Shown here: positions 1 through 64,000 of the stretch, in pieces | Position numbering within the stretch: the stretch's first letter is position 1 | How the letters are laid out: each line of letters opens with the position of its first letter | NCBI GenBank assembly: GCA_021292105.1 | Contig: CM037867.1 | Span: forward strand, 43,539,843-43,603,842 | DNA: 64,000 nt | Source: Anadara kagoshimensis | Taxonomy: Eukaryota; Mollusca; Bivalvia; Arcoida; Arcidae | Reading direction: 5' to 3' | Made by a program: the position numbers and the translations under genes | The notes under the pieces: model-generated | Database searches by the model: none | What the model saw: the letters and a program-made list of their open reading frames with translations, nothing else | Told to the model about the DNA's origin: nothing

Positions 1-590
1 ATAGGTGGCGCTGTAGAAAAATACCACGTGACCGGAAGTAAAATTCTATTGGTCCAAATAATCTTCATGACATAAAGGTTAATTTAGATGCAAGAGACTT
101 TTGGTTTCTAAGCATGACAAAAAATTATTAAAGTTTATTTGTTGATAACAGTAGTTATACTTTGATCATTTATGTCGTGAAAATTGCCACTAGGTGGCGG
201 TTCAGAACTTCTTAAGCAAGTCGAATACATGCCCTGAAATTTTGGCATGTTGAATGGTTTATGCCCATGTACAACATATCAAAATTTCAATATGTGTTTT
301 CAGGCGATTTGTAAAGTATGGAACTACCTTAAAACACAAGACTATAATATTTGAGACACTGCTTTCTCCCTGGTGCTAGGCATTTAGAGAACAGTGTATG
401 GACTGGTTCACCTGGTGTCAGTATAATCAGTGTAATGTGACTTGGTATTTTGGGAGTGGTATGCCTGTCTGCAATGTACTAACTCTACTAAAACTAACAC
501 TTTAAGTGATCCTTAATGCTTCTAGTACAAGTCAGACACATTAGAACAGTCTTTACTGTAAACTGGATTGACCTGGAGTAAATGACTTAC
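1..590. other. Intron sequence, with promoter-like motif cluster near the edge
   Basis: No coding potential is seen on either strand. At 25-39 CACGTG abuts ACCGGAAGT (E-box plus ETS core); ATTGG (inverted CCAAT) is near 49; at 188-201 CCACTAGGTGGCGG matches the CTCF core consensus at all 14 positions, and a partial AGGTGGCGC lies at 3-11. These may simply be part of a dispersed repeat. Confidence 0.5.
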
Positions 591-703
591 CTTCCAACCT
601 GCTTGTCCTCATTTCTGTTGATGTAGACTTTTCTAAACACAACCAAAGATTCCAGAACATTTTCTGCCTCAGATTTAGGTGCATGAGTGGGACACATTAT
701 TGT
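591..703 (-). CDS. KMT2C/D: KMT2C/D exon, end of extended PHD and link to FYRN
   Basis: 37 codons + 2 nt: TIMCPTHAPKSEAENVLESL, then VVFRKVYINRNEDKQVG. CPTH supplies the last Cys and His ligands of the extended PHD; VFRKVYINRNE is the conserved link (VFRRVY-x-RDE in human) towards the FYRN domain, which must lie in the next exon outside the window. Acceptor TTTGTTTTGTAG, donor GTAAGT. Confidence 0.97.
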
Positions 704-3700
704 CTACAAAACAAATATAATACATTATAGGAAGTTTTTAGTAATATACAAATGTTATGTTTTATAATGTCATGTGCTTTAGTTTGTTTTAACTCTTGAC
801 AATTAATTCAAAGAGAATTATAGATTTCCAGTTCCTGAAGTTTAAATAAAAATCACCTTAGCAAGTGTAATAACAGTAATCACTGTAGCATATCTGCTCA
901 TGTAGAAAACAGTTGCTGAAACTTAACTAAACAGAAGGTATGACATAACCTTAACTAGAGTCTCCAGTCCCCAGAATACACATTATACAGGTATGAATGA
1001 TTTAGAAGGAACCTAAGTAAAACAACATGAAGGACAAGTAAGATGAAAACATGGGAAAGTAATACATTGCTCGGGTAAAACAAAATCTAAACATGGGAAA
1101 GTAATACATTGCTCGGGTAAAACAAAATCTAAACATGGGAAAGTAATACATTGCTAAAGTAAAACAAAATCTAAACATGGGAAAGTGATACCTTGCTCAA
1201 GTAAAACAAAATCTAAACATAGGAAAAGTAATACCTTGCTCAAGTAAAACAAAACCTAAACATGGGAAAAGTAATACCTTGCTCAAGTAAAACAAAATCT
1301 AAACATGGGAAAGTAATACCTTGCTCAAGTTAAACAAAATCTAAACGTGGGAAAAGTAATACCTTGCTCAAGTAAAACATAATCTAAACATGGGAAAAGT
1401 AATACCTTGCTCAAGTTAAACAAAATCTAAACATGGGAAAGTAATACCTTGCTCAAGTTAAACAAAATCTAAACATGGGAAAAGTTAAACCTTGCTCAAG
1501 TAAAACAAAATCGAAACATGGGAAAAGTAATACCTTGCTCAAGTTAAACAAAATCTAAACATGGGAAAAGTAACACCTTGCTCAAGTAAAACAAAATCTA
1601 AACATGGGAAAAGTAATACCTTGCTCAAGTAAAACATAATCTAAATGTGGGAAAAGTAATACCTTGCTACAGTTAAACAAAATCTAAACATGGGGAAAGT
1701 AATACCTTGCTCAAGTAAAACAAAATCTAAACATGGGAAAAGTAATACCTTGCTCAAGTAAAACAAAATCTAAACATGGGAAAAGTAATACCTTGCTCAA
1801 GTAAAACAAAATCTAAACATGGGAAAAGTAAAACCTTGCTCAAGTAAAACAAAACCTAAACATGGGAAAAGTAATACTTTGCTCAAGTAAAACAAAACCT
1901 AAACATGGGAAAAGTAAAACCTTGCTCAAGTTAAACAAAACCTAAACATGGGAAAAGTAATACTTTGCTCAAGTATAACAAAATCTAAACATGGGAAAGT
2001 AATACCTTGCTCAAGTAAAACAAAATCTAAACATGGGAAAAGTAAAACCTTGCTGAAGTAAAACAAAATCTAAACATGGGAAAAGTGATACCTTGCTCAA
2101 GTAAAACATAATCTAAACGTGGGAAAAGTAATACCTTGCTCAAGTAAAACAAAACCTAAACATGGGAAAAGTAATACTTTGCTCAAGTATAACAAAATCT
2201 AAACATGGGAAAGTAATACCTTGCTCAAGTAAAACAAAATCTAAACATGGGAAAAGTAAAACCTTGCTCAAGTAAAACAAAATCTAAACATGGGAAAAGT
2301 GATACCTTGCTCAAGTAAAACATAATCTAAACGTGGGAAAAGTAATACCTTGCTCAAGTCAAACAAAACCTAAACATGGGAAAAGTAATACCTTGCTCAA
2401 GTAAAACAAAACCTAAACATGGGAAAAGTAAAACCTTGCTCAAGTAAAACAAAACCTAAACATGGGAAAAGTAATACTTTGCTCAAGTAAAACAAAACCT
2501 AAACATGGGAAAAGTAAAACCTTGCTCAAGTTAAACAAAACCTAAACATGGGAAAAGTAAAACCTTGCTCAAGTAAAACAAAACCTAAACATGGGAAAAG
2601 TAATACTTTGCTCAAGTAAAACAAAACCTAAACATGGGAAAAGTAAAACCTTGCTGAAGTAAAACAAAATCTAAACATGGGAAAAGTGATACCTTGCTCA
2701 AGTAAAACATAATCTAAACGTGGGAAAAGTAATACCTTGCTCAAGTAAAACAAAACCTAAACATGGGAAAAGTAATACTTTGCTCAAGTATAACAAAATC
2801 TAAACATGGGAAAGTAATACCTTGCTCAAGTAAAACAAAATCTAAACATGGGAAAAGTAAAACCTTGCTCAAGTAAAACAAAATCTAAACATGGGAAAAG
2901 TGATACCTTGCTCAAGTAAAACATAATCTAAACGTGGGAAAAGTAATACCTTGCTCAAGTAAAACAAAACCTAAACATGGGAAAAGTAATACCTTGCTCA
3001 AGTAAAACAAAACCTAAACATGGGAAAAGTAAAACCTTGCTCAAGTAAAACAAAATCTAAACATGGGAAAGTAATACCTTGCTCAAGTTAAACAAAATCT
3101 AAACATGGGAAAAGTAACACCTTGCTCAAGTTAAACAAAATCTAAACATGAGAAAAGTAAAACCTTGCTCAAGTAAAACAAAATCTAAACATGGGAAAGT
3201 AATACCTTGCTCAAGTTAAACAAAATCTAAACATAGGAAAAGTAATACCTTGCTCAAGTAAAACAAAACCTAAACATAGGAAAATTAATACCTTGCTGAA
3301 GTTAAACAAAATCTAAACATAGGAAAAGTAATACCTTGCTCAAGTAAAACAAAATCTAAACATGGGAAAGTAATACCTTGCTCAAGTTAAACAAAATCTA
3401 AACATGGGAAAAGTAATACCTTGCTTAAGTTAAATATAATCTAAACATGGGAAAAGTAATACCTTGCTCAAGTTAAATATAATCTAAACATGGGAAAAGT
3501 AATACCTTGCTCAAGTTAAACAAAATCTAAACATGGGAAAGTAATACCTTGCTCAAGTTAAACAAAATCTAAACATGGGAAAGTAATACCTTGCTCAAGT
3601 TAAACAAAATCTAAACATAGGAAAAGTAATACCTTGCTCAAGTAAAACAAAATCTAAACGTGGGAAAAGTAATACCTTGCTCTAGTTAAACAAAATCTAA

Positions 3701-6700
3701 ACATGGGAAAAGTAATACCTTGCTCAAGTAAAACAAAATCTAAACATGGGAAAAGTAATACCTTGCTCAAATAAAACAAAATCTAAACATGGGAAAAGTA
3801 ATACCTTGCTCAAGTAAAACATAATCTAAACATGGGAAAAGTAATACCTTGCTCAAGTTAAACAAAATCTAAAATATAATATAAATTATACTTCTATACT
3901 TCTGACCTTATCCTGGAAGAAGACACAGCCTGTTTTCTGAGCACAGCCAAGATGGAAAATTTTAGAACATCTGACATTGAAACAGCTTAAGGTGGCTCCA
4001 ACACATTTACACACCACACATTCCAGTGTTGTACTTCTGGTAAAGGCCACATCTACATTCATTAAGTCTCCGTTTAATGTCTCATACACTTCTGATGACC
4101 ACAAGGCACAATTTAAATGAGCCCATTTATCTACATCCATATTTAGCAATCTGTAAGTAAAAATGGGGCATTATAAGTCTATAGCTGGACATTTTATAAC
4201 TTAAAATGATTCAGACAAGGGTTTGGACTAAATAATGACATCCAGTCAAAGAGTTGAAAGAATACTGATCTGTTGTATAATAATAATAACTTTTATTGGA
4301 AAACTGAAATATACAGTGTCATCCATTACATGATATAAAACATAGAAATCAAATATATAAACATAACAGTACATATAATTGTGACAATCACTCTCCGCAA
4401 TTTAATGAATTACAAATATTTCTGATTAAGGAAATACCTGATGTCGGTCCATCAGTGCAATACTGGATTAGCTAGTGAAAAATTATCCTTCATTTGTATG
4501 TGTTAAATACATGTAAAATGTTTTCATATACATACACTCATATACATGTGTATATACATATATACCGGTACCTATCCATATTTCTATATAAAGTAAAATT
4601 AAAATTATATTATTATATTACTAGTATGATATATTCATTACATCTTAGAACCTGTGTCATGTGTTATCTTTGAATTTAGCACATTTTTGAATGCATTATT
4701 TCATAAAAATTCAAAAATAGCACATGACACCTATATTATATTGCATCTGATGAACCGAGTCTTTTTAATTAAGTTACTGTTATATGACAATTTTTAACTT
4801 ACTAAGTATATATATTTCAGCCCTGTGTCTTTCCCTCTCTAATATCTAATGCTAGCTTTAAGTATTTTTGTAAAGCTAAACATTCTTTCAAATTATTTGG
4901 ATTTAAAACCCTTTTAATAAACTCTAAAGGAATTTTTTACCAAAGAATTTTCTAAAATATTATATGAGGTAAATAAGTTTACTCGAAGTGAGCTATATAT
5001 AGGGCATTTTAAAATAAAGTGAATTTCGTCTTCAACTTCTTGACAGTTTTTGCAGATTCTTTCATCACGTGGTGTTTTTGGTTTTGTATATCTTCCTCTC
5101 TCTATGGCAAGTGAATGTGAACTTATTCTAAAAGCTGCAATGCTTGATCTGATGTTTTTTGAGATTGGAAGTGACACATAATATGGAATATTTTCATTAT
5201 GTAAGTTGCTAAATAATTCAAGTTTACTTTCAATTTTCCCAGTTTTAATTTTATTCAAAAATGTTTTAGTATTGGATGTTATATAATTTGATAAAGATGT
5301 TTTAAAATCCTCAGTTGAAATCCGACCTTCACTTGCCTTTTGAGAATCTAATTTAATTTGTTTAAATATATTATAAAGTGTTGAAAACCAACTCTTAGAT
5401 TTTTCTTCAAATAAATTTTGATCAGTAATAAATGCACTATATAAAAGTCTGTTATTATTAAGCTGGATTAATCTAGTGAAATATTTATACATCAATGTTA
5501 AAGCAGAAATGATGACTGGTTGAGATCCACATTCAAGTCTACATGCTAGGTTAGTTGATTGTCTTTTAACTCCAAGAATACATTTTAACATTTTGTGTTG
5601 TAATTTCTCAATAGGGAGAGTATCTGTTCTATTTAGGTTAATGTTTATATCACTTAACCAGATTTCACATCCATATAAAATAATTGGTTTTATTAAAGAA
5701 TCAAACATCTTAGTACAAGTATTCAAAGGGACATTTTCAAAGTTTGAGAACTTGTTTCTTAAGGAGAAAAAAGATTTTATTCCCTTATTGTACAAGTCAT
5801 TTACTGCATGTGTCAACCTTCCATTGGAAGAAAACACAATGCCCAAATATTTATATTTTTCAACTACATCAATCATTGAATTATTAAATTGAAAATTATA
5901 TTGATTAAGGTCTGTTTTTCTCACACTAAAAATCATTATTTTTGTTTTCCGAATATTTATATTCAATTTCCATGTTTCACAATAGTTTGATAATTTATCC
6001 AAACAATTTTGTAATCCTGATTCACTGTATTGTAGATTATGATTAAATGTATATGACAACTACTTACATTAATATCAACTGGTGATGGAAAACAATCTTA
6101 GTGTCCAAGAATGTCAATGGAAAAATCAAAGGAAGTTTTACACATCAGGCTGCACAATAAAATAGCAATTTTATCAAACTACATAAAAATGGTTTTAAGT
6201 TTTACAGAAAACTATTGCAGAATGAAACATTTTAAAGATGATTTTACACCAAAAAAGAAAATTATAAATGTATTATGGCCTTGTTTACCAAAGCTCTACA
6301 TCTGACTAAACATTTACCTTGCTGGTCCATTTGTAATACCATCTCCCTTCTTCGTACAGAATGTACAGACACGTTTATCCTCTGGCATTGGGTCAGGTAT
6401 AATAATAGTCCCTAATGCTTTCCAGAGCTGTAAAAAAAATATAACAATTAATATTAGATTGTATTTAATGTAACACTGATCTTCTACCTTAAGATAAAGA
6501 TAGTTCCCAAAGTCTACATGAGATGTAACATAGTTAAGTCGCAGTATTCTGCCTATCCTACTAAACAGCTCTAGTAGTCTCCCTTATGTATCTACATGTA
6601 ACATAGTTAAGTCGCAGTATTCTGCCTATCCTACTAAACAGCTCTAGTAGTCTCCCTTATGTATCTACATGTAACATAGTTAAGTCGCAGTATTCTACCT

Positions 6701-9700
6701 ATCCTACTAAACAGCTCTAGTAGTCTCCCTTATGTATCTACATGTAACATAGTTAAGTCGCAGTATCCTACCTATCCTACTAAACAGCTCTAGTAGTCTC
6801 CCTTATGTATCAACATGTAACATAGTTAAGTCGCAGTATTCTGCCTATCCTACTAAACAGCTCTAAGTCTCCCTTATGTATCTACATGTAACATAGTAAA
6901 GTCGCAGTATTCTACCTATCCTACTAAACAGCTCTAGTAGTCTCCCTTATGTATCTACATGTAACATAGTTAAGTCGCAGTATCCTACCTATCCTACTAA
7001 ACAGCTCTAGTAGTCTCCCTTATGTATCTACATGTAACATAGTTAAGTCGCAGTATCCTACCTATCCTACTAAACAGCTCTAGTAGTCTCCCTTATGTAT
7101 CTACATGTAACATAGTTAAGTAGTCTCCCTTATGTATCTACATGTAACATAGTTAAGTAGCAGTATTCTACCTATCCTACTAAACAGCTCTAGTAGTCTC
7201 CCTTATGTATCTACATGTACCATAGTTAAGTAGCAGTATTCTACCTATCCTACTAAACAGCTCTAGTAGTCTCCCTTATGTATCTACATGTACCATAGTT
7301 AAGTAGCAGTATTCTACCTATCCTACTAAACAGCTCTAGTAGTCTCCCTTATGTATCTACATGTACCATAGTTAAGTAGCAGTATTCTACCTATCCTACT
7401 AAACAGCTCTAGTAGTCTCCCTTATGTATCTACATGTAACATAGTTAAGTCGCAGTATCCTACCTATCCTACTAAACAGCTCTAGTAGTCTCCCTTATGT
7501 ATCTACATGTAACATAGTTAAGTCGCAGTATTCTACCTATCCTACTAAACAGCTCTAGTAGTCTCCCTTATGTATCTACATGTAACATAGTTAAGTCGCA
7601 GTATTCTACCTATCCTACTAAACAGCTCTAGTAGTCTCCCTTATGTATCTACATGTAACATAGTTAAGTAGTCTCCCTTATGTATCTACATGTAACATAG
7701 TTAAGTAGCAGTATTCTACCTATCCTACTAAACAGCTCTAGTAGTCTCCCTTATGTATCTACATGTAACATAGTTAAGTAGCAGTATTCTACCTATCCTA
7801 CTAAACAGCTCTAGTAGTCTCCCTTATGTATCTACATGTAACATAGTTAAGTCGCAGTATTCTACCTATCCTACTAAACAGCTCTAGTAGTCTCCCTTAT
7901 GTATCTACATGTAACATAGTTAAGTCGCAGTATCCTACCTATCCTACTAAACAGCTCTAGTAGTCCCTTATGTATCTACATGTAACATAGTTAAGTAGTC
8001 TCCCTTATGTATCTACATGTAACATAGTAAAGTCGCAGTATTCTACCTATCCTACTAAACAGCTCTAGTAGTCTCCCTTATGTATCTACATGTAACATAG
8101 TTAAGTAGTCTCCCTTATGTATCTACATGTAACATAGTTAAGTAGCAGTATTCTACCTATCCTACTAAACAGCTCTAGTAGTCTCCCTTATGTATCTACA
8201 TGTAACATAGTTAAGTCGCAGTATTCTACCTATCCTACTAAACAGCTCTAGTAGTCTCCCTTATGTATCTACATGTAACATAGTTAAGTCGCAGTATTCT
8301 ACCTATCCTACTAAACAGCTCTAGTAGTCTCCCTTATGTATCTACATGTAACATAGTTAAGTCGCAGTATTCTGCCTATCCTACTAAACAGCTCTAGTAG
8401 TCTCCCTTATGTATCTACATGTAACATAGTTAAGTCGCAGTATTCTACCTATCCTACTAAACAGCTCTAGTAGTCTCCCTTATGTATCTACATGTAACAT
8501 AGTTAAGTCGCAGTATTCTACCTATCCTACTAAACAGCTCTAGTAGTCTCCCTTATGTATCTACATGTAACATAGTTAAGTCGCAGTATCTACCTATCCT
8601 ACTAAACAGCTCTAGTAGTCTCCCTTATGTATCTACATGTAACATAGTTAAGTCGCAGTATTCTACCTATCCTACTAAACAGCTCTAGTAGTCTCCCTTA
8701 TGTATCTACATGTACATAGTTAAGTAGCAGTATTCTACCTATCCTACTAAACAGCTCTAGTAGTCTCCCTTATGTATCTACATGTAACATAGTTAAGTCG
8801 CAGTATTCTACCTATCCTACTAAACAGCTCTAGTAGTCTCCCTTATGTATCTACATGTAACATAGTTAAGTCGCAGTATTCTACCTATCCTACTAAACAG
8901 CTCTAGTAGTCTCCCTTATGTATCTACATGTAACATAGTAAAGTCGCAGTATTCTACCTATCCTACTAAACAGCTCTAGTAGTCTCCCTTATGTATCTAC
9001 ATGTAACATAGTAAGTCGCAGTATTCTACCTATCCTACTAAACAGCTCTAGTAGTCTCCCTTATGTATCTACATGTACATAGTTAAGTCGCAGTATTCTA
9101 CCTATCCTACTAAACAGCTCTAGTAGTCTCCCTTATGTATCTACATGTAACATAGTTAAGTCGCAGTATTCTACCTATCCTACTAAACAGCTCTAGTAGT
9201 CTCCCTTATGTATCTACATGTAACATAGTTAAGTCGCAGTATTCTACCTATCCTACTAAACAGCTCTAGTAGTCTCCCTTATGTATCTACATGTAACATA
9301 GTTAAGTCGCAGTATCCTACCTATCCTACTAAACGCTCTAGTAGTCTCCCTTATGTATCTACATGTAACATAGTTAAGTCGCAGTATCCTACCTATCCTA
9401 CTAAACAGCTCTAGTAGTCTCCCTTATGTATCTACACTTTCTGCAATAAAAATGTAGCCTACACAAGAGAGACATAACCCTAGATAGGTTCAGGCCATAA
9501 CTGTTTTGTTCTTCTACTTTTTATATTTAAAATTTGAACAGAACAAAATAAATGAATCTAACCCAGCTATGCATCATCACAAATTTGGTTTCAAATGACC
9601 CAATGGTGTCACTGGAGAAGATTTTAAAAGAATTTATTAATTATTATAAAATGTATCATTTGTATTTGGTCAAGGAAACATTTTTTGTAAAACCAGTTAA

Positions 9701-12700
9701 ATATGTTAAATGCACCACTATCAACTTTCTATATTTAAAATATTCAATGAACAAAATCATTAAAAATTTTATGAACAAATACTACTTTTGCAACTTTACT
9801 ATTTATAGTAATGGCAGTCATCTTGGAAATTCTATCATACCTCATTTGCCTATTTCATGAAAACTGGGTTAATGAAAAAAAATTCTTGTGAAACCCTGTT
9901 ACATATATTAATTGTCCTGCTTTCTACATTTCAAATTTGAACATAATCGGTTGAAATTGTTTGCACAATGGCTACTTTTGTATTTTTACTATTTACAGTA
10001 ACTGTGGCCATCTTAGAAGTCCTATCTAGTTCACAAATGTACATAACACATCATCTTGTGGTGACACAACCATTTGCCAAATATGGTATGCTTATGTCAA
10101 AGAACAAAGAAGTTATGGCCCAGATAGGAATCTGCACAGGCAGACAGAGTGATTTGTATACCCCCCCCCTTGAACAAATGGTGGCGGTGGTTAGGGTGGT
10201 ATAATTAACATACATTATGAGCAGATGGCCAGCCTCTCTGGAGAGAAACAATATTATGCTCTCATATCACAGTCTAAGATAGTTTTACAGTAGTGGTTTC
10301 CTAAATTTGATACCTCAGTCATTATATGCTATGTCATCCAGTTTAATTTTAATGCACTATATAAATCCATTATTACAGATGGACAAATACTGTTATACTA
10401 TGCTGTATACTGTATTGATATCTAGTAGATTGTTACCATATATAGCTGACCTACCACTTCAATTTCAGTTTCTGGAGTTTCTGGTATTATTCCGATATCA
10501 TCACTAAAATCTGGAGTCCAAGTTTTATATCTTTTATCCTTCCATTTCTTTATCAATGGCTGTAAAAGGAATAAACAATGTACATCAAAATCATTGTTAT
10601 TGTAGAATGTCATGGTGAGGTTAACAAGTTTGTCAAAGAAAAAGATAAATGTCAAAACCTTTATATATCTAAACTTAATGTTTACCATGTCTAAAATTAA
10701 GTTATACCATAACTTTTACCATGTCTAAAATTAAGTTATACCTTAACTTTTACCATGTCTAAACTTAACCTATACCATAACTTTTACCTTTTCTTTTATG
10801 TGTCAACTTTAAATGTCAATTGTTTTATGTGTCAACTTTACATGTCTTTTGTTCTATATGTCAACTTTAAATGTCAATTGTTTTATGTGTCAACTTTACA
10901 TGTCTTTTGTTTTATGTGTCAACTTTACATGTCTTTTTGTTTTATGTGTCAACATTACATGTCTTTTGTTTTATGTGTCAACTTTAAATGTCTTTTGTTT
11001 TATGTGTCAACTTTACATGTCTTTTGTTTTATGTGTCAACTTTACATGTCTTTTGTTTTATGTGTCAACATTACATGTCTTTTGTTTTATGTGTCAACTT
11101 TACATGTCTTTTGTTTAATGTGTCAACTTTACATGTCTATTGTTCTATATGTCAACTTTAAATGTCTTTTGTTTTATGTGTCAACTTTACATGTCTTTCG
11201 TTCTATATGTCAACTTTACATGTCTTTTGTTTTATGTGTCAACTTTACATGTCTTTTGTTCTATGTGTCAACTTTACATGTCTTTTGTTCTATATGTCAA
11301 CTTTACATGTCTTTTGTTTTATGTGTCAACATTACATGTCTTTTGTTCTATGTGTCAACTTTACATGTCTTTTGTTTTATGTGTCAACTTTACATGTCTT
11401 TTGTTCTATATGTCAACTTTACATGTCTTTTGTTTTATGTGTCAACATTACATGTCTTTTGTTCTATGTGTCAACTTTACATGTCTTTTGTTTTATGTGT
11501 CAACTTTACATGTCTTTTGTTTTATGTGTCAACTTTACATGTCTTTTGTTTTATGTGTCAACTTTACATGTCTTTTTGTTTTATGTATCAAAGGTCTATA
11601 CATGTATCATACATCAACCACTGAATTATCTTAATCTCTTCAATCATCTAACATACCCTTGGAGGAAAATCTGAACCAAAACCACCAGGTCTACGATGCT
11701 TTAAAGCTTTTCTTTCATCTAATTTCTGACGTAAAGGAGAGGTTACTGGTCTAGCTACTGGTGCTGTTGGAGTTGAGGGCGCTGATGGTGTATGAGACTC
11801 AGCTGTGGCAGGTGTAGATGGACCACTGTGTGGACTTAATATCTCAGATGGAGTTGTGGAGGTAGACATTGCTAGGTTAGGTTTAACTTCCAAGGTAGGT
11901 AACTCTTCCACTGGTTTAGAGGGAGGGTTTACAGCTTCGTATATCATTGCAAATTGCATAAAACATTTTTGACTACAGAAAAACGTTTCTTCATCTTCAA
12001 TTTCCTGTAAATACAATTTATGTAAATTATCATCTGCAAACAAGTATCAAATGACAAAATCACAATCTCTCTCAGTATCTCTAATTTTATAGAAAAGACC
12101 CAACAGTGCCTGTACTGCTCAGTAGCCTAGCTGTTTCAGAACAGAAAACATTCAAACTATCAGCTTGAAATAACACCTCACTTCCACGAAAACTGAGTCA
12201 ATGATTTTTTTTCTGAAAATCTTGTTACATATGTTTCGTTCCTATATATCTACTGTATGTTTATCAAATTTGAACTAAATCTACATATAAATAAACCTGT
12301 AATGGCTATTTATCCAATTTTAATAAATTTATATAACAGTGGCCATCTTGAATTTCGGACATAATAGACACAATTTTTAATCTGCACTAACATAATTTCT
12401 TCCTAACCAAATCGTGTTGTATTCACTCAAGCAGTTTTAGAGAAGGTTTTTGAGGAACTGGCTAAGAGCGAAAAATTTGTCTGAAAAATCTGTTGCATAT
12501 GGTAAATGGCATTTAGTTATATACTATATATATTATATATATTTACACTTAATCAGTCCATAAATATTTCTTTATGGCTATATATCTGTTATTGTCTATT
12601 TGTCTATTTACAATAATGCTGGCCATCTCAGATTTTGGATGACCATGTCAGACAAAAATTTTAATGAACATCAATCAAGGAACTTACTAACTGGTTTAAG

Positions 12701-12720
12701 AGGAAACGATTCAAGTTTAT

Positions 12721-12754
<34 letters not shown>

Positions 12755-15700
12755 AGAGAAAATAACTGAACTTTAGCAAGCAAACTGCTAAACTTCCTGA
12801 AATATGTTTTGACTGAGGTGATTTGAAAGGGACTGTAAAGTACTGTGATCCATAGGAACAGGCTGTAGACCACAGAGTTTACCAACAAAGGTAGATTCTA
12901 TTAAGTCTTGATCTAGTAGAGATATAGTATCATCAGATCACAGAGCCTTAACCATTCTGCTACACTTCTGTACAAGATACTTAACCATTCTGCTACACAT
13001 CTGTACAAGATACGTACTTTAAAAGCAAACTGGTCTTCCTTGATTAAGAATGGCATTTCAGATTTCTTCTTTCTAACACCAGAATCTAGTATAACTACCT
13101 CACAATAACGACAAAACTTAGGCTTGGCTTGTATCAGAGAATGTATATTAACTGCTTCTTCTTTATCTGTTAATTAACAAACAATAATGTCAACATCACA
13201 AAGTTAGGAAAACCTTACTACACCCACACCCATTGATTTTACAGAAATACATTGGGATCTGTAAAAACTGGACATAAAGTAAACCCAAAACCAGCCCATA
13301 CTCAATTCATTTTTCATTATAGTTTGTTGAATAAACTGTGTAAACAGAAAACTTTTCTAATCTGAACAAAATATTTAGTCTAGGTGTTCTCAATTTAGAC
13401 AAGTTGCTTTTAAACCTAAATCAAGTAGATTTTACTAATAACTTTTGACTCAGCAAGTCAGATACTCAAACAATAAGATATGTTTTTGTGATTTCTCAGT
13501 AATTTACTTATTATCTTAAACATTTTATTTAAAAATATAAATTGTTGTAAAGCATTTAATAATTTGAGACCAAGTATATCTTTTTCTCCTGTTGCCATGG
13601 TGATACTGTCAATTCTTATTTCATGCAAATAGAATCTCTATATGATCTAAACTCACGTTTGGTACTTGTTTTCAATATTTCTGGTGAGGGACTCCTGCTA
13701 ACTTCATATGTTGGAGGGACAGCTATTTTCAAAAGTTCTGCTATTTGTGATAGAACACCACCGATATCATCTGCTGCACTAGCTGACAATGTCAAGGTCA
13801 CAGAGATGTCCTGATTCTGATTGCTGTCTCTAAAAGGTTGTGCTAGACTTGATGATAAACTCTGCATATGTTTAGATAAATTTTCCTTCTCTTGTAACAG
13901 ACTTGCTGGATCAGATGGTTTTCTCTCTGGTATATCTAAATCTCTTCCATAAGGTTTGTTTTCTTTTTGTTTCATCTCAGATTTTACAGCAGACATCCTC
14001 ACAGGGACAGGTTCTATCAAAGGCACTGATGGAGAACATCGGTCTTCTTCAGACTGTGCTGGTTCTATTGGGCGTAATAATGGGAAATCATCTTTTTCTG
14101 TATAACCAAACTCATGTTCTGGGGATGATGATGAAATAATGGAGCTTGGACTCTCCACTCTGCAATGAAAACCCAAAAAATTAATGGCAACTAAAGCTCT
14201 AAAGGAGACTAATAATCCCCTCAGACCCGCCATCAGTGGACCCACCATCTGTGATCAACAAATTCCATAAATACAAGCCATCATTTTTCAGGGCAATAAC
14301 TCTTATATTAATCAACTAGTTTTAAATATTGAAATGTGCTGATAACAAAAACAAATATTGGAAAAGCTTATAGGCAACAACTGGCTTGATATTCAGCATG
14401 AAATTAAGAAGCTGTTTGATTACAACACCACAGGTACCAAATATCAAATCAGATTTGCCTATGGGTTTTGCTTTTTAAGAAAAAAGTTTTTTTTTTTTTT
14501 TTTTTTTTTAAATTTTATGATCAAAGGGCAACAACAGTATTCAGCACCTGTGACCCTGAACTTTGAACCCATAACCTTCATCTAAATATCAAATGACCAT
14601 TACATTAATACCAAGATATTCTAATATACATTCAGATACAATCAATTTTTAATTTTCAAGATAACTAAATAATTCTGAATTCTTATACCCCTGTAATCTG
14701 GATCTTTGAACCCATGACCTCTATTTGTTTGCTAAAATGATTGTTATATCTTCTAATATACACTTGCTTATATAAAATTATAGTTTCTCAGATAATTAAC
14801 CATTTTAGGATTTTAGGCATCTGTGACCTTTGAACCCATGACCTTCATCTGATTAAATTTAATTTTATTACTATCAGCTATATGCATAAGATTCAGGTTC
14901 AGGATCTGACCTGTATTGAGATTCAGGCTTTGGTTCAGGATCTGACCTGTATTGAGATTCAGGCTTTGGTTCAGGATCTTACCTGTATTGAGATTCAGGC
15001 TTTGGTTCAGGGTCTTACCTGTATTGAGATTCATGGTTCAGGATATTACCTGTATTGAGATTCAAGCTTTGGTTCAGGATCTTACCAGTATTAAGATTCA
15101 GGCTTTGGTTCAGGATCTGACCTGTACTGAGATTCAGGCTTTGGTTCAGGATCTTACCTGTATTGAGATTCAGGCTTTGGTTCAGGATCTTACCTGTATT
15201 GAGGTTCAGGCTTTGGTTCAGGATCTGACCTGTTTTGAGATTCAGGATCTTACCTGTATTGAGATTCAGGCTTTGGTTCAGGATCTTACCTGTACTGAGA
15301 TTCATGGTTCAGGATATTACCTGTATTGAGATTCAAGCTTTGGTTCAGGATATTACCAGTATTGAGATTCAGGCTTTGGTTCAGGATCTGACCTGTACTG
15401 AGATTCAGGCTTTGGTTCAGGATCTTACCTGTATTGAGATTCAGGCTTTGGTTCAGGATCTTACCTGTACTAAGATTCAGGCTTTGGTCAGGATCTGACC
15501 TGTATTGAGATTCAGGCTTTAGTTCAGGATCTTACCTGTACTAAGATTCAGGCCTTGGTTCAGGATCTTATCTGCATTGAGATTCAGGCTTTGGTTCAGG
15601 ATCTTACCTGTATTGAGATTCAGGCTTTGGTTCAGGATCTTACCTGTATTGAGATTCAAGCTTTGGTTCAGGATCTTACCTGTATTGAGATTCAGGCTTT

Positions 15701-18700
15701 AGTTCAGGATCTTACCTGTATTGAGATTCAGGCTTTGGTTCAGGATCTTACCAGTATTGAGATTCAGGCTTTGGTTCAGGATCTTACCTGTATTGAGATT
15801 CAGGCTTTGGTTCAGGATCTTACCTGCATTGAAATTCAAGCTTTGGTTCAGGATCTTACCTGTATTGAGATTCAGGATTTGGTTCAGGATCTTACCTGTA
15901 CTAAGATTCAGGCTTTGGTTCAGGATCTTACCTGTATTGAGATTCAGGCTTTGGTTCAGGATCTGACCTGTATTGAGATTCAGGCCTTGGTTCAGGATCT
16001 TATCTGCATTGAGATTCAGGCTTTGGTTCAGGATCTTACCTGTATTGAGATTCAAGCTTTGGTTCAGGATCTTACCTGTATTGAGATTCAAGCTTTGGTT
16101 CAGGATCTTACCTGTATTGAGGTTCAGGCTTTGGTTCAGGATCTGACCTGTATTGAGATTCAGGCTTTGGTTCAGGATCTTACCTGTATTGAGATTCAGG
16201 CTTTGGTTCAGGATCTTACCTGTATTGAGATTCAGGCTTTGGTTCAGGATCTTACCTGTATTGAGATTCAGGCCTTGGTTCAGGATCTTATCTGCATTGA
16301 GATTCAGGCTTTGGTTCAGGATCTTACCTGTATTGAGATTCAGGCTTTGGTTCAGGATCTGACCTGTATTGAGATTCAGGCCTTGGTTCAGGATCTTATC
16401 TGCATTGAGATTCAGGCTTTGGTTCAGGATCTTACCTGTATTGAGATTCAAGCTTTGGTTCAGGATCTTACCTGTATTGAGATTCAAGCTTTGGTTCAGG
16501 ATCTTACCTGTATTGAGGTTCAGGCTTTGGTTCAGGATCTGACCTGTATTGAGATTCAGGCTTTGGTTCAGGATCTTACCTGTATTGAGATTCAGGCTTT
16601 GGTTCAGGATCTTACCTGCATTGAGATTCAAGCTTTGGTTCAGGATCTTACCTGTATTGAGATTCAAGCTTTGGTTCAGGATCTTACCTGTATTGAGATT
16701 CAGGCTTTGGTTCAATTCTAGGGTATGGAGGTAGTAAATCCTCTACAGACATACGACTACTTTGAGTAATGTGTGTGGTCTTTCCTGATGAGGACTGTTG
16801 TGTTAACTTGGATACCATTGTAGGAAGCCCATACTGGTTTGGGTTCAGGTGATATCTGTGAGGTTCTGTACCTTATAAAGAAATAAATTTAGTTGAATAT
16901 ATAATTTTGTTCCCTTCTTTATATGCTTGACATTGTCATACTTATCTTCACAAATTAAGTTGCATGATCACTATAGTACTATATCTTGAATGAAATGCCA
17001 GTCTACTACATAATTAGCCCCAAAATTTATGTTATTACCCATTCATTACAAAGCTTGGAGAAAAGACGTGAAATAAAATATCTTAATTGATGATATCAGG
17101 TAACCAGACAAGACCTTAAACCATACAACATAAACACTGACAATATACACATTTTTATCTTGTACAAAATCTAGTACCTATGCGGTAATTCTATAAATCA
17201 TTTATCCAGACACAAACACCTTTAATTGTGACATACTCACTACTCATCCCAGGGCACTTCACATACTACTGCTGTGATAATCAAAAGTAAAATATAATCA
17301 TGACTAAGATGTAACAACAACAACAACAACCCCCAACTCTCTAACATAAACAACCCCCAACTCTCTAACAACAACAACCCCCAACTCTCTCATTCTGCTA
17401 TTACTTTACTGGGATACTTACCTAGGTTATGATTGACTAAGATGTAACAACAACAACCCCCAACTCTCTCATTCTGCTGTTACTTTACTGGGATACTTAC
17501 CTAGGTTATGATCGACTAAGATGTAACAACAACAACCCCCAACTCTCTCATTCTGCTATTACTTTACTGGGATACTTACCTAGGTTATGATCGACTAAGA
17601 TGTAACAACAACAACCCCCAACTCTCTCATTCTGCTATTACTTTACTGGGATACTTACCTAGGTTATGATTAACTAAGATGTAACAACAACAACCCCCAA
17701 CTCTCTCATTCTGTTATTACTTTACTGGGATACTTACCTAGGTTATGATCGACTAAGATGTAACAACAACAACAACAACCCCCAACTCTCTCATTCTGCT
17801 ATTACTTTACTGGGATACTTACCTAGGTTATGATCGACTAAGGTGTAACAACAACAACCCCAACTCTCTAACACCAACAACCCCCAACTCTCTAACAACA
17901 ACAACCCCCAACTCTCTCATTCTGCTATTACTTTACTGGGATACTTACCTAGGTTATGATTGACTAAGATGTAACAACAACAACCCCCAACTCTCTCATT
18001 CTGCTATTACTTTACTGGGATACTTACCTAGGTTATGATCGACTAAGATGTAACAACAACAACCCCCAACTCTCTCATTCTGCTATTACTTTACTGGGAT
18101 ACTTACCTAGGTTATGATCGACTAAGATGTAACAACAACAACCCCCAACTCTCTCATTCTGCTATTACTTTACTGGGATACTTACCTAGGTTATGATCGA
18201 CTAAGATGTAACAACAACAACCCCCAACTCTCTCATTCTGCTATTACTTTACTGGGATACTTACCTAGGTTATGATCCTTCTGGCCATCACTTAAATATT
18301 TCCTCCTTATTTCTACATCCCGTTGTGATCCAATAAGTGATTCTAAGGGAGGCAACCCCAAGAAAATTGTACTGGTATAAAAATCTGCCACACCATCCAG
18401 AAAACACCTACCAAATCCACCCTTTAATTGGGGATCATCTGAAATATCATTACACAAATATTAAACCTTTATCATACATAAAGAAGCTTACAGCTTACAG
18501 TTGTATACAATAACTGTCCCCTATCTTTTACAAGCTCACAGTGACAGGTGAAACATGACTATTTTGTTTTTATAATATTGCAATGTACAACTCAACGTCT
18601 ACCAAGTTTAATCAAAACTCCTTCAGTAGTTTAGGTGATGATAGGGATACAAACTTTAAATGTATCAAATTCAATATGGCTGTCAGCAGCTATATTGGAA

Positions 18701-21700
18701 GTCTGACCAATCACAAAATGTGGCAGACATGCACATCAAGGTTAAATGCTGATCACATTCACAAAGTTTCGAGAAAATCCTTTCTAAGGTTCAGGGGGAG
18801 ATAGGATATACTTTTGTGGACAGACAGACAACACAAACACTTTTGTCTCCTTAAGGTTTCACAACTACAAGTCTAAAATTTTACTGTTGTCAGGTTGACA
18901 TTAGAACTTGATACTCAGATGCTATATAAGAAGTCTTTTGGTTTATGACTAGAAGATATTTTACTGTTGTCAGCTTAGAACTTCATGCTCAGATGCTATA
19001 TAAGAAGTCTTTTGGTTTATGATTAGAAGATATTTTACTGTTGTCAGCTTAGAACTTCATGCTCAGATGCTATATAAGAAGTCTTTTGGTTTATGACTAG
19101 AAGATATTTTAATGTTGTCATTAGAACTTCATGCTCAGATTCTATATAAGAAGTCTTTTGGTTTATGATTAGAAGATATTTTACTGTTGTCAGCTTGTCA
19201 TTAGAACTTCATGCTCAGATGCTATATAAGAAGTCTTTTGGTTTATGATTAGAAGATATTTTACTGTTGTCAGCTTAGAACTTCATGCTCAGATTCTATA
19301 TAAGAAGTCTTTTGGTTTATGATTAGAAGATATTTTACTGTTGTCAGCTTGTCATTAGAACTTCATGCTCAGATGCTATATAAGAAGTCTTTTGGTTTAT
19401 GATTAGAAGATATTTTACTGTTGTCAGCTTGTCATTAGAACTTCATGCTCAGATTCTATATAAGAAGTCTTTTGGTTTATGATTAGAAGATATTTTACTG
19501 TTGTCAGCTTGTCATTAGAACTTCATGCTCAGATGCTATATAAGAAGTCTTTTGGTTTATGATTAGAAGATATTTTACTGTTGTCAGCTTGTCATTAGAA
19601 CTTCATGCTCAGATGCTATATAAGAAGTCTTTTGGTTTATGATTAGAAGATATTTTACTGTTGTCAGCTTGTCATTAGAACTTCATGCTCAGATGCTATA
19701 TAAGAAGTCTTTTGGTTTATGATTAGAAGATATTTTACTGTTGTCAGCTTGTCATTAGAACTTCATGCTCAGATGCTATATAAGAAGTCTTTTGGTTTAT
19801 GATTAGAAGATATTTTACTGTTGTCAGCTTGTCATTAGAACTTCATGCTCAGATTCTATATAAGAAGTCTTTTGGTTTATGACTAGAAGATATTTTACTG
19901 TTGTCAGCTTAGAACTTCATGCTCAGATGCTATATATAAAGTCTTTTGGTTTATGATTAGAAGATATTTTACTGTTGTCAGCTTGTCATTAGAACTTCAT
20001 GCTCAGATTCTATATAAGAAGTCTTTTGGTTTATGATTAGAAGATATTTTACTGTTGTCAGCTTGTCATTAGAACTTCATGCTCAGATGCTATATAAGAA
20101 GTCTTTTGGTTTATGATTAGAAGATATTTTACTGTTGTCAGCTTGTCATTAGAACTTCATGCTCAGATTCTATATAAGAAGTCTTTTGGTTTATGATTAG
20201 AAGATATTTTACTGTTGTCAGCTTGTCATTAGAACTTCATGCTCAGATTCTATATAAGAAGTCTTTTGGTTTATGACTAGAAGATATTTTACTGTTGTCA
20301 GCTTGTCATTAGAACTTCATGCTCAGATTCTATATAAGAAGTCTTTTGGTTTATGATTAGAAGATATTTTACTGTTGTCAGCTTAGAACTTCATGCTCAG
20401 ATTCTATATAAGAAGTCTTTTGGTTATGATTAGAAGATATTTTACTGTTGTCAGCTTGTCATTAGAACTTCATGCTCAGATGCTATATAAGAAGTCTTTT
20501 GGTTTATTCTTTTGGTTTATGATTAGAAGATATTTTACTGTTGTCAGCTTGTCATTAGAACTTCATGCTCAGATGCTATATAAGAAGTCTTTTGGTTTAT
20601 GATTAGAAGATATTTTACTGTTGTCAGCTTAGAACTTCATGCTCAGATTCTATATAAGACTTTTGGTTTATGATTAGAAGATATTTTACTGTTGTCAGCT
20701 TGTCATTAGAACTTCATGCTCAGATGCTATATAAGAAGTCTTTTGGTTTATGATTAGAAGATATTTTACTGTTGTCAGCTTGTCATTAGAACTTCATGCT
20801 CAGATTCTATATAAGAAGTCTTTTGGTTTATGATTAGAAGATATTTTACTGTTGTCAGCTTGTCATTAGAACTTCATGCTCAGATTCTATATAAGAAGTC
20901 TTGGTTTATGATTAGAAGATATTTTACTGTTGTCAGCTTGTCATTAGAACTTCATGCTCAGATTCTATATAAGAAGTCTTGGTTTATTTAGAAGATATTG
21001 TAAGGTTTTATTACTTACAACCAAACTTAATTAATAGAGCTTATGCTTGATGCTATACTTCTAGGCCTTTTTGTTTATGATATGAAGATGTTTTTAAGGT
21101 TTTACTGCTTTAGGTCACCTTGACCTTAAATGTAGGCCAAGGTGATCCAGGTTTGCATTCTTTGTAGAGGTTCATGGCTTCATCCTGTATATGAAGTTTC
21201 AAGCTTTTAGACCTTTTGGCTCATGACAAGAAGATGATAATTTTTTTACTCTTGAAAGTCATTTTGACTTTGTGGGTTAATTAATTCAACTTGAAAGGAC
21301 ATTTACTCAGGAACATTGATATCAGTTTCATGATCATTAGGCCACTAATTCTGGAGAAAATGTTAAAATATGTATTGAATTACTGATGCATGAAACACAC
21401 TACATAACATCAGTCAAAATGATAGCAATAGGATCATTTAACAAAACAAGATGTAAATAGGAAAACCAACTAATTTAACACCAATGTCAGATACAAGAAA
21501 TCTCTAGTAAATAATAGTACAAGAAATGACAGTGGTCTCTGCTCTCTAAGGGAATAGAAAAGGCTCAAGTAAAGTCAGTACAAGAAGATTGTAGCATAAT
21601 AAGTATCCATAGATACACTAAACATCCATTCCATTAAGGCATTATTACTTATAATAATGAATACTAACACTCATATGGAGAGATAATATCAAGAATAAAA

Positions 21701-24700
21701 CTGTAATATATTCTGTATAACCTACCAGAAATCACAGCAGAACTCCCAGGAACACTGCCAACGGGTAAATCAGTTCCTATACGAGGTTCCTGCAGTGGTA
21801 CCATTGGCATATTACGTAGATGTTGGAGAAATCCTTCTGTTTTGTTGTCCTTGTCTTCTTCTTCTGTTAATTTCTTCAAACCTTTGGGTTTCCGTTGACG
21901 TTTCTTGACAACTTTTTCCTGATAAGGCCCTTGGCTAGATATCTGGACCTGATTTTGTACATGTGTCAGCAGATTGGGTTCCTGTAATATTGGATGAGGG
22001 GATTCAGGAAAATCCTGTAAAGGTAGTCCCAAACAATCTTCTCCATCTAAAGTTTTCAATTTTTTCTTTCGTTTTTTTGGTTCCCCTGTGGCACTGAGCT
22101 TTCTTTTTACTTTCATTTTTCTCATTTCTTCAAATTCTTTCCTTCGTTGTTCATATGCCTGTCTTCTTATTTCTATTAAAAAAAACAAAAAACACCAGGA
22201 TTTTATAAACATATTTTTCTTTTTGTCACTTTTATGGTTATTGTACACTGCATGTCTCCTTATCAAGATCTACCAAGCAATGAAGTTTCACACTGTACCT
22301 GTACAGTTTTTGCGTTATGCTCTGGACAAAATTTTAAGTATGAAAAAGAACAAAGAACAATCACCCCTTAATTATGGAAAATAAAGTTATGGTTCTTGTA
22401 CACTGCACTTTTACTTATTAAGATCTACCTAGCAATAAAGTTTCACAATGATATTTCTTACAGTTTTTAAGAACGAACGAACAGACGGAACGGACAGGTG
22501 GATAGTGGCAACTATATACCATCCCTTCAGGAGGAAAACAAAAATAAACTTGTCATACATGCTTATCTCCCTTTGAATCACTTTGTTCAATTCTCAGATA
22601 TAACCCAAATGTAACATTAAAATTATAATCAAAATGTTCGTGAGGCTATCAAGGTATGTAAAGAAATATTTACCTAAAATTCTTTCTTTTTCTTCCTGTG
22701 ACTTACTTTGCCAGTCCTCAGCAGAAATCTCCGATTCCTGGAGTAATGGCATACTCTCTATAAGTTCTAGTTGTCGTTGTTGTTCTGGTGTTAGATGTAT
22801 AGGTGATGATTCTTCAGGGTCCTACATTAATATCATAAAATTGTAATAAGTAGTGACAACATCAAAAACTTAATAATGGTTAGCCTTCATACATACATTA
22901 AATCCCCACTCCCCACCTGTCAGACCAATATACTCTATACAAGGATGTGTATACATCAGGATTATCCCCCTACCCACCTGTCAGACCACTATATGTGTAA
23001 TACATCAGGATTATCCCCCTCCCCACCTGTCAGACCACTATACTCTATACAAGGATGTGTAATACATCAGGATTATCCCCCTACCCACCTGTCAGACCAC
23101 TATACTCTATACAGGGATGTGTATACATCAGGATTATCCCCTCCCCACCTGTCAGACCACTATACTCTATACAAGGATGTGTATACATCAGGATTATCCC
23201 CCTACCCACCTGTCGGACCATTATACTCTATACAAGGATGTGTATACATCAGGATTATCCCCCACCCCACCTGTCAGACCATTATACTCTATACACGGAT
23301 GTGTATACATCAGGATTATCCCCCTACCCACCTGTCGGACCATTATACTCTATACAAGGATGTGTATACATCAGGATTATCCCCCACCCCACCTGTCAGA
23401 CCATTATACTCTATACACGGATGTGTATACATCTGTATACATCAGGATTATCCCCCTACCCACCTGTCAGACCATTATACTCTATACAAGGATGTGTATA
23501 CATCAGGATTATCCCCTCCCCACCTGTCAGACCATTATACTCTATACAAGGATGTGTATACATCAGGATTATCCCCCTACCCACCTGTCAGACCACTATA
23601 ATCTATACAAGAATGTGTATACATCAGGATTATCACCCTACCCACCTGTCAGACCATTATACTCTATACAAGAATGTGTATACATCAGGATTATCACCCT
23701 ACCCACCTGTCAGACCATTATACTCTATACAAGGATGTGTATACATCAGGATTATCCCCCTACCCACCTGTCAGACCACTATACTCTATACAAGGATGTG
23801 TATACATCAGGATTATCCCCCTCCCCATCTGTCAGACCACTATACTCTATACAGGGATGTGTACACATCAGGATTATCCCCCTCCTCACCTGTCAGACCA
23901 CTATACTCTATACAAGGATGTGTATACATCAGGATTATCCCCCTACCCACCTGTCAGACCATTATACTCTATACAAGGATGTGTATACATCAGGATTATC
24001 CCCCTCCCCACCTGTCAGACCACTATACTCTATACAGGGATGTGTACACATCAGGATTATCCCCTTCTCACCTGTCAGACCACTATACTCTATACAAGGA
24101 TGTGTATACATCAGGATTATCCCCCCTACCCACCTGTCAGACCACTATATGTGTAATACATCAGGATTACCCCCTCCCCACCTGTCAGACAACTATAATT
24201 TATACAAGGATGTGTATACATCAGGATTATCCCCTACCCACCTGTCAGACCACTATACTCGATACAAATATGTGTAATTCATCAGGATTATCCCCCTACC
24301 CACCTGTCAGACCACTATACTCTATACAAGGATGTAAATACATCAAGATTATCCCCTCCCCACCTATCAGACCACTATACTCTATACAAGGATGTGTAGT
24401 ACATCAGGATTATCCCCTCCCCACCTGTCAGACCACTATACTCTATACAAGGATGTGTATAAAGCAGGATTATCCCCTCCCCACCTGTCAGACCACTATA
24501 CTCTATACAAGGATGTGTAGTACATCAGGATTTTGTTAACTAAAATGGTGTTTTTTCACACCATGTATAATTCAGTCATATTCTGAATGAACAGTTGCTT
24601 TTTGTAAAATTTCATAATGATTAAAGAAGAGCGTGATTTTGAATACTTCTGCTGATAGCCTGATTGTACCTCTGAGCTAACTGTCATCTGGGCCAGCTGT

Positions 24701-27700
24701 TTTTGTTTCTGGAGGGCCGAGCTTGTTGCTAGGAGTTGTTTTAACAAAGCATTCTGACTAGGTGTTCTCTGATCTTCATCTGCAGGCAATTCATTTCCAC
24801 CTTATAAAAACAAGACACAAAGGTTACTTTTTACACATTTTTCAAATATTTTTTTTACATTTGTATTTGCATCACTTTGGAAATATTATTAAAAATCAGT
24901 AAAAAAGTTCCTCAAATGTTTGATGGACTACAACCACAGCTAAATGTTAACCAAATTACTTACCATCTCTGGGTTTATTGAATATTTTCATCTAGTCAGT
25001 CACTATGAAATGATCAACATACCCAAGTACATTGAAATAACTAATTATAATTATATATATCTTTCAATCACACTTCTGGGTCTGGCTTAGACATGAAAAA
25101 CTAGTCCAAGCACATGGCATTAAGAAATGAAAGTCACAGGGTCCTTTAGAAGAGACCTCAAAAACTGATATCCTGTGTCACATGGCACATTGCTCAGAGT
25201 ATACTGCAGTGCCATGCTCAAAGCATACTGCATAGATAAAAATTCCTGCCAATTCACTTATAGCTGGTGGCATCTCAATATAAGTGAAATATGCTTGAAT
25301 GGGATGTAAAACAAATTCAATCAATTAAACAATCAATCTTTCAGGCAATTAAAAATAATAATGCTGAAATGCCCTTTCAATAGCCTTCAACCAGAAACAG
25401 TTAATGCCAACTGACTGAGGGAATGTGTGCCATACTTACACAGACAAACATACAGACTGACACCTTTCAATACACCTTACAAAAACTTTTCACTTCAATA
25501 AGATCTGTGAGGATAACTTACATGAGTCTCTGGGATAATCAACTGGTTCCTGTTTCAACTGCAACATATGCTGTGACCCTGTGCTAGAACCTGTAGAACT
25601 TGGTCGGTTCATCTGTTGTGAACCTGCAGAACTTGGTCTTCCAGCAGAATGTTGAGAGCCACTAGATGGTGGGCGTGCTAGCTGTGCTTCCCCTGAAATA
25701 GGCTGTTGTTCTCCTAACATAGGGTGTTCCATTTTACTAACTGCCGACACAGGACTATGGACGGTTGTCATTGGAGATGACCTTGGAATGGTTACCCCTA
25801 CATGCATGGAACTTTGTCCACTGGTAGTTTTTACAACTGAACTCATTAAAGATGTCATTGGGACAGTTGTGTTACATGTAGATAAATCATCACTGACTGG
25901 GGGGTGATGTAATGGTGGTGGCTGCATATGTCTGTGTATAGGTCCTGGCATGTGTTGTTCTGCAGACATGTCTCCAGGGTACCTCAATGGACCCCCTACT
26001 GGCATCATGGGCATACCAGATTGAGACATCTGGAACTGAGGTGGAATGCCCCCAGGAAAATGTGGATGTCTCATCCTGATTGGGAACATTGCTGGTGGAG
26101 GCTGTTCTATTGGTAGAGCTGATGGTGTACTTTGTGTTACATCGGTTTCAGTGGCAGCTTTCTTGGAGCCCTTTGCTCTTGGGCCTCTTGGTCTTGGACC
26201 AGCTTGAGATGGCATCTGCATCTCTGCCATGGACATATGTGGAGGCATTCTCTGAAGCTGTGGCATATTAAATGGTGGCATGCCAGGTGGTAGTCTCATT
26301 CTGTAGTGGGGTGGGACCTGCATTCCAGGTGGCATATTTGGCATAGCCATTGTGTGAGCAGGATATGGTGGTCTTTGTCCCATCATCATCATTGGAGGTT
26401 GTTTACCACCAAGACCCATCATATGATGTTGCATAAATGCTGGGTGTCCTGGCATCATTCCAGGACCACCTGGTTGGTCCATTCTAGGCATCATTGATGG
26501 TGGCAGTGCTGGCATAGTCATTGCAGTTGGTTCTTGCTTTACATGACCTCCCTCTTGTTGTATTGAAGCAGCAGGTGATGTTCTCTGCGCTGATCCTGGA
26601 GATGATTTGGTGACAGAGGCTGGAGATGACCTTGGAATTGATGCTGGTGATGACCTTGGCAATGATGCTGGTGATGACCTTGGTGTCAGAGTTCCTTGAT
26701 GCGTTTCCATGTACACACTGGCTACAGCTGAACCTTCAGCAGTACCAGTGCTTGAAGTTCCAATTCCAATTTGACTTCTGACCAATTCTTGATTATTTGA
26801 ATCATGTGTTGCTGAAGCAGTAGATGTTGTCATAGTAACAGCTTGACACTGATTCCCTGTTGTTGTTGATATGGCATTTAGCTCAGTTTTGATGACTGTA
26901 TCTATTGGTTTAGACTTTCCCTCTTGTTTAATTTCACCATGTGTAGTACTCATCGGAGATGAACCCTTATCTTCCTCTTTAATCTGCTGATTTGTTGTGG
27001 TTACAACTGAAGTATTGGATAATGATGGTATCAACTGTTGGTCAAGTTGGCTTACTGACACCTGACCAACTGTTGTCTGATGTTCACTTTGTGGAAATTG
27101 TTGTGTTTGAAGAGCAGGAACCTGTTGTGTATTAGGTACTATACCTTGCCCACTATGGAGAGCTGTCACTGGAACTTGTCCCGTCTGGTGAGCTGACATC
27201 TGAACTTGCCCTGACTGGTGAGCCGACACTGGAACTTGCCCTGTCTGTTGAGCCAACACTGAAACTTGCCCTGTCTGGTGAGCCGACACTGGAACTTGCC
27301 CTGTCTGGTGAGCTGACACTGGAACTTGCCCTGACTGGTGAGCTGACACTGGAACTTGCCCTGACTGGTGAGCTGACACTAAAAATGACCCCGACTGGTG
27401 AGCTGACACTGGAACTGACCCTGACTGGTGACCTGACACTGGAACTTGCCCCGACTGGTGAGCTGACACTGGAACTGACCCTGACTGGTGAGCTGACACT
27501 GGGACCTGCTGAGTCTGATGGGCAGATTCTGGAACATGTTGTGGAAGATGGGCAGTAGCTGGGACATGTTGTGCCTGCTGAGCAGATGTTGGAACTTGCT
27601 GTGGTTGAGGTGAATGTTGTACCTGGTGGGTAGAAACTGGAATTTGTGGGGCCTGGTGGACAGATACTAGAACCTGTTCTGAACTAGATGTTACTGAATT

Positions 27701-30700
27701 GGTAACTGGAACTGAAGAAGGATTATCTTGCATTTGTTGTGCAGTTCTTTGTTGATTAGAACCTTGATAAGCACTAACTGGCACTTGATGTGTACTGGCT
27801 GGTATCTGCTGAGAGTTGTGTATTGTAGCTGAGGTAGGATGTGAATGTGCAGGTATATGATGATGAGCACTAGAGACAATCTGATGTAATCCTGGATCAT
27901 GCCTCTGGTGAGCACTTGGTATCTGATGTGCTTTAACAGGTCCCATCTGATGAGCAGTTAAAGTTGTTTGGTGGGCACTTGTTGGAAGCAGGTGAGCACT
28001 TGGGGCTTGATGAGCACTTGGAGGACCCTGATGTGCACTCACTACTTGATGAACTGATGACATTGGTTTATGTCCACTAAATGAAATTTGGTTCATCCCA
28101 AACACGGCTTGATTTGTCACATTTACTGCCTGGTGAGCATTAGTCGATCCATGAGCTCTTGGTATTTGGTGAGAACTTGTCATATTGTGTATTCCCGGAA
28201 GATGCTGATAGTTTGGTATCTTTGGTTGTCCTTGGTGAGCACTGACAGGAATATGAGCTCCTGTTGGTGAATTATTAGTAGGATCTCTATGAAATGCTGG
28301 ATGATTTTTACCTTCAGATGCAGCATGCTGAGACCTTATATCAGTATGTATTCTGGAATGTCCTCTAAGCTGATTTCCATCTAAATTTGAATTTGACATC
28401 ATTCTGGAAACATTTTGAAGCTGCTGCAATGCAACATAATTCTCTGGCATAAATCCTGGTCTTTGACCTGGAAATGGTACACCATAGGGACCTCCTCTTG
28501 GCATCATGGACTGGCCTTCCATTGAAGGAAAACCAAAATGACCCAATGATTTTACTCTTTCTGCCATCATTGCTTGATATTGTGACATTAGGTTTTCGTT
28601 TTCACTAGCAGAGGTAGTAGAAGGTAAACTAATGGTTACGGATGATTGACTGGTGGCTGCAGGTTGTTGACTGCTGGAAACTAATGGTTCACTTGTAGTC
28701 ACAGATTGTTGACAAGTGATAGCTGGTTGACTTGTCACAACTGTTTGTTGAGTCGTTGCAATTGATGGTTGACTAGTAAAGGTGGCTGGTTGGCTGATGG
28801 CTGTTGATAGTGTTGATGACAGTTGACTAGCATGTGCAGATGGTTGACTTATATTAGATGATGGTTGAGTGTTGGCATTAGATGGTTGACTGGTGACACT
28901 TGATGGTTGAGTGGTGACATTAGATGGTTGACTGATGTCACTTGATGGTTGAGTGTTGGCATTAGATGGTTGACTGATGGCACTTGATGGTTGAGTGTTG
29001 GCATTAGGTGGTTGACTGATGTCACTTGATGGTTGAGTGTTGGCATTAGATGGTTGAGTGTTGGCATTAGATGACTGACTGATGGCACTTGATGGTTGAG
29101 TGTTGGCATTAGATGGTTGACTGGGGGCACTTGATGGTTGAGTGTTGACACTTGATGGTGGAATGATGGCACTTGATGGTTGATTGTTGGCATTAGGTGG
29201 TTGACTGATGTCACTTGATGGTTGAGTGTTGGCATTAGATGGTTGAGTGTTGGCATTAGATGGTTGACTGGTGATACTTGATGGTTGAGTGTTGGCATTA
29301 GATGGTTGACTGGTGACACTTGATGGTTGAGTGTTGACACTTGATGGTGGAATGATGGCAGTGGATAATTGACTGGCACCTGTGACTGGTTGACTAGAAT
29401 CAGTAGATAGCATTGTAGTAACTGGTTTTGATAAAGTTTGTTCTGATGAAGTAACATTTTCTACAGCCGGTATACTTTTGTCCGGTTCTGTAATTTTTGT
29501 GTTCTCAGATTCTCCATCTTTTTCCAGAATAGAAGTAACTACATTCCCTGAAGAACTTCCAGGTGTATTTAGATCTGACACATTCTGGTTTTCTTTTGCA
29601 TGTTGGTGACCAGATACATTCACAATGTCCTTTTCTTTTTTAAATTTGTTTTGAATACACTGACCATCAATTGCAAGAGCCACAGTATTCTGATCATTCT
29701 TGCTTTCATCCCCTATATTTGAGGTATTGCTTTCTTTTGTTTGAGATTCACTTGTAGGTGGTGGTTGGTCTTCATTAGATGTTGACTGTGAAGATGTTTC
29801 AGAGGTTTGTCTGTCTGAATTCCCTGACTGAGAAACTGGTGGGGGTGTTCCACAATTCCTTCCATCATTGCATCCAACCTGAGATGCTGGTGGTGGTGTT
29901 CCACAGTTCCTTCCATCATTGCATCCACCCTGAGATGCTGGTGGTGGTGTTCCACAGTTCCTTCCATCATTACATCCACCCTGAGATGGTGGTGGTGTTC
30001 CACAGTTCCTTCCATCATTACATTCACCCTGGGATGGTGGTGGTGTTCCACAGTTTTTTCCATCAATACAACCAACCTGAGATGGTGGTGATATTCCATA
30101 GTTCCTTTCATCATTACATCCACCCTGAGATGGTGGTGGTGTTCCACAGTTCCTTCCGTCATTACATTCACCCTGGGATGGCGGTGGTGTTCCACAGTTC
30201 CTTCCATCATTGCATCCAACCTGAGATGCTGGTGGTGTTCCACAGTTCCTTCCATCATTACATCCACCCTGAGATGGTGGTGGTGTTCCACAGTTCCTTC
30301 CGTCATTACATTCACCCTGGGATGGCGGTGGTGTTCCACAGTTCCTTCCATCATTACATCCACCCTGAGATGGTGTTGGTGTTCCACAGTTCCTTCCATC
30401 ATTGCATCCACCTGAGATGCTGGTGGTGGTGTTCCACAGTTCCTTTCATCATTGCATCCACCCCGAGATGCTGTGGTGGTGTTCCACAGTTCCTTCCATC
30501 ATTACATCCACCCCGAGATGCTGGTGGTGGTGTTCACAGTTCCTTCCATCATTACATCCACCCTTAGATGTTGATGGTGATGTTCCACAGTTCCTTTCAT
30601 CATTACATCCACCTTGAGATGCTGGTGGTGGTGTCCACAGTTCCTTCCATCAATACACTCACTCCGAGATGCTGGTGGTGGTGTTCCACAGTTCCTTCCA

Positions 30701-33700
30701 TCATTACATCCACCTTGAGATACTGGTGGTGGTGTTCCACAGTTCCTTCCATCATTACATCCACCTTGAGATGCTGGTGGTGGTGTTCCACAGTTCCTTC
30801 CATCATTACACCCACCCTGAGATGCTGGTGGTGGTGTTCCACAGTTCCTTCCATCATTACACACACCTTGAGATGCTGGTGGTGGTGTTCCACAGTTCCT
30901 TCCATCATTACATCCACCCTGAGATGCTGGTGGTGGTGTTCCACAGTTCCTTCCATCATTACATCCACCTTGAGATGCTGGTGGTGGTGTTCCACAGTTC
31001 CTTCCATCATTACATCCACCCTGAGATGGTGGTGGTGTTTCCACAGTTCCTTCCATCATTGCACCCACCCTTAGATGGTGGTGGTGTTCCACAGTGCATT
31101 CCATTTGAACATGTTGGTGGTGGCGGTGTTCCACAGTGCATTCCATCTGTACATTCTGATGTAGGTGGTGGTGTTCCACAGTGCATTCCATCTGTACATT
31201 CAGATGTAGGTGGTGGTGTTCCACAGTGCATTCCATCTGTACATTCTGATGTAGGTGGTGGTGTTCCACAGTGCATTCCATCTGTACATTCTGATGTAGG
31301 TGGTGGTGTTCCACAGTGCATTCCATCTGTACATTCTGATGTAGGTGGTGGTGTTCCACAGTGCATTCCATCTGTACATTCTGATGTAGGTGGTGGTGTT
31401 CCACAGTGCATTCCATCTGTACATTCTGATGTAGGTGGTGGTGTTCCACAGTGGATTCCATCTGTACATTCAGATGTAGGTGGTGGTGTTCCACAGTGGA
31501 TTCCATCTGACATTCTGATGTAGGTGGTGGTGTTCCACAGTGCATTCCATCTGTACATTCAATGAGGTGGTGGTGTTCCACAGTGCATTCCATCTGTACA
31601 TTCTGATGTAGGTGGTGGTGTTCCACAGTGGATTCCATCTGTACATTCAGATGTGTGGTGGTGTTCCACAGTGCATTCCATCTGTACATTCTGATGTAGG
31701 TGGTGGTGTTCCACAGTGGATTCCATCTGAACATTCTGATGTAGGTGGTGGTGTTCCACAGTGGATTCCATCTGTACATTCTGATGTAGGTGGTGGTGTT
31801 CCACAGTGGATTCCATCTGTGCATTCTGATGTAGGTGGTGGCGTTCCACAGTGCATTCCATCTGAACATTCTGATGTAGTTGCAAATGTAGATTGATGTT
31901 CCCTTTGTGGCTTTGTTTTCTGTTGTTCAGAATTTAGAGATAATTCTTTGGCTTGGAGTGTACTTGTTGTGGTACTTGTCATTACTGCAGTTTCAACAGA
32001 AACAACTGGTGATGGGGTTGATGATGGCGGCATTGACTGCCTTGGTGAAGATCCTGCACTAGAGTGTGGAGATCTGGCCATTTGTCCTAATTCTGACATT
32101 GACTTCTGCATCATTTGTTGATGTGATAAAACTTCTACTGATGGGCCTACATGATAAGGGGACCTTTGTCCTGGCTGTGTATGCATCATGTGGAAAGGAG
32201 GTCGTTGATGCATGGAAAAATTTGGTCCTTGGGAATATGGTGCAGAACCTGGACTTGACATCATTGGTATTGTTCCTCTTGGTGAATGTGGCCTTGGTGA
32301 AATATCATGAAAACTCCTTGGAGATTGTGGCCTTGGTGACATTTCATGCATTCCCCTAGGTGATCCAGCATGATGTTGTATGTCATGAACTGCTCTAGGA
32401 GATCCAGCACGATGCTGTATTTCATGGAAACCTCTAGGGGATCCTACCCTGGGTTGCATCTGGTAAGGTACAGCACTTCTTGGAGAGCCTGCTCTTTGTG
32501 GTGAGCTACCCATTCCAGCCTGAAGTGACTGTACTGGTGATTTTCTTTGACTTCTGTTTCCTTGTGGCATGTTCATTGGCACACCATACCTAGCATGCTG
32601 TTGTGCCAATAGTCCTGGTGAGACTGGATGTGGTGAAAATCCCTGAGGTCTGCTGGTGCCTTGTACTGTGGAATGTGCTGAAGAAACCTGAGAATTTGGA
32701 TCTACTGGATATACTGGTGCTGTACTAGCAGGCTGGGATAAAGAAGGTCTCTGGATAATACTCTGCTGTTGTATCATTACATTCATTGGCATTATAGGTT
32801 CTGTGTCTGTCTGTGTGTCATCTATCTCCATGGAATCAGCTGTTAACTTTGTTGTATTTGTAGGAATGGTTTCTGATGATTGAATTTCCTGTGATGGTGC
32901 CAGGGGTAAGCCACTATGACTAGGTGTCCCCCGGGGTGATGTAGTTTGACTACCAGGCTGCACTAATCCTGTTCCATGGGAGGGTGTACTCGTACTTTCT
33001 GCATCTTTGCTCGTATCTGATGCTGCCCCACTGGATGTTACAGAATCACTGCGACTAGCTTCTTCTGGACTTTGTTCTTTATCCTGTTTTTCAGTGCCAC
33101 CTTTGGAATTCTGGTTCTTCTGTAACTCAGCTGTACTGTTAAGTATTTCCATTATTCTTTTCTCTGTTTCTGACTGTGGTGTAAATTGTATTGGTGGTTT
33201 TGTCTCTGGACCTGTCGTGGTTTGTCCCCCTGGACAGTAGATGTTCCCTGAACTGGTGTACCAGAACCTGTAATACAGTAAATTAAATAATAAAAATATG
33301 ATCAGAGCACAGTCATGTCCTATGTATGTGTAAATTATTTTGTCTTATCATATCCCATAACAAATAACTGTTCTTTGTAATGACATGTTCTAGTGAACAG
33401 TTAATAACCAATCAGACATCACTTTACTTTATTAACATGTTCTATTGAACAGTCAGTAACCAATCAGACATCACTTTACTTTAATGACAAGTTCTACTAA
33501 ACAATCAGTAACCAATCAGACATCACTTTACTATGAGATTTCAAAACTTGAAAAATCTGACACACAAGTCTAAAAGGTTTAAAAGAAAAGTTTGTCTTAT
33601 CAACAGATGCATTAACAGGCAATGGTGACAATTTATTAAATTTTATTTTGCAAATATTAGTCTAAATTATTAACAAAATCTTTGGATTTATACAATGGAC

Positions 33701-36700
33701 CTGATACATAAAAGCTAGTCGAAAGGAAAACCCCCACTTTATTGTATTTTGTAGACTGCATCTATAAAATAATGAAATCTTCTACAGTGAGAAAAATGAA
33801 ATGCATAATATGTAAAAAGAAGTTTGTCTTTGTGCCAGTCAGCTAAACGGCTTTAACATAAAACTTTAACAATGGATGCCGACACTCAAGTTTGGGGCAT
33901 GATATAAGCACTTTTGTGCAAGCAAGCTAAAGATTGAAATTGGTTTTTAAATATATCTATAAATGGCAAAAATAGTGACAAAAGCACAAAGCTAAAAACT
34001 ATGTCATGATCCTGACCTTTTATCTCGAGTCCAATCATTCCTTACTAAGATTTTCCTTAACTTAAATCTAGCAAATCAATTTGACACTAATAATTTTGTT
34101 AAGCTTTAAGAACTTAAAGTTTCGTTTTGAAAATCACTCATAGCTTATTATAGCTTTAATACAATTTTGTGGAAACTTTATTAGTAGTACCATAAAATGT
34201 TGTCAATATTTACCAGATTTAAGTTAAGAAAAATCTTAGTTAAGGATTGATTATAAACTTGGGCCATGTAAAATTATTTTCTATATAGTCAAGACAAAGC
34301 AATTTTAAGCTTATTTCATTGACATAATCATAACTCTAACCTTTGACTTTGGCTTCATGTAGAAAAACAAGCTTAAAACATATATTTTGAATCAAAATAT
34401 GATAAAAAGTTGTAGCAAACGTACAAAGGAAAAAAACAACTTGGTGATGACTTGACCCCATTTTGATGCTCTTTGAAGAAAATGTTAAAACTGATAACTC
34501 CCATGATTATCTGATCAAATAATTAATGAATAACAGTTACCGTAGACACACAGTGGGATATAACCTCGGTTATGAGAACTACATAACTGGGAATATGTCC
34601 CATATCATGAATCCTTGTGGAAACTGGAGATTTATTCCTTAGTGTAAATAGATTTTGAGCCAATCAAAATGCCTATAGTCTTACAGTTCAGCTTGTAATA
34701 AAAACCTCTACATTTTGTAATAATACAACTAATTACCATGGTTACCAATAGCAACAACATGGAGACAAATGTTCTAATAACATACTTCAGAATACACCAA
34801 GGTTAAACATTACATATCACAACATACAAATATCATTGTGGTGGAGTCAGTATTTGAGACACCTACTTTATCTAAAATTTAGCAGTTTTCAGAACAAGAA
34901 TATTTAAACCTCTCTCAAAGGTTAAAGGTCATTTATTACTTTACAAAGGAACACCAACAGCTTATAAAGATCTGGTTTATTTTTAACAATTACGTTATTT
35001 TAATGTTATTGTTAAGGAGCAGTAGTTAATATAGTTAATAGATTTCTTCATGTGGTTAATGTAGGCAGGAATAACTGTACGGGTCACACTGTACAGGTGA
35101 AGTATTTTATAAATAGGTAGGTTTGACTGAAAATGTCACATAAATCAATTCTGAGAGATAGTTTATAGATATGTTTGACTGAAAATGTCACATAAATCAA
35201 TTCTGAGAGATAGTTTATAGATATGTTTGACTGAAAATGTCACATAAATCAATTCTGAGAGATAGTTTATAGATATGTTTGACTGAAAATGTCACATAAA
35301 TCAATTCTGAGAGATAGTTTATAGATAGGTTTGACTGAAAATGTCACATTAATCAATTCTGAGAGATAGTTTATAGATAGGTTTGACTGAAAATGTCACA
35401 TAAATCAATTCTGAGAGATAGTTTATAGATATGTTTGACTGAAAATGTCACATTAATCAATTCTGAGAGATAGTTTATAGATAGGTTTGACTGAATATGT
35501 CACATAAATCAATTCTGAGAGATAGTTTATAGATATGTTTGACTGAATATGTCACATAAATCAATTCTGAGAGATAGTTTATAGATAGGTTTGACTGAAT
35601 ATGTCACATAAATCAATTCTGAGAGATAGTTTATAGATAGGTTTGACTGAAAATGTCACATAAATCAATTCTGAGAGATAGTTTATAGATATGTTTGACT
35701 GAAAATGTCACATAAATCAATTCTGAGAGATAGTTTATAGATATGTTTGACTGAAAATGTCACATAAATCAATTCTGAGAGATAGTTTATAGATATGTTT
35801 GACTGAAAATGTCACATAAATCAATTCTGAGAGATAGTTTATAGATAGGTTTGACTGAATATGTCACATAAATCAATTCTGAGAGATAGTTTATAGATAT
35901 GTTTGACTGAAAATGTCACATAAATCGATTCTGAGAGATAGTTTATAGATATGTTTGACTGAAAATGTCACATAAATCAATTCTGAGAGATAGTTTATAG
36001 ATAGGTTTGACTGAATATGTCACATAAATCAATTCTGAGAGATAGTTTATAGATATGTTTGACTGAAAATGTCACATAAATCAATTCTGAGAGATAGTTT
36101 ATAGATAGGTTTGACTGAATATGTCACATAAATCAATTCTGAGAGATAGTTTATAGATATGTTTGACTGAAAATGTCACATTAATGAATTCTGAGAGATA
36201 GTTTATAGATAGGTTTGACTGAAAATGTCACATAAATCAATTCTGAGAGATAGTTTATAGATAGGTTTGACTGAAAATGTCACATAAATCAATTCTGAGA
36301 GATAGTTTATAGATAGGTTTGACTGAAAATGTCACATAAATCAATTCTGAGAGATAGTTTATAGATAGGTTTGACTGAATATGTCACATAAATCAATTCT
36401 GAGAGATAGTTTATAGATATGTTTGACTGAAAATGTCACATTAATGAATTCTGAGAGATAGTTTATAGATAGGTTTGACTGAAAATGTCACATAAATCAA
36501 TTCTGAGAGATAGTTTATAGATAGGTTTGACTGAAAATGTCACATAAATCAATTCTGAGAGATAGTTTATAGATAGGTTTGACTGAAAATGTCACATAAA
36601 TCAATTCTGAGAGATAGTTTATAGATAGGTTTGACTGAAAATGTCACATAAATCAATTCTGAGAGATAGTTTATAGATAGGCTTGACTGAAAATGTCACA

Positions 36701-39700
36701 TAAATCAATTCTGAGAGATAGTTTATAGATAGGTTTGACTGAATATGTCACATAAATCAATTCTGAGAGATAGTTTATAGATATGTTTGACTGAAAATGT
36801 CACATAAATCGATTCTGAGAGATAGTTTATAGATATGTTTGACTGAAAATGTCACATAAATCAATTCTGAGAGATAGTTTATAGATAGGTTTGACTGAAT
36901 ATGTCACATAAATCAATTCTGAGAGATAGTTTATAGATATGTTTGACTGAAAATGTCACATTAATGAATTCTGAGAGATAGTTTATAGATAGGTTTGACT
37001 GAAAATGTCACATAAATCAATTCTGAGAGATAGTTTATAGATAGGTTTGACTGAAAATGTCACATAAATCAATTCTGAGAGATAGTTTATAGATAGGTTT
37101 GACTGAAAATGTCACATAAATCAATTCTGAGAGATAGTTTATAGATAGGTTTGACTGAATATGTCACATAAATCAATTCTGAGAGATAGTTTATAGATAT
37201 GTTTGACTGAAAATGTCACATTAATGAATTCTGAGAGATAGTTTATAGATAGGTTTGACTGAAAATGTCACATAAATCAATTCTGAGAGATAGTTTATAG
37301 ATAGGTTTGACTGAAAATGTCACATAAATCAATTCTGAGAGATAGTTTATAGATAGGTTTGACTGAAAATGTCACATAAATCAATTCTGAGAGATAGTTT
37401 ATAGATAGGTTGACTGAAAATGTCACATAAATCAATTCTGAGAGATAGTTTATAGATAGGTTTGACTGAAAATGTCACATAAATCAATTCTGAGAGATAG
37501 TTTATAGATAGTTTGACTGAAATGTCACATAAATCAATTCTGAGAGATAGTTTATAGATAGGTTTGACTGAAATGTCACATAAATCAATTCTGAGAGATA
37601 GTTTATAGATAGGCTTGACTGAAAATGTCACATAAATCAATTCTGAGATGATAGTTGATAGTCATAGAGTGAAGGTAGGTTGACTGAAAATGTCACATTA
37701 ATGAATTCTGAGAGATAGTTTATAAATACAGTTGAATCTTGTTATCTCGAACTTGGATATCTCGAACTACCGGATATCTCTAACTTTTTTTAAAAAGTCC
37801 GAACAGAGTTGTTCTTTATTAAACCAAAATCACTCCTACAGATTTTTTTGTAGAAAAAACACATTCCGACATAAATAAAATATTTGACTGTCGGCCTTGT
37901 GTTGATTTTATAATTACAACATTGCACTGACCTCCCAATTTCCTTAAGCCCTTATAATTATTATCCCTTGCATAAGCAATTAAACCATCAAGGAGATTAG
38001 CAGGTGTTATAATTACTGCCAAGCTGAACATGGCTGCCGAAAGCGTGTGATGTGAACATTACTCAATACAACCGGAAGCTTGGGGTGATTAAAGTACACA
38101 AAGCGAAACTGGTATGGAGACCAAAGCGGACTCCACTATTTGTCGGCTAATAACAATAGCGCAATCAGTAATTGACAGATTTGAGTAATTAAAGAAAATC
38201 TTATAAAACAAAATGCATAATTAAATCATTTATCATTGCATCTTAAAATGTCAATGCCAATGACATACAGTTTGACATGGACGAGTTACTTCCCTTTTGT
38301 TGCCGTTTTTAACATCGGTTATCTCAAACTCCGGATAAGTCGAACTTTTTGCATTTCCCCTTCAAATTCGAGATAACGAGAGTCAACTGTAGGTAGGTTT
38401 GACTGAAAATGTCACGTTAATGAATTCTGAGATGTAGATTATAGATAGGTCTAACTGGAAATATCACATTAATGAATTCTGAGAGGTAGTTTATAGATAT
38501 GAATGACTGAAAATGTCACATTAATGAATTCTGAGATGAAGTTTATAGATAGGCTCAACTGAAATGTCACATTACTGAATTATGAGAGGTAGTTTATAGA
38601 TATGTTTGACTGAAAATGTCACATTAATGAATTCTGAGAGATAGTTTATAGATAAGCTCAACTGAAAATGTCACATTAATGAATTCTGAGAGGTAGTTTA
38701 TAGATATGTTTGACTGAAAATGTCACATTAATGAATTCTGAGAGATAGTTTATAGATATGTTTGACTGAAAATGTCACATTAATGAATTCTGAGAGATAG
38801 TTTATAGATATGTTTGACTGAAAATGTCACATTAATGAATTCTGAGAGATAGTTTATAGATATGTTTGACTGAAAATGTCACATTAATGAATTCTGAGAT
38901 GAAGTTTATAGATAAGCTCAACTGGAAATATCACATTAATGAATTCTGAGAGGTAGTTTATAGATATGAATGACTGAAAATGTCACATTAATGAATTCTG
39001 AGATGAAGTTTATAGATAAGCTCAACTGAAAATGTCACATTAATGAATTCTGAGAGATAGTTTATAGATAAGCTCAACTGAAAATGTCACATTACTGAAT
39101 TATGAGAGGTAGTTTATAGATATGTTTGACTGAAAATGTCACATTAATGAATTCTGAGAGATAGTTTATAGATATGTTTGACTGAAAATGTCACATTAAT
39201 TAATTCTATAGATAAGCTCAACTGAAAATGTCACATTAATGAATTCTGAGAGGTAGTTTATAGATATGTTTGACTGAAAATGTCACATTAATGAATTCTG
39301 AGAGATAGTTTATAAATAGGTAGATTTGACTGAAAATGTCACATTAATGAATTCTGAGATGAAGTTTATAGATAGGTTTGACTGAAAATGTCACATAAAT
39401 CAATTCTGAGAGATAGTTTATAGATTGGCTCGACTGAAAATGTCACATTAATGAATTCTGAGAGATAGTTTATAGATATGTTTGACTGAAAATGTCACAT
39501 TAATGAATTCTGAGATGAAGTTTATAGATAAGCTCAACTGGAAATATCACATTAATGAATTCTGAGAGGTAGTTTATAGATATGTTTGACTGAAAATGTC
39601 ACATTAATGAATTCTGAGAGATAGTTTATAGATAAGCTCAACTGAAAATGTCACATTAATGAATTCTGAGAGATAGTTTATAGATATGTTTGACTGAAAA

Positions 39701-42700
39701 TGTCACATTAATGAATTCTGAGAGATAGTTTATAAATAGATAGGCTTGACTGAAAATGTCACATTAATGAATTCTGAGAGATAGTTTATAAATAGATAGG
39801 CTTGACTGAAAATGTCACATTAATGAATTCTGAGAGATAGTTTATAAATAGATAGGCTTGACTGAAAATGTCACATTAATGAATTCTGAGAGGTAGTTTA
39901 TAGATAGGTCTGACTGAAATTATCATATTAATGAATTGTGAGATGTAGTTTATAGATAAGCTTGACTGGTTTATAGATAAGCTTGACTGAAAATGTCACA
40001 TTAACGAATTCTGAGGTAGTTTATAAATAGACAGGTTTGCAGAAGAGATTTTACTGTACAAAAAAGAAACAAAATGTAGATATATTTTGCTAAAAAAAGA
40101 AACACTACACTACAACATAAATACCAAAGAAAAATGAAAAAAAAAAAAAAAAAAAATGATAATTTGATTTTTAAATTTCTTTACTTTGTCTATCTACCAC
40201 ACAAATTAAAATATTTCAAAAATTTGATCAATCATTACTTTCTGCTGGCTTCTTTTTCTTCTTTCGCTTTTTCTTTGGTTTCTCTGTAACTTCTTGACTT
40301 GAGCCCATCTCAGAGGGTGGCATATTGGCAGTGGGAGGGAGACCAAAGCCTGGAATAGCAGGGTCAAGTTCTCAGAAAGCACATATAAAAGTGACCATTG
40401 ACTAATTCCCAAAGTAAAGCAATGCATTCTGGGTAAAATGTTACATAAAGATAGCAGTTTAGATACACCATAACCATGGTAACTTGTATAAAACATGAAT
40501 AACACACAGATAAATTTATTAATCAATCATAAATGTCCTAAATAAAACTTAGTTTACAAAGCATAAAATATAATAAATTTTGGTATTTGAATTAATCTGT
40601 TATAAGTACAAGAGCATAATAAATTACTATACTAGTTTTGATAATTAAATGAAAACAGTGAACCAAAGTGCAAAATTCATGTTTTAACAATTATTACAAG
40701 TAATACAGGATTTGGGCAGGTTACGACGGCCCTTGTACCCTGCCCGATTACGACTAAGGGTACTTTGATCTTTGACAGGATATATATGGCTGTGTAACCT
40801 GTTAAAACACTGTATAATCTTTTTTGTCATCCTTCAAAGCTGTACAAGTTTGATCTTTTAAATTTTAACATGGTATTTTGTGTGACTTGTATACATTGTT
40901 GCCATATTTGTTTACCATAACTTGACTTCCACAATGTACAAGTTACTGAATATCATGTGTATTGATGTACCACAGCAGATTTCCCAACATAGTTGTATGT
41001 ACTCCAGCAAGTTAACCAATTGCTATGCGAGAAATTTCTTTGAAGGGTGACAAATTGAATGTGTAAGTTATGACCAGACACTTCAGAAAATAGTAGTTAT
41101 ATTGTAAAGTAAATCAGTCATATCTTGTACAGACCTCAGAGTATCCCATATCACTATACCAGGTACATAGTGACCAACAGACCCCAGAGTATCCCATATT
41201 ACTATACCAGGTACATACATACATAGTGACCAACAGACCCCAGAGTATCCCATATCACTATACCAGGTACATACATACATAGTGACCAACAGACCCCAGA
41301 GTATCCCGTATCACTATACCAGGTACATACATACATAGTGACCAACAGACCCCAGAGTATCCTGTATCACTATACCAGGTACATACATACATAGTGACCA
41401 ACAGGCCCCAGAGTATCCCATATCACAATACCAGGTACATACATACATAGTGACCAACAGACCCCAGAGTAGTATCCCATATCACTATACCAGGTACATA
41501 GTGACCAACAGACCCCAGAGTATCCCGTATCACTATACCAGGTACATACATACATAGTGACCAACAGACCCCAGAGTAGTATCCCATATTACTATACCAG
41601 GTACATAATACATAGTGACCAACAGGCCCCAGAGTATCCCATATCACTATACCAGGTACATACATACATAGTGACCAACAGACCCCAGAGTAGTATCCCA
41701 TATCACTATACCAGGTACATAGTGACCAACAGACCCCAGAGTATCCCATATCACTATACCAGGTACATACATACATAGTGACCAACAGACCCCAGAGTAT
41801 CCCGTATCACTATACCAGGTACATACATACATAGTGACCAACAGACCCCAGAGTATCCCATATCACTATACCAGGTACATACATACACAGTGACCAACAG
41901 ACCCCAGAGTATCCTGTATCACTATACCAGGTACATACATACACAGTGACCAACAGACCCCAGAGTATCCTGTATCACTATACCAGGTACATACATACAT
42001 AGTGACCAACAAACCCCAGAGTATCCTGTATCACTATACCAGGTACATACATACATAGTGACCAACAGACCCCAGAGTATCCCGTATCACTATACCAGGT
42101 ACATACATACACAGTGACCAACAGACCCCAGAGTATCCCGTATCACTATACCAGGTACATACATACATAGTGACCAACAGACCCCAGAGTATCCCATATC
42201 ACTATACCAGGTACATACATACATAGTGACCAACAGACCCCAGAGTATCCCATATCACTATACCAGGTACATACATACATAGTGACCAACAGACCCCAGA
42301 GTATCCTGTATCACTATACCAGGTACATACATACATAGTGACCAACAGACCCCAGAGTATCCTGTATCACTATACCAGGTACATACATACATAGTAACCA
42401 ACAGACCCCAGAGTATTCCATATCACTATACCAGGTACATACATACACAATGACCTACAGACCCCAGAGTAGTATCCTGTATCACTATACCAGGTACATA
42501 CATACATAGTGACCAACAGACCCCAGAGTATCCCGTATCACTATACCAGGTACATACATACATAGTGACCAACAGACCCCAGAGTATCCCATATCACTAT
42601 ACCAGGTACATACATACACAGTGACCAACAGACCCCAGAGTATCCTGTATCACTATACCAGTACATACATACATAGTGACCAACAGACCCCAGAGTATCC

Positions 42701-45700
42701 TGTATCACTATACCAGGTACATACATACATAGTAACCAACAGGCCCCAGAGTATTCCATATCACTATACCAGGTACAGACATACATAATGACCTACAGAC
42801 CCCAGAGTAGTATCCTGTATCACTATACCAGGTACATACATACATAGTGACCAACAGACCCCAGAGTATCCCGTATCACTATACCAGGTACATACATACA
42901 TAGTGACCAACAGACCCCAGAGTATCCCATATCACTATACCAGGTACATACATACACAGTGACCAACAGACCCCAGAGTATCCTGTATCACTATACCAGG
43001 TACATACATACATAGTGACCAACAGGCCCCAGAGTAGTATCCCATATCACTATACCAGGTACATACATACATAGTGACCAACAGACCCCAGAGTATCCCG
43101 TATCACTATACCAGGTATATACATACATAGTGACCAACAGGCCCCAGAGTATTCCATATCACTATACCAGGTACAGACATACATAGTGACCAATAGACCC
43201 CAGAGTATCCTGTATCACTATACCAGGTACATACATACATAGTGACCAACAGACCCAGAGTATCCCGTATCACTATACCAGGTACATACATACACAGTGA
43301 CCAACAGACCCAGAGTATTCTGTATCACTATACCAGGTACATACATACATAGTGACCAACAGGCCCCAGAGTAGTATCCCGTATCACTATACCAGGTACA
43401 TACATACATAGTGACCAACAGGCCCCAGAGTAGTATCCTGTATCACTATACCAGGTACATACATACATAGTGACCAACAGACCCCAGAGTAGTATCCCGT
43501 ATCACTATACCAGGTACATACATACATAGTGACCAACAGGCCTCAGAGTATCCCATATCACTATACCAGGTACATACATACATACATGTACATAGTGACC
43601 AACAGACCCCAGAGTATCCCATATCACTATACCAGGTACAGACATACATAATGACCAACAGACCCCAGAGTAGTATCCTGTATCACTATACCAGGTACAT
43701 ACATACATAATGACCAACAGACCCCAGAGTATCCCGTATCACTATACCAGGTACATACATACATAGTGACCAACAGACCTCAGAGTAGTATCCTGTATCA
43801 CTATAACAGGTACATACATACATAATGACCAACAGGCCCCAGAGTATCCCATATCACTATACCAGGTACATACATACATAATGACCAACAGACCCCAGAG
43901 TATCCCGTATCACTATACCAGGTACATACATACATAATGACCAACAGGCCCCAGAGTATCCCATATCACTATATCAGGTACATACATACATAATGACCAA
44001 CAGACCCCAGAGTATCCCATATTACTATACCAGGTACATACATACATAGTGACCAACAGACACCAGAGTAGTATCCCATATCACTATACCAGGTACATAC
44101 ATACATAGTGACCAACAGGCCCCAGAGTAGTATCCCGTATCACTATACCAGGTACATACATACATAGTGACCAACAGACCCCAGAGTATCCCGTATCACT
44201 ATACCAGGTATATACATACATAGTGACCAACAGGCCCCAGAGTATTCCATATCACTATACCAGGTACAGACATACATAGTGACCAACAGACCCCAGAGTA
44301 TCCTGTATCACTATACCAGGTACATACATACATAGTGACCAACAGACCCCAGAGTATCCCGTATCACTATACCAGGTACATACATACACAGTGACCAACA
44401 GACCCCAGAGTATCCTGTATCACTATACCAGGTACATACATACATAGTGACCAACAGACCCCAGAGTATCCCATATCACTATACCAGGTACAGACATACA
44501 TAATGACCAACAGACCCCAGAGTAGTATCCTGTATCAATATACCAGGTACATACATACATAATGACCAACAGACCCCAGAGTATCCCGTATCACTATACC
44601 AGGTACATACATACATAGTGACCAACAGACCTCAGAGTAGTATCCTGTATCACTATAACAGGTACATACATACATAATGACCAACAGACCCCAGAGTATC
44701 CCGTATCACTATACCAGGTACATACATACATAGTGACCAACAGACCCCAGAGTATCCTGTATCACTATACCTGGTACATAAATACATAATGACCAACAGA
44801 CCCCAGAGTATCCCATATCACTATACCAGGTACAGACATACATAATGACCAACAGACCCCAGAGTATCCCGTATCAATATACCAGGTACATACATACATA
44901 GTGACCAACAGGCCCCAGAGTATCCCATATCACTATACCAGGTACATACATACATAGTGACCAACAGGCCTCAGAGTATCCCATATTACTATACCAGGTA
45001 CATACATACATAGTGACCAACAGACCCCAGAGTATCCCATATCACTATACCAGGTACATACATACATAGTGACCAACAGACCCCAGAGTATCCCATATCA
45101 CTATACCAGGTACAGACATACATAATGACCAACAGACCCCAGAGTATCCCGTATCAATATACCAGGTACATACATACATAGTGACCAACAGACCCTAGAG
45201 TATCCCATATCACTATACCAGGTACATACATACATAGTGACCAACAGACCCCAGAGTAGTATCCCATATCACTATACCAGGTACATACATACATAGTGAC
45301 CAACAGACCCCAGAGTATCCCATATCACTATACCAGGTACATACATACATAGTGACCAACAGACCCCAGAGTAGTATCCCATATCACTATACCAGGTACA
45401 TACATACATAGTGACCAACAGACCCCAGAGTATCCCATATTACTATACCAGGTACATACATACATAGTGACCAACAGACCCAGAGTATCCCATATTACTA
45501 TACCAGGTACATACATACATAGTGACCAACAGACCCCAGAGTATCCCATATCACTATACCAGGTACATACATACATAGTGACCAACAGACCCCAGAGTAG
45601 TATCCCGTATCACTATACCAGGTACATACATACATAGTGACCAAACAGACCCCAGAGTATCCGTATCACTATACCAGGTACATACATACATAATGACCAA

Positions 45701-48700
45701 CAGACCCCAGAGTATCCCGTATCACTATACCAGGTACATACATACATAATGACCAACAGACCCCAGAGTATCCCATATCACTATACCAGGTACATACATA
45801 CATAATGACCAACAGACCCCAGAGTAGTATCCCGTATCACTATACCAGGTACATAGTGACCAACAGACCCCAGAGTATCCCATATCACTATACCAGGTAC
45901 ATACATACATAGTGACCAACAGACCCCAGAGTATCCCATATCACTATACCAGGTACATACATACATAATGACCAACAGACCCCAGAGTAGTATCCCGTAT
46001 CACTATACCAGGTACATACATACATAGTGTTCAATAACATCAGAAGTCAACATCATGTTGTTGATTTAGAACAACTTGAACATGAGGCAGAGATACCCAT
46101 GTATATGACTATAGAAAGCTCCATGGGACAGAACCACATCTGTCACAATGATTACACTGTGGGGTAAGTGACATGGTAAATAATCCAAGACCTGTACTAC
46201 CCAGTAGTGAGATATTAAGTACATGATGAACAAGTTAAGGATTTATAATGTAAAATATTACTTTTAACATGCATCTGTTACTCAACATTAATACTAGTAG
46301 ATCTATAAGGAAAAGGGGAGACAACCCATACTAATCACTTTAACAGCCAATCACCAAAGCATTTTTTCAATACAGTGGAAACCCCAATAATGAACTATCA
46401 TTGGGTGTTGAATTATTGAATTCAACATTATTATAAATGAATGATGGTATTTATTCAGAGTTATTGAAGTTTAAAAGTGTGCAATATTGTTTAAAGAATT
46501 TGTATGTTTAAGAGATCATGAACATCAGTTCAGTATGAAAACATACTCAATCATACAGTGGTCTCCCCTTTTCCTTGATAACTAACTCTGTTTGATTGTG
46601 TTGAGGACTAAGTTCTATTTTATCTATTTAAATTTATAAATAAAATTCATGCATTTCAATAGATAAAACCAATGCACAAATTGAATCTATATATTAGTTA
46701 TTAGGCATCACTTTCTGATGATATCACATGTACTAAAGGATTATCATGTTAGTTATAATTTGAAATCAGCATGTAGGTTGACAGAAAAAGCCACAACAAC
46801 CAGACTATACAGAACATAAAACACTACTAATTCTGATTACTACTTGTAATGGTTAACAAGGGTAAACTATTACATATTTATACAGTTAGAGACAAATATA
46901 GTCCATATATTATGTGGTATTACTATTCGGTCCTTAACATATAAAACCCTATTCACACTATTTTCCAAAAATTACATTAAATTTATTAAAAAATGTCAAT
47001 TAATATGGTTCTATTTTGAAATCTGAATTCAATACCCCTTTATAAACTCTGTCCATAGGTGATTTTTGTGATTTGCAAAGAAAATAGACCAACAAACTTA
47101 ATAATATACACATTTCCCATCTATTCTCCAGTGATTTTTGTGATACAGAATACCTCTGGAGATTTGCTCTGGACAAGAATTTCCTGCTGAAAATTTCAAA
47201 ATGCCATGACTACAAGGAAATTTGAAAACAAATTCCGGTTAGGAATATGTTCATCTCCTGTCACTGTTCATATTTTCTACTAAATTTTGTGAACTTCTGA
47301 TCAATAACTTATAATTTACTACCTACAATATATTCTTATTGTAAACTTCAACAGGTGTATAACTCTAAAGAAAATTGGCAGACCACCTCAGGTTAATGAT
47401 GTGTGCATCTCCTATTAATGTTGATACTTTGGGCCAAGGTTTATAAAATTATGATTAACAGATTGGAGAATTTATTCAGAAAAAGGGGGATGCATTGATG
47501 TACAGATGGACAGGCGGACAGGTAGAAGGATTGAAGTTCAAATTTAACTTCTTCAAAAGGCAGGGGATAAAAACACAGCAGTAAATCAAAATGTAATAAG
47601 CTTAAAGAAATAGCATGCATATAAAAGAAATAAGGAAAGACAGCAAGTGATCAAAAACATTATACATCTGAGCTGGGCTCGCAAGTTTTGTTTTTAAATA
47701 ACTGAAATTCTAATTTATTATTTACAGCTACTCAAATACTGAATACACAACAATATAAAATAAAAAGCATTATGAAATAAAAGAAAGCAACTAAAAATTA
47801 TTACATATAAACACAAAGTTTACAAAAATCACACACTGAAAATAAAGTCCTATATATAAATAATACACACAAAGACACTATAAATAAACTAGTAAGTTCT
47901 GTTGTCAGCTGACTTGGATTTAGGAGAGAGTGGCTATATGTGTACTCCTTATTATAGCACCATGCTTGATGAACATTACAACTCAAAGAAAATCATTTTC
48001 ATTTTTGACAGTTTGACAACAGCCATTTGCCAAATACTTTGTTTCCCCAACCCTTCTGTTATAAGATTTCAAGCTGACAACAGAAATATATAGTTCTTCA
48101 CATTAAGAATCATATGAACCGCAATGGCGATTTTTACCTCATTTTGACCATCTAATTATGGTATACACAGCCCTAATGAGGTCATATTTCGACAATTTAT
48201 ATTAATGCTCCTTTGGCATAAAATAGGGAATTTTAAATAATTTTTTTTTACCAAAACCAGAAAAGGTATTTGAAATGAATCCTCCAAGCCTCTTGCCAAA
48301 TCTGAAATTTAATAATGGTGTTTAAATTGTTGTGATAATATCCCCAGGAAAACTCTGTATCTATATAACCCGTGATTTTGAGCAATGTCTATCTCGCTGA
48401 TATTTTTGTTACAGGTACGTATGTACTGGATACCAACACATGTAAATTAACAAGGGATAAATTTACTAGGGATAATATGATAACATGTTATCAAAAAACT
48501 ATCAAAGTTCAAATTTGAAAATAGGCTGTGAGGATTTATTTCTGTTATTTCTAGTATTTTTTCATATTTAAAATATCATTTTCTAGGGCAGAGGAGTATA
48601 AAATCCCCAAAATATAGTCTCGTTAGAGCTGTTTATACCGAAATTAATGATAACAAGAATAGAATTCCTGGGTCCCTCGCCGGTCAAGCAGTATACTAGT

Positions 48701-51700
48701 ATACTGTAAAATGGAGTCATTATTGTGGTCAAAGTCCCATAACTCCAACAAAAAGTATCGACCAAGGCTGATTTTCGAACTTGACCAAGATATTAGTGGT
48801 ATAAACATTTGGTTTAAATTTCATGAAAATCTGTCAAAATTTGTAGGCATGAGAGCGCTTACAAGCTCAATTTTTGGATAAAACGGAGTCATTATTGTGG
48901 TAAAAGTCCCATAACTCCAACAAAAAGTATCAACCAATGCTGATTTTCGAACTTGACCAGGTATTAGTGGTATGAACATTTGGTATAAATTTCATGAAAA
49001 TCTGTCAAAATTTGTAGGCATGAGTGTGCCTACAATGTCAATTTTTGGATGAAACAGTCATTATTGTGGTCAAAGTCCCATAACTCCAACAAAAAGTATC
49101 GCCAGGCTGATTTACGAACTTGACCAAGGTAATTAGTGATATAAACATTTGGTATAAATTTAATGAAAATCCGTCAAAATGTGTAGGCATGAGAGCGCTT
49201 ACAAGGTCAAGTTTTGGATAAAACGGAGTCATTATTGTGGTCAAAGTCCCATTACTCCAACAAAAAGTAATGACCAAGGCTGATTTTCGAACTTGACCAA
49301 GGCATTAGTGGTATAAACATTTGGTATAAATTTCATGTAAATCCGTCAAAATTTGTAAGCATGAAAGCGCTTACAAAAAAGTGTGGCGGACGGATGCACG
49401 GACACACGGACGCCCGGCATTTCTATGTTGCGGCGGGGACAAAAATCGCATCAAAATCACCATTGTGGTTCATATGACCTTTAAGTTCTGACTGAACAGC
49501 ACTGTCAGACTGGTTATTAATCCAATGCCAAAAAGCGTGTTTTGTGTGGAATTTTATCACTGGATCTAATGAAAGAGTATAACAATCCAGAGAGAGTAGG
49601 GAACTACTAACTCCAATTATCTAATAAATAAAGCTTTGTAAACATTATGAAGATAAGAATAATAAATATTGGGTACTGTTTAAATTAGATATATTCTTTT
49701 AGATGTACCGGTAATAAATACTGATAGTGGCTTTTATCAGGAATGGATTTAATGGATCACTTAAATATCAGAACAGGTCAATTTACGTTTCATGATTTTA
49801 GTGAATCCCAAAAGATGATTGTTAGAGTTTTGGAGCATAAGATATCTCAAAAGATAACACAAAACAGTATCTATGGAAACCATGACACAGAAGTAGCATA
49901 AAAATAGTAGCTATATAAACCATATAAGCATAAAAATGAATATTTAACAATACATGTAAGTGATGTTGTAAAGCAGAGAAAAACTAAAAAAGTGACACAA
50001 CAAAATTATCATGATCCATTCTAGCTTATTGTAACAGAATGACTCTCTAACTATATTTAGTTATTATACAGGTAAACAAAACTACATATAAGTAGTATAA
50101 TGTACACTTCACAGCAAAACAAGTGTTCAGGAGTTTGCAGGTAAACTACATGTACACTTCACAGCAAAACAAGTGTTCAGGAGTTTGCAGGTAAACTACA
50201 TGTACACTTCACAGCAAAACAAGTGTTCAGGAGTTTGCAGGTAAACTACATGTACACTTCACAGCAAAACAAGTGTTCAGGAGTTTGCAGGTAAACTACA
50301 TGTACACTTCACAGCAAAACAAGTGTTCAGGAGTTTGCAGGTAAACTACATGTACACTTCACAGCAAAACAAGTGTTCAGGAGTTTGCAGGTAAACTACA
50401 TGTACACTTCACAGCAAAACAAGTGTTCAGGAGTTTGCGGGTAAACTACATGTACACTTCACAGCAAAACAAGTGTTCAGGAGTTTGCAGGTAAACTACA
50501 TGTACACTTCACAGCAAAACAAGTGTTCAGGAGTTTGCAGGTAAACTACATGTACACTTCACAGCAAAACAAGTGTTCAGGAGTTTGCAGGTAAACTACA
50601 TGTACACTTCACAGCAAAACAAGTGTTCAGGAGTTTGCAGGTAAACTACATGTACACTTCACAGCAAAACAAGTGTTCAAGAGTTTGCAGGTAAACTACA
50701 TGTACACTTCACAGCAAATCAAGTGTTCAGGAGTTTGCAGGTAAACTACATGTACACTTCACAGCAAAACAAGTGTTCAGGTAAACTACATGTACACTTC
50801 ACAGCAAAACAAGTGTTCAGGAGTTTGCAGGTAAACTACATGTACACTTCACAGCAAAACAAGTGTTCAGGAGTTTGCAGGTAAACTACATGTACACTTC
50901 ACAGCAAAACAAGTGTTCAGGAGTTTGCAGGTAAACTACATGTACACTTCACAGCAAAACAAGTGTTCATGAGTTTGCAGGTAAACTACATTTACAATTA
51001 ACATTTACAATTTATCATTTATACATAACATTATCAAATATGTTGCATGGTATATGTTTATGTAAGTTGGATAAAATACAATTTCTTTGTAAACTTTTGT
51101 TAAATATAAGAGTTAACAATAATTATAAAAGTACATTACATATAGACTCTACATATATCTAGTATAAACTAACCTTGCTGAAATGCTGGCATTCCCGGCG
51201 GTCTTACTGGTGTTGGTCGTGGTTGATCCATCTGTCCTGGCATGGGTGGATACATTCCTTGAGGGTGAGGGAAAGATGGACCAGGAGGACGCTGTCCACT
51301 TTCTCCGGGTTGAATTACCATTCTTGGGTCAATAGGAAACCTCTGTCCTGTTACAAAAGATAAACAGAATCAATAAGGGTTTCTCTGATGCTTACTTGTA
51401 TCAGACTGTAGTTTAACAATCATACCTTAATTAAGACTCTCCTTAACTAAAACCTGGCAGTAAATGTGTAATATAAATAAGGTGTTCAGAGAACACTATT
51501 CCCCCCCCCCCCCCCCCCCCCCCCCCGCTGCAGTGGTGAACATCAGTGAATTCAATACAAACTGAAACTAAAGTATAGATACACTATATTAGGTAATCTA
51601 AAAACATTACAGAAAAGCCTGTTATATATTTTAATAACCCGAGTTCTATTTTCTATGTTTAAAATTTTAACAAAATTAGTATATAAATAAGGCTGAAATG

Positions 51701-52395
51701 TGCAATTATAGGTTTTTGCTATTTATAGTGCATATCTTGGATATGCTATAAGGCTATTGAGCTATCCCATACCACTCACCACTACAATAAATCAACTGAC
51801 CAAGTTTCAGCTCAATTGGATGACTGGTTTTCTTTTAAATGCATGGAAACCAAATAAATCATGAACACACACACACAATCAACAAAATCGGTACATAAAT
51901 AATGCTATAATGTGCATTTATAGGTTTTTGCTATTTATAGTAACAGTGGCCACCTTGGATATGCAATAAGGTTGTCAAGCAATTCCACACCACTCACCAC
52001 CACAATAAATCAACTGACCAAGTTTCAGCTCAATCGGATGTACAGTTTTCTTGAAAATGCACGGAAACCATGAATCAGGTGAAAAGTCTATTTTTAGTAA
52101 CAGTGGCCATCTTGAATGCAGGATTACACTATCAAGCAATCCCACACCACTCACCATCATAAGAAATTAAATGACTAAGTTTTAGCTAAATCAGATGTAC
52201 GGTTTTCTTTCAAATGCACAGAAACCATGAATTGGGTGAAAAAGTCTATTTTTAGTAACGACGGCCATCTTGGATGCATGATTATGCTGTCAAGCAATCC
52301 AACACCACTCACTACCATAACAAATCAACTGACTAAGTTTCAGCTCAATTGGATGTACGGTTCTCTTGTAAATGCACGGAAACCAATTGGGACAC

Positions 52396-52428
<33 letters not shown>

Positions 52429-55400
52429 GCGGTATTACTATATCCCCCCTCACCACTGGTGGCGGGGGATAATAAAATAAAACCTGGCAGCAAATGTGTA
52501 ATATAAATAAAATAATGTGTAATTATCTATTTTTGTTTTCCAGACATTTGAGATATTATTTTGAATTTCACTCATATAGACACTACCACAGCCAGTATAC
52601 AATATTTAGTATAACATTACAGTGTGTATTTTCATGGTAAATTGGTAACCCTGAAAATACAATACAAATATTTCTACTTCATTACACACAATATTGAATC
52701 AGATCCAAAGCACCCTGTCACAAATGTAATGTGAAAATGTTCCAAAGTAAATTCTAGAAATAACCACCCACATACATTTATTTGTATTTCCTAAACGGTT
52801 CATTTCCACATAATGTCTTTTTACATTTATACAAATCTATCCCTTGAGACAATGGACAGTAAACTTATTTATGGTCCTTAGACATTAACCAATCAATTAG
52901 TATACTTGTCCTCAAAGATTTCATCTTCTTAGAAGGTGTATAGAATTTACATTATCAGGTAGGGCATAGAATTACAAACTGTCAGGTAGGGCATGCTTCA
53001 CAACATTTAACATAATAATTCTGAATGATATTTACCAGGGAGCCTTTGTGTTTGTTCTCCTGGACTGGGCAATAAATGAGGCTGAGGCAAGCCTACTTGA
53101 CCAACTACCCCTGGTTGCCCATGTGACCCAGGTGGAATTTGTTGCCCACGAGGCCCTTGTGTACCCATTGGAAATGGCGGCCCAGGCACTTCTGATGGAC
53201 TAGGTTGACGTATTGGGATAAGCTTCGCCTGGGGCACTGGAGGACCTGGCTGTCCATGCGGCCCTGTGGGCCTTTGTTGACCAAGTGGCCCAGATGGCCT
53301 TTGTTGAATTTGCCCAGGGGGGCCAGTTTGGCCAAGGATTCTAGGAGGACCCTGTTCTAAGGGTATATCTGGTCTTGGTTCTTGTGATGATTCTCCTGAT
53401 AATGTACAAAATAATGGTTTATATACATCTTAAATATAAACAGAGGGGATTCACTCATGCAGCTTTTGTATTAATAAAGACTGACAGTTCAGTGAACTAT
53501 ACATGTGTATTTAAGAATGAAATGAAAACATTTAGACATTTCCTTAAACAGGTTTCACTGTAGATGAAAATTATAACAGTGGGTTAAACATTTCTACAAC
53601 AAGGGATTCATTGTCAACATCCTCACAAATAATCAAACATTTTCAAAACTGTAAACTGCTTTATATTGGTGCATATTGGTAAACATAATGGTGTAGTTTA
53701 ATTTTAGCATAATCAATTCCAGACTGAGCCATATAATACCTCTTTATATTACCATTTTTTACCCTGGAACCCGCAACTTTTAGTCAACAAGAGGCCCATG
53801 GGCCTGATATGCTCACCTGATAACTAATGGCTAGCTGATAGATTTAAAGAAAACATAAATACTAAACCCCATTGACTTTTTTCTTTACATCATAATGACC
53901 ATTGTACAAATACCTACAACATTCTAATATACATGCCTATACAAAAAGTTAATAGTTTTTGAGATAATTAACCATTTTGGTGTTGTTTCGCATCTGTGAC
54001 TTGACCTTTGAACCCATGACCTTTTTCTATACATCAAAATGATCGTTGTATCAATACCTACAACATTCTAATATACATGCCTATACAAAAAGTTTATAGT
54101 TTTCGAGATAATTAACCATTTCGGTGTTGTTTCGCATCTGTGACCTTGACCTTTGAACCCATGACCTTTTTCTATACATCAAAATGATCGTTGTATCAAT
54201 ACCTACAACATTCTAATATACATGCCTATACAAAAAGTTTATAGTTTTTGAGATAATTAACCATTTCGGTATTGTTTCGCATCTGTGACCTTGACCTTTG
54301 AACCCATGACCTTTTTCTATACATCAAAATGATCGTTGTTTCAATAGGTACAACATTCTAATATACATGCCTATACAAAAAGTTTATAGTTTTGAGATAA
54401 TTAACCATTTCGGTATTGTTTCGCATCTGTGACCTTGACCTTTGAACCCATGACCTTTTTCTATACATCAAAATGATCGTTGTTTCAATAGGTACAACAT
54501 TCTAATATACATGCCTATATAAAAATGTATAGTTTTCAAGATAATTAACTTTTTTGGTATTGTTTCGCATCTGTGACCTTGACCTTTGAACCAATGACCT
54601 TTTTCTATACATCAAAATGATTGTTGTATCAATACCTACAACATTCTAATATACATGCCAATACAAAAAGTTTATAGTTTTCGAGATAATTAACCATTTC
54701 AGTATTGTTTCCCATCTGTGACCTTGACCTTTGAACCCATGACCTTTTTCTATACATCAAAATGATCGATGTATCAATACCTACAACATTCTAATATACA
54801 TGCCTATACAAAAAGTTTATAGTTTTCGAGTTAATAATTATAATCAGAGGTAAAAAAAAAAGGTCACAATCTTCACAATTGACCTTGACCTCATTTTAAA
54901 AGATTCTAACAAGAAGATGTCAAAAGTGAAAACCCCATGTCATTATCTGGTCAAATAGTCAAGTTATAACAATTTGAAGCTATTTTATGATTTTTTCAAA
55001 ATTAAACGCAAAAACGCGTAACCTATTTTTTGTCAGAATTTCACAAAATGAACAAATTATAGGCTTAAGACCCTAGAGAAGCCAAATATCACATTAGATT
55101 TTTTCTCCAATCAATACTTTCGGAGAAGTAGATTTTTCAAGATTTTTGAACCCCTAGGTCACTGTGACCTAGTTTTGGTAGCCATGGCAACGCCATGAAC
55201 AAATTGCACCGACCCAGACATGCTTCTGACCAAGTTTGTTGAAATCTGCCAAGTACTTTCAGAGAAGAAGTCGAAAATGTGTGTTAACGACGCACGCACA
55301 CACGCACGCACGCACACACACTCATACACATGCTGCACCATACCATAAAAACCAGTATTCAGCATGTTACAAGAAAATAATAATAAAATTAACTATGTAA

Positions 55401-57777
55401 TTGTGTTTTAATTTGTTTGACTTTTACCGAGAGAAAATCTTGGTAACTGACCCAGGATGTCAAGAGAGCGACAGATCTCTGCAGGAAGCTTTTATCATAA
55501 TTTGACCCTCTCATAGATTACATATTTTATTGAATAAATATTTAAATCAACAATAACCTATTTAGTTTTTTTTTAATTTATTCATTTTAATACCAACTGT
55601 TTTTATTTTCAATACAAATGTTTTGACACAATGTCGATGTAGTCCAGATAATAGCCACTTAGATCATTAGAGGTCAATAATAAGGATTTATAGTATGTTG
55701 CCAACATCACAGACAAAATACACAAATCCCACATAATTTGTTTTAATGGTTGAAGTCAACTACTGTTCAGTGAACTGGTAAATTAAAATTAATTACCTCA
55801 AAATGAGACTTGTCACATTGTAAGTATCACATACAATAGCCGGTAATTAACATCTACACAAATACTAATTTATATGTTAATCCGCTTGTCAGTGGTCAGT
55901 CTACAGGGTCATTAATCCATAATTACTTATCATATGCGAGTATATTGATGGAAGCCATGCCATTATTTTTACACCTAAGTCATTCAAAACATGTTCAAAG
56001 TACTGGTACTATAATTTAAACAAAAACTTCAACACGCATCCATACTCAATCATAGTCACTTAAGTGCTGTACAGTACTGATTGTTTTGTTGTTGTAATTT
56101 TAGCGACAGTTTTATTTCAGCGCTGACACTTTTATTGCCGATTGCGCTAAAACAAAACTTCCACTAAAATGGTCTACAGTATTTGGTTATTAAAAGTAAA
56201 ATCATAACTAAAACAATCTCAGTAGTGAGTGACTATACTGTTATTATAAGAAAACAGACATGATCAAACTAGTAGTTTAGCATTAATACAGTAAAACCTT
56301 CTTTATCTTACAACCTTGCCTTCCCAAATCAAACTGACGATTCATTTGTCATTTCAATGAAGGCTTGTTTTTTTTAACCCTGTTTGTATTTTACAACTAC
56401 ATATACTGTACAATCTCCAACAAAACGTTCCACAGACCAAATGTTCTTGACAACTGGAGCTGTCCCTTGATAACTTGACTATCTTAGACATGTGTCTACA
56501 TGGAAATCATGTGTACTGATATGTTGTTGTCTAGTGTGCCACTAATATAACAGGCAAACATTCTACTTACAAAATTGATATTTGACAAATCCATTATTTT
56601 CACAATATCTTTCCTAGTAAACATCCTTCATCTATTGCAAATTTATCAATAATATCAAAAAGCAAGAGGCCCAATAAGGTCTGTAACATTCAACTGACAC
56701 TTAGTTTATTTCTTCTCCCAATAATGAGCAATGATACAATATATGACAAATTACAATACAGAAGTAGGGGGAACATCCATAATAAATACAGAAGTAGGGG
56801 GAACATCCATAATAGAGTTTTTCAAAGATGTTATCTGCATAACTCATAAAAATTAAGTCAAGTAAAAGTTCTTGGAAACCCTTTTACTTATGTCATATGG
56901 CTTGCTATATATGATCTACATGTATATTTCAAAGTTGGAACAAAATCTGTTCAAAACTGAAATTACAACCACAAATTATGTATCTGTAATGTTATTGAAA
57001 GGACAACTGTCTTGGATGTCAGGTGGGTGCCTAGGGAAAAATATGAGTCTAGCTTATCTAGGGACCTTCCACCCCAAATTTATTTCCAATTGGTTCAGTG
57101 ATTTCAGAGAAGATTTTCAAGAGTTATCTAAATATTAAACCTGCATAATCTGGTCAACAAAACATTTCTCAAAAAGATCAGTTGCATTTGTTAAATGCTC
57201 TGCTATCTCTGTCTTTCAAATCTGAACAAATTTGGTTGAAAATTGAACCATATCACACACCCTATTTGCACAATTTGTAAAAAATCAGGTCAACAGACAA
57301 TTTCATAGAAAAACCTGTTTTATGTTTAATGCTTTGTATTCTACTTTCTACATTTCGAACTGATTGAAAATTAAATCCACAATAACTATTTTTGCATTTT
57401 TACTAGTTATAGGAATGTCATTGATCTTGAAAGTGGGACAGAGTTTGCCATAAACAAACTTTAGACCTTCCACATCAAATTTGGTTCCAAATGGCCCCAG
57501 TGGTTTCAGAGCAGAAGGTTAAAGTTTACACAAGGATGTATCCTCAAAAACGCAACTGGCTATAGCCAAGTAAACAAAGAATCATAATATAACAAAGTTT
57601 TACTTAATTAAAATTATATCACACTCATTAATAAAGCAACACCATCAGCTGTAAAACTGAATCATACTTACCCTCTGTAGCAGGATTCATTCCAGGTAGT
57701 TCTGATGAAGAAAATCCTGATGGATTATGATGAAACTGTTCTCTTTCCTGATAATCCTCACTAAAGGGATTATTATC
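591..57777 (-). CDS. KMT2C/D: KMT2C/KMT2D (MLL3/MLL4) orthologue, partial gene, 18 exons placed
   Basis: Joined exons encode about 3,730 residues of a histone H3 lysine-4 methyltransferase of the MLL3/MLL4 class, the catalytic subunit of the COMPASS-like enhancer complex in the nucleus. The identification rests on the C-terminal extended PHD finger (exons at 6.4, 4.1 and 0.7 kb), with motifs such as GPARLLNMDVDKWAHLNCAL and VYETLNGDLMNVDVA, and on the conserved block before it (IHSLIQAKPKFCRYC, then FFCSQKCF, then PLIKKWK). These occur in this order in human KMT2C and KMT2D. Invertebrates usually have one co-orthologue, so C versus D is not assigned. All intron phases are compatible. Missing from the window: N-terminal PHD fingers (beyond 64 kb) and FYRN, FYRC and catalytic SET (below 591). 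The middle is species-specific low-complexity sequence and cannot be aligned from memory. Confidence 0.93.
704..1045. other. AT-rich intron spacer
   Basis: Between the acceptor of the last exon and the 43-bp array. No exon, RNA or repeat recognised apart from the first, imperfect hints of the adjacent array unit. Confidence 0.6.
1046..3873. repeat. Array A: 42-43-bp minisatellite, about 66 copies
   Basis: Unit begins AAACATGGGAAAAGTAATAC and continues CTTGCTCAAGTAAAACAAAA. Variants differ by CAT/CGT, A-run length and TAATACC/TAAAACC. On the transcribed strand each unit holds GCAAG|GTATTA, a moderate 5' splice-site match. The array starts about 34 nt downstream of the donor at 3907. Confidence 0.95.
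3907..4150 (-). CDS. KMT2C/D: KMT2C/D exon, core of extended PHD finger
   Basis: Starts LLNMDVDKWAHLNCALWSSE, then VYETLNGDLMNVDVAFTRS and LECVVCKCVGATLSCF, CSKIFHLGCAQKTGCVFFQDK. Zinc ligands seen: H-x2-C (HLNC), C-x2-C (CVVC), two further Cys, H-x2-C (HLGC). This is the strongest single match to KMT2C/D in the window. Acceptor TTTTTACTTACAG; the donor is a weak GTCAGA. Phase 2 in, 0 out. The 43-bp array begins about 34 nt beyond the donor. Confidence 0.97.
4265..6035 (-). mobile_element. 5'-truncated non-LTR retrotransposon (CR1/L2/Jockey-like)
   Basis: A 370-residue open frame (ending at 4914) reads from just after the reverse-transcriptase active site: GLQNCLDKLSNYCETWKLNI, KYLGIVFSSNG, LIKPIILYGCEIW, then a C-terminal zinc knuckle CKNCQEVEDEIHFILKC. 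These are the thumb and C-terminal motifs of LINE ORF2. Endonuclease and the catalytic YADD half are absent, so it is a dead 5'-truncated copy. About 640 nt of 3' UTR follow, ending in a TTATTATTATTA tail near 4275, typical of microsatellite-tailed LINEs. A clear target-site duplication was not found, and the 5' end is approximate. It lies in an intron, same strand as the host gene. The exact clade is uncertain. Confidence 0.85.
6036..6317. other. Intron spacer
   Basis: AT-rich, no gene recognised. A 64-codon plus-strand open frame here has no recognisable features. Confidence 0.5.
6318..6427 (-). CDS. KMT2C/D: KMT2C/D exon, start of extended PHD finger
   Basis: LWKALGTIIIPDPMPEDKRV, then CTFCTKKGDGITNGPAR. 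It carries the first zinc ligand pair C-x2-C and the KGDG-x4-GPAR signature of the C-terminal extended (C2HC-type) PHD finger of KMT2C/D, which in the human proteins binds the histone H4 tail. Acceptor TTTTTTTTACAG, donor GTAAATG. Phase 0 in, 2 out. The 73-bp array ends about 100 nt upstream of the acceptor. Confidence 0.96.
6528..9436. repeat. Array B: 73-bp minisatellite, about 40 copies
   Basis: Unit: ACATAGTTAAGTCGCAGTAT, then TCTACCTATCCTACTAAACA and GCTCTAGTAGTCTCCCTTAT with GTATCTACATGTA. A shortened unit of about 37 bp, lacking the middle half, recurs near 7110, 7660, 7990 and 8105. GTCGCAG versus GTAGCAG and TTCTACC versus TCCTACC are the main variants, and they cluster. Every frame has stops, so it is not coding. 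Confidence 0.95.
9437..10454. other. Intron with degenerate dispersed repeat
   Basis: Two or more diverged copies of a segment with 'GTGGCCATCTTAGAAG', 'ACTATTTATAGTAA' and 'ATTTGAACATAATCGG' motifs. The same family appears at 12.2-12.7, 51.7-52.4 and 57.0-57.5 kb. No exon is seen; the 102- and 78-codon plus-strand open frames are AT-rich chance frames. Confidence 0.6.
10455..10559 (-). CDS. KMT2C/D: KMT2C/D exon just before the ePHD finger
   Basis: 35 codons: PLIKKWKDKRYKTWTPDFSD, then IGIIPETPETEIEV. The PLxKKW...W motif is present in human KMT2C/D in the same place. Acceptor CCTTTTACAG, donor GTAGGT (an alternative GT lies 4 nt downstream). Phase 0 both sides. Confidence 0.93.
10684..11590. 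repeat. Array C: 29-bp minisatellite, about 27 copies, with a short 35-bp lead-in
   Basis: Unit TTTATGTGTCAACTTTACAT + GTCTTTTGT. Three copies of a related ACCATGTCTAAAATTAAG unit (10684-10795) precede it. 29 is not a multiple of three, and the unit has no stop in any plus-strand frame, so all three plus frames stay open (up to 289 codons). There is no evidence of expression. The array starts about 65 nt after the donor at 11657. Confidence 0.95.
11657..12004 (-). CDS. KMT2C/D: KMT2C/D exon, second half of Cys-pair motif plus Ser/Thr/Pro linker
   Basis: 116 codons: EIEDEETFFCSQKCFMQFAM (C-x3-C completing the zinc-binding-like pair), then an acidic/Pro linker, a Ser/Thr/Pro-rich stretch (SPHSGPSTPATAESHTPSAP), and RQKLDERKALKHRRPGGFG leading into the next exon. 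Acceptor TTTACAG, donor GTATGT, phase 0 both sides. The array at 10.8-11.6 kb starts about 65 nt after the donor. Confidence 0.93.
12005..13017. other. Intron with degenerate dispersed repeat, AC microsatellite and a 33-bp duplication
   Basis: 12.18-12.67 kb holds diverged copies of the 'GTGGCCATCTTGAAT' family. An (AC)n tract lies at 12723-12750. TTAACCATTCTGCTACAC + TTCTGTACAAGATAC occurs twice in tandem at about 12948-13013; the second copy ends four bases short of the donor of the exon at 13018. Confidence 0.65.
13018..13166 (-). CDS. KMT2C/D: KMT2C/D exon, first half of Cys-pair motif
   Basis: 49 codons: KEEAVNIHSLIQAKPKFCRY, then CEVVILDSGVRKKKSEMPF. C-x2-C (FCRYC) is the first half of a conserved four-cysteine motif before the extended PHD finger; the second half is in the next exon. 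It matches the human order IHSL...C-x2-C...GVRK. Acceptor TTAATTAACAG, donor GTACGT. Phase 1 in, 0 out. Confidence 0.93.
13167..13656. other. AT-rich intron, nothing recognised
   Basis: Short intron between two firm exons. No repeat, exon or RNA is seen. Confidence 0.6.
13657..14159 (-). CDS. KMT2C/D: KMT2C/D exon, conserved 'DISVTLTLSASAADDIGGVL' block
   Basis: 168 residues from VESPSSIISSSSPEHEFGY through RPIEPAQSEEDRCSP to DISVTLTLSASAADDIGGVL, SQIAELLKIAVPPTYEV and SRSPSPEILKTSTK. The TLTLS-AAxDIxxVLxxxAxLL-PPxYEV block is characteristic of KMT2C/D upstream of the ePHD region. Acceptor TTTTCATTGCAG, donor GTGAGT. Phase 2 in, phase 1 out. About 40 nt past the donor remain open, which extends the raw open frame. 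Confidence 0.9.
14160..14886. repeat. Degenerate copies of a 145-bp repeat family
   Basis: About three diverged copies of a unit with TTTGAACCCATGACCT, 'TTCTAATATACA' and 'GATAATTAACCATTTT'. The same unit, far better preserved, forms the array at 53.9-54.85 kb. A T-run of about 24 lies at 14487-14510. It directly abuts the 36-bp array. Confidence 0.75.
14887..16714. repeat. Array D: 36-bp minisatellite made from an exon-intron junction, about 50 copies
   Basis: On the transcribed strand the unit is GAACCAAAGCCTGAATCTCA + ATACAG|GTAAGATCCT. The first 26 nt are the last 26 nt of the exon ending at 16688; the last 10 nt are the start of its intron. Most copies keep CAG|GTAAG; variants read GTCAG, ATAAG (GT lost) or CTGGTAAG. 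The array is stop-free in two minus-strand frames and the plus strand, giving open frames up to 388 codons, but in the exon's own frame it has TAA in every unit. Confidence 0.95.
16688..16871 (-). CDS. KMT2C/D: KMT2C/D exon whose donor seeded a 36-bp array
   Basis: 60 codons plus 2 nt: TEPHRYHLNPNQYGLPTMVS, then SRMSVEDLLPPYPRIEPKPE, ending SQY + AG. Acceptor CTTTATAAG; donor TACAG|GTAAGATCC. The exon's last 26 nt plus the first 10 nt of the intron are the 36-bp unit repeated about 50 times downstream. Only the first donor keeps the reading frame; in-frame TAA comes at once if it is bypassed. Phase 1 in, phase 2 out. Confidence 0.88.
16872..17305. other. AT-rich intron, nothing recognised
   Basis: Lies between the 80-bp junction array and the acceptor of the next exon. 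A poly-pyrimidine tract precedes the acceptor. No exon or known element is seen. Confidence 0.6.
17306..18264. repeat. Array E: 80-bp minisatellite made from an exon-intron junction, 10 decoy copies
   Basis: On the transcribed strand each unit contains GATCATAACCTAG|GTAAGTA, the last 13 nt of the exon at 18265-18438 plus its donor, followed by TCCCAGTAAAGTAATAG, AGAATGAGAGAGTTGGGGG and a GTT trinucleotide run of variable length. Ten full copies of the donor lie downstream of the true one. Short AACAACAACCCCC sub-repeats vary in number within units (near 17340 and 17880). Confidence 0.95.
18265..18438 (-). CDS. KMT2C/D: KMT2C/D exon whose donor seeded a tandem array
   Basis: 58 residues: DPQLKGGFGRCFLDGVADFY, then STIFLGLPPLESLIGSQRD, ending SDGQKDHNL plus one base. 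Acceptor ATATTTCAG; donor CCTAG|GTAAGTATCCC. The last 13 nt of the exon and the donor recur in each unit of the array lying immediately downstream (17.3-18.25 kb). Phase 1 to 1. The GVADFY segment sits where vertebrate KMT2C/D also has a conserved block. Confidence 0.88.
18439..18895. other. Intron with dispersed-repeat fragment
   Basis: 18.58-18.83 kb resembles a decayed repeat ending in 'GGACAGACAGACAACACAAA' and 'TCTCCTTAAGGTTTCAC'. A 73-codon plus-strand frame here has no recognisable features and is treated as chance. Confidence 0.55.
18896..20995. repeat. Array F: 80-bp minisatellite, about 27 copies
   Basis: Unit AGAAGATATTTTACTGTTGT, CAGCTTGTCATTAGAACTTC, ATGCTCAGATGCTATATAAG, AAGTCTTTTGGTTTATGATT. 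A 72-bp form lacks 8 bp (TGTCATTA). Each unit holds TATATAAG on the plus strand. GATGC versus GATTC divides the units into two interleaved types. Confidence 0.95.
20996..21725. other. Intron with decayed repeat
   Basis: Decayed copies of the array F unit fade out to about 21.3 kb, with 'GGTCACCTTGACCTT' and 'AGGTGATCCAGG' motifs common to dispersed repeats of this genome. No exon is seen before 21726. Confidence 0.55.
21726..22172 (-). CDS. KMT2C/D: KMT2C/D exon, basic and conserved linker
   Basis: 149 residues: IRRQAYEQRRKEFEEMRKM (helical, basic), a lysine-rich KKRKKKLKTLDGEDCLG, then KKRQRKPKGLKKLTEEED, and FLQHLRNMPMVPLQEPRIG. Acceptor is a poly-T tract ending TAATAG; donor is GTAGGT. 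Phase 1 to 1. The FLxxLRxMPxVxLxEPxIG segment is the best-conserved part and resembles the matching block of vertebrate KMT2C/D (recalled, not aligned). Confidence 0.88.
22173..22673. other. Intron with two-copy diverged repeat
   Basis: A segment with 'TTGTACACTGCA', 'AAGATCTACC' and 'AGTTTCACA' occurs twice about 150 bp apart (22.2 and 22.4 kb), followed by a GAACGAACGAACAGACGGA tail. It looks like a decayed mobile repeat; no coding. Confidence 0.55.
22674..22821 (-). CDS. KMT2C/D: KMT2C/D exon, Glu/Gln-rich helical
   Basis: 49 codons: DPEESSPIHLTPEQQRQLEL, then IESMPLLQESEISAEDWQ, ending EKERIL plus one base. Acceptor TTAATGTAG, donor GTAAATA. Likely alpha-helical, charged. The exon follows the 61-bp array intron. 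Confidence 0.87.
22918..24533. repeat. Array G: 60-61-bp minisatellite, about 27 copies, with donor-like motif
   Basis: Unit: ACCACTATACTCTATACAAG, GATGTGTATACATCAGGATT, ATCCCCCTACCCACCTGTCA, G. On the transcribed strand each unit carries GACAG|GTGGGTAGG or GACAG|GTGGGGAGG, a strong 5' splice-site match. It fills most of the intron and starts about 136 nt after the true donor. Plus-strand frames of up to 494 codons result from the stop-free unit. Confidence 0.95.
24670..24800 (-). CDS. KMT2C/D: KMT2C/D exon with LXXLL motif
   Basis: 43 full codons starting GNELPADEDQRTPSQNALLK, containing LLKQLL (24730-24747), an LXXLL nuclear-receptor box. KMT2C/D proteins are known to contain such boxes in this region and to work with nuclear receptors. 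Then a Gln/Lys helix-like stretch ending TVSSE. Acceptor TTTTTATAAG, donor GTACAA, phase 1 in, phase 0 out. Reading on past the donor gives a further 38 codons, but these do not fit the next exon. Confidence 0.88.
24801..25521. other. Intron, nothing recognised
   Basis: AT-rich, between the giant exon's donor and the LXXLL exon. A possible decayed repeat, with 'ACACAGACAAACATACAGACTG' at 25.44 kb, may be a repeat terminus. No exon is seen. Confidence 0.55.
25522..33267 (-). CDS. KMT2C/D: KMT2C/D giant central exon, low-complexity, with coding minisatellite
   Basis: About 7.7 kb. From the acceptor at 33267 the phase-correct frame starts SSGTPVQGTSTVQG; the long frame ETEKRIMEILNSTAELQKNQ follows, offset by one base at a run of five G (33226-33230). 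Either a one-base indel is present there, or the acceptor TACTGTCCAG (exon start 33229) is used, which gives the right phase without an indel. Order: Ser/Thr/Pro-rich; SPR repeats (32.3-32.5 kb); coding minisatellite (31.9-29.8 kb) with frame breaks; Asn/Thr/Gln/Pro/Ser repeats (29.4-28.8 kb); SAHQ repeats (27.5-27.1 kb); Met/Pro-rich region; end KQEPVDYPRDS before a GTAAGT donor at 25521. It corresponds in position to the Pro/Gln-rich middle of KMT2C/D. Five psi-K-x-E motifs lie at 25547-26983. Confidence 0.8.
27150..27530 (-). repeat. Coding repeat, 30-bp units (SGQVPVSAHQ)
   Basis: About 12 tandem copies of a decapeptide SGQVPVSAHQ (or TGQVPVSAHQ), in frame throughout. A looser scatter of SAHQ/xAHQ motifs continues to about 28.3 kb, which suggests that older, diverged copies of the same unit built much of this part of the protein. 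Confidence 0.85.
28850..29375 (-). repeat. Coding repeat, about 42-bp units (NANTQPSSxxSQPS)
   Basis: About a dozen units of NANTQPSSxxSQPS-type sequence, some only half length, in one uninterrupted frame. Ser/Gln/Asn/Pro-rich and presumably disordered. Unlike the neighbouring Cys-rich array it carries no frame break. Confidence 0.85.
29835..31075 (-). repeat. Coding minisatellite, 51-bp/17-residue units (CNDGRNCGTPPPASQGG)
   Basis: About 24 units encode CNDGRNCGTPPPASQGG. A shorter form lacks 3 bp. The unit shares DGxxCGTPPP with the adjacent 15-residue block, so the two come from one ancestor. It runs into unique sequence GNSDRQTSETSSQST in the same frame as the rest of the exon. Single-base changes lie near 31037 (+1), 30634, 30533, 30468 and 30412 (each -1). 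Confidence 0.85.
31075..31885 (-). repeat. Coding minisatellite, 45-bp/15-residue units (TSECTDGMHCGTPPP)
   Basis: About 18 near-identical 45-bp units encode TSECTDGMHCGTPPP, with Met/Ile and Thr/Ser variants. It begins directly after unique protein sequence (STFAT). Each unit has two cysteines and a Pro triplet. Units with lost bases lie near 31651 (-2), 31565 (-2) and 31527 (-1), so no single frame is open across the array as given. The other frames also lack stops for long stretches, giving spurious open frames on both strands. Confidence 0.85.
32277..32492 (-). repeat. Coding SPR repeat (about 15-residue period) in KMT2C/D
   Basis: Within the giant exon, about five tandem copies of a block like GSPRGFHEIQHRA, drifting to SPRPQSPRSFHDI. 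Each contains Ser-Pro-Arg, a possible proline-directed kinase site (inference). The copies are diverged, so this repeat is older than the near-identical minisatellite downstream. Confidence 0.75.
33268..35105. other. Intron with a three-copy 52-bp repeat
   Basis: 33383-33531 has three tandem copies of a unit containing CAGTAACCAATCAGACATCA + CTTTACTTTA. The rest to 35.1 kb is AT-rich and shows no exon on either strand. Confidence 0.6.
35106..37726. repeat. Array H (part 1): 52-bp minisatellite, about 50 copies
   Basis: Unit GAGAGATAGTTTATAGATAG, GTTTGACTGAAAATGTCACA, TAAATCAATTCT. Variants: GATAGG/GATATG, GAAAATG/GAATATG, TAAATCAA/TTAATGAA. A five-unit (260-bp) super-period is visible at 36.1-37.3 kb. 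It continues after the inserted element at 37729-38389. Confidence 0.95.
37729..38389. mobile_element. pogo/Tigger-like non-autonomous DNA transposon inserted in array H
   Basis: 661 bp with inverted ends: CAGTTGAATCTTGTTATCTC at the left and, on the other strand at the right, CAGTTGACTCTCGTTATCTC, followed by CGAA. It is flanked by TA on both sides (37727-37728, 38390-38391), as expected for Tc1/mariner-type insertion. More TATCTCGAAC/TATCTCAAAC-like subterminal repeats follow. The flanks joined at TA give TTTATAAATAGGTAGG, which occurs uninterrupted elsewhere in the array (about 35108). A 70-codon internal frame has no transposase motif I can identify. Assignment to pogo/Tigger rests on the CAGTTGAMTCTCGTTATCTCGAA-type end (recalled). 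Confidence 0.85.
38392..40030. repeat. Array H (part 2): same 52-bp minisatellite, diverged subfamily, about 31 copies
   Basis: Here the unit usually ends CACATTAATGAATTCTGAG, with GATAAGCTCAACTG and ATGAAGTTTATAG variants, and is more diverged than part 1. The array's upper end lies about 210 nt downstream of the donor at 40239. A short poly-A (40138-40156) follows. Confidence 0.93.
40239..40349 (-). CDS. KMT2C/D: KMT2C/D exon, lysine-rich basic patch
   Basis: 36 full codons: FGLPPTANMPPSEMGSSQ, then EKPKKKRKKKKKPAE, plus a single base before a GTAATG donor. The acceptor is TGCTATTCCAG. The run of lysines is a good nuclear-localisation or DNA/RNA-contact patch (inference). A different frame is open for 106 codons through the flanking intron, but it does not fit the splice phases. 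The donor is the weakest of the set; reading on past it gives a stop after three more codons. Confidence 0.78.
40350..41130. other. Intron, nothing recognised
   Basis: AT-rich. A GC-richer palindromic patch near 40.71-40.76 kb (GGGCAGGTTACGACGG ... CCCTGCCCGATTACGAC) might be a repeat remnant. No exon is seen. Confidence 0.5.
41133..46028. repeat. Array I: 56-bp minisatellite, about 87 copies
   Basis: Unit AGTATCCCATATCACTATAC, CAGGTACATACATACATAGT, GACCAACAGACCCCAG. A 59-bp form carries AGTAGTATCC. The inner (CATA)n varies (some units lack CATACATA). CCCATATC/CCCGTATC/CCTGTATC are three interleaved types. Many short minus-strand frames arise from it and are not genes. Confidence 0.95.
46029..46161 (+). 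other. Candidate plus-strand exon or exon remnant
   Basis: Beginning at the end of array I, an open stretch of about 45 codons reads VVDLEQLEHEAEIPMYMTIE, then SSMGQNHICHNDYTVG, and stops exactly at GG|GTAAGTG. Codon composition looks coding, and the tyrosines recall receptor tails (inference). No homologue is recognised; it could be a remnant captured with a repeat. Confidence 0.3.
46162..47900. other. Intron with decayed repeats
   Basis: 47.07-47.57 kb contains two or three diverged copies of a roughly 170-bp segment ending GGACAGGCGGACAGGTAGA, similar to dispersed repeats elsewhere. No KMT2 exon is seen. Confidence 0.5.
47903..47995 (+). other. Second candidate plus-strand exon remnant
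   Basis: After TTCTGTTGTCAG, the plus strand reads ADLDLGESGYMCTPYYSTML, then DEHYNSKK. The composition is unlike the surrounding AT-rich sequence. Its phase does not join directly to the 46.0-kb candidate (2 nt left, 1 nt needed), so a further exon or decay would be required. Confidence 0.25.
48107..49480. mobile_element. TTAA-flanked non-autonomous transposon with internal tandem repeats
   Basis: About 1,374 bp with inverted ends: TCATATGAACCGCAATGGCG at the left and, complemented, TCATATGAACCACAATGGTG at the right. TTAA directly abuts both ends (48103-48106, 49481-49484), fitting a piggyBac-type target. Inside, about four diverged units of 150-165 bp (CATTATTGTGGTCAAAGTCC, ATAACTCCAACAAAAAGTAT, GGCATGAGAGCGCTTACAAG) fill 48.58-49.38 kb, followed by ACGGACACACGGACGCCCGG. 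The layout recalls bivalve 'pearl'-type elements with tandem cores. No transposase. Confidence 0.75.
49485..50120. other. AT-rich intron, nothing recognised
   Basis: No open frame, repeat or RNA recognised on either strand. Confidence 0.55.
50124..50992. repeat. Array J: 50-bp minisatellite, about 17 copies, nearly identical
   Basis: Unit AAGTGTTCAGGAGTTTGCAG, GTAAACTACATGTACACTTC, ACAGCAAAAC. Most copies are identical; a few have single substitutions, and one lacks 16 bp (near 50780). It begins about 185 nt after the donor at 51174. Its homogeneity suggests recent expansion. Confidence 0.95.
51174..51347 (-). CDS. KMT2C/D: KMT2C/D exon, Pro/Met-rich linker
   Basis: 58 residues: QRFPIDPRMVIQPGES, then Pro/Gln/Met-rich sequence ending RPPGMPAFQQ plus one base. 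Acceptor TTGTAACAG, donor GTTAGT, phase 1 to phase 1. Disordered linker typical of this region in KMT2C/D. The 50-bp tandem array starts about 185 nt downstream of its donor. Confidence 0.85.
51348..53035. repeat. Intron with C26 tract, diverged 160-bp repeats and a 1.03-kb direct-repeat-bounded segment
   Basis: 26 C in a row at 51501-51526. Between 51.70 and 52.45 kb about four diverged units contain AGTTTCAGCTCAATTGGATG, 'GTGGCCATCTTGGAT' and 'CAAGCAATCCCACACCACTCACC'. (AC)n lies at 52392-52428. AACCTGGCAGTAAATGTGTA + ATATAAATAA occurs at 51451-51480 and again (one mismatch) at 52481-52510, bounding the segment. 52.5-53.0 kb is unremarkable. Confidence 0.7.
53036..53395 (-). CDS. KMT2C/D: KMT2C/D exon, Pro/Gly/Gln-rich linker
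   Basis: 120 residues, from GESSQEPRPDIPLEQG to PSPGEQTQRLPG, rich in GPxGQ steps that look faintly collagen-like. Acceptor ATTATCAG, donor GTAAATA, entering in phase 1 and leaving in phase 1. The equivalent part of vertebrate KMT2C/D is also a Pro/Gln-rich disordered linker. The other two frames are also open for about 75 codons, which reflects composition and not overlapping genes. Confidence 0.85.
53396..53785. other. Intron, nothing recognised
   Basis: AT-rich sequence upstream (transcript sense) of the Pro/Gly-rich exon. A 62-codon plus-strand frame has no features. Confidence 0.5.
53786..55330. mobile_element. Composite dispersed element with seven 145-bp units
   Basis: It opens with CAACAAGAGGCCCATGGGCC, a common start of dispersed repeats in bivalves (recalled). 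53.9-54.85 kb has six to seven tandem 145-bp units (TGACCTTGACCTTTGAACCC, ATGACCTTTTTCTATACATC, ATTCTAATATACATGCCTAT, GAGATAATTAACCATTTCGG). The segment continues to a CGCACGCACACACGCACG tail near 55.32 kb. No open frame. The boundaries are approximate and the class is unknown. Confidence 0.6.
55428..55478 (-). CDS. KMT2C/D: KMT2C/D candidate 51-nt exon
   Basis: Not long enough to stand out as an open frame. The segment between CTTCCTGCAG and GTAAAAG reads 2 nt + 16 codons + 1 nt (ICRSLDILGQLPRFSL), exactly the phase needed between the flanking exons (phase 1 in, phase 1 out). It is richer in CG than the surrounding AT-rich intron. As it is a multiple of three, it could be skipped without shifting frame. 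No domain is recognised; it is supported only by splice signals, phase and composition. Confidence 0.5.
55479..57671. other. Intron with dispersed-repeat remnants
   Basis: 56.66 kb has AAGCAAGAGGCCCAATAAGG, a second copy of the element start seen at 53.79 kb. 56755-56816 has a 27-bp tandem duplication (AATACAGAAGTAGGGGGAAC...). 56.99-57.54 kb is another copy of the 'GTCTTGGATGTCAGG ... CTAGTTATAGGAATG' family. No exon is recognised. Confidence 0.55.
57672..57777 (-). CDS. KMT2C/D: KMT2C/D exon (first in window), linker
   Basis: The reverse strand reads DNNPFSEDYQERE, then a His/Pro/Ser stretch, ending ELPGMNPATE plus one base. It is bounded by a TAG acceptor (GTATGTAG) and a perfect GTAAGT donor. 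Length is 35 codons plus 1 nt, leaving phase 1. The DPF-like acidic/aromatic start resembles the short DPF/DPY motifs of the KMT2C/D linker, but no domain is present. The intron upstream holds the 47-bp array that runs off the window. Confidence 0.8.
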
Positions 57778-57932
57778 CTACATACAAACAGAGACAATGA
57801 TGTATCAATAGTGATGATAGTCCATAGAATTAACCCAAGTTCATTTGTCAATCCTTTCTTGGATCTTTGTTATAAGAAACTAAACAATCAGACAATCTGT
57901 CTTACTATCATGTATAAAAGTATCAGACACAC

Positions 57933-60900
57933 TTAGCAGAACAATTACTGTATGTAGACAGTAAAAAGTTGTGACACACTTAGCAGAACAATTACTATAT
58001 GTAGACAGTAAAGAGTTGTGACACACTGAGCAGAACAATTACTGTATGTAGACAGTAAAAAGTTGTGACACATTGAGCAGAACAATTAATTTATGTAGAC
58101 AGTAGAGTTGTGACACACTGAGCAGAACATTACTTTATGTAGACAGTGAGTTGTGACACACTGAGTAGAACATTACTTTATGTAGACAGTAAAGAGTTGT
58201 GACACACTGAGCAGAACAATTACTTTATGTAGACAGTAAAGAGTTGTGACACACTGAGCAGAACAATTACTGTATGTAGACAGTAAAGAGTTGTGACACA
58301 CTTAGCAGAACAATTACTTTGTAGACAGTAAAGAGTTGTGACACACTGAGCAGAACAATTACTGTATGTAGACAGTAAAGAGTTGTGACACACTTAGCAG
58401 AACAATTACTTTATGTAGACAGTAAAGAGTTGTGACACACTGAGCAGAACAATTACTGTATGTAGACAGTAAAGTGTTGTGACACACTGAGCAGAACAAT
58501 TACTTTATGTAGACAGTAAAGAGTTGTGACACACTTAGCAGAACAATTACTTTATGTAGACAGTAAAGAGTTGTGACACACTGAGCAGAACAATTACTGT
58601 ATGTAGACAGTAAAGAGTTGTGACACACTTAGCAGAACAATTACTTTATGTAGACAGTAAAGAGTTGTGACACACTTAGCAGAACAATTACTTTATGTAG
58701 ACAGTAAAGAGTTGTGACACACTGAGCAGAACAATTACTGTATGTAGACAGTAAAGAGTTGTGACACACTTAGCAGAACAATTACTTTATGTAGACAGTA
58801 AAAAGTTGTGACACACTTAGCAGAACAATTACTGTATGTAGACAGTAAAGAGTTGTGACACACTTAGCAGAACAATTACTTTATGTAGACAGTAAAGAGT
58901 TGTGACACACTTAGCAGAACAATTACTGTATGTAGACAGTAAAGAGTTGTGACACACTTAGCAGAACAATTACTTTATGTAGACAGTAAAGAGTTGTGAC
59001 ACACTTAGCAGAACAATTACTTTATGTAGACAGTAAAGAGTTGTGACACACTTAGCAGAACAATTACTTTATGTAGACAGTAAAGAGTTGTGACACACTT
59101 AGCAGAACAATTACTTTATGTAGACAGTAAAGAGTTGTGACACACTGAGCAGAACAATTACTTTATGTAGACAGTAAAGAGTTGTGACACACTTAGCAGA
59201 ACAATTACTTATGTAGACAGTAAAGTGTTGTGACACACTTAGCAGAACAATTACTTTATGTAGACAGTAAAGAGTTGTGACACACTTAGCAGAACAATTA
59301 CTTATGTAGACTGTAAAGAGTTGTGACACACTGAGCAGAACAATTACTTTATGTAGACAGTAAAGAGTTGTGACACACTTAGCAGAACAATTACTTTATG
59401 TAGACAGTAAAGAGTTGTGACACACTTAGCAGAACAATTACTATGTAGACAGTAAAGAGTTGTGACACACTTAGCAGAACAATTACTGTATGTAGACAGT
59501 AAAGAGTTGTGACACACTTAGCAGAACAATTACTTTATGTAGACAGTAAAGTTGTGACACACTTAGCAGAACAATTACTTTATGTAGACAGTAAAGAGTT
59601 GTGACACACTTAGCAGAACAATTACTGTATGTAGACAGTAAAGAGTTGTGACACACTGAGCAGAACAATTACTTTATGTAGACAGTAAAGAGTTGTGACA
59701 CACTTAGCAGAACAATTACTGTATGTAGACAGTAAAGAGTTGTGACACACTTAGCAGAACAATTACTTTATGTAGACAGTAAAGAGTTGTGACACACTTA
59801 GCAGAACAATTACTGTATGTAGACAGTAAAGAGTTGTGACACACTTAGCAGAACAATTACTGTATGTAGACAGTAAAGAGTTGTGACACACTTAGCAGAA
59901 CAATTACTGTATGTAGACAGTAAAGTTGTGACACACTGAGCAGAACAATTACTGTATGTAGACAGTAAAGAGTTGTGACACACTTAGCAGAACAATTACT
60001 TTATGTAGACAGTAAAGAGTTGTGACACACTTAGCAGAACAATTACTGTATGTAGACAGTAAAGAGTTGTGACACACTTAGCAGAACAATTACTTTATGT
60101 AGACAGTAAAGAGTTGTGACAAACTGAGCAGAACAATTACTTTATGTAGACAGTAAAGAGTTGTGACAAACTGAGCAGAACAATTACTTTATGTAGACAG
60201 TAAAGAGTTGTGACACACTTAGCAGAACAATTACTGTATGTAGACAGTAAAGAGTTGTGACACACTTAGCAGAACAATTACTTTATGTAGACAATAGAGT
60301 TGTGACACACTTAGCAGAACAATTACTTTATGTAGACAGTAGAGTTGTGACACACTTAGCAGAACAATTACTTTATGTAGACAGTAGAGTTGTGACACAC
60401 TTAGCAGAACAATTACTTTATATAGACAGTAAAGAGTTGTGACACACTTAGCAGAACAATTACTTTATGTAGACAGTAAAGAGTTGTGACACACTGAGCA
60501 GAACAATTACTGTATGTAGACAGTAAAGAGTTGTGACACACTGAGCAGAACAATTACTTTATGTAGACAGTAAAGAGTTGTGACACACTGAGCAGAACAA
60601 TTACTTTATGTAGACAGTAAAGAGTTGTGACACACTGAGCAGAACAATTACTGTATGTAGACAGTAAAGAGTTGTGACACACTGAGCAGAACAATTACTT
60701 TATGTAGACAGTAAAGAGTTGTGACACACTTAGCAGAACAATTACTTTATGTAGACAGTAAAGAGTTGTGACACACTTAGCAGAACAATTACTTTATGTA
60801 GACAGTAAAAAGTTGTGACACACTGAGCAGAACAATTACTTTATGTAGACAGTAAAAAGTTGTGACACACTTAGCAGAACAATTACTGTATGTAGACAGT

Positions 60901-63900
60901 AAAGAGTTGTGACACACTTAGCAGAACAATTACTTTATGTAGACAGTAAAGAGTTGTGACACACTTAGCAGAACAATTACTGTATGTAGACAGTAAAGAG
61001 TTGTGACACACTTAGCAGAACAATTACTGTATGTAGACAGTAAAGAGTTGTGACACACTTAGCAGAACAATTACTGTATGTAGACAGTAAAGAGTTGTGA
61101 CACACTTAGAAGAACAATTACTGTATGTAGACAGTAAAGAGTTGTGACACACTTAGCAGAACAATTACTGTATGTAGACAGTAAAGAGTTGTGACACACT
61201 TAGCAGAACAATTACTTTATGTAGACAGTAAAGAGTTGTGACACACTTAGCAGAACAATTACTGTATGTAGACAGTAAAGAGTTGTGACACACTTAGCAG
61301 AACAATTACTGTATGTAGACAGTAAAGAGTTGTGACACACTTAGCAGAACAATTACTGTATGTAGACAGTAAAGAGTTGTGACACACTTAGCAGAACAAT
61401 TACTGTATGTAGACAGTAAAGAGTTGTGACACACTTAGCAGAACAATTACTGTATGTAGACAGTAAAGAGTTGTGACACACTTAGCAGAACAATTACTGT
61501 ATGTAGACAGTAAAGAGTTGTGACACACTTAGCAGAACAATTACTGTATGTAGACAGTAAAGAGTTGTGACACACTTAGCAGAACAATTACTGTATGTAG
61601 ACAGTAAAGAGTTGTGACACACTTAGCAGAACAATTACTTTATGTAGACAGTAAAGAGTTGTGACACACTTAGCAGAACAATTACTTTATGTAGACAGTA
61701 AAGAGTTGTGACATACTTAGCAGAACAATTACTGTATGTAGACAGTAAAGAGTTGTGACACACTTAGCAGAACAATTACTGTATGTAGACAGTAAAGAGT
61801 TGTGACACACTTAGCAGAACAATTACTTTATGTAGACAGTAAATAGTTGTGACACACTTAGCAGAACAATTACTTTATGTAGACAGTAAAGAGTTGTGAC
61901 ACACTTAGCAGAACAATTACTGTATGTAGACAGTAAAGAGTTGTGACACACTGAGCAGAACAATTACTTTATGTAGACAGTAAAGAGTTGTGACACACTT
62001 AGCAGAACAATTACTGTATGTAGACAGTAAAGAGTTGTGACACACTTAGCAGAACAATTACTTTATGTAGACAGTAAAGAGTTGTGACACACTTAGCAGA
62101 ACAATTACTGTATGTAGACAGTAAAGAGTTGTGACACACTTAGCAGAACAATTACTGTATGTAGACAGTAAAGAGTTGTGATACACTTAGCAGAACAATT
62201 ACTGTATGTAGACAGTAAAGAGTTGTGACACACTTAGCAGAACAATTACTTTATGTAGACAGTAAAGAGTTGTGACACACTTAGCAGAACAATTACTTTA
62301 TGTAGACAGTAAAGAGTTGTGACAAACTGAGCAGAACAATTACTTTATGTAGACAGTAAAGAGTTGTGACACACTTAGCAGAACAATTACTGTATGTAGA
62401 CAGTAAAGAGTTGTGACACACTTAGCAGAACAATTACTTTATGTAGACAGTAAAGAGTTGTGACACACTTAGCAGAACAATTACTTTATGTAGACAGTAA
62501 AGAGTTGTAATACACTGAGCAGAACAATTACTTTATGTAGACAGTAGAGTTGTGACACACTTAGCAGAACAATTACTTTATGTAGACAGTAGAGTTGTGA
62601 CACACTTAGCAGAACAATTACTGTATGTAGACAGTAAAGAGTTGTGACACACTTAGCAGAACAATTACTGTATGTAGACAGTAAAGAGTTGTGACACACT
62701 TAGCAGAACAATTACTGTATGTAGACAGTAAAGAGTTGTGACACACTTAGCAGAACAATTACTGTATGTAGACAGTAAAGAGTTGTGACACACTGAGCAC
62801 AACAATTACTGTATGTAGACAGTAAAGAGTTGTGACACACTTAGCAGAACAATTACTTTATGTAGACAGTAAAGAGTTGTGACACACTTAGCAGAACAAT
62901 TACTGTATGTAGACAGTAAAGAGTTGTGACAAACTGAGCAGAACAATTACTTTATGTAGACAGTAAAGAGTTGTGACACACTTAGCAGAACAATTACTGT
63001 ATGTAGACAGTAAAGAGTTGTGACACACTTAGCAGAACAATTACTTTATGTAGACAGTAAAGAGTTGTGACACACTTAGCAGAACAATTACTTTATGTAG
63101 ACAGTAGAGTTGTGACCACACTTAGCAGAAACAATTACTTTATGTAGACAGTAGAGTTGTGACACACTTAGCAGAACAATTACTTTATGTAGACAGTAGA
63201 GTTGTGACACACTTAGCAGAACAATTACTTATGTAGACAGTAAAGAGTTGTGACACACTTAGCAGAACAATTACTTTATGTAGACAGTAAAGAGTTGTGA
63301 CACACTGAGCAGAACAATTACTTTATGTAGACAGTAAAGAGTTGTGACAAACTGAGCAGAACAATTACTTTATGTAGACAGTAAAGAGTTGTGACACACT
63401 TAGCAGAACAATTACTGTATGTAGACAGTAAAGAGTTGTGACACACTTAGCAGAACAATTACTTTATGTAGACAGTAAAGAGTTGTGACACACTTAGCAG
63501 AACAATTACTTTATGTAGACAATAGAGTTGTGACACACTTAGCAGAACAATTACTTTATGTAGACAGTAGAGTGTGACACACTTAGCAGAACAATTATTT
63601 ATGTAGACAGTAGAGTTGTGACACACTTAGCAGAACAATTACTTTATAAGACAGTAAAGAGTTGTGACACACTTAGCAGAACAATTACTTTATGTAGACA
63701 GTAAAGAGTTGTGACACACTGCGCAGAACAATTACTGTATGTAGACAGTAAAGAGTTGTGACACACTGAGCAGAACAATTACTTTATGTAGACAGTAAAG
63801 AGTTGTGACACACTTAGCAGAACAATTACTTATGTAGACAGTAAAGAGTTGTGACACACTGAGCAGAACAATTACTGTATGTAGACAGTAAAGAGTTGTG

Positions 63901-64000
63901 ACACACTGAGCAGAACAATTACTTTATGTAGACAGTAAAGAGTTTGACACACTTAGCAGAACAATTACTTTATGTAGACAGTAAAGAGTTGTGACACACT
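57933..64000. repeat. Array K: 47-bp minisatellite, more than 125 copies, runs off the window
   Basis: Unit TTAGCAGAACAATTACTTTA, TGTAGACAGTAAAGAGTTGT, GACACAC. Two biallelic positions, ACTTTATG/ACTGTATG and ACTTAGC/ACTGAGC, mix along the array. Shorter units lack AAG (AGTAGAGTTG) or single bases. It lies upstream of the first exon's acceptor, about 150 nt away; the far end is not seen. Confidence 0.96.

Follow-up and report, generated by a model that had tools for sequence, protein, structure and literature searches.

The closest described systems are the mirages of lancelets, minisatellites that lie across exon–intron borders in Adh3, the globins, troponin C and PGBD5 (PMC3087553, PMC3902484). 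In the passages of these papers that deal with the repeats, the units measure 10–72 bp in Adh3 and 150–160 bp in the globins, many mirages hold AG/GT signals that reportedly leave regular splicing undisturbed, somatic instability is cited for the Adh3 mirage, and haplotypes of BflGb6 differ in length. Other described systems have parts of this anatomy. Gene repeats in human segmental duplications include minisatellites of ~30 bp, some of them at exon–intron borders and with effects on gene structure, according to the section concerned (PMC2812944). UBC and VCX3A carry AG|GT inside repeat units as dual-specific splice sites, as far as the cited account of these genes goes (PMC10809524), and in intron gain through AGGT tandem duplication, as outlined in the cited portions of two papers, a segment containing AG|GT is duplicated (PMC4974935, PMC2891723).

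The window analyzed here, a stretch of 64,000 nucleotides from the genome of the bivalve Anadara kagoshimensis, contains two minisatellites, arrays A and B, at exons A and B of one gene. Their units span the exon–intron border, hold the splice signal and have counterparts at unrelated genes. They resemble the amphioxus mirages of Adh3, BflGb6, BflGb9, troponin C and PGBD5, which, in the published descriptions of these loci, are likewise border-spanning, include a splice signal and occur at several genes per genome. The host, in contrast, is a bivalve and not a lancelet; some of the bivalve arrays, with about 51 and 69 copies, are far longer than the two BflGb6 haplotypes, for which 6 and 3 units are given in the relevant passage; and lancelet mirages are described there on both sides of exons, whereas the bivalve survey covered donor-side arrays only. 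The repeats of human segmental duplications, in the section cited above, have ~4 copies on average and come with new introns and alternative transcripts, whereas in the bivalve gene the intron appears to be ancestral, with an acceptor beyond the repeats. In UBC and VCX3A, by the same account as above, intron length equals a whole number of units and the repeat contains donor and acceptor alike; in the bivalve gene it holds the donor only, and the acceptor of exon C (exon start 14159) lies ~740 nt beyond the end of array B. Unlike in intron gain through AGGT duplication, there is no new intron, and the position is common to relatives, exon C apparently starting at the same codon in the reading frames of 3/3 of them. 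The arrays are of the mirage kind already known from lancelets, and since we found no mollusc mirage among the listed titles of the open-licence literature, where the lancelet globin paper was the sole match on mirage, mollusc and tandem repeats together, they are apparently the first mollusc case.

The KMT2C/D gene and the exon B–C junction

By sequence similarity, the gene in the window is an orthologue of KMT2C/D (MLL3/4). The named proteins nearest to it, out of 64 listed, belonged to Mizuhopecten, Pinctada, Mytilus and Saccostrea (47–49% identity), which bears out the bivalve origin taken for granted in the preliminary description, and their annotations were mostly KMT2C, KMT2D or MLL, the Pinctada protein being called hypothetical. 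Thirteen exons were modelled on the minus strand, 11 of which had a tblastn match with the six orthologues used, in some cases a weak one; exon B and the exon at 25692–25522 had no match in this search. One modelled acceptor, at 12033, did not keep the frame and was replaced by 11998. The features around exon B are the following:

16688–16871, minus strand: exon B, KMT2C/D-like, 184 nt, acceptor TTTATAAG|, donor CAG|GTAAGA (gene model and joined-protein alignment)
16688–16714, minus strand: 3'-terminal 27 nt of exon B, equal to copy 0 of array B
16682–16690, minus strand: putative authentic 5' splice site CAG|GTAAGA, with 16688 as the final base of the exon
14896–16714, minus strand: array B, 36-bp minisatellite (TRF: period 36, 51.2 copies, 91% matches)
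13657–14159, minus strand: exon C, downstream neighbour of exon B (gene model, joined alignment and tblastn)

Exons B and C join in phase 2 as ...PKPESQY R VESPSSI..., which results in a conserved protein: the joined model LLPPYPRIEPKPESQY-R-VESPSSIISSSSPEHEFG aligns with, for example, LPPPPRIEPRLDLVSRGSDSPETVISSSSPEHGFG of Mizuhopecten. The R at the junction is present in 7/8 of the closest orthologue rows, to which the tally was confined because the remaining seven rows of the alignment come from more distant proteins or have a gap at this place, and in five of the six named bivalves, Saccostrea having K. The end of exon B, KPESQY, is unlike the orthologues in the alignment. Exon C opens with [YF]R in the reading frames of the three relatives (taken from 11 non-own proteins) and with CR in its own frame, where the acceptor is TGCAG|A. 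Because the relatives' [YF]R can be read as YAG|R at the same spot, the position of the B–C intron is read as old, and the junction as predating array B, the acceptor spot being taken from the relatives' reading frames. The protein-search matches included no transcript of the species itself, the sole 100% match being the window's own exon C frame, and we infer the use of exon B's first donor from reading frame and homology. The preliminary description of the locus had named an exon end unrelated to the repeat unit as the outcome that would speak against it; what we found is a junction that fits the orthologues and an apparently shared start of exon C.

Anatomy of array B

When cut into segments on the minus strand, array B has a unit composed of 27 nt from the end of exon B and 9 nt from the start of the intron. 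The border reads ...CCCTAGAAT|TGAACCAAAGCCTGAATCTCAATACAG|GTAAGATCC, after which TGAACC...CAG|GTAAGATCC follows over and over. The preliminary description had presented the unit as an exon end plus its 5' splice site, divided 26 + 10, in about 50 copies; this holds, the division being the same unit in another register. The cut yielded 53 segments, 46 of which have the full 36 nt; a piece of 12 nt comes from a unit that was split in two, and the final piece of 22 nt is the end of the array. The motif CAG|GTAAG is intact in 32/53 segments and full 36-nt identity to the exon B copy is found in 13/53, exon B's own copy being counted both times, so the decoys are mostly intact, as had been claimed. 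The 53 GT sites consist of 32 CAG|GTAAGA, 10 CAG|GTCAGA, 2 CTG|GTAAGA, 2 CAG|GTAATA, 1 CTG|GTAATA and 6 GTACAG sites, the latter not donor-like; donors have most often changed from GTAAG to GTCAG or from CAGGT to CAGAT. Thirty-one decoys have a 9-nt donor identical to that of the true site. The exon B donor itself scores 11.0 bits and ranks second of the 13 modelled donors, and 35 sites on the minus strand of the window score at least as high, 32 of them inside array B (by weight matrix). In the frame of exon B, TAA is the first codon past AGG and ends at intron position +4, which bears out the earlier statement that only the first donor is productive.

Genome searches covered 1.115 Gb in 36 contigs. 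The exon B sequence matched a single place, and a 301-bp piece of array B gave 8 matches, all within array B. Intact copies number 12, 11 and 8 of 17 each in successive thirds of the array, and a depletion of decoys close to exon B was rejected on these counts. Among the 46 full units, changes per column amounted to 2.1 in the donor and 1.2 in the rest, a difference that is not significant (circular-shift fraction 0.17). As decoys near the exon are undepleted and the donor columns are no less variable than the others, neither loss nor upkeep of decoys is visibly selected.

Taken by itself, the slight excess of variation in the donor columns points toward decay of the decoys, an observation that counts against the explanation preferred below.

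The second array at exon A and other arrays of the window

The upstream neighbour of exon B carries an array of its own:

18265–18438, minus strand: exon A, which immediately precedes exon B, with donor TAG|GTAAGT (tblastn matches from 6/6 orthologues used)
17366–18277, minus strand: array A, 79-bp unit made of 13 nt of the exon A end and 66 nt of intron (TRF and unit cut)

Exon A terminates in ...GATCATAACCTAG|GTAAGTATCC, followed by the 79-bp array, in which TAG|GTAAGT is intact 11 times with the true donor counted, and read-through would give GKYPSKVIAE-stop. At both KMT2C/D exons, exon end and unit start coincide to the single nucleotide. The donors of these two consecutive exons rank 2 and 3 of 13 by weight matrix and are the two best of 13 by pairing with the U1 5' end.

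The gene's donor lies in the first copy of 2/13 listed intronic arrays, and an acceptor in the last copy of 0/13. In a placement test on these 13 arrays, coding and small arrays being left out, the two donor-straddling arrays compare with 0.19 expected under uniform placement relative to the 13 modelled donors, and at least two occurred in 1.5% of 200,000 random placements, a figure to be read as that of a test devised after the case had been seen. Other arrays of the window were considered as mirages and rejected: the 61-bp array at 22993–24532, which on the gene strand has 24 sites scoring 6.8 bits or more, starts ~140 nt past the end of the modelled exon; the 43-bp and 29-bp arrays are separated from exon ends by 34 and 66 nt; and the 50-bp array has CAG|GTAAAC on the plus strand only.

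Recurrence at other genes

Donor-bearing arrays were fetched from elsewhere in the genome, namely 22 of the 23 distinct arrays among the matches listed, a sample that starts on contig C1 and is not a random draw; the array left out, at C1:42446003, is a twin of L067. Six of the 22 adjoin an exon with a family match, six an exon-like stretch identified by eye, nine lie without a visible exon, and in one, at 17.0 Mb of contig C2, the edge was not reached. The family-matched exons encode parts of a ZIP transporter (3.4e-9), 7B2 (1e-11), RGS7 (PDB match, 3.5e-10), a monocarboxylate transporter (1.8e-4 to MCT8), a cyclic-nucleotide-binding protein that we take to be PNPLA6-like (3.1e-11) and a GTPase, presumably NOA1-like. 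The GTPase exon matched Pfam MMR_HSR1 at 2.4e-8 with the query joined to the next exon, which holds TTLSLLKFPI and lies downstream of an array with 69 identical donors. At the monocarboxylate transporter locus, the downstream exon matched MFS_1 at 4.9e-7, short of Pfam's cut-off. A motif search through 9.3 kb downstream did not reveal the following RGS7 exon. The exon-like cases without a convincing family match are L042, L043, L049, L050, L068 and L069; for L050, which we assume to be SFI1-like, the only match was a transposase zinc finger below the threshold, and in L049 merely 5 exon nt are common to exon and unit. No exon was seen by eye in the three-frame translation of ~250 nt upstream of L040, L041, L044, L045, L046, L053, L055, L066 and L067, among which L040/L041 and L044/L045 each represent one repeat family. 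The preliminary description was right about the exon B array and too narrow in confining the anatomy to it, exon A and the six family-matched exons being alike.

The arrays contain 4 to 69 copies of the strong donor of their exon, the true one counted; counts of units by copy-walking are too low, as the walker stops early. In eight of nine cases, which include the SFI1-like exon without family match, use of the next donor leads to a stop before that donor (5) or to a frameshift (3). The 75-bp unit of RGS7 stays open through a run of several copies, each of which could contribute 25 residues, and such open units with a length that is a multiple of three could feed protein repeats. Experiments on how the spliceosome selects one of several identical donors generally use few engineered copies; natural exons with 4 to 69 donors, several of them in conserved genes, offer a test of donor choice with the reading frame as read-out. 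The loci also extend lancelet mirages to a mollusc and provide a set on which a preferential origin of minisatellites at exon ends can be examined, and gene finders could misplace exon ends in such genomes.

Origin of the arrays and choice of donor

We consider it about 85% probable that array B is a mirage minisatellite whose expansion began across the exon–intron border, with the exon-proximal donor used and the later ones tolerated. This reading draws on the anatomy, the reading frame, the conserved junction, the second KMT2C/D array and the recurrence at other genes, all demonstrated above. At the origin, one border-spanning segment would have been duplicated via slippage or unequal exchange. 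The exon-proximal copy would leave the exon complete and furnish it with a strong donor, and the added copies would become intron and be removed; tolerance of this kind is supported by the undepleted decoys next to the exon and by donor columns no less variable than the rest. Selection would hardly see the extra copies, and the array could grow like any intronic minisatellite. The spliceosome would commit to the exon-proximal donor, which is transcribed first and adjoins the body of the exon, and the later donors would be of little consequence, their rare use leading to a stop codon and decay. From the sequence, the exon-proximal donor is most likely the one used, and the remaining donors are most likely tolerated intronic baggage. 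Some test systems with competing donors favour the intron-proximal site, which would predict trouble here. The preliminary description had left the choice between a strong preference for the first site and frequent nonsense-mediated decay; the former appears more likely, since lancelet cases of like anatomy are reported, in the passages on splicing, without disturbance (PMC3087553, PMC3902484).

It is improbable that the array is instead a regulatory splice sponge, in which the nonsense share produced by competing donors sets KMT2C/D output. The immediate in-frame TAA and the decoys that share the true site's 9-nt donor are in line with such a function; against it, there is no sign of selection for decoys, 21/53 segments are without CAG|GTAAG (the cut piece and the end piece included), the donor columns are at least as variable as the others, and like anatomy is found on unrelated genes (transporters, GTPase, RGS, 7B2).

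We also regard it as very unlikely that an intronic array grew into exon B and replaced its end, so that the exon end would derive from the minisatellite. An exchange between exon and array could have taken place, given that KPESQY is unlike the orthologues and that 12 further segments of the 53 are identical to the exon copy. Against this, other bivalves share the PRIEP immediately upstream, a comparable distance to the junction and, in most cases, the R codon, and the intron position looks conserved. At 7B2 (YCNPPNPCPKGYTG) and RGS7 (VKSFMSKVPSVFTG), moreover, the repeated part of the exon matches known protein families, so the exon came first there.

Repair of distal-donor products, by re-splicing from donor 0 to the AG of the last retained copy with exact restoration of the junction, is likewise very unlikely: AG stands at the exon end in 9/9 cases (7/9 came from patterns requiring AGGT) and AGGT in human UBC tandem repeats serves as donor and acceptor in the cited account (PMC10809524), but the AG of the unit is a poor acceptor, with 6 to 10 pyrimidines of 16 in the nine cases against 9 to 14 of 16 at eleven of the 13 modelled acceptors.

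Tandem donor motifs across the genome

Triplets of MAGGTRAG at a spacing of 24–54 were matched 5478 times, compared with 2183 for the reversed pattern, and triplets of MAGGTRAGT 1930 times compared with 501 at a spacing of 55–85 and 1869 times compared with 478 at 86–116, being 3.9 times commoner in either class. Single MAGGTRAGT showed no excess (38,975 compared with 40,781 reversed, 0.96). Within one array the matches overlap, a small number of huge arrays has a strong influence on the totals, and arrays of short period are counted once more at wider spacings, the 55–85 and 86–116 classes partly sharing arrays, so the triplet figures are ratios of matches and not of events. For this reason, we find it doubtful that minisatellites arise, or survive, preferentially at strong 5' splice sites instead of striking them now and then; the two donor-straddling arrays of the window, compared with 0.19 expected, would fit such a bias, and a transcription- or splicing-linked cause at exon ends would explain it.

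An acceptor-like motif was also commoner in tandem, with 1896 matches compared with 922 for the reversed pattern, a 2.1-fold excess without a single-copy control that counts against seeding specific to donors; acceptor-side arrays may exist in this genome.

Tandem repeats within the KMT2C/D window

The features discussed here all lie on the minus strand of the window:
4917-6059, minus: open frame of 381 codons within an intron
22993-24532, minus: intronic array, 61-bp unit
27156-27573 and 28838-29375, minus: two coding tandem repeats, VPVSAHQSGQ and SQPSNANTQPSS types
29828-31879, minus: coding minisatellite of the GGCNDGRNCGTPPPSQ type, large KMT2C/D exon

The 61-bp array was considered as an exon-end copy and rejected; it does not originate from the exon end. 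Most of its 24 strong donor-like sites read CAG|GTGGGT or CAG|GTGGGG, and a weak donor of the gene model, GAG|GTACAA, is situated upstream of it. In the large exon, the GGCNDGRNCGTPPPSQ-type minisatellite is composed of repeats of approximately 15-17 residues and contains frame changes; the scallop orthologue P0002 also matches this repeat. The two further coding repeats share one open frame with this minisatellite. By eye, the intronic frame resembles a non-LTR retrotransposon reverse transcriptase.

Arrays elsewhere in the genome

Three arrays lie elsewhere in the same assembly (G000):
C2:3.81 Mb: RGS7-like mirage (L054), 75-bp unit
C2:17005600-17018000, minus: 65-bp array
C1:10039719-10040924, minus: 57-bp array

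Several successive copies of the 75-bp unit read open in the RGS7-like frame; later donors of this mirage would therefore put 25-residue copies into the protein. The 65-bp array spans more than 10 kb, a lower bound with one edge beyond the stretch examined, and MAGGTRAG occurs 95 times in one stretch of it, while the adjoining stretch holds 70 AAGGTAAGTTAA sites. The unit of the 57-bp array combines TTTTTGCAG with 48 nt of coding appearance (SYLIKGKNAQCIRDIK); the array could be either a coding repeat or one of the acceptor-side kind.
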